NCBI GenBank assembly: GCA_945860645.1
Contig: CAMATG010000002.1
Span: forward strand, 1-50,831
Length of the DNA stretch: 50,831 bases
Direction: 5' to 3'
From: Candidatus Sulfopaludibacter sp. SbA3
Lineage (GTDB): Bacteria > Acidobacteriota > Terriglobia > Bryobacterales > Bryobacteraceae
Part shown: piece after piece, positions 1 through 50,831 of the stretch
Numbering within the stretch: the stretch's first letter is position 1
How the letters are laid out: the number at the start of each line of letters is the position of its first letter
Position numbers and translations under genes: made by a program
The notes under the pieces: model-generated
What the model was told of the DNA's origin: nothing
The model's input: only the letters and a program-made list of their open reading frames with translations
Databases searched by the model: none

Positions 1-1
1 T

Positions 2-601
2 TTTGTGTGGAGCATGCATGGGAGCGGGGCGACGATTTTCGTGCCGAACCTGCATCCGTTCAGCTACTACAACACGCGGTACGGGATGATTGTGCTGCCG
101 CTGTTGGCGCTGGCGGTGGCGTCGTTACCGGCGGTGTTGCCGCACGGAAGCCGGCGGATTGTGACGGGGTTGCTGGTGCTGAATGCGGTGAGCCCGTGGC
201 TGGCGTATCCGAAGCAGGAGAACTGGGTGACGTGGAAAGAGAGCCAGGTGAACAGCAACGGGCGGCGGGCGTGGACGGCGGAGGCGGCGGATTATCTACG
301 CGATAAATATGTCCCGGGGCGGGGAATTGTGGCGCATTTTGGCGACCAGACGGCGATTTTCCGGGATGCGGGGATTCCGCTGGCGCAGACGGTGCACGAC
401 GGGGACGGGTTGTATTTTCAGGGTATTCTGCAGCGGCCGGACCTGTTCCTGTGGCAGGAGTGGGTGGTGGCGATCGCGGGGGATCCGCTGTCGAAAAGCA
501 TGGCGGAAAATGCTTCGAAGCTGCGGAGGTACTCCCGTGTGAAAATGGTAGAGACGAAAGGTGAGCCGGCGATAGAAATCTGGCGGCGGTCGACTCCTTA
601 A
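2..601 (+). CDS. C-terminal part of a membrane protein (ArnT/PMT-type glycosyltransferase-like), truncated by window edge
   Basis: ORF open to left edge; hydrophobic segment (GMIVLPLLALAVASLPAVL) followed by soluble C-terminal domain; family guess is weak. Confidence 0.4.
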   Translation, partial: FVWSMHGSGATIFVPNLHPFSYYNTRYGMIVLPLLALAVASLPAVLPHGSRRIVTGLLVLNAVSPWLAYPKQENWVTWKESQVNSNGRRAWTAEAADYLRDKYVPGRGIVAHFGDQTAIFRDAGIPLAQTVHDGDGLYFQGILQRPDLFLWQEWVVAIAGDPLSKSMAENASKLRRYSRVKMVETKGEPAIEIWRRSTP

Positions 602-607
602 ACCTGT

Positions 608-1423
608 ATGGAAATTCCATTTACGAAAGCCCACGGGGCTCGCAACGACTTTTTGCTGACGTGGGCGGACGAGGCCCCAGGCGAGGGGTTGGCGGAAGCG
701 GCGATTGCGATTTGTGACCGGCATACGGGCGCGGGCGCGGATGGATGGTTGCTGGTTTCGCGGCTGGACAATCCGCCGGAGGGCGGGGACCTGCGCATCC
801 GGCTGTTTAACCCCGATGGCGGGGAAGTGGAGATGTCGGGCAACGGAACGCGTTGCGCGGCGGCGTTCGCGCTGGCCAACGGCTATACGGGCACGGAGAT
901 GCGGATTGTGACGGGCGGGGGCACGAAGCATCTGCGGCTTTTGGAGCATAGCGGGCAGAAGTACCTGTTCGAGATGAACATGGGTTGTCCGCGGGTGGAA
1001 CCGGACGAGGTTCGCTGCGCGCTGAGCGTGGGTGACGAGATTTACGACTGCACGATTCTGTGGGTGGGCAACCCGCAGTGCGCGGTGTTTGTGGAGAATT
1101 TTGATTTCGACTGGCGATCGCTGGGCGCGGCGATCGAACGGCATCCGCGGTTTCCGAACCGGACGAATGTTTCGTTCGTGCGCCATATGGATGGGCTGAA
1201 CATCGATGTCCGGTTTTTTGAGCGTGGCGCTGGGGAGACGATGAGCTCCGGCACGGGTTCGACCGGGGCGGCGGTGGCGTCTATTCTGCGCGGATTTACG
1301 GGGCGCGCGATGACCGTGAACACGCCTGCCGGACCGTTAGAGTTCCGGTGGCCGACCAATGACGGCGATGTAAAGATGGTTGGCCCAGCAGAAATTGTCG
1401 CGACCGGCCGATATTACCTTTAG
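608..1423 (+). CDS. dapF: Diaminopimelate epimerase-like protein (DapF family)
   Basis: MSGNGTRCAA motif and ERGAGETMSSGTGS motif; GADGWLLV; size 271 aa. Confidence 0.8.
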   Translation: MEIPFTKAHGARNDFLLTWADEAPGEGLAEAAIAICDRHTGAGADGWLLVSRLDNPPEGGDLRIRLFNPDGGEVEMSGNGTRCAAAFALANGYTGTEMRIVTGGGTKHLRLLEHSGQKYLFEMNMGCPRVEPDEVRCALSVGDEIYDCTILWVGNPQCAVFVENFDFDWRSLGAAIERHPRFPNRTNVSFVRHMDGLNIDVRFFERGAGETMSSGTGSTGAAVASILRGFTGRAMTVNTPAGPLEFRWPTNDGDVKMVGPAEIVATGRYYL

Positions 1424-1429
1424 GAGTGT

Positions 1430-2743
1430 TTGGATCCGATGAGCCATTTTGAGTTTCTAGCGAACAAGATTCAGAACCGTACCGCGGTGTCGGGAATTGT
1501 GGGGCTGGGCTATGTGGGCCTGCCGCTGGCGGTTGAGTTCGCGCGTGCCGGTTTGCCGGTTTTGGGTTTTGACATTACCCAGTCCAAGGTGGACACGCTG
1601 AACCGCGGGGAGTCCTATATTCAGGACGTTCCGACGTCGGTGCTGGGGCCGCATGTGGCTTCGGGGAAGTTGTCGGCGACGAGCGATTTCGCGCGGATGG
1701 CGGAGGTGGACACAATCAACATCTGCGTGCCGACGCCATTGCGGAAGACGAAAGATCCGGACATGTCCTATATCGTCGCGGCGACGGAGAAGATCGCGCA
1801 GTATCTGCATCCGGGGATGTTGATTATCCTGGAATCGACGACCTATCCGGGGACGACGGACGAGCTGCTGCTGCCGATGCTGGAGAAGAGTGGCCTGAAG
1901 TGCGGCGTGGACTTCTTCCTGTGCTTTTCGCCGGAGCGGGTGGACCCGGGCAATCCGAACTTCCAGACCTACAACATTCCGAAAGTGGTGGGCGGGATTA
2001 CGCCGGCCTGTACGGAGCTGGGGCGGATGTTCTATGCCCAGTCGTTGCAGACGGTGGTGCCGGTGAGTTCGACGAGCGTGGCGGAGATGGTGAAGCTGTT
2101 GGAAAACACCTTCCGCATGATCAATATCGGCATGGTGAACGAGCTGGCGCTGATGTGCGACCGGATGAAGATCAACGTGTGGGAAGTGATCGACGCGGCG
2201 GCGACCAAGCCGTTCGGCTTCATGCCCTTTTATCCGGGGCCGGGGCTGGGCGGGCACTGCATTCCGATCGACCCGTTCTACCTGAGCTGGAAGACGCGGC
2301 AGGCGGGCATTGAGGCGCGATTTATCGAGCTGGCCGGCTACATTAACGGCCAGATGCCGCATTTTGTGGTGGACAAGATTCAGTCCGCGTTGAACGACCA
2401 TTCGAAGGCTGTGAAGGGTTCGCACATCCACATTTTGGGCGTGGCGTACAAGAAGAATATCGACGACGTGCGCGAGTCGCCGGCGCTGGACATTATTCAC
2501 TTGTTGCAGGAACGCGGGGCCCGGATTACCTACAGCGATCCGTATGTGGAAGACCTGCATCACGAGGGGCAGGAGCTGGAAGCCAGCGACGTGGCCGAAG
2601 GGTGCACCGCGGCTGATTGCGTGGTGATTGTCACCGATCACAAGGACTTCGTTTACACGGATGTTCTGGCGGCGTCCAAGCTGATTGTGGACACGCGGAA
2701 TGCGATGAAGGGTCTGGTTTCGGAGAAGATTGTCCGGCTTTAG
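1430..2743 (+). CDS. Nucleotide-sugar dehydrogenase (UDP-glucose/UDP-HexNAc dehydrogenase family, WecC/WbpA-like)
   Basis: GLGYVGLPLAVEFARAGLPVLGFDI NAD-binding motif; PGPGLGGHCIPIDPFYLSWK active-site Cys motif; TTG start at 1430 or ATG at 1439. Confidence 0.88.
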   Translation: MDPMSHFEFLANKIQNRTAVSGIVGLGYVGLPLAVEFARAGLPVLGFDITQSKVDTLNRGESYIQDVPTSVLGPHVASGKLSATSDFARMAEVDTINICVPTPLRKTKDPDMSYIVAATEKIAQYLHPGMLIILESTTYPGTTDELLLPMLEKSGLKCGVDFFLCFSPERVDPGNPNFQTYNIPKVVGGITPACTELGRMFYAQSLQTVVPVSSTSVAEMVKLLENTFRMINIGMVNELALMCDRMKINVWEVIDAAATKPFGFMPFYPGPGLGGHCIPIDPFYLSWKTRQAGIEARFIELAGYINGQMPHFVVDKIQSALNDHSKAVKGSHIHILGVAYKKNIDDVRESPALDIIHLLQERGARITYSDPYVEDLHHEGQELEASDVAEGCTAADCVVIVTDHKDFVYTDVLAASKLIVDTRNAMKGLVSEKIVRL

Positions 2744-3201
2744 CGGAACGAGACGCCGAAGCGGATGGATGTGAGTTCGCGGTAGTTGCGCGTCTGGAAG
2801 TTGAGCACTTCGGCGCGGAAGCCGATCCGTTTTTTGAACCAGTAGTTCACGCCGCCACCGTAGTTGAACATGGCTTGGCCATCGCCAAGAACGGCAAAGG
2901 CGCCGTAACCGGCGGTGACGAAGGGCTCTAACGGGCCCTTCCCGCGCAGGAAGTGGTAACTGCCGTTGACGGTGACGACGCCGAGATGTCCGCCATCATT
3001 GCCGTTTGCGAACAGGTAGCCGGCGGAGGGAGAGACGGCGGCGCCTTTGTATACAAAGACATCGGCTCCGGCGCCGACGCTGCTGTATCCGAACGTGTGA
3101 CCGGCGGGACTTTCGAGGCCGAAGAAGCCGTAGCCCTGGGCGGCGGGGGCTTGGGCGGAGAGTGCAAACGCGGTTGCGGCAAGTAAGAATAGAAGTCTCA
3201 T
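2740..3201 (-). CDS. Secreted/outer-membrane beta-barrel-like hypothetical protein
   Basis: Signal peptide MRLLFLLAATAFALSAQA; alternating aromatic/Gly strands, C-terminal IRFGVSFR ending in aromatic-Arg. Confidence 0.6.
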   Translation of the reverse strand: MRLLFLLAATAFALSAQAPAAQGYGFFGLESPAGHTFGYSSVGAGADVFVYKGAAVSPSAGYLFANGNDGGHLGVVTVNGSYHFLRGKGPLEPFVTAGYGAFAVLGDGQAMFNYGGGVNYWFKKRIGFRAEVLNFQTRNYRELTSIRFGVSFR

Positions 3202-3747
3202 ATGAATGTAGACGCGCGAGATTGGGAGTTAAAAGCTCTTTCTGCTTTCGAGGCGGAGGGGTTGCTGGCCGGGTTGGCGGAGCTGTTGGTGGATGCGGTG
3301 GAGAGCGGGGCGTCGATTGGGTTTCTGCCGCCGTTGGCGTTGGCGGAGGCGGAGGAGTATTGGCGGGGGGTGTTGGCGGCGATGCGGGCGGGGGAGCGGG
3401 AGCTGATTGTGGTGTTGGAGCAGGGGGCGGTGTTGGGGGCGGTGCAACTGATGTGTGAAATGCGGGCGAATGGGCGGCACAGGGCGGAGGCGGGGAAGTT
3501 GTTCGTGCACCGGCGGGCGCGGCGGCGGGGGCTGGCGCGGGCGTTGCTGGGGGAGTTGGAACGGGTGGCGGCGGGGCGGGGGATTACGTTGATCCTGATG
3601 GACACGAGGCAGGGCGGGGAGGCGGAACGGCTGTGTGAGGTGTTGGGGTATACGCGGTGGGGCGAGGTGCCGGAGTATGCACGGAGCGGGGATGGGACGC
3701 TGCATACGACGGTGTTTTTTTATCGGCGTTTGGTGGAGCGCGGCTAA
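3202..3747 (+). CDS. GNAT family N-acetyltransferase
   Basis: KLFVHRRARRRGLARALLGELERVA (Q/RxxGxA-type acetyl-CoA motif), LILMDTRQGGEAERLCEVLGY. Confidence 0.85.
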   Translation: MNVDARDWELKALSAFEAEGLLAGLAELLVDAVESGASIGFLPPLALAEAEEYWRGVLAAMRAGERELIVVLEQGAVLGAVQLMCEMRANGRHRAEAGKLFVHRRARRRGLARALLGELERVAAGRGITLILMDTRQGGEAERLCEVLGYTRWGEVPEYARSGDGTLHTTVFFYRRLVERG

Positions 3748-3800
3748 GAAATACGCGCGCTGCCGGCATAGGGGACCCGGGCTGCCATACAATCGTCCGT

Positions 3801-4984
3801 ATGCGATTTTTTGCGTTGCTGTTGGTTGTGGGTTTGCCGGTGTTGCCGCAGGCTTTGGATAAAGCCAAGTTGGCCGGGATTGCGCCGCGGATGAAAGAGT
3901 TCGTGGACGCCGGGAAGGCGGCGGGCGTGGTGACGCTGGTGGCGCATAAGGGCGAGGTGGCGCAGTTTGAGGCTGTCGGGTATACCGATATGGAAACGCG
4001 GCAGCCGATGACGAAGGAGAACATCTTTCAGCTGCATTCGATGACAAAGCCGATTGTGGCGCTGGCGGCGATGCAGCTGGCCGAAGAGGGGCGGTTGTCC
4101 CTGGCGGACGCGGTGGAGAAGCATCTGCCGGAGTTTCGCGGGCAGATGGTGATCGCGGCGACACATGCCGATGGGAGCCGGTTGGTGCGGAAGCCGTCGC
4201 GGTTGATTACGGTGCGCGACCTGATGACGCATACGTCGGGGATGATGCTGAATCCGCCGCCGGGGATTGGGGAGCTGCATGGGGCGCTGCATAAATCGCT
4301 GGCGGATGTGACGCTGATTCTGTCGCAGCAGGCGCTGGAGTTTGAGCCGGGGACGAAGTGGCAGTATTCGAACGAGGGCATTGCGACGCTGGCGCGGATT
4401 GTGGAAGTGATCAGCGGGCAGCCGCTCGAAGTGTACATGGCCAAGCGGATTTTTGAGCCGTTGGGGATGAAGGACACCTACTTCTTCCCGCCCAAGGACA
4501 AGTGGCACCGGATGCCCACCGCCTACATTTTGCGCGATGGGAAGCCGGTGAAATACACGTCCGATCCGCTGGGTGAGGGGAAGATGAAGTTCCGGGATGG
4601 GGCGAAGTATTCGCTGCCTGAGGGTGGGTTGTATTCGACGGCGGCCGACCTATTGGTGCTGTATAAGACGATCCTGAACCAGGGCAAGCACGGGAACTTC
4701 CGGTTGCTGAGCCCAGCGGGATTGAAGGTAATGCGGACTTCGCAGACGGGTGATTTGAAGACGGGCACGCCGGGCGCGGGTTGGGGGTTGGGGTGGTTCG
4801 TGATGAAGGAAGACGCGGGCGGGCAGCCGATGGCGGCCGGGACGTTTTGCCATGGCGGGCGGTACGGGACGTTCTGTTTTCTGGACCCGAAGAACGACCT
4901 GATTGGGATCTTTATGATCCACCGGGAAGGCGGCAGCGACGAGCGGCAGGCGTTCGTGCAGATGACGTATTCGGCGCTACAGCC

Positions 4985-4988
<4 letters not shown>
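3801..4988 (+). CDS. Serine hydrolase, class C beta-lactamase/EstB family
   Basis: Signal peptide from ATG 3801; SMTKPI (SxxK), YSNEG (YxN), FCHGGRYG motifs. Confidence 0.85.
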
Positions 4989-5398
<410 letters not shown>

Positions 5399-5410
5399 GG
5401 GATCTACCTG

Positions 5411-6604
5411 TTATACCTTGGTCCACATCTCTTCGCGCGGGTCCTCGGGATGCAGTTCCGCGAGTTCACGAAGCAGTTCGCGGGTGCGTTCGTCGTTGGC
5501 CTTGGGTGGATGGACGGCGATCTGGACGATTTGATCGCCGCGGGTCTCCTTCCGGGCATTGTAGACGCCCTTTTCGCGGAGCCGGAATTTTTGGCCGTTT
5601 TGGGTGCCCATGGGGATTTTGAGCAGCGCACGGCCGTCGATGGTGGGCACTTCGATCTTGGCGCCGAGAGCGGCCTCCGGAACGGAGACGGGTACGGTGA
5701 TTTCGATGTTGTCGCCTTCGCGTTCGAAGAACGGGTGATCCTCGACGCGGATGTTGATGTAGAGATCGCCGGACGGGCCGCCGCCGGTGCCGGCGTTGCC
5801 TTTGCCGGCGACTCGCATGCGCGTGCCGGTGGCGACACCGGGCGGGATGCGTGTTTCGACGAAATCCATGCGGGCCAGACGCCCCTCCCCTTTGCAGGTG
5901 TGGCAGGAGCCCTGCAGCTTGCCGGTGCCGTTGCAGCGGGGGCAGTTCAGGGTGAAGCGCATGGCGCCGGCCATCTGGGTGACGTTGCCGCTGCCGGCAC
6001 ATTCCGGGCAGGTGACGGGGCCCCCGGAGCCCGCGCCGGAGCCGTGGCAGGTTGCACAGGCGTCCTGGCGGGAGATGTTGATGCGGGCTTGGGTGCCTTT
6101 AATGGACTGCCAGAAATCGATACTGAGGGTATATTCCAGGTCCGAGCCCTTTTCGGGGCCGGCCTGCTGAGGGCCGCCCTGGCCGCGCTGGCCGAAGAAC
6201 TGGCTGAAGATGTCGCGGAAGCCGCCGCCTTCGGCGCCGGGCGCGCCTTCCTGGGGGTGGGGGCGTTTTCGTCCACCACCGCCGGCATTCTGCTGGTTCA
6301 GGAAATCGGAAAAATCGAAACCGCCGAAGCCCATGCCGGGGCCGCCCTGGCCGTGCGTTCCACCGCCGGGGACGCCGGATTCCGAGTAGAAGCCGACCTG
6401 GTCGAACATCTTCCGCTTCTTTTCGTCGCCGAGAATTTCATTGGCTTCGGAGACGGATTTGAACTTCTCTTCGGCGGCTTTGTCGCCAGGGTTCAGGTCG
6501 GGGTGGTACTTGCGGGCGAGGCGCCGGTACGCCTTGCGAATGTCGTCCTGCGACGCATCGCGGCTTACGCCGAGGGTTTCGTAATAGTCCTTCCGCTGGG
6601 CCAT
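5411..6604 (-). CDS. dnaJ: Chaperone protein DnaJ
   Basis: J domain with HPD ([10 protein letters not shown]), G/F region, zinc-finger [32 protein letters not shown]. Confidence 0.95.
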
Positions 6605-6621
6605 TGGAGGTTCCTAACGAG

Positions 6622-6643
6622 GCGAGGGCCGTGCGGCCCCCGC
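6622..6643 (-). other. dnaK-dnaJ intergenic hairpin
   Basis: GCG-A-GGGCC-GTGC-GGCCC-C-CGC inverted repeat with one internal mismatch in the 55-bp intergenic region. Confidence 0.5.
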
Positions 6644-6659
6644 CCAATTTGAGTGGTTG

Positions 6660-8585
<1,926 letters not shown>

Positions 8586-8636
8586 AACAGTTACTAATGC
8601 CTCCCTGAAACTCTTGTGGAGCGGGCGGGGGCTACC

Positions 8637-9521
8637 GTGAGCCGCATCCGCGCCGGACTGCGCACAATCACATTATGGAACTTGAGTCTCTGTTTGTCAA
8701 CCATGGGTTTAGTGAATGGGACTCAACTATTGGGCCAGGATCTACTGGTGGCCGCCGCTAGCGACCTGGCACCGGCGGTCCCGGAATTGACCAGTCAAGT
8801 TATGCAGAATCAATCGCTTACGCTTCGTGTTTCGGTGGGTTCTTCGGGCCAATTGGCGCGCCAGATTGAGCAGGGAGCGCCGTTCGATCTTTTTTTATCG
8901 GCGGACGAAAATTTCGTGCAGCAGGTGGTTCGTGCGGGGCGCGGTGATGGCGCGACTGTCCGGGTTTACGCCGTCGGCCGGCTGGCGTTGTGGTCGAAAT
9001 CGGGGAAGGTACGGAGACTGGAGGACCTGGCGCGGCCGGAGGTGACGCGGGTGGCGATGGCGAATCCGGTGCATGCGCCTTATGGGAGATTGGCGAAGGA
9101 GGCGCTGGTTCGGGCGGGGTTGTGGGGGGCGGTGGAGCCGAAGCTGGTGTTGGCGGAGACGGTGCGGCAGACGATGCAGTTTGCCGGGACGGGGAACGTG
9201 GATGCGGCGCTGACGTCATGGACGATGGCGCATGATAAGGGCGGGGTGTTGCTGCCGGACGAAATGCGGCAGGCGGGAGTGGTCTTGAAGGGTGCCGCGC
9301 GGGGAAAAGAGGCGGCGGCGTTTCTGGCGTTCTTGCAGTCGTCAGGGGGTGAGGAGATCCTCGGGCGGCATGGGCTCTTGGCTGGCCGGCCGGCTGGCGG
9401 GCAGGCCGTGGCGAATGACCTCAAGCAGAACGACGGTGACCGACAGAACGGCGGGGCCGATAAACAGGCCAAGAAACCCGAACGCCTGCGCCCCGCCAAG
9501 AAGCGAAATAAAAACAAGTAG
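8637..9521 (+). CDS. modA: Molybdate ABC transporter substrate-binding protein (ModA-like); start uncertain (8616 ATG, 8637 GTG or 8703 ATG)
   Basis: [43 protein letters not shown]; signal-like N-terminus. Confidence 0.82.
8672..8700 (-). promoter_or_regulatory. dnaK sigma70-type promoter: -35 TTGACA (8695-8700), 17-nt spacer, -10 CATAAT (8672-8677)
   Basis: Reverse complement reads TTGACA-AACAGAGACTCAAGTTC-CATAAT, about 85 nt upstream of the dnaK ATG. Confidence 0.75.
8681..8727. promoter_or_regulatory. Two tandem HAIR-like HspR operator sites: CTTGAGT-N7-TGTCAAC (8681-8701) and GTTTAGT-N7-ACTCAAC (8707-8727)
   Basis: Compared with HAIR consensus CTTGAGT-N7-ACTCAAG: half-site matches 7/7+4/7 and 5/7+6/7; overlap the dnaK -35/spacer; hspR is in the operon. 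Confidence 0.65.
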
Positions 9522-10442
9522 CGGGTGGAGTTCGACGCGGCCGCTGACGATGTAGGGGCGTAGAACGTTATCGACGGTGCCGATGACGGCGACGCCGAAC
9601 CCGGCGATGATGCCGGCTTTGCCGTAGCTGCCGCTGGCGGCGAAGGAGAGGGCGACGGGGACCCAGACGGCCGGGGGGCCGACGATGGGAATCATGGAGC
9701 AGAAGCCGGCGACGACGCCCCAGAGGACAGGTGCGTGGACGCCGGTGAAATAGAAGAGCAGGCCGGTGAGGGTACCCTGGACGAGCGCGACGGCGGCGAC
9801 GCCGTAGACGTTGGCGAGGACGCTTTGCCCGACTTCGGCGATTAACCGGTCGAAGACGGTGTGTTGGAGCGGGAGGAATTGGCGCGATTTGGCCAGGATG
9901 TGGTCGCCATCGCGAAGGAGGAAGAAGAGCACGAAGAGGGCGATGATGGCATTGAAAAGAAAGAGCGCGATGTTGCTGACGACGCCTTGGACCAGTTTGA
10001 GTACGGTGCCGCTGATGACTTCGACGCGTTCGGAAAGAAAAGAGCGGACCTGATCGTCGGCGGCGGTGGGGTCGACGCCGAAGTAGATGAGCGGGCGGGT
10101 GCCGGTGTGGACTGCCCATTCGATCCAGCCGCCATCGGCGGCGCTGCGGGATTTGAGGGAGGAATAGGCGGCGGAGAGTTCGTTGGACATGGTCCAGGTG
10201 ATCCAGATGGACGGTGCGACGATGAGGGCGATGACGAGCAGGAGGGAGATGCCGGCGGCGGTGGATTCGCGACCCGGGATGCGCCGGAGCAGGGCGGCGT
10301 GGAGGGGATAGAAGAGAACCGCCATGGCGGTGGCCGAGACGATGGGGCCGATGTAGGGTTCGACGATGACGTAACAGAGCGCGAGGCAGATGCCGGCCAG
10401 CACGAGGAGGAAGAGTTGCTGGAGGTTGGTTCGATTGAGCAT
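9342..10442 (-). CDS. AI-2E family transporter (PerM/YdiK-type)
   Basis: Multi-TM protein; LFFLLRDGDHI, GFCSMIPIVGPPAVWVPVAL and [27 protein letters not shown] motifs. Confidence 0.9.
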   Translation of the reverse strand: MLNRTNLQQLFLLVLAGICLALCYVIVEPYIGPIVSATAMAVLFYPLHAALLRRIPGRESTAAGISLLLVIALIVAPSIWITWTMSNELSAAYSSLKSRSAADGGWIEWAVHTGTRPLIYFGVDPTAADDQVRSFLSERVEVISGTVLKLVQGVVSNIALFLFNAIIALFVLFFLLRDGDHILAKSRQFLPLQHTVFDRLIAEVGQSVLANVYGVAAVALVQGTLTGLLFYFTGVHAPVLWGVVAGFCSMIPIVGPPAVWVPVALSFAASGSYGKAGIIAGFGVAVIGTVDNVLRPYIVSGRVELHPLLVFISLLGGAQAFGFLGLFIGPAVLSVTVVLLEVIRHGLPASRPASQEPMPPEDLLTP

Positions 10443-10566
10443 GCGGCACCACTTCTACGGAACGAAACGGGAAAAGCTCCGTCTCTACTTAGAGTATGCA
10501 CATCGGGCTCACCGTTACGATGCCGCGCCGGGGCGGCAAAACGTTATACTGCCTAACGGGTAAAGC

Positions 10567-11148
10567 ATGACGACACCGGAAGTAACCCAACTTTTGCAAA
10601 AGTGGTCGGACGGCAATAACGCGGCGTTCGACTCCCTGACGCCCGTCGTGTACGACGAACTTCGGCGATTGGCGGCGATTTATCTGCATCGGGAGCGGTC
10701 CGATCATACGTTGCAGGCGACGGCGGTGGTGCATGAGGCCTACATGCGGCTTGTCGATCAGCGTTCGGTGCGCTGGCAGAACCGGGCGCATTTTTTCGGC
10801 ATCGCGGCGCAGATGATTCGCCGGATTCTGGTGGACCATGCGCGGGGTGTGCGAGCGGCCAAGCGGGGCAGCGGCGCGGTGGCGTTGTCGTTGGACGATG
10901 CGCTGGGCGTTTCCGAGAAGCGGGATATGGAGATTGAGGCGCTGGACGACGCCTTGGAAACGTTGAACAAGGTGGACCCGCAGCAGGCGCGGATTGTGGA
11001 ACTGCGATTCTTCACGGGCCTATCGATTGAGGAGACGGCGGAGGTGTTGGGCGTTTCGGAATCGACGGTGAAGCGGGACTGGGTGTCGGCAAAGGCGTGG
11101 TTGTTCCGGGAGTTATCTAAAACACAGGCGAAACCGGCCGGGGCATGA
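10567..11148 (+). CDS. ECF-type RNA polymerase sigma-70 factor (acidobacterial/planctomycete type)
   Basis: LTPVVYDELRRLAAIYLHRERSDHTLQATAVVHEAYMRLVDQ; region 4 FFTGLSIEETAEVLGVSESTVKRDW. Confidence 0.92.
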   Translation: MTTPEVTQLLQKWSDGNNAAFDSLTPVVYDELRRLAAIYLHRERSDHTLQATAVVHEAYMRLVDQRSVRWQNRAHFFGIAAQMIRRILVDHARGVRAAKRGSGAVALSLDDALGVSEKRDMEIEALDDALETLNKVDPQQARIVELRFFTGLSIEETAEVLGVSESTVKRDWVSAKAWLFRELSKTQAKPAGA

Positions 11149-13646
11149 CACCGGAGACGTCCCAACCGGCGCCCTCGGCCCGCTGGAAGCGGGTGAAGGA
11201 GGTCTTTGACCATGCGCTGGATCTGCCGCGCGGGGAGCTGACTCGTTACCTGGATGAGGTTTGCGGGACGGATGCGGCGTTGCGGTCGGAGGTGCTGTCG
11301 TTGATCGCGGCGCTGGGCGAGGCCGGGGCGTTTTTGGAAGACGCGGTGGTGAATCTGGCGAGTCCGCGGACGTCGGCGGGGCGGCAGATTGGGCCGTACC
11401 ATTTGGAGTCCTTGCTGGGGCAGGGCGGGATGGGTGAAGTTTACCTTTCCACGCGGGAGGTGGACGGCTACCAGATGCCTGTGGCGTTGAAGTTGATCCG
11501 CCATTCGGCGGTGACGCCTAACGCGCTGCGCCGTTTTCGGATGGAACGGCAGATTCTGGCGCGGTTGCACCATCCGGGGATCACGCAGTTGCTGGACGGC
11601 GGGATTACCGATGACGGGTTGCCGTATCTGGTCACCGAATATATAGACGGCACGGCGCTCGATAAGAGCGACGCGATGCGGGCGATGGATCTGCGGCAGC
11701 GGCTGGAGTCGTTTCTGTCGATCTGCGATGCCGTCAGTTACGCGCATCGGCAACTGGTGGTGCACGGGGATCTGAAGCCGGGCAATATATTGATGCGTGG
11801 CGAGGGCGGGATTAAGCTGCTGGACTTCGGGATTTCGCGGCTGCTTTTGGCGGGGGATGACACGACCGAGCAGGTGGTAGGAGCCACGACGCAACCGGCG
11901 ATGACGCCATCGTGGACCAGTCCGGAGCAACTGCGCGGGGAGCCGGCGGGCATTGCCTCCGACATCTATTCGCTGGGACGGATTCTTTACTATTTACTGA
12001 CCTGGGAGCAGGCGGTGCCGATGGAGCGGCTGACGCCGTTGCAATATTACGAAAAGCTGCAGAAAGAAGTACCGTTGCGGCCGAGCCATCGGGTTGGCGA
12101 CCGGCGGCTGGACGGTGATTTGGACAACATCGCGCTGAAGGCGGTGGAGTTCGAGCCGATGGAACGGTACCAGACCGTGGATGGGATGGCAGAGGATGTG
12201 CGCGCGCATTTGGCGTCGCGGCCGATTTCGGCGCGGGCGCATACGTGGACGTACCGAACGAATAAGTTTATCCGGCGGAACAAGCTGGTGGTGGTGGCGA
12301 CGGCGGCGGTGGCATTGGCGCTGATCGGCGGGTTGGCGATGACGCTTTGGCAGGCGCGGATTGCCCGGCAGAACTATGAGCGGGCCGAGCGGCGATTCCA
12401 GGATGTCCGGCGGCTGGCGAACACCTTCATTTTCGATATCGACGATGCCATTGCGCGCCTGCCCGGTTCGACGGCGGTGCGCGGGACGATTGTGCGCAAT
12501 TCGCTGCAGTATTTGGACGGGCTGGCGCAGGAGGCGAGCGACGATCCGACGCTGCAGGAAGAGTTGGCGATGGCGTATGAGAAAGTGGGCGACGTGCAGG
12601 GACGGCCGGGGGCGTTGAATCTGGGTGGGACGGCGGCGTCGTTGCAGAGTTACCGGAAGGCGGAAGGAATTCGGCGGGCGGTGTTGGAGGAGTCGAAAAC
12701 CGATGCCGACAGGGACCGGCGGGAAGAGGCGCTGGCGAATACGTTGATGCGGATCAGCTCGATTCTGCGGGCGACGGGGGAGGCCCAGTCGGCGCTGGAC
12801 GCCGACCGGACGGCGCTGGAGATGCGGCGGCGATTGTTGGACCGCAAGCCGGAGGACGTGACGCGGCAGCGCAATGTGGCGTCGAGCCTGACGGCGACCA
12901 GCGCGAGTTTGTCGCTGCTGGGGGCGTTCCAGGGTGTGCTGGAATTGCGGCGCGAGGGATTGGTTCTGTATGAGAAGCTGGCGAAGCGGAACGGCAGCAG
13001 CGAGGACGATCAGCAGGGGTTCGCCGTGGCGCAGACGCGCATGGCCAGCATTTTGCTGCATGAGAACGACATGAAGGGCGCGGTGCAGCATTACCGCGAG
13101 GCGCTGCGAATTCAGGTTCGTTTGTATGAACTGCATCGGGGCCAGACGCAGCACGTGATGGCGTTGGGGCTGGCGCACTCGAACCTGGGAAATGCGTTGC
13201 GGGTGTCCGGGGATCCGAAGGCGGCGCTGGTGGCGATGGACGACGCGGTGCGGCTGTTTGAACCGCTGGTCAACGCGGATGTCAACGAGGTGCGGACACG
13301 AACATTGCTGGCGACGGCGCGGCTGCGGCAGGCGCGGGCGTGGAACGACCTGGGCGACACCACGCGCGCCATGCGGATGCTGAACGGGGTGCTGGAAGAG
13401 CGGCGGCTGTTGGCGGAGCGGAATCCGGCGAACTCCGGCGCGCGGGGGGAAGTCGCCGAGGCGCATGGGGCGTTGGGGGATGTGGCGTTGCGGGCGAAGG
13501 CGTACGGCGATGCGACTGCGCACTATGAGAAGGCGCTGCAGTTGTTTGCGGAGTTGGAAAAAGAAGGGCGCTCCAATGCGGCCGATTCCGAGGAAAAAGC
13601 CAGAATTCAAGTGAGCCTGGCGGAAGCTGGTAAAAAGAAACTGTGA
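11145..13646 (+). CDS. Serine/threonine protein kinase with TM segment and C-terminal TPR-like region
   Basis: GQGGMGEVYL, VALKLI, HGDLKPGNIL, DFGISRL, SPEQLRGE; TM VVVATAAVALALIGGLAMTL; ATGA overlap with sigma factor. Confidence 0.9.
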   Translation: MTPETSQPAPSARWKRVKEVFDHALDLPRGELTRYLDEVCGTDAALRSEVLSLIAALGEAGAFLEDAVVNLASPRTSAGRQIGPYHLESLLGQGGMGEVYLSTREVDGYQMPVALKLIRHSAVTPNALRRFRMERQILARLHHPGITQLLDGGITDDGLPYLVTEYIDGTALDKSDAMRAMDLRQRLESFLSICDAVSYAHRQLVVHGDLKPGNILMRGEGGIKLLDFGISRLLLAGDDTTEQVVGATTQPAMTPSWTSPEQLRGEPAGIASDIYSLGRILYYLLTWEQAVPMERLTPLQYYEKLQKEVPLRPSHRVGDRRLDGDLDNIALKAVEFEPMERYQTVDGMAEDVRAHLASRPISARAHTWTYRTNKFIRRNKLVVVATAAVALALIGGLAMTLWQARIARQNYERAERRFQDVRRLANTFIFDIDDAIARLPGSTAVRGTIVRNSLQYLDGLAQEASDDPTLQEELAMAYEKVGDVQGRPGALNLGGTAASLQSYRKAEGIRRAVLEESKTDADRDRREEALANTLMRISSILRATGEAQSALDADRTALEMRRRLLDRKPEDVTRQRNVASSLTATSASLSLLGAFQGVLELRREGLVLYEKLAKRNGSSEDDQQGFAVAQTRMASILLHENDMKGAVQHYREALRIQVRLYELHRGQTQHVMALGLAHSNLGNALRVSGDPKAALVAMDDAVRLFEPLVNADVNEVRTRTLLATARLRQARAWNDLGDTTRAMRMLNGVLEERRLLAERNPANSGARGEVAEAHGALGDVALRAKAYGDATAHYEKALQLFAELEKEGRSNAADSEEKARIQVSLAEAGKKKL

Positions 13647-14314
13647 AGCGGCTGTGGCGCCGAGTGGTGCCGTTCCTCTTGAAACTGGTCGTGGGGTGTT
13701 ACGCCTTTTGGATCGGTTCGCTCGTTCTGTTCCGCTGGGTGACGCCGCCGACAACCGGGGTGCATCTGCAGCGGCGGGTGGAGTCGTGGTTCAAAAAGGG
13801 GCCGTATGAGAAGCGGTTCACGCCGGTGCCGATGGCGAAGATCTCGCCGCACCTGCGGCACGCGGTGGTGGCGGCGGAGGACACGCATTTCTACGAGCAT
13901 TGGGGGCTGGACTTCGGCGCGATGGCCGATGCGGCGCAGCAGGCCACGGAGAAGAAGCGGCGTTTGCGAGGGGCGTCGACATTGACGCAACAGTTGGTGA
14001 AGAATCTGTTCTTTACGACACATGCCAATCCGGTGCGGAAGGTGGTGGAGTGGACGCTGGCGCCGGTGGCGGATTTCGTGCTGGGGAAGGAACGGATATT
14101 GGAGTTGTATCTGAACCTAATCGAGTGGGGGCCCGGGGTATACGGGGCGGAGGCGGCGTCGCGGTACCACTACCACGCGCCGGCGGCGTCGATGTCGCGG
14201 GAGCAGGCGGCACGGTTGGCGGCGTGCATTCCGGCGCCGCGGCGGCGTCGGCCGGCGTCGATGAACATGTATGGGCCGATCATTGAAAACCGGATGCGGC
14301 AGATGGGGTATTGA
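13643..14314 (+). CDS. mtgA: Monofunctional biosynthetic peptidoglycan transglycosylase (GT51)
   Basis: AVVAAEDTHFYEHWGLDFGAM, RGASTLTQQLVKNLFF, ILELYLNLIEWGPGVYGAEAAS; GTG start overlapping kinase TGA. Confidence 0.92.
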   Translation: MKRLWRRVVPFLLKLVVGCYAFWIGSLVLFRWVTPPTTGVHLQRRVESWFKKGPYEKRFTPVPMAKISPHLRHAVVAAEDTHFYEHWGLDFGAMADAAQQATEKKRRLRGASTLTQQLVKNLFFTTHANPVRKVVEWTLAPVADFVLGKERILELYLNLIEWGPGVYGAEAASRYHYHAPAASMSREQAARLAACIPAPRRRRPASMNMYGPIIENRMRQMGY

Positions 14315-14359
14315 GCCGGGCGTCCGCAGTGCCCCGGGACTCGATATGATAGTGCGCTG

Positions 14360-17300
14360 ATGATGCTGCCAGTGAACCGCCGACAGTTTTTGCAGGCCGG
14401 CGCCGCCGTAACCGCGACAGCCTTTGGCTTCCGCCTGGAGGCCGCCAGCGCCGTGGCCCGGGAATTGAAGATTGCCCGCACGAATCAGGTGCAAAGTGTT
14501 TGCCCGTACTGCGCCGTTGGATGCGGCGTGGTGATCCATACGACGGGGGAGCGCGTCAAAAACGCACGGCCCACGGTGGTCCATATCGAAGGCGATCCGG
14601 ACAGCCCTGTGAATCGCGGCACGCTTTGCTCCAAGGGCATTTCGTTGAAGGAGTTTGTCGTCAACGATCGCCGTTTGACTAAGCCGCAGTACCGCGCGGC
14701 GGGGTCTGGCGAGTGGACGGACATCTCGTGGGACGACGCCATTCAGAAGATCGCGCGGCGGATCAAGGACACGCGCGACAAGGGGTTCCAGGAGCAGGAC
14801 GCGCAGGGGCGGACCGTGAACCGGTTGGACACGCTGGGGCTGATCGGCGGCTGTACCGACACCAACGAGATCAACTATCTCCTTGGGAAATTCAGATTTG
14901 GCCTCGGGATCCTACCGTACGAAAATCAGGCCAGGCTTTGACACGGTCCCACGGTGGTCAGTTTGGCCGCCACATTTGGACGAGGGGCAATGACGAATGG
15001 CTGGTGCGACATCGCGAATACCGATGTCGCGCTGGTGATGGGCGGGAATCCGGCGGAGAATCATCCGGTTGGATTCCGTTTTGTGATGGAAGCCAAGCGG
15101 AAGCGCAAGGCGAAGCTAATCTGTATTGACCCGCGTTTCAACCGTACGGCCGCGGTGAGTGATCTCTACGTCCCCATGCGAGCGGGGACCGACATCGCGT
15201 TTCTGGGCGGGTTGATTCACTACGCGATCTCGAACGATCTGTGCCACATGGATTACGTGCGGGCGCACACCAACGCGCCGTTTCTGTTGCGGGAGGATTT
15301 CTCGTTCAGCGAGGGGCATTTCTCCGGCTGGGACGCCGAAAAGAAGAGCTACGACAAGGCCACTTGGCAGTACGAGTTGGATGGCGCGGGGTATGCCAAG
15401 GTGGACCCCACGCTCGAAAATCCGCGCTCCATCTTCCAGCAGATGAAGCGCCACTATTCGCGCTATACGGCGGAAAAAGTGGCGGAAATCTGCGGGTGCA
15501 CGGCGGAGGATTTCAAGAAGGCCGCGGCGCTGATTTGCAGTACCGGGCGGGCTGGGAAAGTCGGGACGATTCTCTACGCGCTGGGCTGGACGCACCATTC
15601 GCATTCGGTCCAATTGATTCACACCGGAGCGATGCTGCAGTTGCTGTTGGGCAATATCGGCTTGCCCGGCGGCGGCATTAATGCCCAGCGCGGACACGCG
15701 AATATTCAGGGTTCCACGGACATGGGCGCATGGAACATGCTGCCCGGGTATCTGCGGCTGCCGCGTGCCAATCACGTTTCGCTCGACGCGTATCTGAAGG
15801 CCACGACGCCGAAGCCGCTGCGGCCGAATTCGATGAATTACTGGGGAAATACGCCGAAGTTCGCGACCAGTCTGTTGAAGGCCTACTACGGCGACCGCGC
15901 GAAGAAGGAAAACGATTTCGGGTATCAATGGCTGCCGAAGCTGGGCGAGACCGAGAATCAAAGCTGGGGCTACTTCTTCGATCGAATGCATCGGAAAGAG
16001 ATGCACGGCTTCATCAGCTTCGGTATGAACCCGGTGGCCAATGGGCCGAATACGGAGAAGATGCTGGAGGCGCTGGCGAATCTGGATTGGCTCGTTGTTG
16101 TCGAGAATTTTGAGACGGAGACCGCGTCGTTCTGGAACGCCAAAAAGCTGGGCGAGAAGTTCTATCCGAAGTACGTCGATCCGGCGAAGATTCAGACGGA
16201 AGTGATTCTGCTGCCGGCCGCGTGCTTCGCGGAAAAAGACGGTTCGTTCGTCAACAGTTCCCGCTGGCTGCAATGGAAGAAAGCGGCGGTGCCGCCGCCG
16301 GGGATCGCCAAGCCGGATCACGAAATCATCGCCCGCATCTTCATGGCTGTCCGCGCGCTCTATGAAAAAGAGGGCGGAAAAGGCATGGAACCGTTGATGG
16401 CGATGCAATGGAATTACGCGCAGCCGCTGACGCCTTCGCTGGAGGAAGTGGCGCGCGAAGTGAATGGGCGGGACTTGACGACAGGCGCGCAGGTTCCCGG
16501 GTTCGCCGCGTTGAAGGACGATGGGTCCACGGCGTGCGGCAACTGGGTTTATAGCGGGTCGTGGACGGAGGCCGGCAACAACATGGCGCGCCGCGGGCAG
16601 GAGGATCCAACGGGTTTAGGTCTGTTCCCGAACTACGCGTGGAGCTGGCCGGCCAATCGCCGTATTCTGTACAACCGCGCGTCGAACGACGCCGACGGGA
16701 AGCCCTGGTCGGAGAGCCACGCCAGCATTCGCTGGAATGGAACGAAGTGGACGGGTGACACCCCGGACTACAAGGCGGACGCGGGTCCGCACGACTACGG
16801 CGCCTTCATCATGCTTCCGGAGGGCGTGGCGAAGTTCTACACCACTGAGCTGGCCGAGGGGCCGTTCCCGGAACATTACGAACCAATGGAATCGCCGGTG
16901 AAAAACGCGCTCCATCCCAATGCCTCCGCCAACCCGTGCGCGCCGGTGATGACCAGCAGCGCGGACGCCATGGGCACGCCCGACAAGTACCCCTACGTCG
17001 CCATCACCTACCGGCTGACGGAGCACTTCCACTACTGGACGAAGCATGTGGCCAGCGGCGCCGAACTGCAGAGCAATTTCTTCGTGGAATTGCCGGAGGC
17101 GCTTGCGAAGGAAAAAGGAATCAAGGGTGGCGATGCCGTCCGCGTCTCCTCCGCGCGTGGCACTGTGGAGGGCCCGGCGATGGTTACCCAACGCATGCGG
17201 CCGCTCACCGTTGGCGGCAAGACGATCTACCACGTGGGCATTCCCATTCACTGGGGCTACGTGGGCCGCGTGCGCGGGCCGCTGGTCAATAACCTCACGC

Positions 17301-17371
17301 CATCGGCGTTCGATCCCAACTCCGGAACCCCTGAATATAAGGGCTTCCTGGTTAACGTGGAGAAGCTCTAA
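14360..17371 (+). CDS. fdnG: Formate dehydrogenase-N/O alpha subunit, selenocysteine-containing (in-frame TGA at 14939-14941 read as Sec); Tat signal
   Basis: Two ORFs in one frame (14360..14941 and 14954..17371) join as NQARL-U-HGPTVVSLAATFGRGAMTNGWCDIANTD, the FdnG Sec context; RRQFLQ Tat motif; CPYCAVGCG 4Fe-4S motif. Confidence 0.93.
14939..14971 (+). promoter_or_regulatory. Sec codon plus bacterial SECIS-like stem-loop
   Basis: TGA followed by 11 nt, then GGTGGTC (14953-14959)-AGTTT loop-GGCCGCC (14965-14971): 7-bp stem with two G-U pairs and GU in the apical loop. Confidence 0.85.
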
Positions 17372-17373
17372 CC

Positions 17374-18174
17374 ATGCCGGCAACGACAGTCGCGAAGTTG
17401 GTCGATACCTCGCTGTGCATCGGTTGCAAGGCGTGCGAGGTGGCGTGCCAGGAGTGGAACGATCAGGAGTTCACGCTCGGTGTTTTCAACAATACGTACC
17501 AGACGCAGCCGGACCTGACGCCCAGTTTTTGGAACCTCATCAAGTTCAACGAACACGTCGACGACGGCGTGAACAGCTGGCTGATGGCGAAGTATCAGTG
17601 TATGCATTGCGCCGATCCGGGCTGCCTGAAGGCGTGCCCGGCGCCGGGCGCCATCGTGCAGTTGCCGAACGGGATCGTGGATTTCAAACAGGACAACTGC
17701 ATCGGCTGCGGGTACTGCATCACCGGTTGCCCGTTCGATGTACCGCGGCTGAGCCCCACATCGAAAAAGGTCTACAAGTGCTCGCTGTGCTCGGACCGCG
17801 TCGGGGCTGGCATGACGCCGGCCTGCATCCGTACGTGCCCGACGAACTGTTTGACCTTTGGTTCGCGCACGGATCTGGTGCAACTGGCGGAGATCCGCAC
17901 GGCGGAGCTGAAGGAAGATGGCTTCAAGGACGCCGGGATTTACGACGGTCCGGGCGTCGGCGGCACCAACGTGATGTATGTGTTGAAGCATGCTTCGGAG
18001 CCTGAAAAATATGGGTTGCCGAAGGACCCGCGGATTCCCTGGACGGTGTCGCTGTGGAAAGGCCCGCTGAAGTGGGCGGCCAACGCGGCGTTCCTGGGAA
18101 CGGCCGTTGGCGCGATGCTGCACTATTTGAAATTCGGACCCAAGGAGACGCATGATGACGACGAAGTCGCTTGA
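17374..18174 (+). CDS. fdnH: Formate dehydrogenase beta subunit (4Fe-4S)
   Basis: CIGCKACEVACQEWN, CMHCADPGCLKACP, CIGCGYCITGCPF, CSLCSDRVGAGMTPACIRTCPT; C-terminal TM. Confidence 0.93.
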   Translation: MPATTVAKLVDTSLCIGCKACEVACQEWNDQEFTLGVFNNTYQTQPDLTPSFWNLIKFNEHVDDGVNSWLMAKYQCMHCADPGCLKACPAPGAIVQLPNGIVDFKQDNCIGCGYCITGCPFDVPRLSPTSKKVYKCSLCSDRVGAGMTPACIRTCPTNCLTFGSRTDLVQLAEIRTAELKEDGFKDAGIYDGPGVGGTNVMYVLKHASEPEKYGLPKDPRIPWTVSLWKGPLKWAANAAFLGTAVGAMLHYLKFGPKETHDDDEVA

Positions 18175-18769
18175 GCGTTTCTCGTTCGCCGAACGGGCGT
18201 CCCACTGGACTTCGGCGCTCTGTTTTCTGTACGCGGCATTCACCGGCCTCGCGCTTTGGTCGCCGCGAATGTTCTGGCTTTCCGGGGTGTTTGGTGGTGG
18301 CGAAACGGTCCGCGCCTGGCACCCGTGGGCTGGTTTGTTCTTCGCACTGGCGCTGGGTGTGATGTTTCGCCGCTGGGCCGGGCAAATGCAATTGGATAGT
18401 GACGACGAGATCTGGCTGGCCAAGAGCCATCTGTATGCGCAGCACATTGAAGCCGGGATGCCGGAGACGGGCCGCTTCAATGCCGGGCAGAAGATGATGT
18501 TCTGGCTGCAATCGGCCAGCGCGTTTTTCCTGCTGTTGTCGGGCGTGGTGATCTGGTTTCCGGAAGTTGCGCCGCGCTCGGCACGGCTCATCGCCATCCT
18601 TCTGCACCCGCTGTGCGCCGCGGTATCGATGGGCGGCATCATGGTGCATTTCTACATGAGTACGCTGGCCGTTCCCGGCTCGATGGGCGCGATGATTCGC
18701 GGTAGAGTGAGCACCGGTTGGGCCAAATCCCATCACGGCAAATGGTTCCGCGAGGTCTCCGGCCGGTGA
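18152..18769 (+). CDS. fdnI: Formate dehydrogenase gamma subunit (cytochrome b556)
   Basis: RFSFAERASHWTSALCFLYAAFTGLALWSP; His-containing TM helices; overlaps fdnH by 23 bp. Confidence 0.9.
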   Translation: MMTTKSLERFSFAERASHWTSALCFLYAAFTGLALWSPRMFWLSGVFGGGETVRAWHPWAGLFFALALGVMFRRWAGQMQLDSDDEIWLAKSHLYAQHIEAGMPETGRFNAGQKMMFWLQSASAFFLLLSGVVIWFPEVAPRSARLIAILLHPLCAAVSMGGIMVHFYMSTLAVPGSMGAMIRGRVSTGWAKSHHGKWFREVSGR

Positions 18770-19431
18770 GGGCGGCGCGCGCGCGTCACCTTGCCGCGCG
18801 GTATCCCCAGTCGGCGGAAGTACTTGCGTTGGTCGCCGCCGCGTATGAGCTGATCGGCGATCTGCAGCCCGCATTTGCGGAGGCGCAACCGCTGGCCGAG
18901 CGGCTCCGCGCCGCCCTGGGCGACCGTGCGCCGGAGCCCGTCCGCGACGCGGCTCCCAGCATCGAAACCTACTACAACACGCCCAACCCGTTTGACCCCG
19001 CCAGCTTCTTTTCGCGCCTGGCGCTGGAGGCCTGGGCCCGCCACGCGCCGCTCCAATTCCCCAACGCCGCCCCCAACGAATGCCCGCGCTGTGGCCACGC
19101 CCCGCAGTTCGGTGTGCTGCGCCCGTCGGGCAACGGGGACGCGCTGTTTCTGGCCTGTTCGCTGTGCCGGCACGAGTGGCCGTTTCGCCGCGCCACCTGC
19201 CCGGAGTGCGCGGAAGCCGATGCGGAGAAGCTCAGCTATTACGCCGCCGATGCCCTGCCATTCGCGCAAACCCAGACCTGCCAAACCTGTAACGCGTACA
19301 TCCATCTCCTCAGCCCGGAGCGGGAACTGGCGATGATCCCGGAAGTGGATGAACTGGCCTTGTTGCCGCTCGATGTGTGGGCGCAGGAACAGGGGTTTCA
19401 CAAAGTTTGGCCAAATCTCGCCGGGCTGTGA
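18766..19431 (+). CDS. fdhE: Formate dehydrogenase accessory protein FdhE
   Basis: Four CxxC pairs (CPRCGH, CSLC, CPEC, CQTC); GTG start at 18766 overlapping fdnI TGA; position in fdn operon. Confidence 0.85.
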   Translation: MRAARARHLAARYPQSAEVLALVAAAYELIGDLQPAFAEAQPLAERLRAALGDRAPEPVRDAAPSIETYYNTPNPFDPASFFSRLALEAWARHAPLQFPNAAPNECPRCGHAPQFGVLRPSGNGDALFLACSLCRHEWPFRRATCPECAEADAEKLSYYAADALPFAQTQTCQTCNAYIHLLSPERELAMIPEVDELALLPLDVWAQEQGFHKVWPNLAGL

Positions 19432-19451
19432 ACTTTTTGCGAGCGCCTGCG

Positions 19452-19480
19452 TAGTGATAGTAGACTGTCTTCTGTCACTA
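19452..19480. promoter_or_regulatory. 29-bp near-perfect palindrome at padR start, candidate PadR operator
   Basis: TAGTGATAGTAGAC-T-GTCTTCTGTCACTA; arms match at 12 of 14 positions; ends on the A of the padR ATG. Confidence 0.7.
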
Positions 19481-19824
19481 TGGAAAAATCGGAAACCGAA
19501 CGCGTCGAATTGTTGTACGGCACCCTGGACATGCTGGTCCTCCAAACCCTATTGTTTGGGCCCTGCCACGGCCACGCGATCGCCAAACACATACAACGGA
19601 CCAGTGACGAAGCGTTTCTGGTGGAACATGGTTCGCTCTACCCTGCGCTGCATCGCCTGGAGCGCCAAGGCTGGGTAACCACGAACTGGGATAAGGCCCC
19701 GGGTAAGAACCGCGAGGTGAAGTATTACCTTTTGACGCCCGCCGGCAAGAAGCAACTAACCGCCCAACAAAACAAGTGGGCGCAACTGGTGGCCGCCATC
19801 GGAAAGGTGATGCGGCCCGCGTGA
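19480..19824 (+). CDS. PadR family transcriptional regulator
   Basis: LLYGTLDMLVLQTLLFGPCHGHAIAKHI, GSLYPALHRLERQGWVTTNWDKAPGKNREVKYYLLTPAGKKQL. Confidence 0.93.
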   Translation: MEKSETERVELLYGTLDMLVLQTLLFGPCHGHAIAKHIQRTSDEAFLVEHGSLYPALHRLERQGWVTTNWDKAPGKNREVKYYLLTPAGKKQLTAQQNKWAQLVAAIGKVMRPA

Positions 19825-19833
19825 GGTGAGGCG

Positions 19834-22413
19834 ATGAATCGCAAGGAACGGGACGACGAACTGGCGCGCGAACTGCGTGCGCACATGGATTTGGAAGCGG
19901 ACGAACTCCGCGAACAGGGGCTCTCGCCGGAAGAGGCCCGGCTGGCGGCCCGCCGGGCGTTTGGCAGTCCAGCGCTTGCTATGGACCAGACCCGCGATGT
20001 CTGGGCCTGGAACCCTGTCGATGCGTTATCGCGCCAGCTGCGGTTCGCACTCCGCCGCGCTCGCAAGTCGAAGGGATTCACGGCCACAGTCGCGCTGGTC
20101 ATCGCGCTCGCCGTTGGCGTCACGACGGCTATCTTCGCGCTGATCGATGTTGCGTTCTTCAAGCCGCTGCCGTATCCGGAACCGGACCGGCTGGCCTATG
20201 TCACCATGACGTTCAATGCCGCTTCCCGCGGCACGGTGGAGCAGGTGCTCACCGGCGCCCAGTGGGAGATCCTGCGCGACAACGCGGGCTCCTTTGAACC
20301 GGCTGTCTATTCGGAATGGACCACCGGTGTCAACTGTGGCGTGGGCGACCGCGCGTTCTTTGTGCAGCAGCAGCGCGTCGGGGCGAGCTTCTTTCAGGTG
20401 CTCGGTGTCCTGCCTGTGCAGGGGCGCTCGTTCTCAAAAGAGGAGGACATTGAGAACGGTCCGCGGGCCGTAGTGTTGAGCGAATCTCTGCGGCGCCGCA
20501 TCTATGGCGAAGCGGCGGAGGTGATCGGGCAGAAGCTACTGCTGCGCGGGGAGCCCTACACCGTGGTTGGCGTGATGCCGCCGGGCTTCCGCAGCGGCGT
20601 GAATGTGGATCTCTGGACACCGCTCAGGGCTTCCACGCATGGAGAGGGCGAGGGGAACAATTACCAAGGGATGTTGCGGGTAAAGCCTGGGGCTTCTCTT
20701 TCTGCCGTTGCTGGCGAGTTGGACAACCTTTCCAAGAGCCTCCCGCTGCGGCCGCCAGGCAGGGACGGCACGCAGTGGCAGCCGCGGTTCAAGGTGCAGC
20801 CGCTGCTCGAAGGGCGCTCGGCCGTCGTCCGCAAACCGTTGCTGTTGCTGCTCGGCGCCGTTGCCATGGTGCTGCTCATCGGTGCGATTAATGTCGGTGG
20901 GCTGCTGCTGGCCAAGCAGAGCGGGCGGGCGGCCGAGTTGGCGACGCGGCTGGCGCTGGGCGCATCGCGGAGACAAGTCTTCTCGGAGGTCCTGCTGGAC
21001 AGTCTGGTCCTGGTGGCAATCGGCGGCGCGCTTGCTGTACCAGTGTCGGTGGCGGCACTGGACGGGTTGCGTTTGCTGAATGACAAGATGTTCGGACTTG
21101 TGGAGGCGGCGGCCATCGACGGGCGAGCGCTGGCCGTCGCGATGGCCTGCACGCTGGGCGCGGGGCTCATCGCGGGCGTGCTGCCCGCGTGGCAGAGTGT
21201 CTCCCGCAAGCGGCGGGCGTTCCCTCTGGGCCTGCTGGTGGCGGGCCAGGTGGCGCTCGTCGTGCCGCTGCTGGTGGGGGCGGGCCTTTTGGGGCGCTCA
21301 TTCCTGGGTGTGTGGATGATGGAGGCCGGCTTCGACTTGAACAACCTCGTCATCGCGCGCATCTCTTTGCAGGACGCTCGGTACGACGCGCCGGAGAAGA
21401 TCCAGCGGCTATTCCGCGATGGGATCGCGCGCATCCGGGAGGTGCCTGGAGTGGAGGCGGCGGGCGCCGGGCTAACCGTGCCGTTTGAGCGGCAACTCAA
21501 CCAGGGCGTGCGCACCGGCGCGCAACCGGTCCCGGGCGAACGGTTCCGGACCACCAATCTCATCTACATGACACCTGGCTATCTGGAAGCGCTGCGCGTT
21601 CCCCTGCTGCGCGGGCGCGCGCTCAAGGATGGCGACACGGCCGGCACCGCCAAGGTGGCCGTGGTGAACGACGCGTTTGTCCGGCGCTATCTGGATGGGC
21701 GTGACGCGGTTGGCGAGTACATCCGGCTGGGCGGTAAGGAGCCGGTGCAGATTGTTGGTGTGGTCGGCGATACCGCACAGCGCAACTTTGAACGGGGGGC
21801 GCCGCTGGCGCCGATACCGGCTACCTACATCCCAGTCACACAAATGACCAACTTTGCACTTGTGCATCAGTGGTTCTCGCCGGCGTGGGTTGTCCGCAGC
21901 CAGCGTGGGGAGGAAGCGCTTGCGCGGGAGTTGGGGGAGGTGATGCGGTCCCTGGATCCGATGTTGCCACTTTCAAAGTTCACTACGCCGGCGGGGATCA
22001 AGAGCCGGACGCTGGGCTTGGAGCGGCTGCTCGTTTCGTTGCTCAGTTCGTTATCTGCATTAGGGCTGCTGCTGTGTGTGCTGGGCGTGTATGGGCTGGT
22101 GGCGAGTGCGGTGGCGGAGCGGACGAAGGAGATTGGAATCCGGATGGCGCTTGGCGCGACGGTGCCCCATGTGGTGCGCAAAGCGATGCGGCCCGGATTG
22201 CTTTGGGCTTTGGCCGGCGTAGTTGCCGGAGTCCCGCTGCTGTACCTGGGCCGCACGGTTGTGGCTGGGATGATCTATGGGGTTGCCCCGTGGGACCCGC
22301 TGACCTATGCGGCCATTGCCGGGGTGTTGCTGCTGGCTGTTGGCGCCGCCAGTCTCCTGCCGGCCCTGACGTTGACGCGTCTGGATCCGGCAGTGACGTT
22401 GCGGAACCAGTAG
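19834..22413 (+). CDS. ABC transporter permease of the ADOP (acidobacterial duplicated orphan permease) family
   Basis: N-terminal RKERDDELARELRAHMDLEADELREQGLSPEEARLAARRAFG; MacB/FtsX repeats (RLALGASRRQV, EIGIRMALGATVPHV); follows padR. Confidence 0.9.
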   Translation: MNRKERDDELARELRAHMDLEADELREQGLSPEEARLAARRAFGSPALAMDQTRDVWAWNPVDALSRQLRFALRRARKSKGFTATVALVIALAVGVTTAIFALIDVAFFKPLPYPEPDRLAYVTMTFNAASRGTVEQVLTGAQWEILRDNAGSFEPAVYSEWTTGVNCGVGDRAFFVQQQRVGASFFQVLGVLPVQGRSFSKEEDIENGPRAVVLSESLRRRIYGEAAEVIGQKLLLRGEPYTVVGVMPPGFRSGVNVDLWTPLRASTHGEGEGNNYQGMLRVKPGASLSAVAGELDNLSKSLPLRPPGRDGTQWQPRFKVQPLLEGRSAVVRKPLLLLLGAVAMVLLIGAINVGGLLLAKQSGRAAELATRLALGASRRQVFSEVLLDSLVLVAIGGALAVPVSVAALDGLRLLNDKMFGLVEAAAIDGRALAVAMACTLGAGLIAGVLPAWQSVSRKRRAFPLGLLVAGQVALVVPLLVGAGLLGRSFLGVWMMEAGFDLNNLVIARISLQDARYDAPEKIQRLFRDGIARIREVPGVEAAGAGLTVPFERQLNQGVRTGAQPVPGERFRTTNLIYMTPGYLEALRVPLLRGRALKDGDTAGTAKVAVVNDAFVRRYLDGRDAVGEYIRLGGKEPVQIVGVVGDTAQRNFERGAPLAPIPATYIPVTQMTNFALVHQWFSPAWVVRSQRGEEALARELGEVMRSLDPMLPLSKFTTPAGIKSRTLGLERLLVSLLSSLSALGLLLCVLGVYGLVASAVAERTKEIGIRMALGATVPHVVRKAMRPGLLWALAGVVAGVPLLYLGRTVVAGMIYGVAPWDPLTYAAIAGVLLLAVGAASLLPALTLTRLDPAVTLRNQ

Positions 22414-22414
22414 C

Positions 22415-24451
22415 CTACTGCACCACGGTCTGAGCCGCGACGCGGCAGTTGTTGTTTTCCTCATCTTCCGGGACCGCGCCAAAAGCATCGGCGCAGGCCC
22501 TCAGGGTGTAGGTGCCAGGCGTCAATGTCCCCGGTACGGTGACGTTGACGGCGGCGGTGTTCGAGGTACCGGCGGCCATGTTAGCGGCCACGGTGCGAGT
22601 GCCGATGGTGAAGCCGAGGTTGGCGGCGTTGACCAGTTGGAAACGGACGGTGTAGCCGGCGTTGACGCGTTCATTGCCTTCGTTGCGGACGGTGCTGGAC
22701 AGGTTGAAGGTAGTGCCGCGGGGCAGTTGCGTCGGCGGGTTCTCGAGGGCCGTCATCGTCAGGTCCGGCTGGGCTTTGATGATCCCGTGTTCGCGGTAGA
22801 TTTCGGCGATCTTGTTGATGTTGCCGGTCTGCATTTCCTGGAACCCGGCGAAAAGTTCGTGGATGGAAGTGGGGTGGTTGTGGAGCAAGCTGTCGGAGGG
22901 ATCGAAGTTCTTGATCACGTTCCACATCTGCGCGAAGGACATGTTAAAGTTGTCGCGCCGGCCGGGGCCCTGCGCGCCCTGGTCATCGTTGGCGGTGTCG
23001 GTCAGATCCCACAGAATGCCGGCGATGATCCCTTCCACGTTGTCGCGCTCAGCGGCGGTGACGTCCACGGTGGGCAGGGCTTCGAACTCGTACCGGGTTA
23101 CGCCGTAGCCATCTTCGGCTGTGTGGCGGGCATGCATGAAGGCGCCGAAGAAATTGGGCCAGCCCTCGGTCCAGGAGATCACGCCTTTCTCGGGTTGGAA
23201 GATGCAGTGGCCGGGCTTGTCGGGTTGGTCGCAGACGCCGTTGTCGTAATCCGGGATGGGGCTTTCGGCTTTGGTCACCAGGATGTGGTGGCCGTACTCG
23301 TGATAGATGTCGCCCTCGCCGTCGAACGGGCGGTCCGCGTCGAGCGTGATGTTGTTGAAGACCGGCGTGTAGAACGTGCCGTTGCCGGGCCAGAGCACCG
23401 TCACCTTCGACATGTTCTCGTTCACCGTGGACATGAAGGCGTGGGAGCGCATGATGATGTTGTGGGCCTGCGCGGCGTCCTTGTTGGACGTGAGCGTCAG
23501 GGTGCCGAAGTTGACGTTGCCGCCCGCGCTGTTCTGTCTGGTGGAGGAGCGGAAGGTGTAGGTCCCGGCGAAGACGTTGTCGGGTTTTACTTCAACTACG
23601 CTGTTGCTCAGTACGAGGCGGACGTAGAGGTCCGGTCCGTCGAAGAGGTCGCCGCAGTTGGCGCCGAGCGTAAAGTTGCCGTTCGTGTCGGTGATGCCTT
23701 TCACGCAACGCTCGTCGCCGAGGGAGGGGAACGGATTCTCGTTCCAGAGTTCGACGGTGGCGAAGCGAACGGGGCGGCGGACGCCCGCGTCGTCGAGATA
23801 GGTGAAGCGGCCGGTGGCATTGATGGAGACGGCGGCGGAGCGCTGCCCCTTGGCGGACTTAGCGTCCTGGGCTTCCAGGATGACGGTCTCTTTTTCGGGC
23901 TGGCCGGGCAGGCTGGGCTCGGTGGCGTTGGCCGGTTCGGGCAGTGCGGCGCCGGGTTCGAACGTCGCCTCGATAACCTCTTCCGCGCTGCGGTCTGCAT
24001 TCTTGCTTGCCGGGGTTTCTTCCAGTCCGGCCTTCTCCGGGAACTGTCCGCCCATGCGGTCCGTTCGCAGAGTGGCCTTGGACTCCAACTGGTTCGGGAC
24101 GCGGACGGACGCTTGCAGCGCGCCGGGTTCGTCGGACAGCGGGATGGCCTTCATCTGGAACTCCAGGCGCTGCCCAGACTTCAGCGATCCGGTCCACTGT
24201 GTGGGGCCATCGATGACCTGCCAGCCGGCGGGCGGGACCAGCGAATACTCGGCCTGGTCCACGTCGGCGGCCGATTGCAGCACGACGTAGATGGTGGCGG
24301 CTTCGCCGCGGCGAGGAGCGTCGGCGCTGGCCAGGCTGACCTTGACCGGCGAGCCGATGTGGGCCTGGACCGGGGCGCAAAGGAAGGCGAGGGCACCGGC
24401 AACGGCGGCTTCGCGGGCGATCTTCTTGACGATGTGGCAAATCGGGAACAT
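22415..24451 (-). CDS. Secreted putative zinc metallopeptidase with C-terminal CARDB-like domain
   Basis: YHEYGHH (HEXXH) and downstream SWTEGWPNFFGAF; signal peptide; C-terminal LTMTALENPPTQLPRGTTFNLSSTVRNEGNERVNA...EDEENNNC; SD GGAG before ATG 24451. Confidence 0.65.
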   Translation of the reverse strand: MFPICHIVKKIAREAAVAGALAFLCAPVQAHIGSPVKVSLASADAPRRGEAATIYVVLQSAADVDQAEYSLVPPAGWQVIDGPTQWTGSLKSGQRLEFQMKAIPLSDEPGALQASVRVPNQLESKATLRTDRMGGQFPEKAGLEETPASKNADRSAEEVIEATFEPGAALPEPANATEPSLPGQPEKETVILEAQDAKSAKGQRSAAVSINATGRFTYLDDAGVRRPVRFATVELWNENPFPSLGDERCVKGITDTNGNFTLGANCGDLFDGPDLYVRLVLSNSVVEVKPDNVFAGTYTFRSSTRQNSAGGNVNFGTLTLTSNKDAAQAHNIIMRSHAFMSTVNENMSKVTVLWPGNGTFYTPVFNNITLDADRPFDGEGDIYHEYGHHILVTKAESPIPDYDNGVCDQPDKPGHCIFQPEKGVISWTEGWPNFFGAFMHARHTAEDGYGVTRYEFEALPTVDVTAAERDNVEGIIAGILWDLTDTANDDQGAQGPGRRDNFNMSFAQMWNVIKNFDPSDSLLHNHPTSIHELFAGFQEMQTGNINKIAEIYREHGIIKAQPDLTMTALENPPTQLPRGTTFNLSSTVRNEGNERVNAGYTVRFQLVNAANLGFTIGTRTVAANMAAGTSNTAAVNVTVPGTLTPGTYTLRACADAFGAVPEDEENNNCRVAAQTVVQ

Positions 24452-24575
24452 GATGTTTTCTCCAGTGTTTTGGCTGATTTCACGCTGTCTGTTTGCGTGT
24501 TCATTAGCCAACGCGCGGAGATTCGCAATACCCCTTGGCCACTTTCGGGGCATTTACAAAACCTTTGCAAGTTCC

Positions 24576-25592
24576 CTATAAGCCGCCGCTTTCCTTTACA
24601 AGTCGCGCCGCTTCCGCCGCCGGCGTGCCTTCGTTGCGGTTGGTCAGAAGGATCACGACAAGTTTCTTATCCGGGTAGCGGAGCAGGGCATTGCGGAAGC
24701 CGCGCGTTTCGCCGGTGTGGCTGATTACGCTGGCGCCATCGCGGGTTTCGAGGCGCCAGCCGAACCCGTAGTTGGTGGGTGTGCCGTCGTTGAGTTTTGC
24801 ACTGGTCCAGGACTGTTGCAGGGTTGCGCAGTCGAGCAGTGTGCAGCGGTCCAGGGCGCGGATCCATTTGGCCAGGTCGATAACGTTGGAGTAGATCCCG
24901 CCATCGCCCAGCACGGCGCTGGTGGCGGATTGATCGTTCCGCTTCCACCCGGTGGCGGTGCGGGAGTGGCCATAGGCGCGGTGCTTGATGGTATCGGCGC
25001 CTTCGATATGGGCGACGGTGTTCTTCATTCCGAGCGGCTTGAAAATGCGGGTCTTTAGAAAGGCGGGGAAGGCCTGTTTCGATGTGTGTTCGACGATGCG
25101 GGCGAGGATGGCGTAGCCAGTGTTGGAGTATCGGTACTGTTCACCAGGGGCAAAGAGGAGTGAGGTTTGCCTGGCGACGAAGGCCTGCACGTCGGAGTCG
25201 GTCAGTTGGGCAGATGTTTCGGGGACGTTTTCGTCGTAATCGCGGAGGCCGCTGGTGTGTGTCAGCAGGTGGCGGATCGTCACGCCGTTGGCGTAGGCGG
25301 GCCAGGACCCGGAAACGTGCTTGCTGACCGGATCGTCGATGGAGAGCTTGCCGTCCTTGGCGAGGAGGAGGATGGCGGTGGCGGTGAATTGTTTGGTTAC
25401 TGAGGCGAGACGAAAGTTGGTTTTCGCCGTGATTCTGCGACCGGACTCGACATCGGCCGCCCCCTCCACTTTCGTCTGTATGGGCTTTCCATCGCGCAGA
25501 ATAAGCAGCGCAGAACCTGGGTCGAGCATCGCCAGTAGAAAACAGAGCATACGAGCATGATGCAACGATTGGGATAGCACCGGAATGGGCAT
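24576..25592 (-). CDS. Serine hydrolase, class C beta-lactamase family
   Basis: LASVTKQFTA (SxxK), YRYSNTGYA (YxN), ISHTGETRGF (HxG); start 25592 or 25550. Confidence 0.85.
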   Translation of the reverse strand: MPIPVLSQSLHHARMLCFLLAMLDPGSALLILRDGKPIQTKVEGAADVESGRRITAKTNFRLASVTKQFTATAILLLAKDGKLSIDDPVSKHVSGSWPAYANGVTIRHLLTHTSGLRDYDENVPETSAQLTDSDVQAFVARQTSLLFAPGEQYRYSNTGYAILARIVEHTSKQAFPAFLKTRIFKPLGMKNTVAHIEGADTIKHRAYGHSRTATGWKRNDQSATSAVLGDGGIYSNVIDLAKWIRALDRCTLLDCATLQQSWTSAKLNDGTPTNYGFGWRLETRDGASVISHTGETRGFRNALLRYPDKKLVVILLTNRNEGTPAAEAARLVKESGGL

Positions 25593-25884
25593 TGTTCAGT
25601 TCGGTGCTGCTAATTTGTGCGAGGACTGTGCGCCCGATATTGCGGAGGAACTGACCGCTAACCAGGCGCAGGGAGTGGCGGAGGCTACGCGCCAGCAGAG
25701 GGTGGAACAGGAGCAAAAGACGGACTACGTCAGCGGGGTGAACATGACCGTGGGTGGGCAGTTGGCCGCGAAGAGTGTGGGGGGACGCGCCCCATCGACG
25801 CTCGCTTGCGTGAAGTGCAAAGCCGATATGGGGTCCGGCAAGTTTTGCCCCGAGTGTGGCGGGAAGTTGTCCGGGGGGAAGTGA
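25585..25884 (+). CDS. Small zinc-ribbon hypothetical protein
   Basis: C-terminal CVKCKADMGSGKFCPECGGKL; possible N-terminal truncation; start overlaps divergent hydrolase start. Confidence 0.4.
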   Translation: MGIVQFGAANLCEDCAPDIAEELTANQAQGVAEATRQQRVEQEQKTDYVSGVNMTVGGQLAAKSVGGRAPSTLACVKCKADMGSGKFCPECGGKLSGGK

Positions 25885-25899
25885 TATTCTCGAAGGACT

Positions 25900-27177
25900 A
25901 TGAGCAACGAAATCACGCGTCGCCATCTCTTGGGTGTCTCGGCCGCTACGATCGCGGGCGCACCCGGTATTCTTTCCGCCCAGAACGTCAGCGGGAAGGT
26001 GAATGTCGGCTGGATTGGGGCCGGCACTCGCGGCATGCACGTCATGAAAATGATGTACCAGGCCGTGCCGGAGAGTGTGGTGATCTCGGGTGTTTGTGAC
26101 ACCTTTGAAGGCAATCTGGCCAAGGGCAAAGACCAGATTCAGACGATGGGCAAGAACACGCCGAAGACCTATGTGGACTACAAGGATCTTCTGGCCGACA
26201 AGTCGATCGACGCCGTGTTTATTGCCACTCCAGAGCATTTGCACCACGAGATGACGATCGCGGCCTTGCGCGCGGGGAAGAACATCTACGTGGAAAAGCC
26301 GCTGGCCCACACCATTGAAGAGGGCCAGGAAATTGTTCGTGAAGCGAAGAAGGCCGGCAAGGTTGTGCAGGTCGGGACGCAGAACCGTTCGAACACGCTC
26401 TACAAAAAGGCCAAGGACATGGTGGCCCAGGGCATGATTGGCGAAGTGCACTACGTTCGCGCCTTCTGGTACCGCAATTCGTTGGAAGACAATCCGGCCT
26501 GGCGCTATGCCATTCCGCCCGATGCCACCGAGAAGAATACCGACTGGAAGAAGTTCCTGGGTTCGGCCAAAAACCGCCCGTTCGATAAACAACGCTACTA
26601 TCAGTGGCGCTTGTACTGGGACTACTCGGGCGGCATCTCCACCGACCTTCTGGTGCACCAGACCGACATTACCAACTTCGTTTGCGGCAAAGCCGAACCG
26701 CTGTCCTGCATGGCCTCCGGCGGTATCTATCGCTGGGCCGGCGCCAGCGACGACCGCGAAGTGCCCGACACCTTGAGCGCCATCTACGAGTACCCCGACA
26801 AGTTCCACATCAACTACTCCTGCTACTTCGGCAACGAACAGTATGGCTACGGCGAACAGTTCATGGGCAACGAAGGAACGATCGAGGTGCTGAACCGCCA
26901 GACGCTGCGCTTCTACACCGAAAAATTCCGCGGCAAGGCGCCGGACAAGGTGAAGGCCCGCCAGGAGTTCACCGAAGACAAACCGGGCAATGACATCCCG
27001 GCGGTGCAGGCGCACACGGCGAACTTCATCAACGCCGTATTGGGCAAAGAAAAAGTGATTGCGCCCGTGGAAGTGGGTCAGCAGGCGGCTGTCTCCGGCC
27101 ACCTCGCCACGCTGTCGTTGCGCAACAACAAGAAAGTCCTGTGGGATAGCAAAACGCAGAAGTACCGCTTCGCTTAG
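25900..27177 (+). CDS. Gfo/Idh/MocA family oxidoreductase (Tat-exported)
   Basis: TRRHLLGVSAATIAGAPGILSA Tat signal; VGWIGAGTRG; IYVEKPLAHTIEEGQEIV. Confidence 0.92.
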   Translation: MSNEITRRHLLGVSAATIAGAPGILSAQNVSGKVNVGWIGAGTRGMHVMKMMYQAVPESVVISGVCDTFEGNLAKGKDQIQTMGKNTPKTYVDYKDLLADKSIDAVFIATPEHLHHEMTIAALRAGKNIYVEKPLAHTIEEGQEIVREAKKAGKVVQVGTQNRSNTLYKKAKDMVAQGMIGEVHYVRAFWYRNSLEDNPAWRYAIPPDATEKNTDWKKFLGSAKNRPFDKQRYYQWRLYWDYSGGISTDLLVHQTDITNFVCGKAEPLSCMASGGIYRWAGASDDREVPDTLSAIYEYPDKFHINYSCYFGNEQYGYGEQFMGNEGTIEVLNRQTLRFYTEKFRGKAPDKVKARQEFTEDKPGNDIPAVQAHTANFINAVLGKEKVIAPVEVGQQAAVSGHLATLSLRNNKKVLWDSKTQKYRFA

Positions 27178-27204
27178 TCCGCAAAGAGAAAAGAGAAACT
27201 GCTT

Positions 27205-28362
27205 ATGGCACAGAACGAGAACAACTCGAGTCGAATTGTGTTTGCCGCCATTCTGGCGATTTTTGTCTACGGCGTCATTGCCGCGATGTTGGGTGTTTTG
27301 TTGGCATCGTTCAACCTGACTCCGGAACAGAACGGAAATATCGCGTTGGCGCAGGCGATCGGTATGATCATCGCTTCGCTATCGGCCGGCCCGATTATCG
27401 ATGCGAAGGGAAAGAAACTGGCGCTGGTTACCTCACTGGCGCTCATCGCCGCTTCGCTATTCCTGCTACGCAGTTCGAGCGGCTACGACCAGCAGTTGCT
27501 GTGGGTATTCGTGCTCGGCTTGGGCGGCGGCATTCTGGTCACCGCGGCAAATGCGCTTGCGGGTGAGGTAAATGAAGAGCGCCGCTCGGCGACGCTGAAC
27601 TTCCTGAACCTGTTCTTCGGCTTGGGCGGTATGGCAACCCCGCTGATCGCGGCGAACCTTGTGAACAACGACCCGCAGATGCTCTGCCTGCTGGCTGCGG
27701 TGTTGGCGACGGTAACTTTGGTCGTCCACTTCACGACGCCTATGCCGGGCCCCAAAGGCGGCGCCGGCGGCGGTGGTGTGGCGATTGGCGAGTTGATCTC
27801 CAAGCCGTCCCTGTGGCTGTTCGCGGGCTTCCTGTTCCTGTACGTCGCGGCTGAAATCGGTGTCTGGAACTGGCTGGCGCAGTTGTTGCAATCGCGCGGT
27901 ACCGATGCGAAAGCGGCGCAGAACATCGTCGGTTGGGGCTTCGCGTTCGGCATCCTCGTCGGCCGCGTCGTTGTCAGCCGCGTGCTGATCAAAGTGCAGC
28001 CTTCGCTGGTGCTACTGGCCAGCGCGGCGTTGATGCTGGTGACCACCTATATCCTGCTGCAGACCACCGATCCGTCGATGGCCTGGGGCACGGTTTTCGC
28101 CGCCGGCATCGCCATGGCGCCGGTGTTCCCGACCACGCTCGGCATGGTGGGCGATGCGTTCCCCAAGGGCACCGCTACCGCGATGGGCTTCGTCATCACG
28201 TTTGGCTGGGTTGGCCTGGCCGTCAGCTCGCGCGTGATCGGCGCGCTGGGCGGCGCCGATCCCAAGCAGTTGCCAACGGCGCTCATGGTGCTCCCGGCAG
28301 CCAGCGCGCTGATGGTTGTGATCATGATCGTGCTCCGCGCCATCACGCCGAAGAAAGCGTAA
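27205..28362 (+). CDS. MFS transporter (sugar permease-like)
   Basis: About 12 hydrophobic segments; GPIIDAKGKKLAL loop motif. Confidence 0.85.
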   Translation: MAQNENNSSRIVFAAILAIFVYGVIAAMLGVLLASFNLTPEQNGNIALAQAIGMIIASLSAGPIIDAKGKKLALVTSLALIAASLFLLRSSSGYDQQLLWVFVLGLGGGILVTAANALAGEVNEERRSATLNFLNLFFGLGGMATPLIAANLVNNDPQMLCLLAAVLATVTLVVHFTTPMPGPKGGAGGGGVAIGELISKPSLWLFAGFLFLYVAAEIGVWNWLAQLLQSRGTDAKAAQNIVGWGFAFGILVGRVVVSRVLIKVQPSLVLLASAALMLVTTYILLQTTDPSMAWGTVFAAGIAMAPVFPTTLGMVGDAFPKGTATAMGFVITFGWVGLAVSSRVIGALGGADPKQLPTALMVLPAASALMVVIMIVLRAITPKKA

Positions 28363-28376
28363 GCACTGTAACTCCC

Positions 28377-28412
28377 AACGGCCTCCCGGTGCTTCGGCCC
28401 TGGGAGGCCGTT
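28377..28412. terminator. Bidirectional terminator-like hairpin between convergent genes
   Basis: Perfect 11-bp inverted repeat AACGGCCTCCC-N14-GGGAGGCCGTT between the MFS and ThuA genes. Confidence 0.75.
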
Positions 28413-28419
28413 TCCTTTG

Positions 28420-29226
28420 CTACTTCAGAAAGCCGGAGGCCGGAGGCGTGTAGGGCGAGGGGAACGAGGACTTCGCGCCCGCCGCGGGAATCGGCAGGTT
28501 GAGCGTCCACAGCAAGCCGTTCACCACCAGCCGTCGGAAGTCATCGTTATGGAAGTCCGCGGGGTGCCCGAGCGTTGTAAAGAACACCCGCCGATTCTGA
28601 TCCGTCTTGGTCCACGCCACCGGTTGCGGGCCGTCGTCGCGGCCGTTCTGCGGGTTGATCGCGTGCCCGGTCAGCAGCGGGTGGCAGTCCCCTTGCAGCG
28701 GGTTGACGGTGTAGAGCCAGCTCGGCATCGTCAGCGACGGATTCACGCCGTTCAAGATGGCGTGCTCGCCGGCCTTCTCCGTGCGCGTCGTGGAAAGATG
28801 GCCGTGGTGACGCGTCCACCGCGCCCCGAAAACGCGCAGCGAAAAGGAGTCGTTTTCCGCCTCGTGCGCGTGCCCGGCCGGGTACTTCAGTGAGTGGGTG
28901 CTGGTGCGAAATCCGGCGATCGGCCGGCCCGATTTCTCATACGCGCGAATCGCCTGATACTGCTCCTCCGGCAACTCGCGCCAGCGGAGGAAGAACACCG
29001 CCAGATCCGCCGTTCGCAGCGCCTCCAGCCCCTCGATATTCTTGTTCGATTGGGGCGTCGGCCGGGCAAACAGGACCTGCGTGCGAAGCCCGTAATGCTT
29101 CTCCAAAATCCCCGCCAGCGCGGGCATCGTGTACTCGCTACGATACTCGTCGTCGCCGGTGACAAACACCACCTTCAGCGGATCTTTTTGCGGGAACAGA
29201 GCGGCCAGCATCGTGCGTCTAAACAA
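28420..29226 (-). CDS. ThuA-like domain protein
   Basis: KVVFVTGDDEYRSEYTMPALAGIL; GFRTSTHSLKYP; PVAWTKTDQNRRVFFTTLGHPADFHNDDFRRLVVNGLLW. Confidence 0.85.
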   Translation of the reverse strand: MFRRTMLAALFPQKDPLKVVFVTGDDEYRSEYTMPALAGILEKHYGLRTQVLFARPTPQSNKNIEGLEALRTADLAVFFLRWRELPEEQYQAIRAYEKSGRPIAGFRTSTHSLKYPAGHAHEAENDSFSLRVFGARWTRHHGHLSTTRTEKAGEHAILNGVNPSLTMPSWLYTVNPLQGDCHPLLTGHAINPQNGRDDGPQPVAWTKTDQNRRVFFTTLGHPADFHNDDFRRLVVNGLLWTLNLPIPAAGAKSSFPSPYTPPASGFLK

Positions 29227-30124
29227 ACTGCACTCCGATCTGCGCGGCTACCTTTCGGATGTAAGTCGCGCCTTCCAGATACTCCTCGGCGCCCTTCAAA
29301 TGTTCCAGCATCAGCGGCGCATCGATGGCCGTCAACGCCTTCAAATACGGCTTGTAATCCAGCTCGCCGCGGCCCGGAATCACCTCGATGAAATGCACAT
29401 TCATCTCCGGTGTCCAGGCCAGATCCTTGGCGTGGCAGGACACGATATAACGCCCCAGCTTGGCGAACAGTTCCTCCGTCAGTGCTGCGTTGTTATAGAA
29501 CTTCTCCGGGCTGTTCACCGCGTTGCAGACGTCGATATGAACCGCGAACCCCGGTCGCTGAATCGCCTTGATCAACTGCAAATAACGGTCGGCCGATTCG
29601 GGCATGCACCAGCCCATGATTTCCAAGGCGAACTTGGCGCGCTTCGGTTTCACGGCGTCGATCACCGTGCGGCAGTTCTCCACCGTCGCGTCGAAGAACT
29701 GCTTGCTGAAATTGTCCTTGTGCGGGCCATACCAAACCTTCGGGTTGAAGCTCCCGGCGATGTCGACGCAGCAACGCGCCCCAACGGCGTCGGCCAGGGC
29801 CAAGCGGCTGGTGACGTATTCCAAATTCGCCTTGCGCGCCGCCGCGTCCGGATCCAACATATTCTTCCACGCGCCCACCTCGGCAATCAGCACGCCTTCG
29901 GCTTTGAATGCAGCTTCAATCGCCTGACAGCGCGCGCTGTCCTTCACCTCCGCCGCGGGACAATACGCCGCCGCGTAGCCAAGCCGGCGATGCTCCCGCG
30001 CCAGCTCGCGCGGGTCGTCGGACTTCAGAAATATCGGTCCGCCCAGACGAACGGGAAGCGGTTTGGCGGCAGCGGCGGGAAGGGCCGCGGCCGCCGCAAG
30101 AAAGTGGCGGCGCGTGGATGGCAT
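29219..30124 (-). CDS. Sugar phosphate isomerase/epimerase (xylose isomerase-like TIM barrel), Tat-like signal
   Basis: MPSTRRHFLAAAAALPAAAA; FALEIMGWCMPES, HIDVCNAVNSPE, CHAKDL, EVIPGRGELDYKPYLKAL; overlaps ThuA gene by 8 bp. Confidence 0.85.
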   Translation of the reverse strand: MPSTRRHFLAAAAALPAAAAKPLPVRLGGPIFLKSDDPRELAREHRRLGYAAAYCPAAEVKDSARCQAIEAAFKAEGVLIAEVGAWKNMLDPDAAARKANLEYVTSRLALADAVGARCCVDIAGSFNPKVWYGPHKDNFSKQFFDATVENCRTVIDAVKPKRAKFALEIMGWCMPESADRYLQLIKAIQRPGFAVHIDVCNAVNSPEKFYNNAALTEELFAKLGRYIVSCHAKDLAWTPEMNVHFIEVIPGRGELDYKPYLKALTAIDAPLMLEHLKGAEEYLEGATYIRKVAAQIGVQFV

Positions 30125-30136
30125 GTCGCCCCGATT

Positions 30137-30802
30137 CTATAACACCCCTAAAACGGAGGCAGCCTGCTGCATCGCCAGCAGCGGGCTGGACAGGATCGGC
30201 AGCTTCGGCAACTCATCGCCCATGGCGTCGATCACGCGCGCCATCGATGCCTGTGCCAACACAATCACATCGCTAGTTTCAGCCAGCTTTTTCAATCCCG
30301 CCGCAACGGCCTTGTCGTGCGTCGCCACGTCACCCGCAATCACCGCCTCAAACGCGCCCTCGCACAAATGCGCCGTGATCTCCGCCGGTTTCCCCAGCGC
30401 GGCGGCCGTGCCCTGCACCAGCGCCACCGTCGGCTCCAGCGTCGTCTTCAACGTCGCCAGCACGCCAATCCGCGGACCCTGGTTCACCGCCGCCTCCGCC
30501 AGCCGCTCATCGATCCGCAAGATCGGCATGTCGAACAACTGCCGCGCCACCGGCACCGCGGCGCCAATCGATGAACACGTCACCATCACCGCGTCCGCCC
30601 CCGCCTGTCGTGCCGAATCAATCTGCGCCACAATGCGCCGTATCGTATCTTTCTGCAAACCGCCGGCACGAATCGTGTTGCCGATCAGGCTCTCATCCAC
30701 CATGTGGAAGACGCGAACGCCTGGCAGTGTCCGCGCCGCCAGCGCGGTGAACATGGGAACCAGAACGGGACTGGTATGGATAAGGGCAAGTGTGGAAGGC
30801 AC
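30137..30802 (-). CDS. Aspartate/glutamate racemase family protein
   Basis: ALIHTSPVLVPMF; ADAVMVTCSSIGAA; RIGVLATLKTTLEPT. Confidence 0.82.
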   Translation of the reverse strand: MPSTLALIHTSPVLVPMFTALAARTLPGVRVFHMVDESLIGNTIRAGGLQKDTIRRIVAQIDSARQAGADAVMVTCSSIGAAVPVARQLFDMPILRIDERLAEAAVNQGPRIGVLATLKTTLEPTVALVQGTAAALGKPAEITAHLCEGAFEAVIAGDVATHDKAVAAGLKKLAETSDVIVLAQASMARVIDAMGDELPKLPILSSPLLAMQQAASVLGVL

Positions 30803-30829
30803 GATCTATAAATACAATAGATTGGGCAC

Positions 30830-33457
30830 ATGGCGGATCTTTCGGCACAGCAGTGGGAAGTCGTGGAGGAGCTCTTCGCCAATGCGCAGGAACTGGCGCA
30901 GGCGGAGCAGGAGGCCTATGTCAACGGCGCCACCACCGATGCCGCTGTGCGTGCGGAAGTGCTGTCCCTGCTCGGCGTTAAGGAATCCAGCTTCGATCTG
31001 CAGGGGGCCATCGGCAGAGCGGCGGCGCGGCTCTACGAGTCGCAGGACATGGGCGACCTGCGCGAAGGCCAGCGAATCGGCGAGTATCGCGTGGAAAAAA
31101 CCATCGGCCGCGGCGGTATGGGCACCGTCTACCTGGCCCACCGCGAGGGCAAAAACTTCGCGCAGCGAGTTGCGGTGAAGGTGTTGACCAACGGCATGAA
31201 CAGCCGCCACACGCTCGAACGGTTTCGCGCCGAACGCCAGATCCTCGCCCGCCTGGAACACCCCAATATCGCGCGCCTCCTCGATGGAGGCGAGACCAGT
31301 GATGGCCAACCGTTTCTCGCCATGGAATACGTCGATGGCAAGTCGCTCCACGTCGTCTCCCGCGCCCTACCGGTTGCCGATCGGCTGCGCCTGTTCATCA
31401 AGGTTTGTGAAGCCGTCGCCTACGCACACCGCGAACTCGTCATTCATCGCGATCTGAAGCCCGGCAACATCCTGGTCACCGCCGATGGCGTGCCGAAGCT
31501 GCTCGACTTCGGCGTCGCCAAGCTGTTGGCCGAAGACGAACTCACCGAAGGCCTCACCCAGGCCTTCCCCGGCGTGCAAATGCTGACGCCCGAATACGCC
31601 AGCCCCGAGCAGGTTCGCAACGAAGCCGTCGGCACGGCGACGGACATCTACGCGCTCGGCGCAATTCTCTACGAACTCCTGAGCGGCGTGAAAGCCCACG
31701 TCTTTGCCGATCTCTCGCCCGCCTCCGTGCGCGAAGTGGTCTGCGAACAGCCCGCAACGAAACCCTCCAGCGCGGCGGCCCGGCGCGATCCCGCCGATAC
31801 CAAACTCCCCAAAGAACTCGCCGGCGATCTAGATAACATCGTCCTCAAGGCGATGAACAAGGACCGCCTCCGCCGCTACGGCGCGGCTTCCGAGCTGGCC
31901 GAAGATATCGAGCGGTATCTGAACGGATACCCGGTCCTGGCGCGTCCCGATCGCTGGAGCTACCGCCTGCAGAAGTTCGTGCGGCGGAACCGGATGGGCG
32001 TGGCGGCGGGCGTGATGGCCGCCGCCACGTTGGCATCAGGCATGGTGCTGACGGTGCGCGAAAAGCAGCAGGCGGAGCGGCGGTTTCAACAGGTGCGTGG
32101 CCTGGCGAACGCCTTCCTGGTGGACGTCGACAAAGAGATGCGCAAGACTCCCGGCACCACGCGCGCCCGCGAAGTGATGGTGCGCACGGCGCTTGCCTCC
32201 CTCGATGGCCTCGCCCAGGAAGCTCGCGGCGACGCCGGTATTCTCAGCGACCTAGCCGAGGCCTACGAAAAGGCCGCGCAGGTGCAGGGCGTGCCCGGCT
32301 ATCAGAACCTCGGGCAGGTGGACGCGGCCCTCGCGTCGCAACGCAAATCGGTGGCGCTGTTCCGCCAGTTGTGGCAAGGCAATCCGGCCGACGCGCTCAT
32401 CCGCCGCCGCTTTTCCGACGAACTGTCCAACCACGGCCGCGTGCTGATGCTGGAAGGCGATCTGCCCGCCGCCGCCGCGGTGCTCGAAGAAGGCATGCGC
32501 CTGCTGGACGGCGCGACCGGAATGGAGGACGCCGTTGTCGCCTCCTACAGCATCACCCACCTCGGTCGGACAATGGCGCTATTGGGCCGCCACGAAGAGA
32601 GCGAACGCCTCCTCCGCAAAGGCCTCGCCGTCCTGGCGCCCTTCGGCGAGAAGGTGCGCGCCGCTCGCTATCAGGTCGAGTCCGATCTCGCCGAGGAGCT
32701 TCGGCTTAACGGGATGCTGGCCGAAAGCGAAGCCATGCAGTTGCCGTTGCTCGCCATCCGCCGCGAGAACTACAAGAACCAGCCGCAGGACACCATCCGC
32801 ATGCGCCGCCTCGCTCAGGCCCTGCACGCCGCGGGAATGCTCTACGCCGGGGGCCGCGAATCCGGCTTCGGCAAACCCGCGGAGGCCGAAAAGCTGCTGG
32901 AAGAATCGCGCACCCTGTTCGCCCGTCTGCGCGATGCCGATGTCAACAATCTCAGCGGGCCGGTGGAGCTAGCGATCGCCAACATCGAACTCGCCCGCGT
33001 CATGGCGCCCGGCCCCCGGCCGCTCGCCCTGTTGCAGGAGGCCTGGCAGATGCTGGACGGCGTGCCGGTGCGCTCAGCGTTGATGCCCGCGCTCCGCGCC
33101 CGCGCACTGGCCCTGCAAGCGGAGTCCTTACGGGCGCTCGGGCGCATGAATGAGGCGGAGTCCGTCCTGCAACGCGCCGGTGCCAGCGGCGAGGAGCGGT
33201 TGGCCCATCTGGTGGCGACCAGCCGCTGGAAAGACGCGGTCGCGGTCGGCGAAAAGCTGACCGGACCGGAACGGGATTTGCCGGATTCCCTGCGCCAAAG
33301 TTGGGTGCGCAAGCAGTTGCAAATCGCCTATGGAAAACTCGGCGACGCACCCCGCGCGACCAGCCATCTCGAATGGCGTCGCAAAGTCTGGACAGGATGG
33401 GCCGAGCGTCGTCCGGCAAACCCGCAGGTCCGCGCCGAACTGCGCGGCGCCAGTTAA
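30830..33457 (+). CDS. Serine/threonine protein kinase with TM segment and C-terminal TPR-like region
   Basis: GRGGMGTVYLA, VAVKVL, HRDLKPGNIL, DFGVAKLL, SPEQVRNE; TM MGVAAGVMAAATLASGMVL. Confidence 0.92.
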   Translation: MADLSAQQWEVVEELFANAQELAQAEQEAYVNGATTDAAVRAEVLSLLGVKESSFDLQGAIGRAAARLYESQDMGDLREGQRIGEYRVEKTIGRGGMGTVYLAHREGKNFAQRVAVKVLTNGMNSRHTLERFRAERQILARLEHPNIARLLDGGETSDGQPFLAMEYVDGKSLHVVSRALPVADRLRLFIKVCEAVAYAHRELVIHRDLKPGNILVTADGVPKLLDFGVAKLLAEDELTEGLTQAFPGVQMLTPEYASPEQVRNEAVGTATDIYALGAILYELLSGVKAHVFADLSPASVREVVCEQPATKPSSAAARRDPADTKLPKELAGDLDNIVLKAMNKDRLRRYGAASELAEDIERYLNGYPVLARPDRWSYRLQKFVRRNRMGVAAGVMAAATLASGMVLTVREKQQAERRFQQVRGLANAFLVDVDKEMRKTPGTTRAREVMVRTALASLDGLAQEARGDAGILSDLAEAYEKAAQVQGVPGYQNLGQVDAALASQRKSVALFRQLWQGNPADALIRRRFSDELSNHGRVLMLEGDLPAAAAVLEEGMRLLDGATGMEDAVVASYSITHLGRTMALLGRHEESERLLRKGLAVLAPFGEKVRAARYQVESDLAEELRLNGMLAESEAMQLPLLAIRRENYKNQPQDTIRMRRLAQALHAAGMLYAGGRESGFGKPAEAEKLLEESRTLFARLRDADVNNLSGPVELAIANIELARVMAPGPRPLALLQEAWQMLDGVPVRSALMPALRARALALQAESLRALGRMNEAESVLQRAGASGEERLAHLVATSRWKDAVAVGEKLTGPERDLPDSLRQSWVRKQLQIAYGKLGDAPRATSHLEWRRKVWTGWAERRPANPQVRAELRGAS

Positions 33458-34071
33458 CCGCGCCCCCCCGGCGGCGTATAGTTCACGGCAAACCAACTGG
33501 CCGTGCTGTCACTCTTCTCCGGCACCCAGGCCACAACGAATTGGACCTGGATCATCTCACCTTGCTGCAAGGCCGGCGGCCGAACGACGAACCCGTATGG
33601 CAAGTATTCGACAAGAGCTACCTCGAACGCGTCCAGAATCTGCGGGTCCCGCGCCAGGCGTAGCGGGAAGCTGCCGCCCTTTCTGCGGTGTGCGATCATT
33701 GCCTCTATTGTCTGCGTGCCCACCGTCACCGTATACCCGTTCCCACTCCACTCCTGAGCCTCCAGTCCCTGTCCGCTGCAGGCGTCTCCCGCGCCAATCA
33801 CACGCTCCCCCTCATGCATGCATATGAACTCACATCCAGAAAGCGCCCGCTTCGCCCGCACCCGCCAAATCGCCGCATAGCAATCACTAACCGCCATCCC
33901 CTCCGGCAACGCCGGTTCCACCCGCCCCACCCAGACCTCCGCATCCAAATCCGCCCTACTCCACGCCCACACCCGCGCGCCCCCCTCAGCCACAGAACAC
34001 TGCGGCTCACCCGAAACCGCCGAACACGTCAGCTGAAACCGCCCAATCGGCGTATCGATCCCAGGCAACAT
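33454..34071 (-). CDS. Hypothetical protein, last gene of the molybdenum hydroxylase/MoaD operon
   Basis: ATG 34071 overlaps the TGA of the MoaD-like gene (TGATG); start chosen over the Gly-rich upstream extension in the ORF track. Confidence 0.65.
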   Translation of the reverse strand: MLPGIDTPIGRFQLTCSAVSGEPQCSVAEGGARVWAWSRADLDAEVWVGRVEPALPEGMAVSDCYAAIWRVRAKRALSGCEFICMHEGERVIGAGDACSGQGLEAQEWSGNGYTVTVGTQTIEAMIAHRRKGGSFPLRLARDPQILDAFEVALVEYLPYGFVVRPPALQQGEMIQVQFVVAWVPEKSDSTASWFAVNYTPPGGRG

Positions 34072-34334
34072 CAACCCCCCGAAATGGCCGCAATAAACTG
34101 CACTTCCGTCTCCCCGTCCACCGGTTCCAACAGCCCCATCGAGCTGATCTCCCCATCCACCGCAATCGCCATCCCCCGAACCAATCGCCCCTCGCAAACC
34201 AGCCGCCCCTGCAACTCCGGACACAACTCTTCCAACCCCGCCACCACCTCCCCCACCGTCGTCCCCGGCGCCTCCACCCACTCCCGGCCCGCTGTCGCCG
34301 CGCGCAGCAGGGCGGGGATGTGGACGTGAGCCAT
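34071..34334 (-). CDS. MoaD/ThiS family sulfur-carrier-like protein
   Basis: 88 aa-scale ubiquitin-like protein: MAHVHIPALLRAATAGREWVEAPGTTVGEVVAGLEELCPELQGRLV...VQFIAAISGG with C-terminal GG. Confidence 0.85.
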   Translation of the reverse strand: MAHVHIPALLRAATAGREWVEAPGTTVGEVVAGLEELCPELQGRLVCEGRLVRGMAIAVDGEISSMGLLEPVDGETEVQFIAAISGG

Positions 34335-34336
34335 CG

Positions 34337-36556
34337 CTACTTCTGCCCGCCCATCGCCGCCGCCACCGCCGGCGGATTCATCGGCAAATGGTACAGCCGC
34401 ACGCCAATCGCATCGCGGATCGCATTCGCAATCCCGGCCGGCGGCGAAACGATATTGGCCTCGCCCACACCGCGCACGCCGAACGGATGCGCCGGATTCG
34501 GCACCTCCACAATCTGCGTATCGATCATCGGGACATCAAGAATCGTCGGCATCCGGTAGTCCAGCAGGCTCGCGTTCATCATGCGCCCCTCCGGATTCAT
34601 CCAGTACTCCTCGTTCAGCGCCCAGCCAATGCCCTGCACGCTTCCGCCCTGCATCTGCCCTTCCACGTAGCTCGGATGAATCGCGCGCCCCGCGTCCTGC
34701 ACCGCCGTGAACCGCAGGATCGTCGTCTTGCCCGTCCCCGTGTCCACTTCAACGTCTGCAATCACGCCCGCAAACGAACCGCCCGCCCCGCGCGGATTCA
34801 CACTCGCCTGGCCCACCACCGGCCCGCCTGTCTCGCTCATCTTCCCAGCCAATTCCGCAAACGTCATCTGCCGTTCTCCAGCCTGGAAAACACCATCGGC
34901 AAACTCCACCGCCTCCGCCTGCCACAACTTCGCCGCGCGCAACTTCATCTGCCGGATCACATCCTGCGCCGCATCGTGCGCCGCCCAGCCGGTTGCATAC
35001 GTCGTCCGCGAACCACCCGTCACGCCCGTGTACCCAATCGTGTCCGTATCAACAACCGCCGGGTGAATCCGGTCCACCGGGATCCCCATCACCTCCGCCG
35101 CCTGCATCGCAATCGACGTGCGCGTGCCGCCAATATCGGTCGACCCTTCAATCAGGTTCGCCGTCCCATCGGCATTCACGCTGATCACGCAGCTCGATGG
35201 CAGCCCGATGTTGAACCAATACCCAATCGCCACACCGCGCCCGCGCTTGGCCTCCGCATGCGAAGGCTCACCCAGCGGCGCCGAATAGTGCGGATGCGCC
35301 TGCATCGCCTCAATCACTTCCACGCAGCCAACGCGCCGGAACTTCGGCCCATCGGCGCGCCGCGTGCCCTCCCGCGATGCATTCCGCAGCCGCAGTTCCA
35401 GCGGGTCCATCTTCAATTTCCGCGCAATTTCGTCCACAACGCTCTCCGTCGCAAACGCCGCGTTCGGCGCGCCCGGCGCGCGATACGCCGCCGTCGACGG
35501 CTTGTTCACCAACACGTCATACCCGTCAATCGTCTGGTTCGCAATGTCGTAAGCCGCAAACACGCACATCGCGCCCGCGCCCACCATGCCGCCCGCATAC
35601 GCCCCGGCCTCATACGCCAGAAACGCCTGCGCGGCAATCAACTTCCCATCGGCGTCCGCGCCCATCTTCACGCGCATCATCGAACCCGGCGTCGGCCCGC
35701 TGCCTTCAAACACATCCCGCCGCGACATCACCAGCCGCACCGGCCGGCCCGACTTCTTCGATAACAACGCCGCCACCGGCTCCAGATACACCGGAATCTT
35801 GCCGCCAAATCCGCCGCCAATCTCCGTCGGCGTCACGCGCACCGCCGACACCGGCAGGTCCAGCAGGCACGACACCACGTCGCGCACCACAAAGCTGCCC
35901 TGCGTCGAGCACCACACGTTCACGCGCCCGTCGTTGTTCCACAGCACCGTTGCGGCGTGCGGCTCAATGTAGCCCTGGTGCACCGTCGCCGTCGTGAACT
36001 CGCGTTCAATCACAATCGCCGCCCCGGCAAAGGCCGCTTCACTATCGCCCATCGCATGATGCACATGCGCGGTCACGTTGGTGTCCCCACCGTGCAACAA
36101 CGGCGCGCCCGCCGCCATCGCCTCCACCGCCGTCAGCACGCACGGCAACGGCTCGTACTCCACTTCAATCAGCTTCGCCGCCTGCTCGGCCGCCTGCAGG
36201 CTCGTCGCCGCCACCGCCGCAATCGCGTGGCCCTGATAGAGAACTTTCCCCTTCGCCAGCACGTTGCCGCGCAGGTGGCTCACCGGAGTTTCGCCCTCGC
36301 CCAGGTCCACAATCCGGTCCGGCGTCTGCGGGAAATCATCGGCGGTGACAACGGCCACAACACCGGGAAACGCCGCGGCCTTCGTCGTGTCCACGCGCTT
36401 CAAAATCGCATGCGCGTGCGTGCTCCGCACCATCGCCCCATGCAGCAATCCGTTCATCTGGAAATCGGCGGCGTAGATCGCCCGCCCGGTCACTTTGTCG
36501 GCGCCATCGTGCCGCGGCGGCCGTGTGCCAATCACGTTGTAGGATGAGGTGCTCAT
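34337..36556 (-). CDS. Xanthine dehydrogenase-family molybdopterin-binding large subunit
   Basis: IGTRPPRHDGADKVTGRAIYAADF; TEIGGGFGGK; TAAYRAPGAPNAAFA; start at 36556 overlapping upstream stop. Confidence 0.92.
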   Translation of the reverse strand: MSTSSYNVIGTRPPRHDGADKVTGRAIYAADFQMNGLLHGAMVRSTHAHAILKRVDTTKAAAFPGVVAVVTADDFPQTPDRIVDLGEGETPVSHLRGNVLAKGKVLYQGHAIAAVAATSLQAAEQAAKLIEVEYEPLPCVLTAVEAMAAGAPLLHGGDTNVTAHVHHAMGDSEAAFAGAAIVIEREFTTATVHQGYIEPHAATVLWNNDGRVNVWCSTQGSFVVRDVVSCLLDLPVSAVRVTPTEIGGGFGGKIPVYLEPVAALLSKKSGRPVRLVMSRRDVFEGSGPTPGSMMRVKMGADADGKLIAAQAFLAYEAGAYAGGMVGAGAMCVFAAYDIANQTIDGYDVLVNKPSTAAYRAPGAPNAAFATESVVDEIARKLKMDPLELRLRNASREGTRRADGPKFRRVGCVEVIEAMQAHPHYSAPLGEPSHAEAKRGRGVAIGYWFNIGLPSSCVISVNADGTANLIEGSTDIGGTRTSIAMQAAEVMGIPVDRIHPAVVDTDTIGYTGVTGGSRTTYATGWAAHDAAQDVIRQMKLRAAKLWQAEAVEFADGVFQAGERQMTFAELAGKMSETGGPVVGQASVNPRGAGGSFAGVIADVEVDTGTGKTTILRFTAVQDAGRAIHPSYVEGQMQGGSVQGIGWALNEEYWMNPEGRMMNASLLDYRMPTILDVPMIDTQIVEVPNPAHPFGVRGVGEANIVSPPAGIANAIRDAIGVRLYHLPMNPPAVAAAMGGQK

Positions 36557-37041
36557 TACGCCTGCTTCTCCTCGCGAATCTCTTTCGCCGCCGCCTGCAC
36601 GGCGCGCACAATCTTGTCGTAGCCGGTGCAACGGCAAAGGTTATTGGCCAGCCACAAGCGAATGCGTTCCTCGCTCGGGTCCGGCTCCTGGTCCAGCAGC
36701 GCCTTCGCCGCCACAATGAACCCCGGCGTGCAAATGCCGCACTGCAACGCCGCGTGGTCGATAAAGGCCTTCTGCAGCGGATGCAGCTTCTGGCCGGCGG
36801 CGATCCCTTCAATCGTCGTCACCGTGCGGCCCTCGGCCTCCACGCCCAACACCAGGCACGACGTCACCAGCGTTCCGTCCAGCATCACGCAGCAACTGCC
36901 GCAGTTGCCGTCGCCGCAGCCCTCCTTGGTGCCCGTCAAATGCAGCGTGTCCCGCAGGCATTCCAGCAGCGTCTGGCTCGGCTCGGCCAGGAACTCCACC
37001 GGCTCGCCGTTCAACTGCATCGATACGTAAGTCTTCTTCAT
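36556..37041 (-). CDS. 2Fe-2S small subunit of xanthine dehydrogenase-family hydroxylase
   Basis: CLRDTLHLTGTKEGCGDGNCGSCCVMLDG; CGICTPGFIVAAKALLD; CRCTGYDKIV. Confidence 0.95.
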   Translation of the reverse strand: MKKTYVSMQLNGEPVEFLAEPSQTLLECLRDTLHLTGTKEGCGDGNCGSCCVMLDGTLVTSCLVLGVEAEGRTVTTIEGIAAGQKLHPLQKAFIDHAALQCGICTPGFIVAAKALLDQEPDPSEERIRLWLANNLCRCTGYDKIVRAVQAAAKEIREEKQA

Positions 37042-37060
37042 GGCTGTGATGTCCTTGCCC

Positions 37061-37912
37061 TTACTGCAGAACCGCGGTCAGCGCGCGGCGCGAAAGCACC
37101 CCGCACAAATGCCGCCGGTATTCGGCCGGCGCGCGCATATCGGAAATCGGTTTCGCCGCCGCCTCGGCCAGCGCCGCCGCCCCCGCAATGGCCTCTGCCG
37201 ATGGCGCCTTCCCCACCAGCGCCTCCGTCACTTCCCGCACAAATAGCGGCGTCGGCGCCACAGACGCCAACGCCAATCGCGCCGTCGTAATCTGCCCATC
37301 CGTCACCGTCGCCGAAACGCCCACGCCCACCACCGCAATGTCCATCTCGTTCCGCGGAATGAAGCGTAGGTAGTGCGCCTTGAACCCCGCCGCCGGCTTC
37401 GGCAAGAAGAGGTCCACCAGGAACTCGCCCTCGCCCAGCGCGTTCTTCCCCGGCGCCACGCAAAAGTCCTCAACAGCAATCTCGCGAATGCCCCCCGGCC
37501 CCGCCACGCGCGCCACCGCCGAAAGCACAATCAACAGCGGCACCGCGTCCGCGCTCGGCGCCGCGTTGCACAGGTTTCCGCCAATCGAGGCGCGCCCCTG
37601 AATCGCCGTCCCGCCGATCAACGAAGCCACCTCCGCCAGCGCCGGATACTGCGCCCGCACATCCGCGTTCGTAGCAATCCGGATACACGGCACCGCCGCG
37701 CCCAGCCGCAGCCCGCCCTCTTCCATCCGGATCGAAAGCAGATCGGGGATCCGCTTCACATCCACCACCAGCGGTGCCTCCCGCCGGCCGCCCTTCATTT
37801 GTGCAAGCAAATCCGTCCCCCCTGCCAGCACGCGGGCAGCGGGGTTCCCGGCGAGCGCATGCACTGCCTCGTCGAGCGTCGTAGGCGCCACATAGTCGAA
37901 CGGTTTCATCAA
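37061..37912 (-). CDS. FAD-binding medium subunit (subunit M) of xanthine dehydrogenase-family hydroxylase
   Basis: MMKPFDYVAPTTLDEAVHAL; VLAGGTDLLAQMKGG; ASIGGNLCNAAPSADAVPLL. Confidence 0.93.
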   Translation of the reverse strand: MMKPFDYVAPTTLDEAVHALAGNPAARVLAGGTDLLAQMKGGRREAPLVVDVKRIPDLLSIRMEEGGLRLGAAVPCIRIATNADVRAQYPALAEVASLIGGTAIQGRASIGGNLCNAAPSADAVPLLIVLSAVARVAGPGGIREIAVEDFCVAPGKNALGEGEFLVDLFLPKPAAGFKAHYLRFIPRNEMDIAVVGVGVSATVTDGQITTARLALASVAPTPLFVREVTEALVGKAPSAEAIAGAAALAEAAAKPISDMRAPAEYRRHLCGVLSRRALTAVLQ

Positions 37913-37937
37913 ATGAATCGTACCAGAGGCACGACGC

Positions 37938-39152
37938 TCAAAAGTTGTAGCGCAGCCCCAGTATCGCGTGCGAATTCCGCCGGTACTGACCCAGAAAATC
38001 GTTCGTGTTTCCGCGAATGAGCGTCATGCTCGCCCGCGCCTGCCAGTGCGTCGAAAGCGTCTGTGTGTATTCCGATTTCACCCACGCACCCTCGCCGTTC
38101 TGCCGCAACGCCGCCTCGGCCGACACCGTCCGTTCCGCGCTGATCGTGTACGAAACCCGCGTCAGAAACGCCCGCGCCAAGCCGCGATCCGGCGCAAAGT
38201 CCAGCTGCGTCTTCTTCTCCGTCACCTGCTCGCCGGAGTACCCGCCCACGATGGTCCACTCCCCAATCGTCCGCTCCAACTGCACCACGTACAGCAAGTA
38301 ATCATCCGCGTTCTTACTCGTCGAAGTGAAGTACCCGCCCTCGCCCTTCACCGTGAACCAAGGCAGCGGCACCGCCCCCGCCCCGCCATACATCCGCATC
38401 GGCGCGAAGCGATTGAACAACTCAATCCGCCCCGGCACAAACCGCCCATCCACCTGCGGCAGATGATTGTGGCCCTCGTAAAAAGCCAGCGCCATCTCAT
38501 AGCCCTTGCCCAGGTAGTTCCACCGCACGCCCGTCTGCACGCCACCGGGCAACTCCGGCGCGCCCTGCCCCAGCGGTAGCGGAACCTGCAACGACGGCGG
38601 CAGCACCACCCACCGCTGATTCAACAACGGCGTGCGGCTCGGCGTGAACCGCGGCTGCAGCACAACATCCACCGTGTGCGCGCCCTTCTCAACGGTCAGC
38701 CGCGCCGCCATCACGCCCAGAAATTCGTTGTCAATGACGTTCAAAAAATCACGCGGCGCAAACCGGTCCAGCGGATTCAGAATATCCGCCTTCCCCCAGC
38801 GGATCGCCTGCTTCCCAATCTCAAACGTCACCGGCCCCTTATACGCCGTCGCCGAAAACCGCCGGAACGAAAACGCCGGCCGCAAAAAACCACGGTCCTG
38901 CCAATCGAATCGCGCGCTCCGCTCCGTCTGCCGATGACTGTCGCTCCGCGCGTCCAACGCCCCATTCAGCTTCAACCACGGCGTCAACTTGGCCGACGCC
39001 TCATACCGCAACAACGCATCGGCAATCACGCGCCCGCTGTCGTTGGCCGCCGTCTGCGGGAAGTACGAAGTGCGCAGATCCACGTACCCGCGCTGCTGAA
39101 AATCCTGCGCAAACGCCCCCAACCCAAACACCAATAAAACCGCGACTCTCAT
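37938..39152 (-). CDS. Outer-membrane beta-barrel protein (porin-like)
   Basis: Short signal sequence MRVAVLLVFGLGAFAQ; beta-rich, C-terminal HAILGLRYNF ending in Phe. Confidence 0.65.
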   Translation of the reverse strand: MRVAVLLVFGLGAFAQDFQQRGYVDLRTSYFPQTAANDSGRVIADALLRYEASAKLTPWLKLNGALDARSDSHRQTERSARFDWQDRGFLRPAFSFRRFSATAYKGPVTFEIGKQAIRWGKADILNPLDRFAPRDFLNVIDNEFLGVMAARLTVEKGAHTVDVVLQPRFTPSRTPLLNQRWVVLPPSLQVPLPLGQGAPELPGGVQTGVRWNYLGKGYEMALAFYEGHNHLPQVDGRFVPGRIELFNRFAPMRMYGGAGAVPLPWFTVKGEGGYFTSTSKNADDYLLYVVQLERTIGEWTIVGGYSGEQVTEKKTQLDFAPDRGLARAFLTRVSYTISAERTVSAEAALRQNGEGAWVKSEYTQTLSTHWQARASMTLIRGNTNDFLGQYRRNSHAILGLRYNF

Positions 39153-39892
39153 TCCCCGCGCCGCAACGATTGCAGCGTAAACAACTCATCCTTCAACGCC
39201 ACGTTGTACTGCAGCTTGTCGGACTTCAACACCGTCCGCCCCTTCCGCCGCACGTCGAACATCTCCATCTCCAGCGCCGACCACACGCCATTCACTTTCT
39301 CAATCCGCCGGTAGTGCAGCTTCCGCACCAGTTGGTCCTTCGCGTACATCTCGTACTGCACCGGAAAATAAATGTCCTTCCGGAACCACATCACCACCCG
39401 GTTGTACTGCGACGATTTCCCCTTCTTCGGCGTCGATTCAATCTTCCAACACGCCTGCCCGTCCACCACTTCCTCGCCCAGCATCTTGAAATCGCTCTGA
39501 TTCACATCGCGCTCTTCCAAGTCCTCATAGCTGAAATCGGTACCAAAAAACCGCGTCGACCGGTCCTGCAACGCCACCCGCCGGTCCCGCTGCAACTCCG
39601 GCAGCCACATCCACTGGTCCGACGCCCTGTCCGGATGATTCACAATCAACAGCGCCACACCCTTCACCTCCGGCGGGCTCACAAACCGCAGCAGCGCCTT
39701 GCTCTCGCCGTAGTTCCCCGACCGGTAAAACTGCCACCGCTTCTCGCTGTTCTTCCCATTCGGATTGAACACCTGCAGCACGCCCTCATACTGCTGCGTG
39801 TTGGAGCGATTCCGCTTCTGCGACTCCTCCACAATCTGCCGCGCGTCCTGCGCAAATGCCGCCGCGGCCAGCACAAAGATCCACTTATTCAT
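39149..39892 (-). CDS. Outer membrane lipoprotein-sorting protein (LolA-like)
   Basis: Signal MNKWIFVLAAAAFAQ; KALLRFVSPPEVKGVALLIVNHPDRASDQWMWLPELQRDRRVALQDRSTRFFGTDFSYEDLEERDV. Confidence 0.85.
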   Translation of the reverse strand: MNKWIFVLAAAAFAQDARQIVEESQKRNRSNTQQYEGVLQVFNPNGKNSEKRWQFYRSGNYGESKALLRFVSPPEVKGVALLIVNHPDRASDQWMWLPELQRDRRVALQDRSTRFFGTDFSYEDLEERDVNQSDFKMLGEEVVDGQACWKIESTPKKGKSSQYNRVVMWFRKDIYFPVQYEMYAKDQLVRKLHYRRIEKVNGVWSALEMEMFDVRRKGRTVLKSDKLQYNVALKDELFTLQSLRRGE

Positions 39893-42437
39893 ATTCCAAT
39901 GCCTCCACCAATCCCCCGCGCACGGCCTGTTCCGCCGGCCCCAGCGCCGCAAACAACGCCGCCCCAACAATCACCGGGAATAACCCCGCCGCCATCCCCC
40001 ACGGGTATGTATAATCCAGCCGCAACCCCGCAATATCGCGCGCCGACATCTCCAGGCTGTAGTAAAGCGCCACCGATCCAAAGAACAGCCCCACCACCAG
40101 CCCGATCACGCCAATCGCAATCGCCTCCAGCCAAATCGTCCGCCGCACCTGGCTCCGCAACGCCCCCACCGCCTGCAGCACGCCCAGCTCCCGCCTCCGG
40201 TCCGTGATCGATACCGTTAAGGTATTGATGATCCCCAATATTGCCACCAGCACCGCCACCGCCAGCTGAATGTAGGTCAGCCCGAACCACTGATCGGTGA
40301 TCTTGATGATGTACGTCTTCAAGTCCTGATTCGTGAAAATGAACAGCCGCGTCTTCCCCGCCAGCTTCTCTTCAATCCGCGCCTTCATCGTCGCCAGAGG
40401 CGTCTTGCCGTCCAGGTAAAGCCGCACCACGTTAATCGAATCGTCGTTCCAATACTTCACATAAACCGCCCGGTCCAACAGCACCGAACCCTTCTGGTCG
40501 CTATAGTCCCGCACAACCCCCACCACCGGCAGCGACAGTCGCCCGTTCGGCGTGTTCAGTTCCAACGGCTCGTTGTACTTCACCTTGTACAGCTCCGCGA
40601 AATTATCGGAGACGATAAAACCCTTCCCCTCCGCCGCCAGCCGGTACATTGTCTTGCTATCGCCCTGAATCGCCGGCAGGTACGACTCCGGCCGCAAATT
40701 CGCCACGTCGATCGACACAAACATCACCGGGTTGCCCTGAAACATGATGCGTGAATTCCGCACCACCTGCGTATACGCCACGCCCGGAATCTGCCGCACT
40801 TCTTCAGCAAAACCCGCTGGAAACCGGAACGAGCGGTCCGTGATGTTCTGCGTCGGCGTCAGGAACATGTCCGGGTTCAACGCAATCCGCATCCACTCTT
40901 CAATCGAGTTATAACTCGCCCGCGCCATCCCGCCCAGCGAAATCACCAGCGCAATCGAAAGCGCCAATGCCGACACCGCGCCCGACGTCCGCCGCGGCGA
41001 TTGAATCAAGCTATCCGCCGCCAACGTCCCCTCCACGGGCCGCAGGAACTTCATCACCGGCCGGATCGCCCGGCTCAACCACAGCGCCATCGTCGGCACC
41101 AGCAGCAGCCCCGCGATCACCGTCAGAAAATAGCCCGAGTAGAAAATAATCCGGTTCTGCGCAAAGAACAGACAGAAAAACACAACCACAAACAGCCCCG
41201 CCGCCACCTGCCGCCGCACCCGGTTCTCCCCGGCCGACAGCTGCTGATACCGCCCCTTTTGCAACGCCTGCACCGGGTCCACCCCAGCCGCCGCGCGCGC
41301 CGGGATCCACGCCGCAATCACACTCGTCACCACACCCATCACCAGCGCGCCAAACAATAGCCGCGGGTCCGACGAAACCTCATCGGCCTTCTGCGCCACC
41401 CCATAAATCTCGCCCAGAAAATTCCCCAGCGAAGCCGAAATCGCCCTCGCAATCAACAGGCCGAACAACAAGCCAACCCCCGCGCCAATCAACCCCAGAA
41501 TCGCGCTCTCCGTCAGAAACAGCGCCTGAATCTGTCCCCGCGTCGCCCCCAGCGCGCGCACAATCCCAATCTCGCTCCGCCGCTGCGTCACCGCGATCGC
41601 AAACGAGTTGTAGATGATAAACATCCCAATAAACAGCGCAAACAAACTCGTAATGTTCGCCAGCATCCCATACACGCTCGACAGCGATTCAAACTGCTTT
41701 CCGCGCGCCGATGGCGACTCCACCTCGTACCCCGCCCCCAGCATCCCGCTCAACTGCTTCTGCAAATCCGGAACCGCCACGCCCTCGTTCGCCGCCAAGT
41801 CAATCCGGTCAAACTTCCGCCCGCGCCCAAACACCTTCTGCGCGGCGTAAATATCCATAATCGCCAGGTTCCCGCCAAACGCGCTCGTCAGCCCGCTCGA
41901 CTTCATAATCCCGCGCACCGTGAAAGTCCGCGGCCCATCCATCGCCGCCAGCGTAATCTTCGAATTAATCGCCAGCCCATTCGCCGCCGCAAACTCCCGC
42001 GTCACCATCAGCGAATCCGGCTGCGCAATAAACACCAGCGGGTCTTCGATAACCGTGTCGTCGCCCTCTTCCAGATCGTAATCCCGCAGCCCCCGGTCCC
42101 CCGTCATATCCACGGCCAGCACCAGAATATTCCCCTGCGACTTCAGGTTCAGATTGACCACAGCCTCAATCACCGGCACCGCCACCCGCACGCCCGGCAC
42201 CGCCTGCACCCGCTCCAACACCTCTTCATCAAAGCCCGACTCACCCGCCGTAATCTGCAACTGCGTCGCGCCCGCAATCCGGTCCACCGTCTTGTTAAAC
42301 GCCGACAGCACCGACTGGTTCGCCGTATGCATCCCCACAAAAACTGCCACGCCCAACACGATACCCGCCATCGTCAAAACGGTGCGCAGCAGGTGCTTCC
42401 GCACGTACTGCCAGCTGATGAGCTTAAGGAGCCTCAT
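39885..42437 (-). CDS. ABC transporter permease, FtsX/MacB-type
   Basis: LISWQYVRKHLLRTVLTMAGIVLGVAVFVGM; RRSEIGIVRALGATRGQI; RRRELGVLQAVGALRSQV. Confidence 0.92.
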   Translation of the reverse strand: MRLLKLISWQYVRKHLLRTVLTMAGIVLGVAVFVGMHTANQSVLSAFNKTVDRIAGATQLQITAGESGFDEEVLERVQAVPGVRVAVPVIEAVVNLNLKSQGNILVLAVDMTGDRGLRDYDLEEGDDTVIEDPLVFIAQPDSLMVTREFAAANGLAINSKITLAAMDGPRTFTVRGIMKSSGLTSAFGGNLAIMDIYAAQKVFGRGRKFDRIDLAANEGVAVPDLQKQLSGMLGAGYEVESPSARGKQFESLSSVYGMLANITSLFALFIGMFIIYNSFAIAVTQRRSEIGIVRALGATRGQIQALFLTESAILGLIGAGVGLLFGLLIARAISASLGNFLGEIYGVAQKADEVSSDPRLLFGALVMGVVTSVIAAWIPARAAAGVDPVQALQKGRYQQLSAGENRVRRQVAAGLFVVVFFCLFFAQNRIIFYSGYFLTVIAGLLLVPTMALWLSRAIRPVMKFLRPVEGTLAADSLIQSPRRTSGAVSALALSIALVISLGGMARASYNSIEEWMRIALNPDMFLTPTQNITDRSFRFPAGFAEEVRQIPGVAYTQVVRNSRIMFQGNPVMFVSIDVANLRPESYLPAIQGDSKTMYRLAAEGKGFIVSDNFAELYKVKYNEPLELNTPNGRLSLPVVGVVRDYSDQKGSVLLDRAVYVKYWNDDSINVVRLYLDGKTPLATMKARIEEKLAGKTRLFIFTNQDLKTYIIKITDQWFGLTYIQLAVAVLVAILGIINTLTVSITDRRRELGVLQAVGALRSQVRRTIWLEAIAIGVIGLVVGLFFGSVALYYSLEMSARDIAGLRLDYTYPWGMAAGLFPVIVGAALFAALGPAEQAVRGGLVEALEYE

Positions 42438-43108
42438 CCCTTTTTGTCCATCACAATGTGGCCATCTTTCAACGCAATCTGCCGCGGACAGGACTCTGCC
42501 ACCCCACGGTCGTGCGTCACGATCAACACCGTCGCCCCCAGCCGCTCATGCAGCTCCCGGATCAGCCCCAGAATCTCCACGCCCGTATTCGAATCCAGAT
42601 TCCCCGTCGGCTCATCCGCCAGCAAAATCGGCGGATAAACGGACAATGCCCGCGCAATCGCCACCCTCTGCCGCTCGCCGCCGGAAAGCTCCTCCGGCAC
42701 ATGGTCCAGTCGTTTTTCCAGCTTCACCAGCGACAGCAACTCCCGCGCCCGGTCGTTGATCTTCGCCGCCGGCCACCCGCGCAAATGCAGCGGCAGGCTG
42801 ACGTTCTCCAAACAACTCAACGTCGGCAGCAAGTTGAAAAACTGAAATATGAAGCCAATCTTGTCCCGGCGAATCCGCGTCAGCTCATCGTCGGAGATCC
42901 CCCGCAGCAACGTACCGTCGATGCGGATGTCTCCTTCACTCGGCCGGTCCAGCCCGCCGATCAAATTGAGCAGCGTCGACTTTCCCGATCCCGAAGGGCC
43001 GACAAGCGAAACCATCTCGCCTTTTTCAATATGCAGGTTCACTGCGTCGAGTGCGATTACCTGACGTTTTCCGTCGAATCGCTTGGAAACGCTACTGAGC
43101 GAGATCAT
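42434..43108 (-). CDS. ABC transporter ATP-binding protein (LolD/MacB-type)
   Basis: Walker A GPSGSGKST; LSGGERQRVAIARAL signature; ILLADEPTGNLD Walker B; start ATG 43108. Confidence 0.93.
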   Translation of the reverse strand: MISLSSVSKRFDGKRQVIALDAVNLHIEKGEMVSLVGPSGSGKSTLLNLIGGLDRPSEGDIRIDGTLLRGISDDELTRIRRDKIGFIFQFFNLLPTLSCLENVSLPLHLRGWPAAKINDRARELLSLVKLEKRLDHVPEELSGGERQRVAIARALSVYPPILLADEPTGNLDSNTGVEILGLIRELHERLGATVLIVTHDRGVAESCPRQIALKDGHIVMDKKG

Positions 43109-43177
43109 GTCACTACAGTCCTCATGATGACACGCGAAGAACATCCGGTTCATAATCAGCAGAGCAGATAAAAATTT

Positions 43178-44179
43178 ATGGCGTTGCCGTACCTGGTCGG
43201 GCAAGTAAAAGATAGTGGCGTCGCGCTGGCCGTATTGCTCGTATCTCTAGGGGTACGCCGCTGGATGCTCCGTCGCCTCGAAGGCGTCGCCCGCGAAAAC
43301 CCGAAGTCCTTTGCCGGCACCCTCCGCGAAGGCCTCGGCACGCCCAGCCTTCTCTGGTGCCTCGTCCTCACCGTCGACGCGCTCCTCGGCGCGCTCGATC
43401 TCTCCCCCAAAGCCGAACGCGTCGGCCACGTCCTCGTCGTCAGCTTCCTCATCCTCAGCCTCACCATGGTCGCCAGCACCATCGTGACCCGCACCCTGCA
43501 AAAGTACGGCGAACTGCACGCGCTCCCCTTCGCCGTCGCCGGCCTCTCCCGCACCCTCACCCAGGTCATCGTCTTCTCCCTCGGTCTGGTGATCTTTCTC
43601 AGCTACCTCGGCATCTCGCCCACGCCGCTCATCACCGCCTTCGGCGTCGGCGGCTTAGCCGTCGCTCTCGCCCTGCAGGACACCCTCGCCAACATCTTCG
43701 CCGGCGTGCACATCTTAATCGAACGCCCCATCGCCGTCGGCGATTTCGTCCGCCTCAGCGCCGAAGAAGAAGGCACCGTCTCCGACATCGGCTGGCGCAC
43801 CACGCGCCTGCTCACCGGCGCAAACAGCACCGTCGTCATCCCCAACAAAACCATCACCTCGGGCAACCTGCTGAACTACTCCATGCCCAACCTCGAAGTC
43901 GGCGCCTGGGTCCCCGTCCTGTTAGCCCTCGATGCCGACGTCGAAAAGGCTGAACGCATTGCCCTCGCCGCCGCGCTCGCCACCGAAGGCGTCCTCGCCG
44001 AACCCGCCCCCGCCTTCACCGTCGACCCCGGCATGACGCCCACCCACCTGCAATACCGCCTGTCCTTCCGCGTCCCCCGCCAAATACAGGCCGGCCTCAT
44101 CAAGACGCAAATCCTCCGCCGCGTGCTCGAAGGCTTCCGCGCCGAAGGCGTCCCACTCCCGGAAGTCCGGCCTCGTTAG
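43178..44179 (+). CDS. Mechanosensitive ion channel family protein (MscS)
   Basis: GVGGLAVALALQDTLANIFAGVHILIERPIAVGDFVRL; IGWRTTRLLTGANSTVVIPNKTITSGNLLNYS. Confidence 0.92.
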   Translation: MALPYLVGQVKDSGVALAVLLVSLGVRRWMLRRLEGVARENPKSFAGTLREGLGTPSLLWCLVLTVDALLGALDLSPKAERVGHVLVVSFLILSLTMVASTIVTRTLQKYGELHALPFAVAGLSRTLTQVIVFSLGLVIFLSYLGISPTPLITAFGVGGLAVALALQDTLANIFAGVHILIERPIAVGDFVRLSAEEEGTVSDIGWRTTRLLTGANSTVVIPNKTITSGNLLNYSMPNLEVGAWVPVLLALDADVEKAERIALAAALATEGVLAEPAPAFTVDPGMTPTHLQYRLSFRVPRQIQAGLIKTQILRRVLEGFRAEGVPLPEVRPR

Positions 44180-44181
44180 AA

Positions 44182-44499
44182 CTACTGAACCGGCCCAGTC
44201 CCCTGCGGCGCCTGCGGCTCAATGTGAATCTCCCCGAAGGCCGATTCATACTGGCTGATGTTCTGCTGCAGAACATTCACCAGCGCCTTGGCCTGCTGCG
44301 GGCTCAAATAAACGCCCTGGAAATTCTGAATATTCACCACGTCCGGCGAATTCTGCGAGACCAGTCCGAACATCAGAAAAAAGTCCCACAGATTCGCGCG
44401 CACTTGCACGCTGTTCGCGTAGCCTTCGCGATAATCAGGGCCGTTGAGCAATTGGATTTTGGGTGCGGTATTGGGGTTCATAACGAAAAAGGAGCGCAT
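44182..44499 (-). CDS. DUF3467-like protein; start 44499 or 44481
   Basis: YANSVQVRANLWDFFLMFGLV, VYLSPQQAKALVNVLQQNISQYESAFGEI. Confidence 0.78.
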   Translation of the reverse strand: MRSFFVMNPNTAPKIQLLNGPDYREGYANSVQVRANLWDFFLMFGLVSQNSPDVVNIQNFQGVYLSPQQAKALVNVLQQNISQYESAFGEIHIEPQAPQGTGPVQ

Positions 44500-44509
44500 A
44501 AGCGCTCCT
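44485..44509 (-). terminator. Hairpin with T5 tract (terminator-like), overlapping the DUF3467 translation start
   Basis: Minus strand AGGAGCGC-TTAT-GCGCTCCT-TTTT; perfect 8-bp stem followed by a T run (T5 counting the last stem base); lies just downstream of tRNA-Asp. Confidence 0.7.
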
Positions 44510-44548
44510 GTCTCTCTTTATTATTGCTTACGGACTTAGTGGATGGGA

Positions 44549-44625
<77 letters not shown>

Positions 44626-44700
44626 GTCCTTAAAACGTCCGTTCTTTAAGAATAGCACAGGACAACCCGGAAACAAAACCTCCCGTGGGAGAATCGAAGG

Positions 44701-45306
44701 GTGCGTATGCGATTCTCCCTCCTCGCCATCCTCATCCTCCTCACCGCCTGTAGCGAAAAGCCCGTCGAAAAACCCAAAGAATCCTCCCCCCGCCTGCCCA
44801 AGATCACCCACTTCTACGGCAACGCCGCCTCCGTCCCCAAAGGCGAAAGCCTCACCCTCTGCTACGGCACCGAAAACATCGACTCCGTCACCATCACCCC
44901 CTCCGACGACAAAGACCTCCGCCCCGCGCTCAATCGCTGTATCGCCCACCGTCCCACCAAAGACACCACCTACGTCATGACCGCCAAAGGCCCCGGCGGC
45001 GAGACCACCGCGTCCTTCTCCGTCCGCATCGGCCCCTCCTCGCCCGGTAACAAAGAGCGCGTGCTCATCCAAAGCTTCCTCTCCCTCGGCGCCGGCCCCT
45101 TCAATGCCGGCGCCCGCGTCCAACTCTGCTACACCACCGATGGCGCCACCGCCGTCTCCGTCCAACCCGCCGCCCCCGCCAAACTCGTCCCCGGGACCAA
45201 CCAGTGCTTCGTCGTCAGCCCCGATAAAACCACCACCTACGTCCTCTCCGCCACCGCCGCCGATGGCGCCTCAGATCGCATGCAAGTCACCGTGCCTGTA
45301 CACTAG
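44701..45306 (+). CDS. Putative lipoprotein of unknown function
   Basis: Lipobox MRFSLLAILILLTACSE; Ig-like repeats (SLTLCYGTENIDSVTI, RVQLCYTTDGATAVSV). Confidence 0.7.
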   Translation: MRMRFSLLAILILLTACSEKPVEKPKESSPRLPKITHFYGNAASVPKGESLTLCYGTENIDSVTITPSDDKDLRPALNRCIAHRPTKDTTYVMTAKGPGGETTASFSVRIGPSSPGNKERVLIQSFLSLGAGPFNAGARVQLCYTTDGATAVSVQPAAPAKLVPGTNQCFVVSPDKTTTYVLSATAADGASDRMQVTVPVH

Positions 45307-45334
45307 CCCCCGAAAAGGATATAAATAATCCACT

Positions 45335-46345
45335 ATGTCTGAATCCCGACGGTTGTTCCTGCAGGGCGGCGCCCGCGCTTTATCCGTGGCGGCAATGGCA
45401 AAGGAGGTCCTGGCCCAGACATCCGGCGCCTCGGCCACCGGCCTTCCCACCCGCGTCCTCGGCCGCACCGGCCAGCGCGTCTCCATCCTCTGCCTCGGCG
45501 GCTGGCACATTGGCTCCGTCAAAGATGACAACGAAGCCATCCGCATCATGCACGCCGCCATCGACGAAGGCATGACCTTCTTCGATAACGCCTGGGATTA
45601 CCACGACGGCCACTCCGAAGAGGTAATGGGCAAAGCCCTCGCCGGTGGCAAACGCCAGAAGGTCTTCCTCATGACCAAGAACTGCGAGCGCGATTACGCC
45701 GGGTCAATGAAGAACCTCGACGACTCTCTCCGCCGCCTCCAGACCGACCACCTCGACCTCTGGCAGTTCCACGAAATGGTCTACGATAATGACCCCGATT
45801 GGGTCTTCGAAAAAGGTGGCCTCAAAGCCGCCCTCGAAGCCAAAAAAGCGGGCAAAGTCCGCCACATCGGCTTCACCGGCCACAAGGACCCGCGCATCCA
45901 TCTCAAGATGCTCGCCAAGCCCTTCGACTGGGACACCGCCCAGATGCCCATCAACCTGCTCGACAATTTCTACCGCTCCTTCCAGCGCGAAGTCGTCCCC
46001 GTCTGCCTCAAGAAAAACGTCGGCGTCATTGGCATGAAAGGCCTCGCCGGCGGCGGCACGCAAGGCCGCCTGATCGAAAAACTCGGTATGACCGCGGTCG
46101 ACTGCTACAACTACTGCCTCTCGCTCCCCGTCACCGCCCAGGTCGTCGGCATCACCACCATGGCCCAGCTCAAAGAGGACATCGCCCTCGCCCGCAACTT
46201 CAAGCCCCTCGAAGCCGCCGCCCGCCAGTCGCTCCTCTCCAAAGTGAAGGACGAAGCCAGCGACGGCCGCCACGAACTCTTCAAATCCGCCAAAACCTAC
46301 GACGGCCCGCACCACCGCAAACAGCACGGCTTCGACATCGGCTAA
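45335..46345 (+). CDS. Aldo/keto reductase
   Basis: [65 protein letters not shown]. Confidence 0.92.
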
Positions 46346-46347
46346 CC

Positions 46348-46980
46348 ATGCGCCTCCTCCTCGCGTTTCTCCTAATGCTGCCCCTCGCCGCGGCCGAGCC
46401 CGGCTTCGTCTCCCTGTTCGATGGAAAGTCGCTCGACGGCTGGTTCATCGTCAATAAGATGGGGCCCGGCTTCCTCGTCCGCGACGGCCTCATCGTCTGC
46501 CCCTTCGAGGGTGGCCAGAAGCTCATGACCGCCAAGGAATACGCGAACTTCGTCCTCCGCATCGAGTACAAACTCGAACAGGACGGCAACAACGGCATCG
46601 GCATCCGCGCCCCCCGCGACGGCCACACCTCCACCCTCGGCATGGAGATCCAGATCCTCGATCAAACCGGCCCCAAGTACAAGCCCATGCGCTTGAAACC
46701 CGAGCAGTACACCGGCTCCATCTACGACGTCTGGCCCGCTCGCACCGGATTCCTCAAGAAACCAGGCGAATGGAACGAACAGGAGATCCGAGCCGACGGT
46801 CGCCGCATCACCATCACCCTCAACGGCGCCATCATCCTCAACGCCGATCTCGACGACGTCCGCGAACCCGAAGTCTTAAAGAAGCACCCCGGCCTCGCCC
46901 GCAAGTCCGGCCACATCGTCCTACTCGGCCATCAGGCCCACGTCGAGTTCCGCAACATCCGCATCAAAGAACTCCCATAA
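46348..46980 (+). CDS. DUF1080 (3-keto-disaccharide hydrolase-like) secreted protein
   Basis: Signal [63 protein letters not shown]. Confidence 0.9.
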
Positions 46981-46989
46981 CCGCCACCC

Positions 46990-47170
46990 GCCCCGCCCGT
47001 TCAGCCCCGGCCGCTAGCCCGCTAGCTCCGCGCCCGCCCGCCCAAGCCCCCGCCCGCCCGCCCAAGCCCGCCCGCCCCGCCCGGGGACACTCTGATCCCC
47101 AGTCCGATATGCCCCCCTGTCCGAAACGAAGGGTGTCCCCCAAGCCCGCCCGCCCGCCCCAGCCCGCCCA
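46990..47170. repeat. C-rich low-complexity tract (CCCGCCCG/CCCAAGCC units) flanking a GGGGACAC...GTGTCCCC palindromic element (47083-47140)
   Basis: Repeated CCCGCCCGCCCAAGCC-type units on both sides; perfect 8-bp terminal inverted repeat GGGGACAC (47083-47090)/GTGTCCCC (47133-47140). Confidence 0.75.
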
Positions 47171-47180
47171 AAATCCCCCC

Positions 47181-47774
47181 TCAAACCCGCCCCTTAACCG
47201 CAACCCCCATCGGGTGCTCCCCCAGCGCCTCCGCCACGCTCTCCCGGTCCACCAACGGCCGGTTCTGGCTCACCTTCCATTTCCCTTCCCACCGCGCAAC
47301 AGGAATCTCAATCCCCGTAATCGCCCCCAACAGCTTGTCGATATACGCCCCCGGAGCATCGTCAATACTCCACGGCTCCGCCCGCTGCCCCTCAAAGTGC
47401 GCGGTCAAATCCGCCACCACCGCCCGCAACCGCTCAACATCAGTAAAAGTCCGCACCGTCCCATGCGCATGCACGGCAATGTAATTCCAAGTCGGCACTA
47501 CCCGCGGATCATCGGCCTTCGTCGCATAAAACCCCGGCGAAACATAATGCTGCGGCCCCTGAAAAATGGCAACCGCCGCCATCCCATCCGCGCCCGCCAA
47601 CGGGTTCCCCCGCGCCACATGTCCCACTAAAACGCCATCCCGCAACAACAGCGGCACGTGCGTCGCCTCCATCCCGTCCCCCAACATCACCACCAGCGTC
47701 GCCAGCGGAAACTCCCGCAGCAACGCCTCCATCACCTCCGGCCGGTCCTCCCGAAACAGCGGCGGCGTATACAT
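47181..47774 (-). CDS. FMN-binding negative transcriptional regulator (PaiB family)
   Basis: MYTPPLFREDRPEVMEALLREFPLATLVV; VAIFQGPQHYVSPGFYATK; VPTWNYIAVHAHG. Confidence 0.92.
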   Translation of the reverse strand: MYTPPLFREDRPEVMEALLREFPLATLVVMLGDGMEATHVPLLLRDGVLVGHVARGNPLAGADGMAAVAIFQGPQHYVSPGFYATKADDPRVVPTWNYIAVHAHGTVRTFTDVERLRAVVADLTAHFEGQRAEPWSIDDAPGAYIDKLLGAITGIEIPVARWEGKWKVSQNRPLVDRESVAEALGEHPMGVAVKGRV

Positions 47775-47777
47775 CGC

Positions 47778-49016
47778 CTAGAACAGAATCCTAACCCGCA
47801 GCGTCCCCGGCACAGACTCCAGCCGCTTCTTCAACCGCAACGACTTCGCCCGCTCCCCGGCCTCAATATCAATCACCACATACCCAATATTGGGATCCGT
47901 CTGCAAATACTGCCCGGCAACGTTGATACTGTCTTCCGAAAAAATCGCATTAATCGACGACAGCACGCCCGGCTGGTTCCGATGAATATGCAGCAGCCTT
48001 TGCTGCCCCGGATGCGCCGGCAACGACACCTCCGGAAAATTCACCGCCGAAAGCGTCGACCCGTTATTGCTATACCGCAACAACTTCCCCGCCACCTCCA
48101 GCCCGATATTCTGCTGCGCCTCCATCGTGCTCCCGCCCACATGCGGCGTCAGAATCACGCGGTCCAGCCCCCGCAACGGCGAGTTGAACATGTCCCCCGT
48201 CGTCTTTGGCTCCGCCGGAAAAACGTCAATCGCCGCCCCGCCAATATGCCCCGCCCGGATCGCCGCCGCCAGCGCGTCAATGTCCACCACCGTCCCCCGC
48301 GACGCGTTCACCAAATGCGCGCCCGTCTTCATCCGCCCCAATTGCATCGCGCCAATCATCCCCTGCGTCTGCGGCGTCTCCGGCACATGCAGCGTCACCA
48401 CATCGGAATGCTGCAACAACTCATCCAGCGTCCCCACCGCCCGCGCATTTCCCAACGCCAACTTCGACTCCACATCGAAGTAAGCAACCTTCATCCCAAA
48501 CGATTCCGCCAGCAGCCCCACCTGCGTGCCAATATGGCCATACCCAACAATCCCCAGCCGCTTCCCCCGCACCTCATACGACCCCGCCGCCGACTTGTCC
48601 CATTCCCCCCGATGCGCCATCGCGTTCTTCCGCGGAATCCCCCGCATCAGCATCACCGTCTGCGCCACAACCAACTCCGCAACACTCCGGGTGTTCGAAA
48701 ACGGCGCATTAAACACCGGAACCCCCCGCGACTTCGCCGCCCCCAGTTCCACCTGGTTGGTGCCAATGCAGAAGCACCCCACCGCCGTCAGCCGCCGCGC
48801 GTGTTGAATGGCGCGCTCAGTCAAATGCGTAGCCGACCGCAGACCAAGAAAAAAGGTGTCCGCCAGTGCATGTTCCAACTCCGCGCCCGCCAGCGCGCCC
48901 TTATGTGTCTCAATCCAGCTATATCCGTCTGCGCGGAAAGCTTCAGCGGCGCTGGGGTGTATGCCCTCCAGCAGCAAGATCTTCATCTTGCTTTTGTCGA
49001 GCGACGTGCGTCCCAT
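47778..49016 (-). CDS. serA: D-3-phosphoglycerate dehydrogenase with C-terminal ACT domain
   Basis: MKILLLEGIHPSAAEAFRADGY; RLGIVGYGHIGTQVGLLAESFGMKVAYFD; LTPHVGGSTMEAQQNIGLEVAGKL; HRNQPGVLSSINAIF; start 49016 or 48986. Confidence 0.93.
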   Translation of the reverse strand: MGRTSLDKSKMKILLLEGIHPSAAEAFRADGYSWIETHKGALAGAELEHALADTFFLGLRSATHLTERAIQHARRLTAVGCFCIGTNQVELGAAKSRGVPVFNAPFSNTRSVAELVVAQTVMLMRGIPRKNAMAHRGEWDKSAAGSYEVRGKRLGIVGYGHIGTQVGLLAESFGMKVAYFDVESKLALGNARAVGTLDELLQHSDVVTLHVPETPQTQGMIGAMQLGRMKTGAHLVNASRGTVVDIDALAAAIRAGHIGGAAIDVFPAEPKTTGDMFNSPLRGLDRVILTPHVGGSTMEAQQNIGLEVAGKLLRYSNNGSTLSAVNFPEVSLPAHPGQQRLLHIHRNQPGVLSSINAIFSEDSINVAGQYLQTDPNIGYVVIDIEAGERAKSLRLKKRLESVPGTLRVRILF

Positions 49017-49062
49017 GTATAAATCCCATTATAGAGGCCCCGGCGCCCGCCTGTCCCCAAAC

Positions 49063-49620
49063 CTACGCCCGCCCCGTCCGCGCCCGGTTCATCCCCGCCT
49101 CCAACCCCCGCAGCCGCTCCATCACCTCCCCAAACTCCGGAACCTCCCCAAAAATCATCTCCCCCATCGCGTCATAGTCCCGCCGCAACGCTCCCATCTG
49201 CTCCTCCGGCGGCAGCAGTCGCACCGTCCCCGGTACAGCCAGCTCATACCGAGCCTTCTTATCCGGATAGAACCGCATCTTAAACGCCACCACCTGCGCC
49301 AGCGTCTCAAAATCCCCCGCCGCCATCACCCACGCCTCACTCCCCGCCAGCTGATACAAGTCGTAATAATGCCGCGAATACCGCTCCGGCAAACGGTCCG
49401 GCCGGTGCGCCTGCTGATGCAAAATCGTCACCTTCTCCAAGAAAATTTCCGCTGGTGAGGGATTCTCTGTAATTTTCCATGTGGCGGTACTACTACCTGG
49501 GAGGCTGGGGCGTAGCCTTTGTCGGGCACGATCGAACAGGTGCAGATTAAAGTGACCTTGACGAGGTAGTCGCCGACTTGCCGCTGAATCGGGTGGTCTC
49601 TGCTTGCCGATCATTTTCAA
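49063..49620 (-). pseudogene. Truncated AbiEii/AbiGii-type nucleotidyltransferase toxin (C-terminal part only)
   Basis: SPAEIFLEKVTILHQQAHRPDRLPERYSRHYYDLYQLAG resembles the C-terminal half of AbiEii-type proteins; residues before about TENPSPAE look unrelated and no N-terminal nucleotidyltransferase motif is seen. Confidence 0.6.
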
Positions 49621-49709
49621 GGTGAGCTTGCCTATGCGGTCTGGGCTTACCCGTTTTTCAGGCCGCAGACGTCGGTAGTGCCTTCGGCGTGCGTGCGAAG
49701 GGCGTGTTT

Positions 49710-50696
49710 CTAAAACAGCTTGGGTGGCGGGATAGGGCTATGATTAACCCATGCCGCAATATTAGAGGCGAGATGGATCTTGGCTTCCCGGACTCTGGCA
49801 CTCATCTGCTGGTTGTTAGCTATATCTTCTCGTATTCGATCTAACAACTTCGGGATGTACTCATCTACTATCGAGATCAGTTCTAGATCGATCCCGCCTC
49901 GATCGAGCGATGAACCAAACAATATGTTCTCTATCAAGATGATATGACGATCAGGGAAGTTCAAATGGGTGCTCCAATTGTCTGATTCACCTCCGGCGAC
50001 CATTTTGCGAAGGGCCTTCCTTGCATTCTCCAGATGCCGGTTCTCGACAAAAATGACAGCCATTCCCCCAAAACAAAAATAGTTGCCCTTCTTAGCGCCC
50101 TCCTTGTAATAGTCCAATGCCTTCTGATTATCTTCTCGGACGCCGAATCCAAACCGGTAAATGTCCCCGATTCTTTCATATGCCATTGGTGATCCCAAGC
50201 GTGCGGCGTCCCGATATAGCTTAAGAGCTTCGACGTGGTCCTCAATGTAGCCCTGGAGTCCCAAGTAGTGCTTGTCGGCTTCATCGAGAATTGTGTCCCA
50301 TGGCTCAGCTTTTGGTTCCTCTTCGATAGCAAAGCAGGCGAACTCGGAATCGTCCGGTGTTAAGAGGTCGTCAGTGCGATCAGAGGTGGAAGGACTCGCC
50401 GACAAGCCCGGGTGAATTGCGGCTATTATTTTGATGACATCCGAAACGGACGCTCGGAAGAATTCACGGTTCTCAGACAGTCGAAGTCCCGCGGAAGCCA
50501 GCCTAGTATGCACGAATGCTTCGGCTGCATCACAATCGTGAAAAAAATCCTCATACACGACGATGAAGGGTGTTGCCACGCCGGTAACACCGGACAATTC
50601 GCTCGCCCGATCAGCAGGCTGTCTAGTCGTCTTGCCGACTTTTACCAGTCCAGGCATTGCACTATTCGCCAGTACATAAAGGTATCCAGAAGCCAT
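49710..50696 (-). CDS. GIY-YIG-like (T5orf172/MUG113-type) nuclease domain fused to Sel1-like repeats
   Basis: N-term GYLYVLANSAMPGLVKVGKTTRQPADRASELSGVTGVATPFIVVYEDFFHDCDAAEAFVHTRLASAGLRLSENREFF; Sel1-like YRDAARLGSPMAYERIGDIYRFGFGVREDNQKALDYYKEGAKKGN. Confidence 0.75.
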   Translation of the reverse strand: MASGYLYVLANSAMPGLVKVGKTTRQPADRASELSGVTGVATPFIVVYEDFFHDCDAAEAFVHTRLASAGLRLSENREFFRASVSDVIKIIAAIHPGLSASPSTSDRTDDLLTPDDSEFACFAIEEEPKAEPWDTILDEADKHYLGLQGYIEDHVEALKLYRDAARLGSPMAYERIGDIYRFGFGVREDNQKALDYYKEGAKKGNYFCFGGMAVIFVENRHLENARKALRKMVAGGESDNWSTHLNFPDRHIILIENILFGSSLDRGGIDLELISIVDEYIPKLLDRIREDIANNQQMSARVREAKIHLASNIAAWVNHSPIPPPKLF

Positions 50697-50831
50697 TGGC
50701 GTTGATTATGTCACACGCCGTTCGAAGCGTCATCTGTCTTTGCGGGGAGCGGGGTCATGACCTTCCTTGCGTAATTGAGTATGGGCATATCGGCTACACG
50801 CGCTGGATGCCAGGTGGCTCAGTTGTGTTCT

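Follow-up and report, generated by a model that had tools for sequence, protein, structure and literature searches.

A T5orf172-Sel1 fusion gene at a variable genome site beside serA encodes a candidate single-gene conflict nuclease

The stretch of DNA analysed here (the window, a whole contig of exactly 50,831 bases that ends on the right at position 50831) encodes a protein in which a nuclease domain of the T5orf172 branch of the GIY-YIG superfamily is joined to a Sel1 arm. We propose, with about even confidence, that this protein is a stand-alone, horizontally spread conflict nuclease aimed by its Sel1 arm and working in a SNIPE-like manner, most likely as a single-gene defence against phages or invading DNA. 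The features on which this proposal is based are collected in Table 1.

Table 1. Position of the fusion gene, its predicted parts, and adjoining features in the window
Feature	Position	Strand	Basis
T5orf172 (GIY-YIG)-Sel1 fusion gene, 328 aa, ATG start	49710..50696	-	ORF and translation; Pfam; full-length G005 copy, 66% identical
T5orf172/GIY-YIG nuclease domain, aa 4-94	50415..50687	-	PF10544; PADLOC PDC-S57; invariant residues
Codon of E59, predicted catalytic glutamate	50520..50522	-	Alignment with E180 of ICP1 Odn
Low-confidence linker, probably disordered, aa 97-127	50316..50408	-	pLDDT <50 (AlphaFold2)
Sel1/TPR-like helical solenoid, aa 134-236	49989..50297	-	PF08238; Foldseek; helices with pLDDT ~90
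Divergent C-terminal helices, aa 250-316, no family match	49749..49949	-	AlphaFold2 helices
Possible promoter region just 5' of the ATG, TGTGACATAAT..	50700..50717	-	Common to the G005 relative; role judged by eye
C-terminal remnant of AbiEii-type nucleotidyltransferase toxin gene	49063..49479	-	PF08843, E 1.7e-9, profile positions 137-237 of 238 only
Left junction between the variable insert and the serA side	49046..49063	.	BLASTN end points against L010 and L020; site empty in G004

The original prediction of a fusion between a T5orf172/MUG113-like GIY-YIG domain and Sel1 repeats was confirmed by Pfam matches far beyond chance. For the nuclease domain, PF10544 (T5orf172) gave an E value of 4.2e-14 (53.3 bits against a curated cut-off of 20), and PF13455 (MUG113) matched over the same region (E 2.4e-8). 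The best match in a defence library was the PADLOC model PDC-S57 (E 6.9e-24), residues 2 to 96 of the window protein aligning with positions 4 to 95 of this 212-position model and leaving the remainder of the model unmatched. All the full-length relatives scanned with PADLOC also matched PDC-S57. Alignment of nine sequences, including that of Odn obtained from the ICP1 phage record, revealed that Y7, N11, K19, G21, R30, L34, E59, H63, E78, and F80 are invariant. The catalytic set, which consists of the helix arginine, the metal-binding glutamate, and the branch-specific Y, K-x-G, and H, is present in its entirety in the window protein, against the concern that catalytic residues might be missing. 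Where the classical YIG motif has its first Tyr, the window protein has Lys, a feature shared by the other T5orf172 proteins aligned. E59, in AAEAFVH, aligned with E180 of Odn (the glutamate of DTEQRIH, identified by counting along Odn), and the E180A substitution abolishes the activity of Odn in vivo and in vitro (PMC8263062). The AlphaFold2 model (mean pLDDT 79.5) contains an alpha/beta nuclease domain at residues 4 to 92, for which Foldseek detected predicted viral T5orf172 proteins matching at ~1.3 to 1.6 angstrom over 96 columns. Judged by sequence, the window protein belongs to the T5orf172 branch of the GIY-YIG superfamily; it is a predicted endonuclease with a complete active site, which would be expected to cut nucleic acid.

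In the same model, an all-helical solenoid spans residues 134 to 316. PF08238 (Sel1) matched two stretches of the protein, the best repeat being located at residues 170 to 205 (E 2.1e-8, 34.8 bits against a cut-off of 30.7). Sel1/SLR proteins of the PDB were matched by sequence (E 4e-17) and by Foldseek with the window model (E about 1e-4 [8e-5]), and profile matches in the PDB reached 1.8e-27 when an alignment was used as the query, supporting the presence of Sel1 repeats. With its tandem helix-turn-helix repeats, the window protein counts among the Sel1-like repeat proteins. NCBIfam identities such as MotX and ExoR were rejected, these and the others being Sel1-repeat cross-matches only, far under their cut-offs.

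The GC content of the fusion gene is 0.501, versus 0.625 for the window, and its third-position GC is 0.53. The gene is the lowest-GC stretch of 987 bases in the window (sliding mean 0.626, SD 0.029), which bears out the lower GC content and different codon use that had been noticed in the sequence. The shift in GC is genuine, but the compositional boundary described at this place coincides with the physical contig end. BLASTN similarity to the same-genus locus L010 reaches position ~50716 and then ends. The cumulative GC skew of the window climbs to ~29 kb and then falls steadily; it partly tracks gene orientation and could be a replication landmark.

The order in the window is serA, the AbiEii remnant, and the fusion gene. 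Another genome of the same genus (G005) contains a copy at the same site beside serA, in the order ABC-2 transporter, AbiEi/DUF6088, GIY-YIG-Sel1, and serA. In a third genome of the genus (G004), ~125 bp separate the transporter gene from serA, and the flanks are 96% identical to those of G005, indicating that the site is empty. Neither occupied site contains an intact pair of AbiEi and AbiEii genes, since the window retains only the C terminus of AbiEii and G005 only AbiEi. In family members, AbiEi is directly followed by AbiEii, the latter being ~53% identical to the window remnant, indicating that the fusion gene sits in a ruined AbiE locus. The ~230 bp between the remnant and the fusion gene (49480-49709) have no recognisable coding content, and the G005 counterpart (L010 2441-2780) is unrelated sequence. 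A tRNA-Asp (GTC) gene (44549-44625, minus strand) is located ~5 kb from this variable site.

Comparison of the window and G005 copies revealed a silent-site divergence about tenfold higher for the fusion gene than for the adjacent serA gene (dS ~1.8, which is near saturation, versus 0.18), with a dN/dS ratio of ~0.15 over the full length of the fusion gene. This ratio was 0.06 for the nuclease domain, 0.07 for Sel1, and ~0.28 for the C-terminal part. Sequence identity was 89% in the nuclease domain and 36% in the C-terminal part, which is the fastest-evolving portion of the protein, as would be expected of a targeting region. The combination of a high dS, relative to that of serA, with a low dN/dS suggests that the copies were acquired separately or that alleles were exchanged at a hotspot, selection having maintained the function. 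The fusion gene is under purifying selection and was acquired horizontally at a variable genome site.

The fusion gene is rare and patchy. Distribution counts excluded the centre genomes, which had been chosen for having the fusion gene. On this basis, 2 of the 395 genomes sampled from the phylum contained a full-length copy, as against none of the 398, 161, 348, and 375 genomes in four other, partly overlapping samples. Outside the genus, full-length relatives were detected in two genomes from the phylum of the window (G319 and G134), in a proteobacterial MAG (46% identity), and on plasmids of Nitrosospira (49%), Thauera (37%), and two Deinococcus species (~36%).

The G319 and G134 relatives carry additional modules. 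The G319 protein (L028, G319:C12, 7861-9009) has a C-terminal cold-shock domain (29.5 bits against a cut-off of 27). The G134 protein (L029, G134:C261, 26-2404) contains, in frame with T5orf172 and Sel1, at least three N-terminal S1 domains resembling ribosomal protein S1 (E 3e-52), and its C terminus aligns with the cold-shock domain of the G319 protein at a place where Pfam makes no call. Cold-shock and S1/OB folds can bind ssDNA as well. An RNA or ssDNA substrate is kept as an option because of these two full-length relatives with predicted RNA/ssDNA-binding modules: recognition of a trigger by Sel1 would unleash a GIY-YIG domain that cuts RNA or translating complexes, leading to abortive shut-off or to the degradation of phage transcripts. 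The S1 part of the G134 protein is a divergent second copy, sharing 47% identity with another rpsA-like gene of the same genome, and is for this reason considered accessory. We nevertheless regard an RNA- or ssDNA-directed nuclease as unlikely, since the window protein has neither the cold-shock nor the S1 module, the reading frame of L029 begins at a contig edge with its start cut off and is known from one genome only, and the characterised T5orf172 nucleases, Odn and SNIPE, cut DNA (PMC8263062, PMC13190303). It is rather improbable, in a broader form of this idea, that the T5orf172-Sel1 proteins are a defence nuclease family with interchangeable modules (Sel1; Sel1 plus cold-shock; S1 plus Sel1 plus cold-shock-like) that senses infection at the level of translation or RNA and cuts RNA or ssDNA. 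If this were true, RNA/ssDNA cutting coupled to translation-level sensing would be a new mode for the T5orf172 branch.

Against the proposed defence role, T5orf172 domains are also common in phages, in which they serve phage-parasite conflict or homing. The fusion protein might similarly be a selfish nuclease derived from a phage or a mobile element, engaged in homing-like behaviour or in competition between elements, as Odn is, and carried as cargo without benefit to the host. The T5orf172 domain is indeed frequent in phages (101 phage records and PHROG families) and on plasmids, transposases lie beside some of the copies, and Odn is used by a phage to attack a rival element (PMC8263062). However, neither the 50,697 phage records searched nor the viral contig scans yielded a full-length T5orf172-Sel1 protein. 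Phage and viral matches spanned the T5orf172 domain and covered Sel1 little or not at all; in the viral contigs, a single-protein query gave no match and an alignment query retrieved only T5orf172-domain proteins without Sel1. In addition, the locus showed no intron or intein context, and the same-site copies are very different though their flanks are 95% identical, unlike what simple homing would leave. We hold a selfish origin of this kind to be a doubtful explanation of the fusion gene.

Two proteins with the T5orf172 domain and a different surrounding were noted during this survey. In L034 (G592:C210, 1492-2079), a short T5orf172 protein near the fusion family has a C-terminal CxxC...CxxC zinc-finger/HNH-like motif in place of Sel1. 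On a Vibrio tubiashii plasmid (L055, NZ_CP117031.1, 7992-8648), a domain-only relative is encoded among Hhe, AbiH, and HEPN genes; this locus resembles an integron cassette array, with attC-like sequences discernible by eye between the genes.

The neighbours of the full-length relatives are diverse. On the Nitrosospira plasmid, the copy lies downstream of zorA, MotB-type, EH-signature, and SNF2 genes, at a distance of 670 bp; from their annotation, we take these genes to be arranged as in a Zorya system. The copy on the Deinococcus psychrotolerans plasmid lies among type I restriction genes, a MazEF-like pair, Fic, and an N-6 methylase. The MAG copy (L011) is found near a convergent HTH/Gp49 pair of the HigBA type, its other neighbours being ordinary genes. 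Transposases are found near the Thauera copy, IS21-like genes (read from ORFs) near the G134 copy, and metal-resistance genes near the D. aetherius copy, which is unannotated in its record. In G319, the downstream gene, on the same strand, encodes an unclassified 266-aa protein with a weak, sub-threshold match to the TdeIII restriction enzyme. No more than about half of the full-length loci (5 of 9) have Zorya, type I restriction-modification, HigBA-like, or AbiE neighbours, both AbiE loci being counted and the loci being too few for statistics; the others lie near ordinary genes, transposases, or a cluster for metal resistance. Together with the PDC-S57 match and the AbiE remains, these neighbourhoods support the mobile-element or defence setting that had been predicted; they are not consistently of the housekeeping type. 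In contrast, no support was obtained for the suggestion that a partner gene might lie past the right edge of the window: the contig stops at that point, and each relative has something different upstream (AbiEi, ribA, Zorya, a transposase, or unknowns). No conserved partner gene was detected, no neighbour recurring outside the site shared within the genus, and the fusion protein is for this reason best taken as a single-gene unit.

The AbiE remains might also be read as those of a locus captured by a toxin-like element, in which an upstream regulator of the AbiEi type would control the new nuclease instead of AbiEii. In G005, 41 bp separate the end of the AbiEi/DUF6088 gene from the start of the GIY-YIG-Sel1 gene, the two being on the same strand, and the loss of all but the C terminus of AbiEii from an AbiEi-AbiEii arrangement in the window is consistent with such a replacement. 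Capture is nonetheless distinctly unlikely: the 135 bp preceding the fusion gene in the window contain no AbiEi sequence, the C terminus of AbiEi looks altered in G005, and the reading is weakened further by the absence of an AbiEi neighbour from the other relatives checked. The linkage to AbiE is best explained by shared insertion into a defence hotspot. GIY-YIG domains are present in housekeeping proteins too, e.g., UvrC, and remnant genes (AbiEii) lie nearby, but a decaying relic or a repair-type housekeeping nuclease is the least probable reading and was already disfavoured, since the ORF is intact with a dN/dS of ~0.06 in the catalytic domain and the rare, scattered distribution reported above led us to reject a housekeeping role.

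Returning to the conflict nuclease, we infer its cutting activity, its substrate, the binding target of its Sel1 arm, and its anti-phage function as follows. The N-terminal T5orf172 domain would cut nucleic acid, most likely DNA, belonging to a phage or plasmid that enters the cell. It would be connected by the flexible linker to the Sel1 solenoid and the fast-evolving C-terminal helices, which may together form a sensor or targeting arm binding either an invader protein or a protein of the host that the invader uses. Binding of the arm would then bring the nuclease onto the foreign DNA, much as SNIPE employs its membrane/DUF4041 part.

The literature searched contained no paper linking T5orf172 with Sel1, none naming PDC-S57, none combining GIY-YIG, Sel1, and anti-phage activity, and no experiments on any T5orf172-Sel1 protein. 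The genes of the relatives are not unseen, since plasmid records already annotate them as "GIY-YIG nuclease family protein". The fusion is a rare combination of domains assembled from well-known parts, for which we found no describing paper.

Among known proteins, the Sel1/SLR proteins of Oxalobacter (6ORK), HcpC (1OUV), and LpnE (6DEH) have the Sel1 solenoid in common with the window protein, but their solved chains do not include a nuclease domain. PDC-S57, itself a candidate single-gene phage-defence family of PADLOC, is matched by the T5orf172 domain over the first ~95 positions of the model. Odn (ICP1 gp88/ORF88) shares the T5orf172 domain and the catalytic glutamate, E180, aligned with E59. 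Unlike the fusion protein, Odn is phage encoded, has no Sel1, and is aimed at iterons by a RepA-like DNA-binding domain (PMC8263062). The GIY-YIG domain of SNIPE (PD-lambda-1) belongs to the T5orf172 branch as well. SNIPE cuts phage DNA while it is being injected and depends on E414 for defence against phage lambda, which is lost upon the E414A substitution (PMC13190303). Going by model coordinates, E414 would correspond approximately to E59. The SNIPE models of PADLOC matched some relatives over the domain, among them the Deinococcus protein (1e-8) and a domain-only relative (8e-12), and only marginally the window protein (0.018). Both SNIPE and the fusion protein join a T5orf172-branch domain with a key glutamate, essential in SNIPE, to a module for locating the invader, as is proposed here for the Sel1 arm; both are single-gene systems, the fusion protein as a candidate, and both have relatives scattered over many phyla. 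In SNIPE, the nuclease is C-terminal and preceded by an N-terminal membrane segment and DUF4041, whereas in the fusion protein the nuclease is N-terminal and followed by Sel1. Pfam detected no DUF4041 in the window protein, and no membrane-targeting region precedes the nuclease domain, which begins at residue 4. The fusion protein is therefore not a SNIPE, its domain order being reversed and DUF4041 missing, and the analogy is one of principle only, since the transmembrane and DUF4041 parts are lacking. That principle is established by SNIPE, in which a GIY-YIG nuclease can defend the cell when physically directed to incoming phage DNA (PMC13190303). The Sel1-armed nuclease, together with its cold-shock and S1 relatives, suggests that one cutting module has been repeatedly coupled to different sensors. 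If so, these proteins would form a ready set for studying how a nuclease devoid of sequence or modification recognition separates foreign nucleic acid from self.
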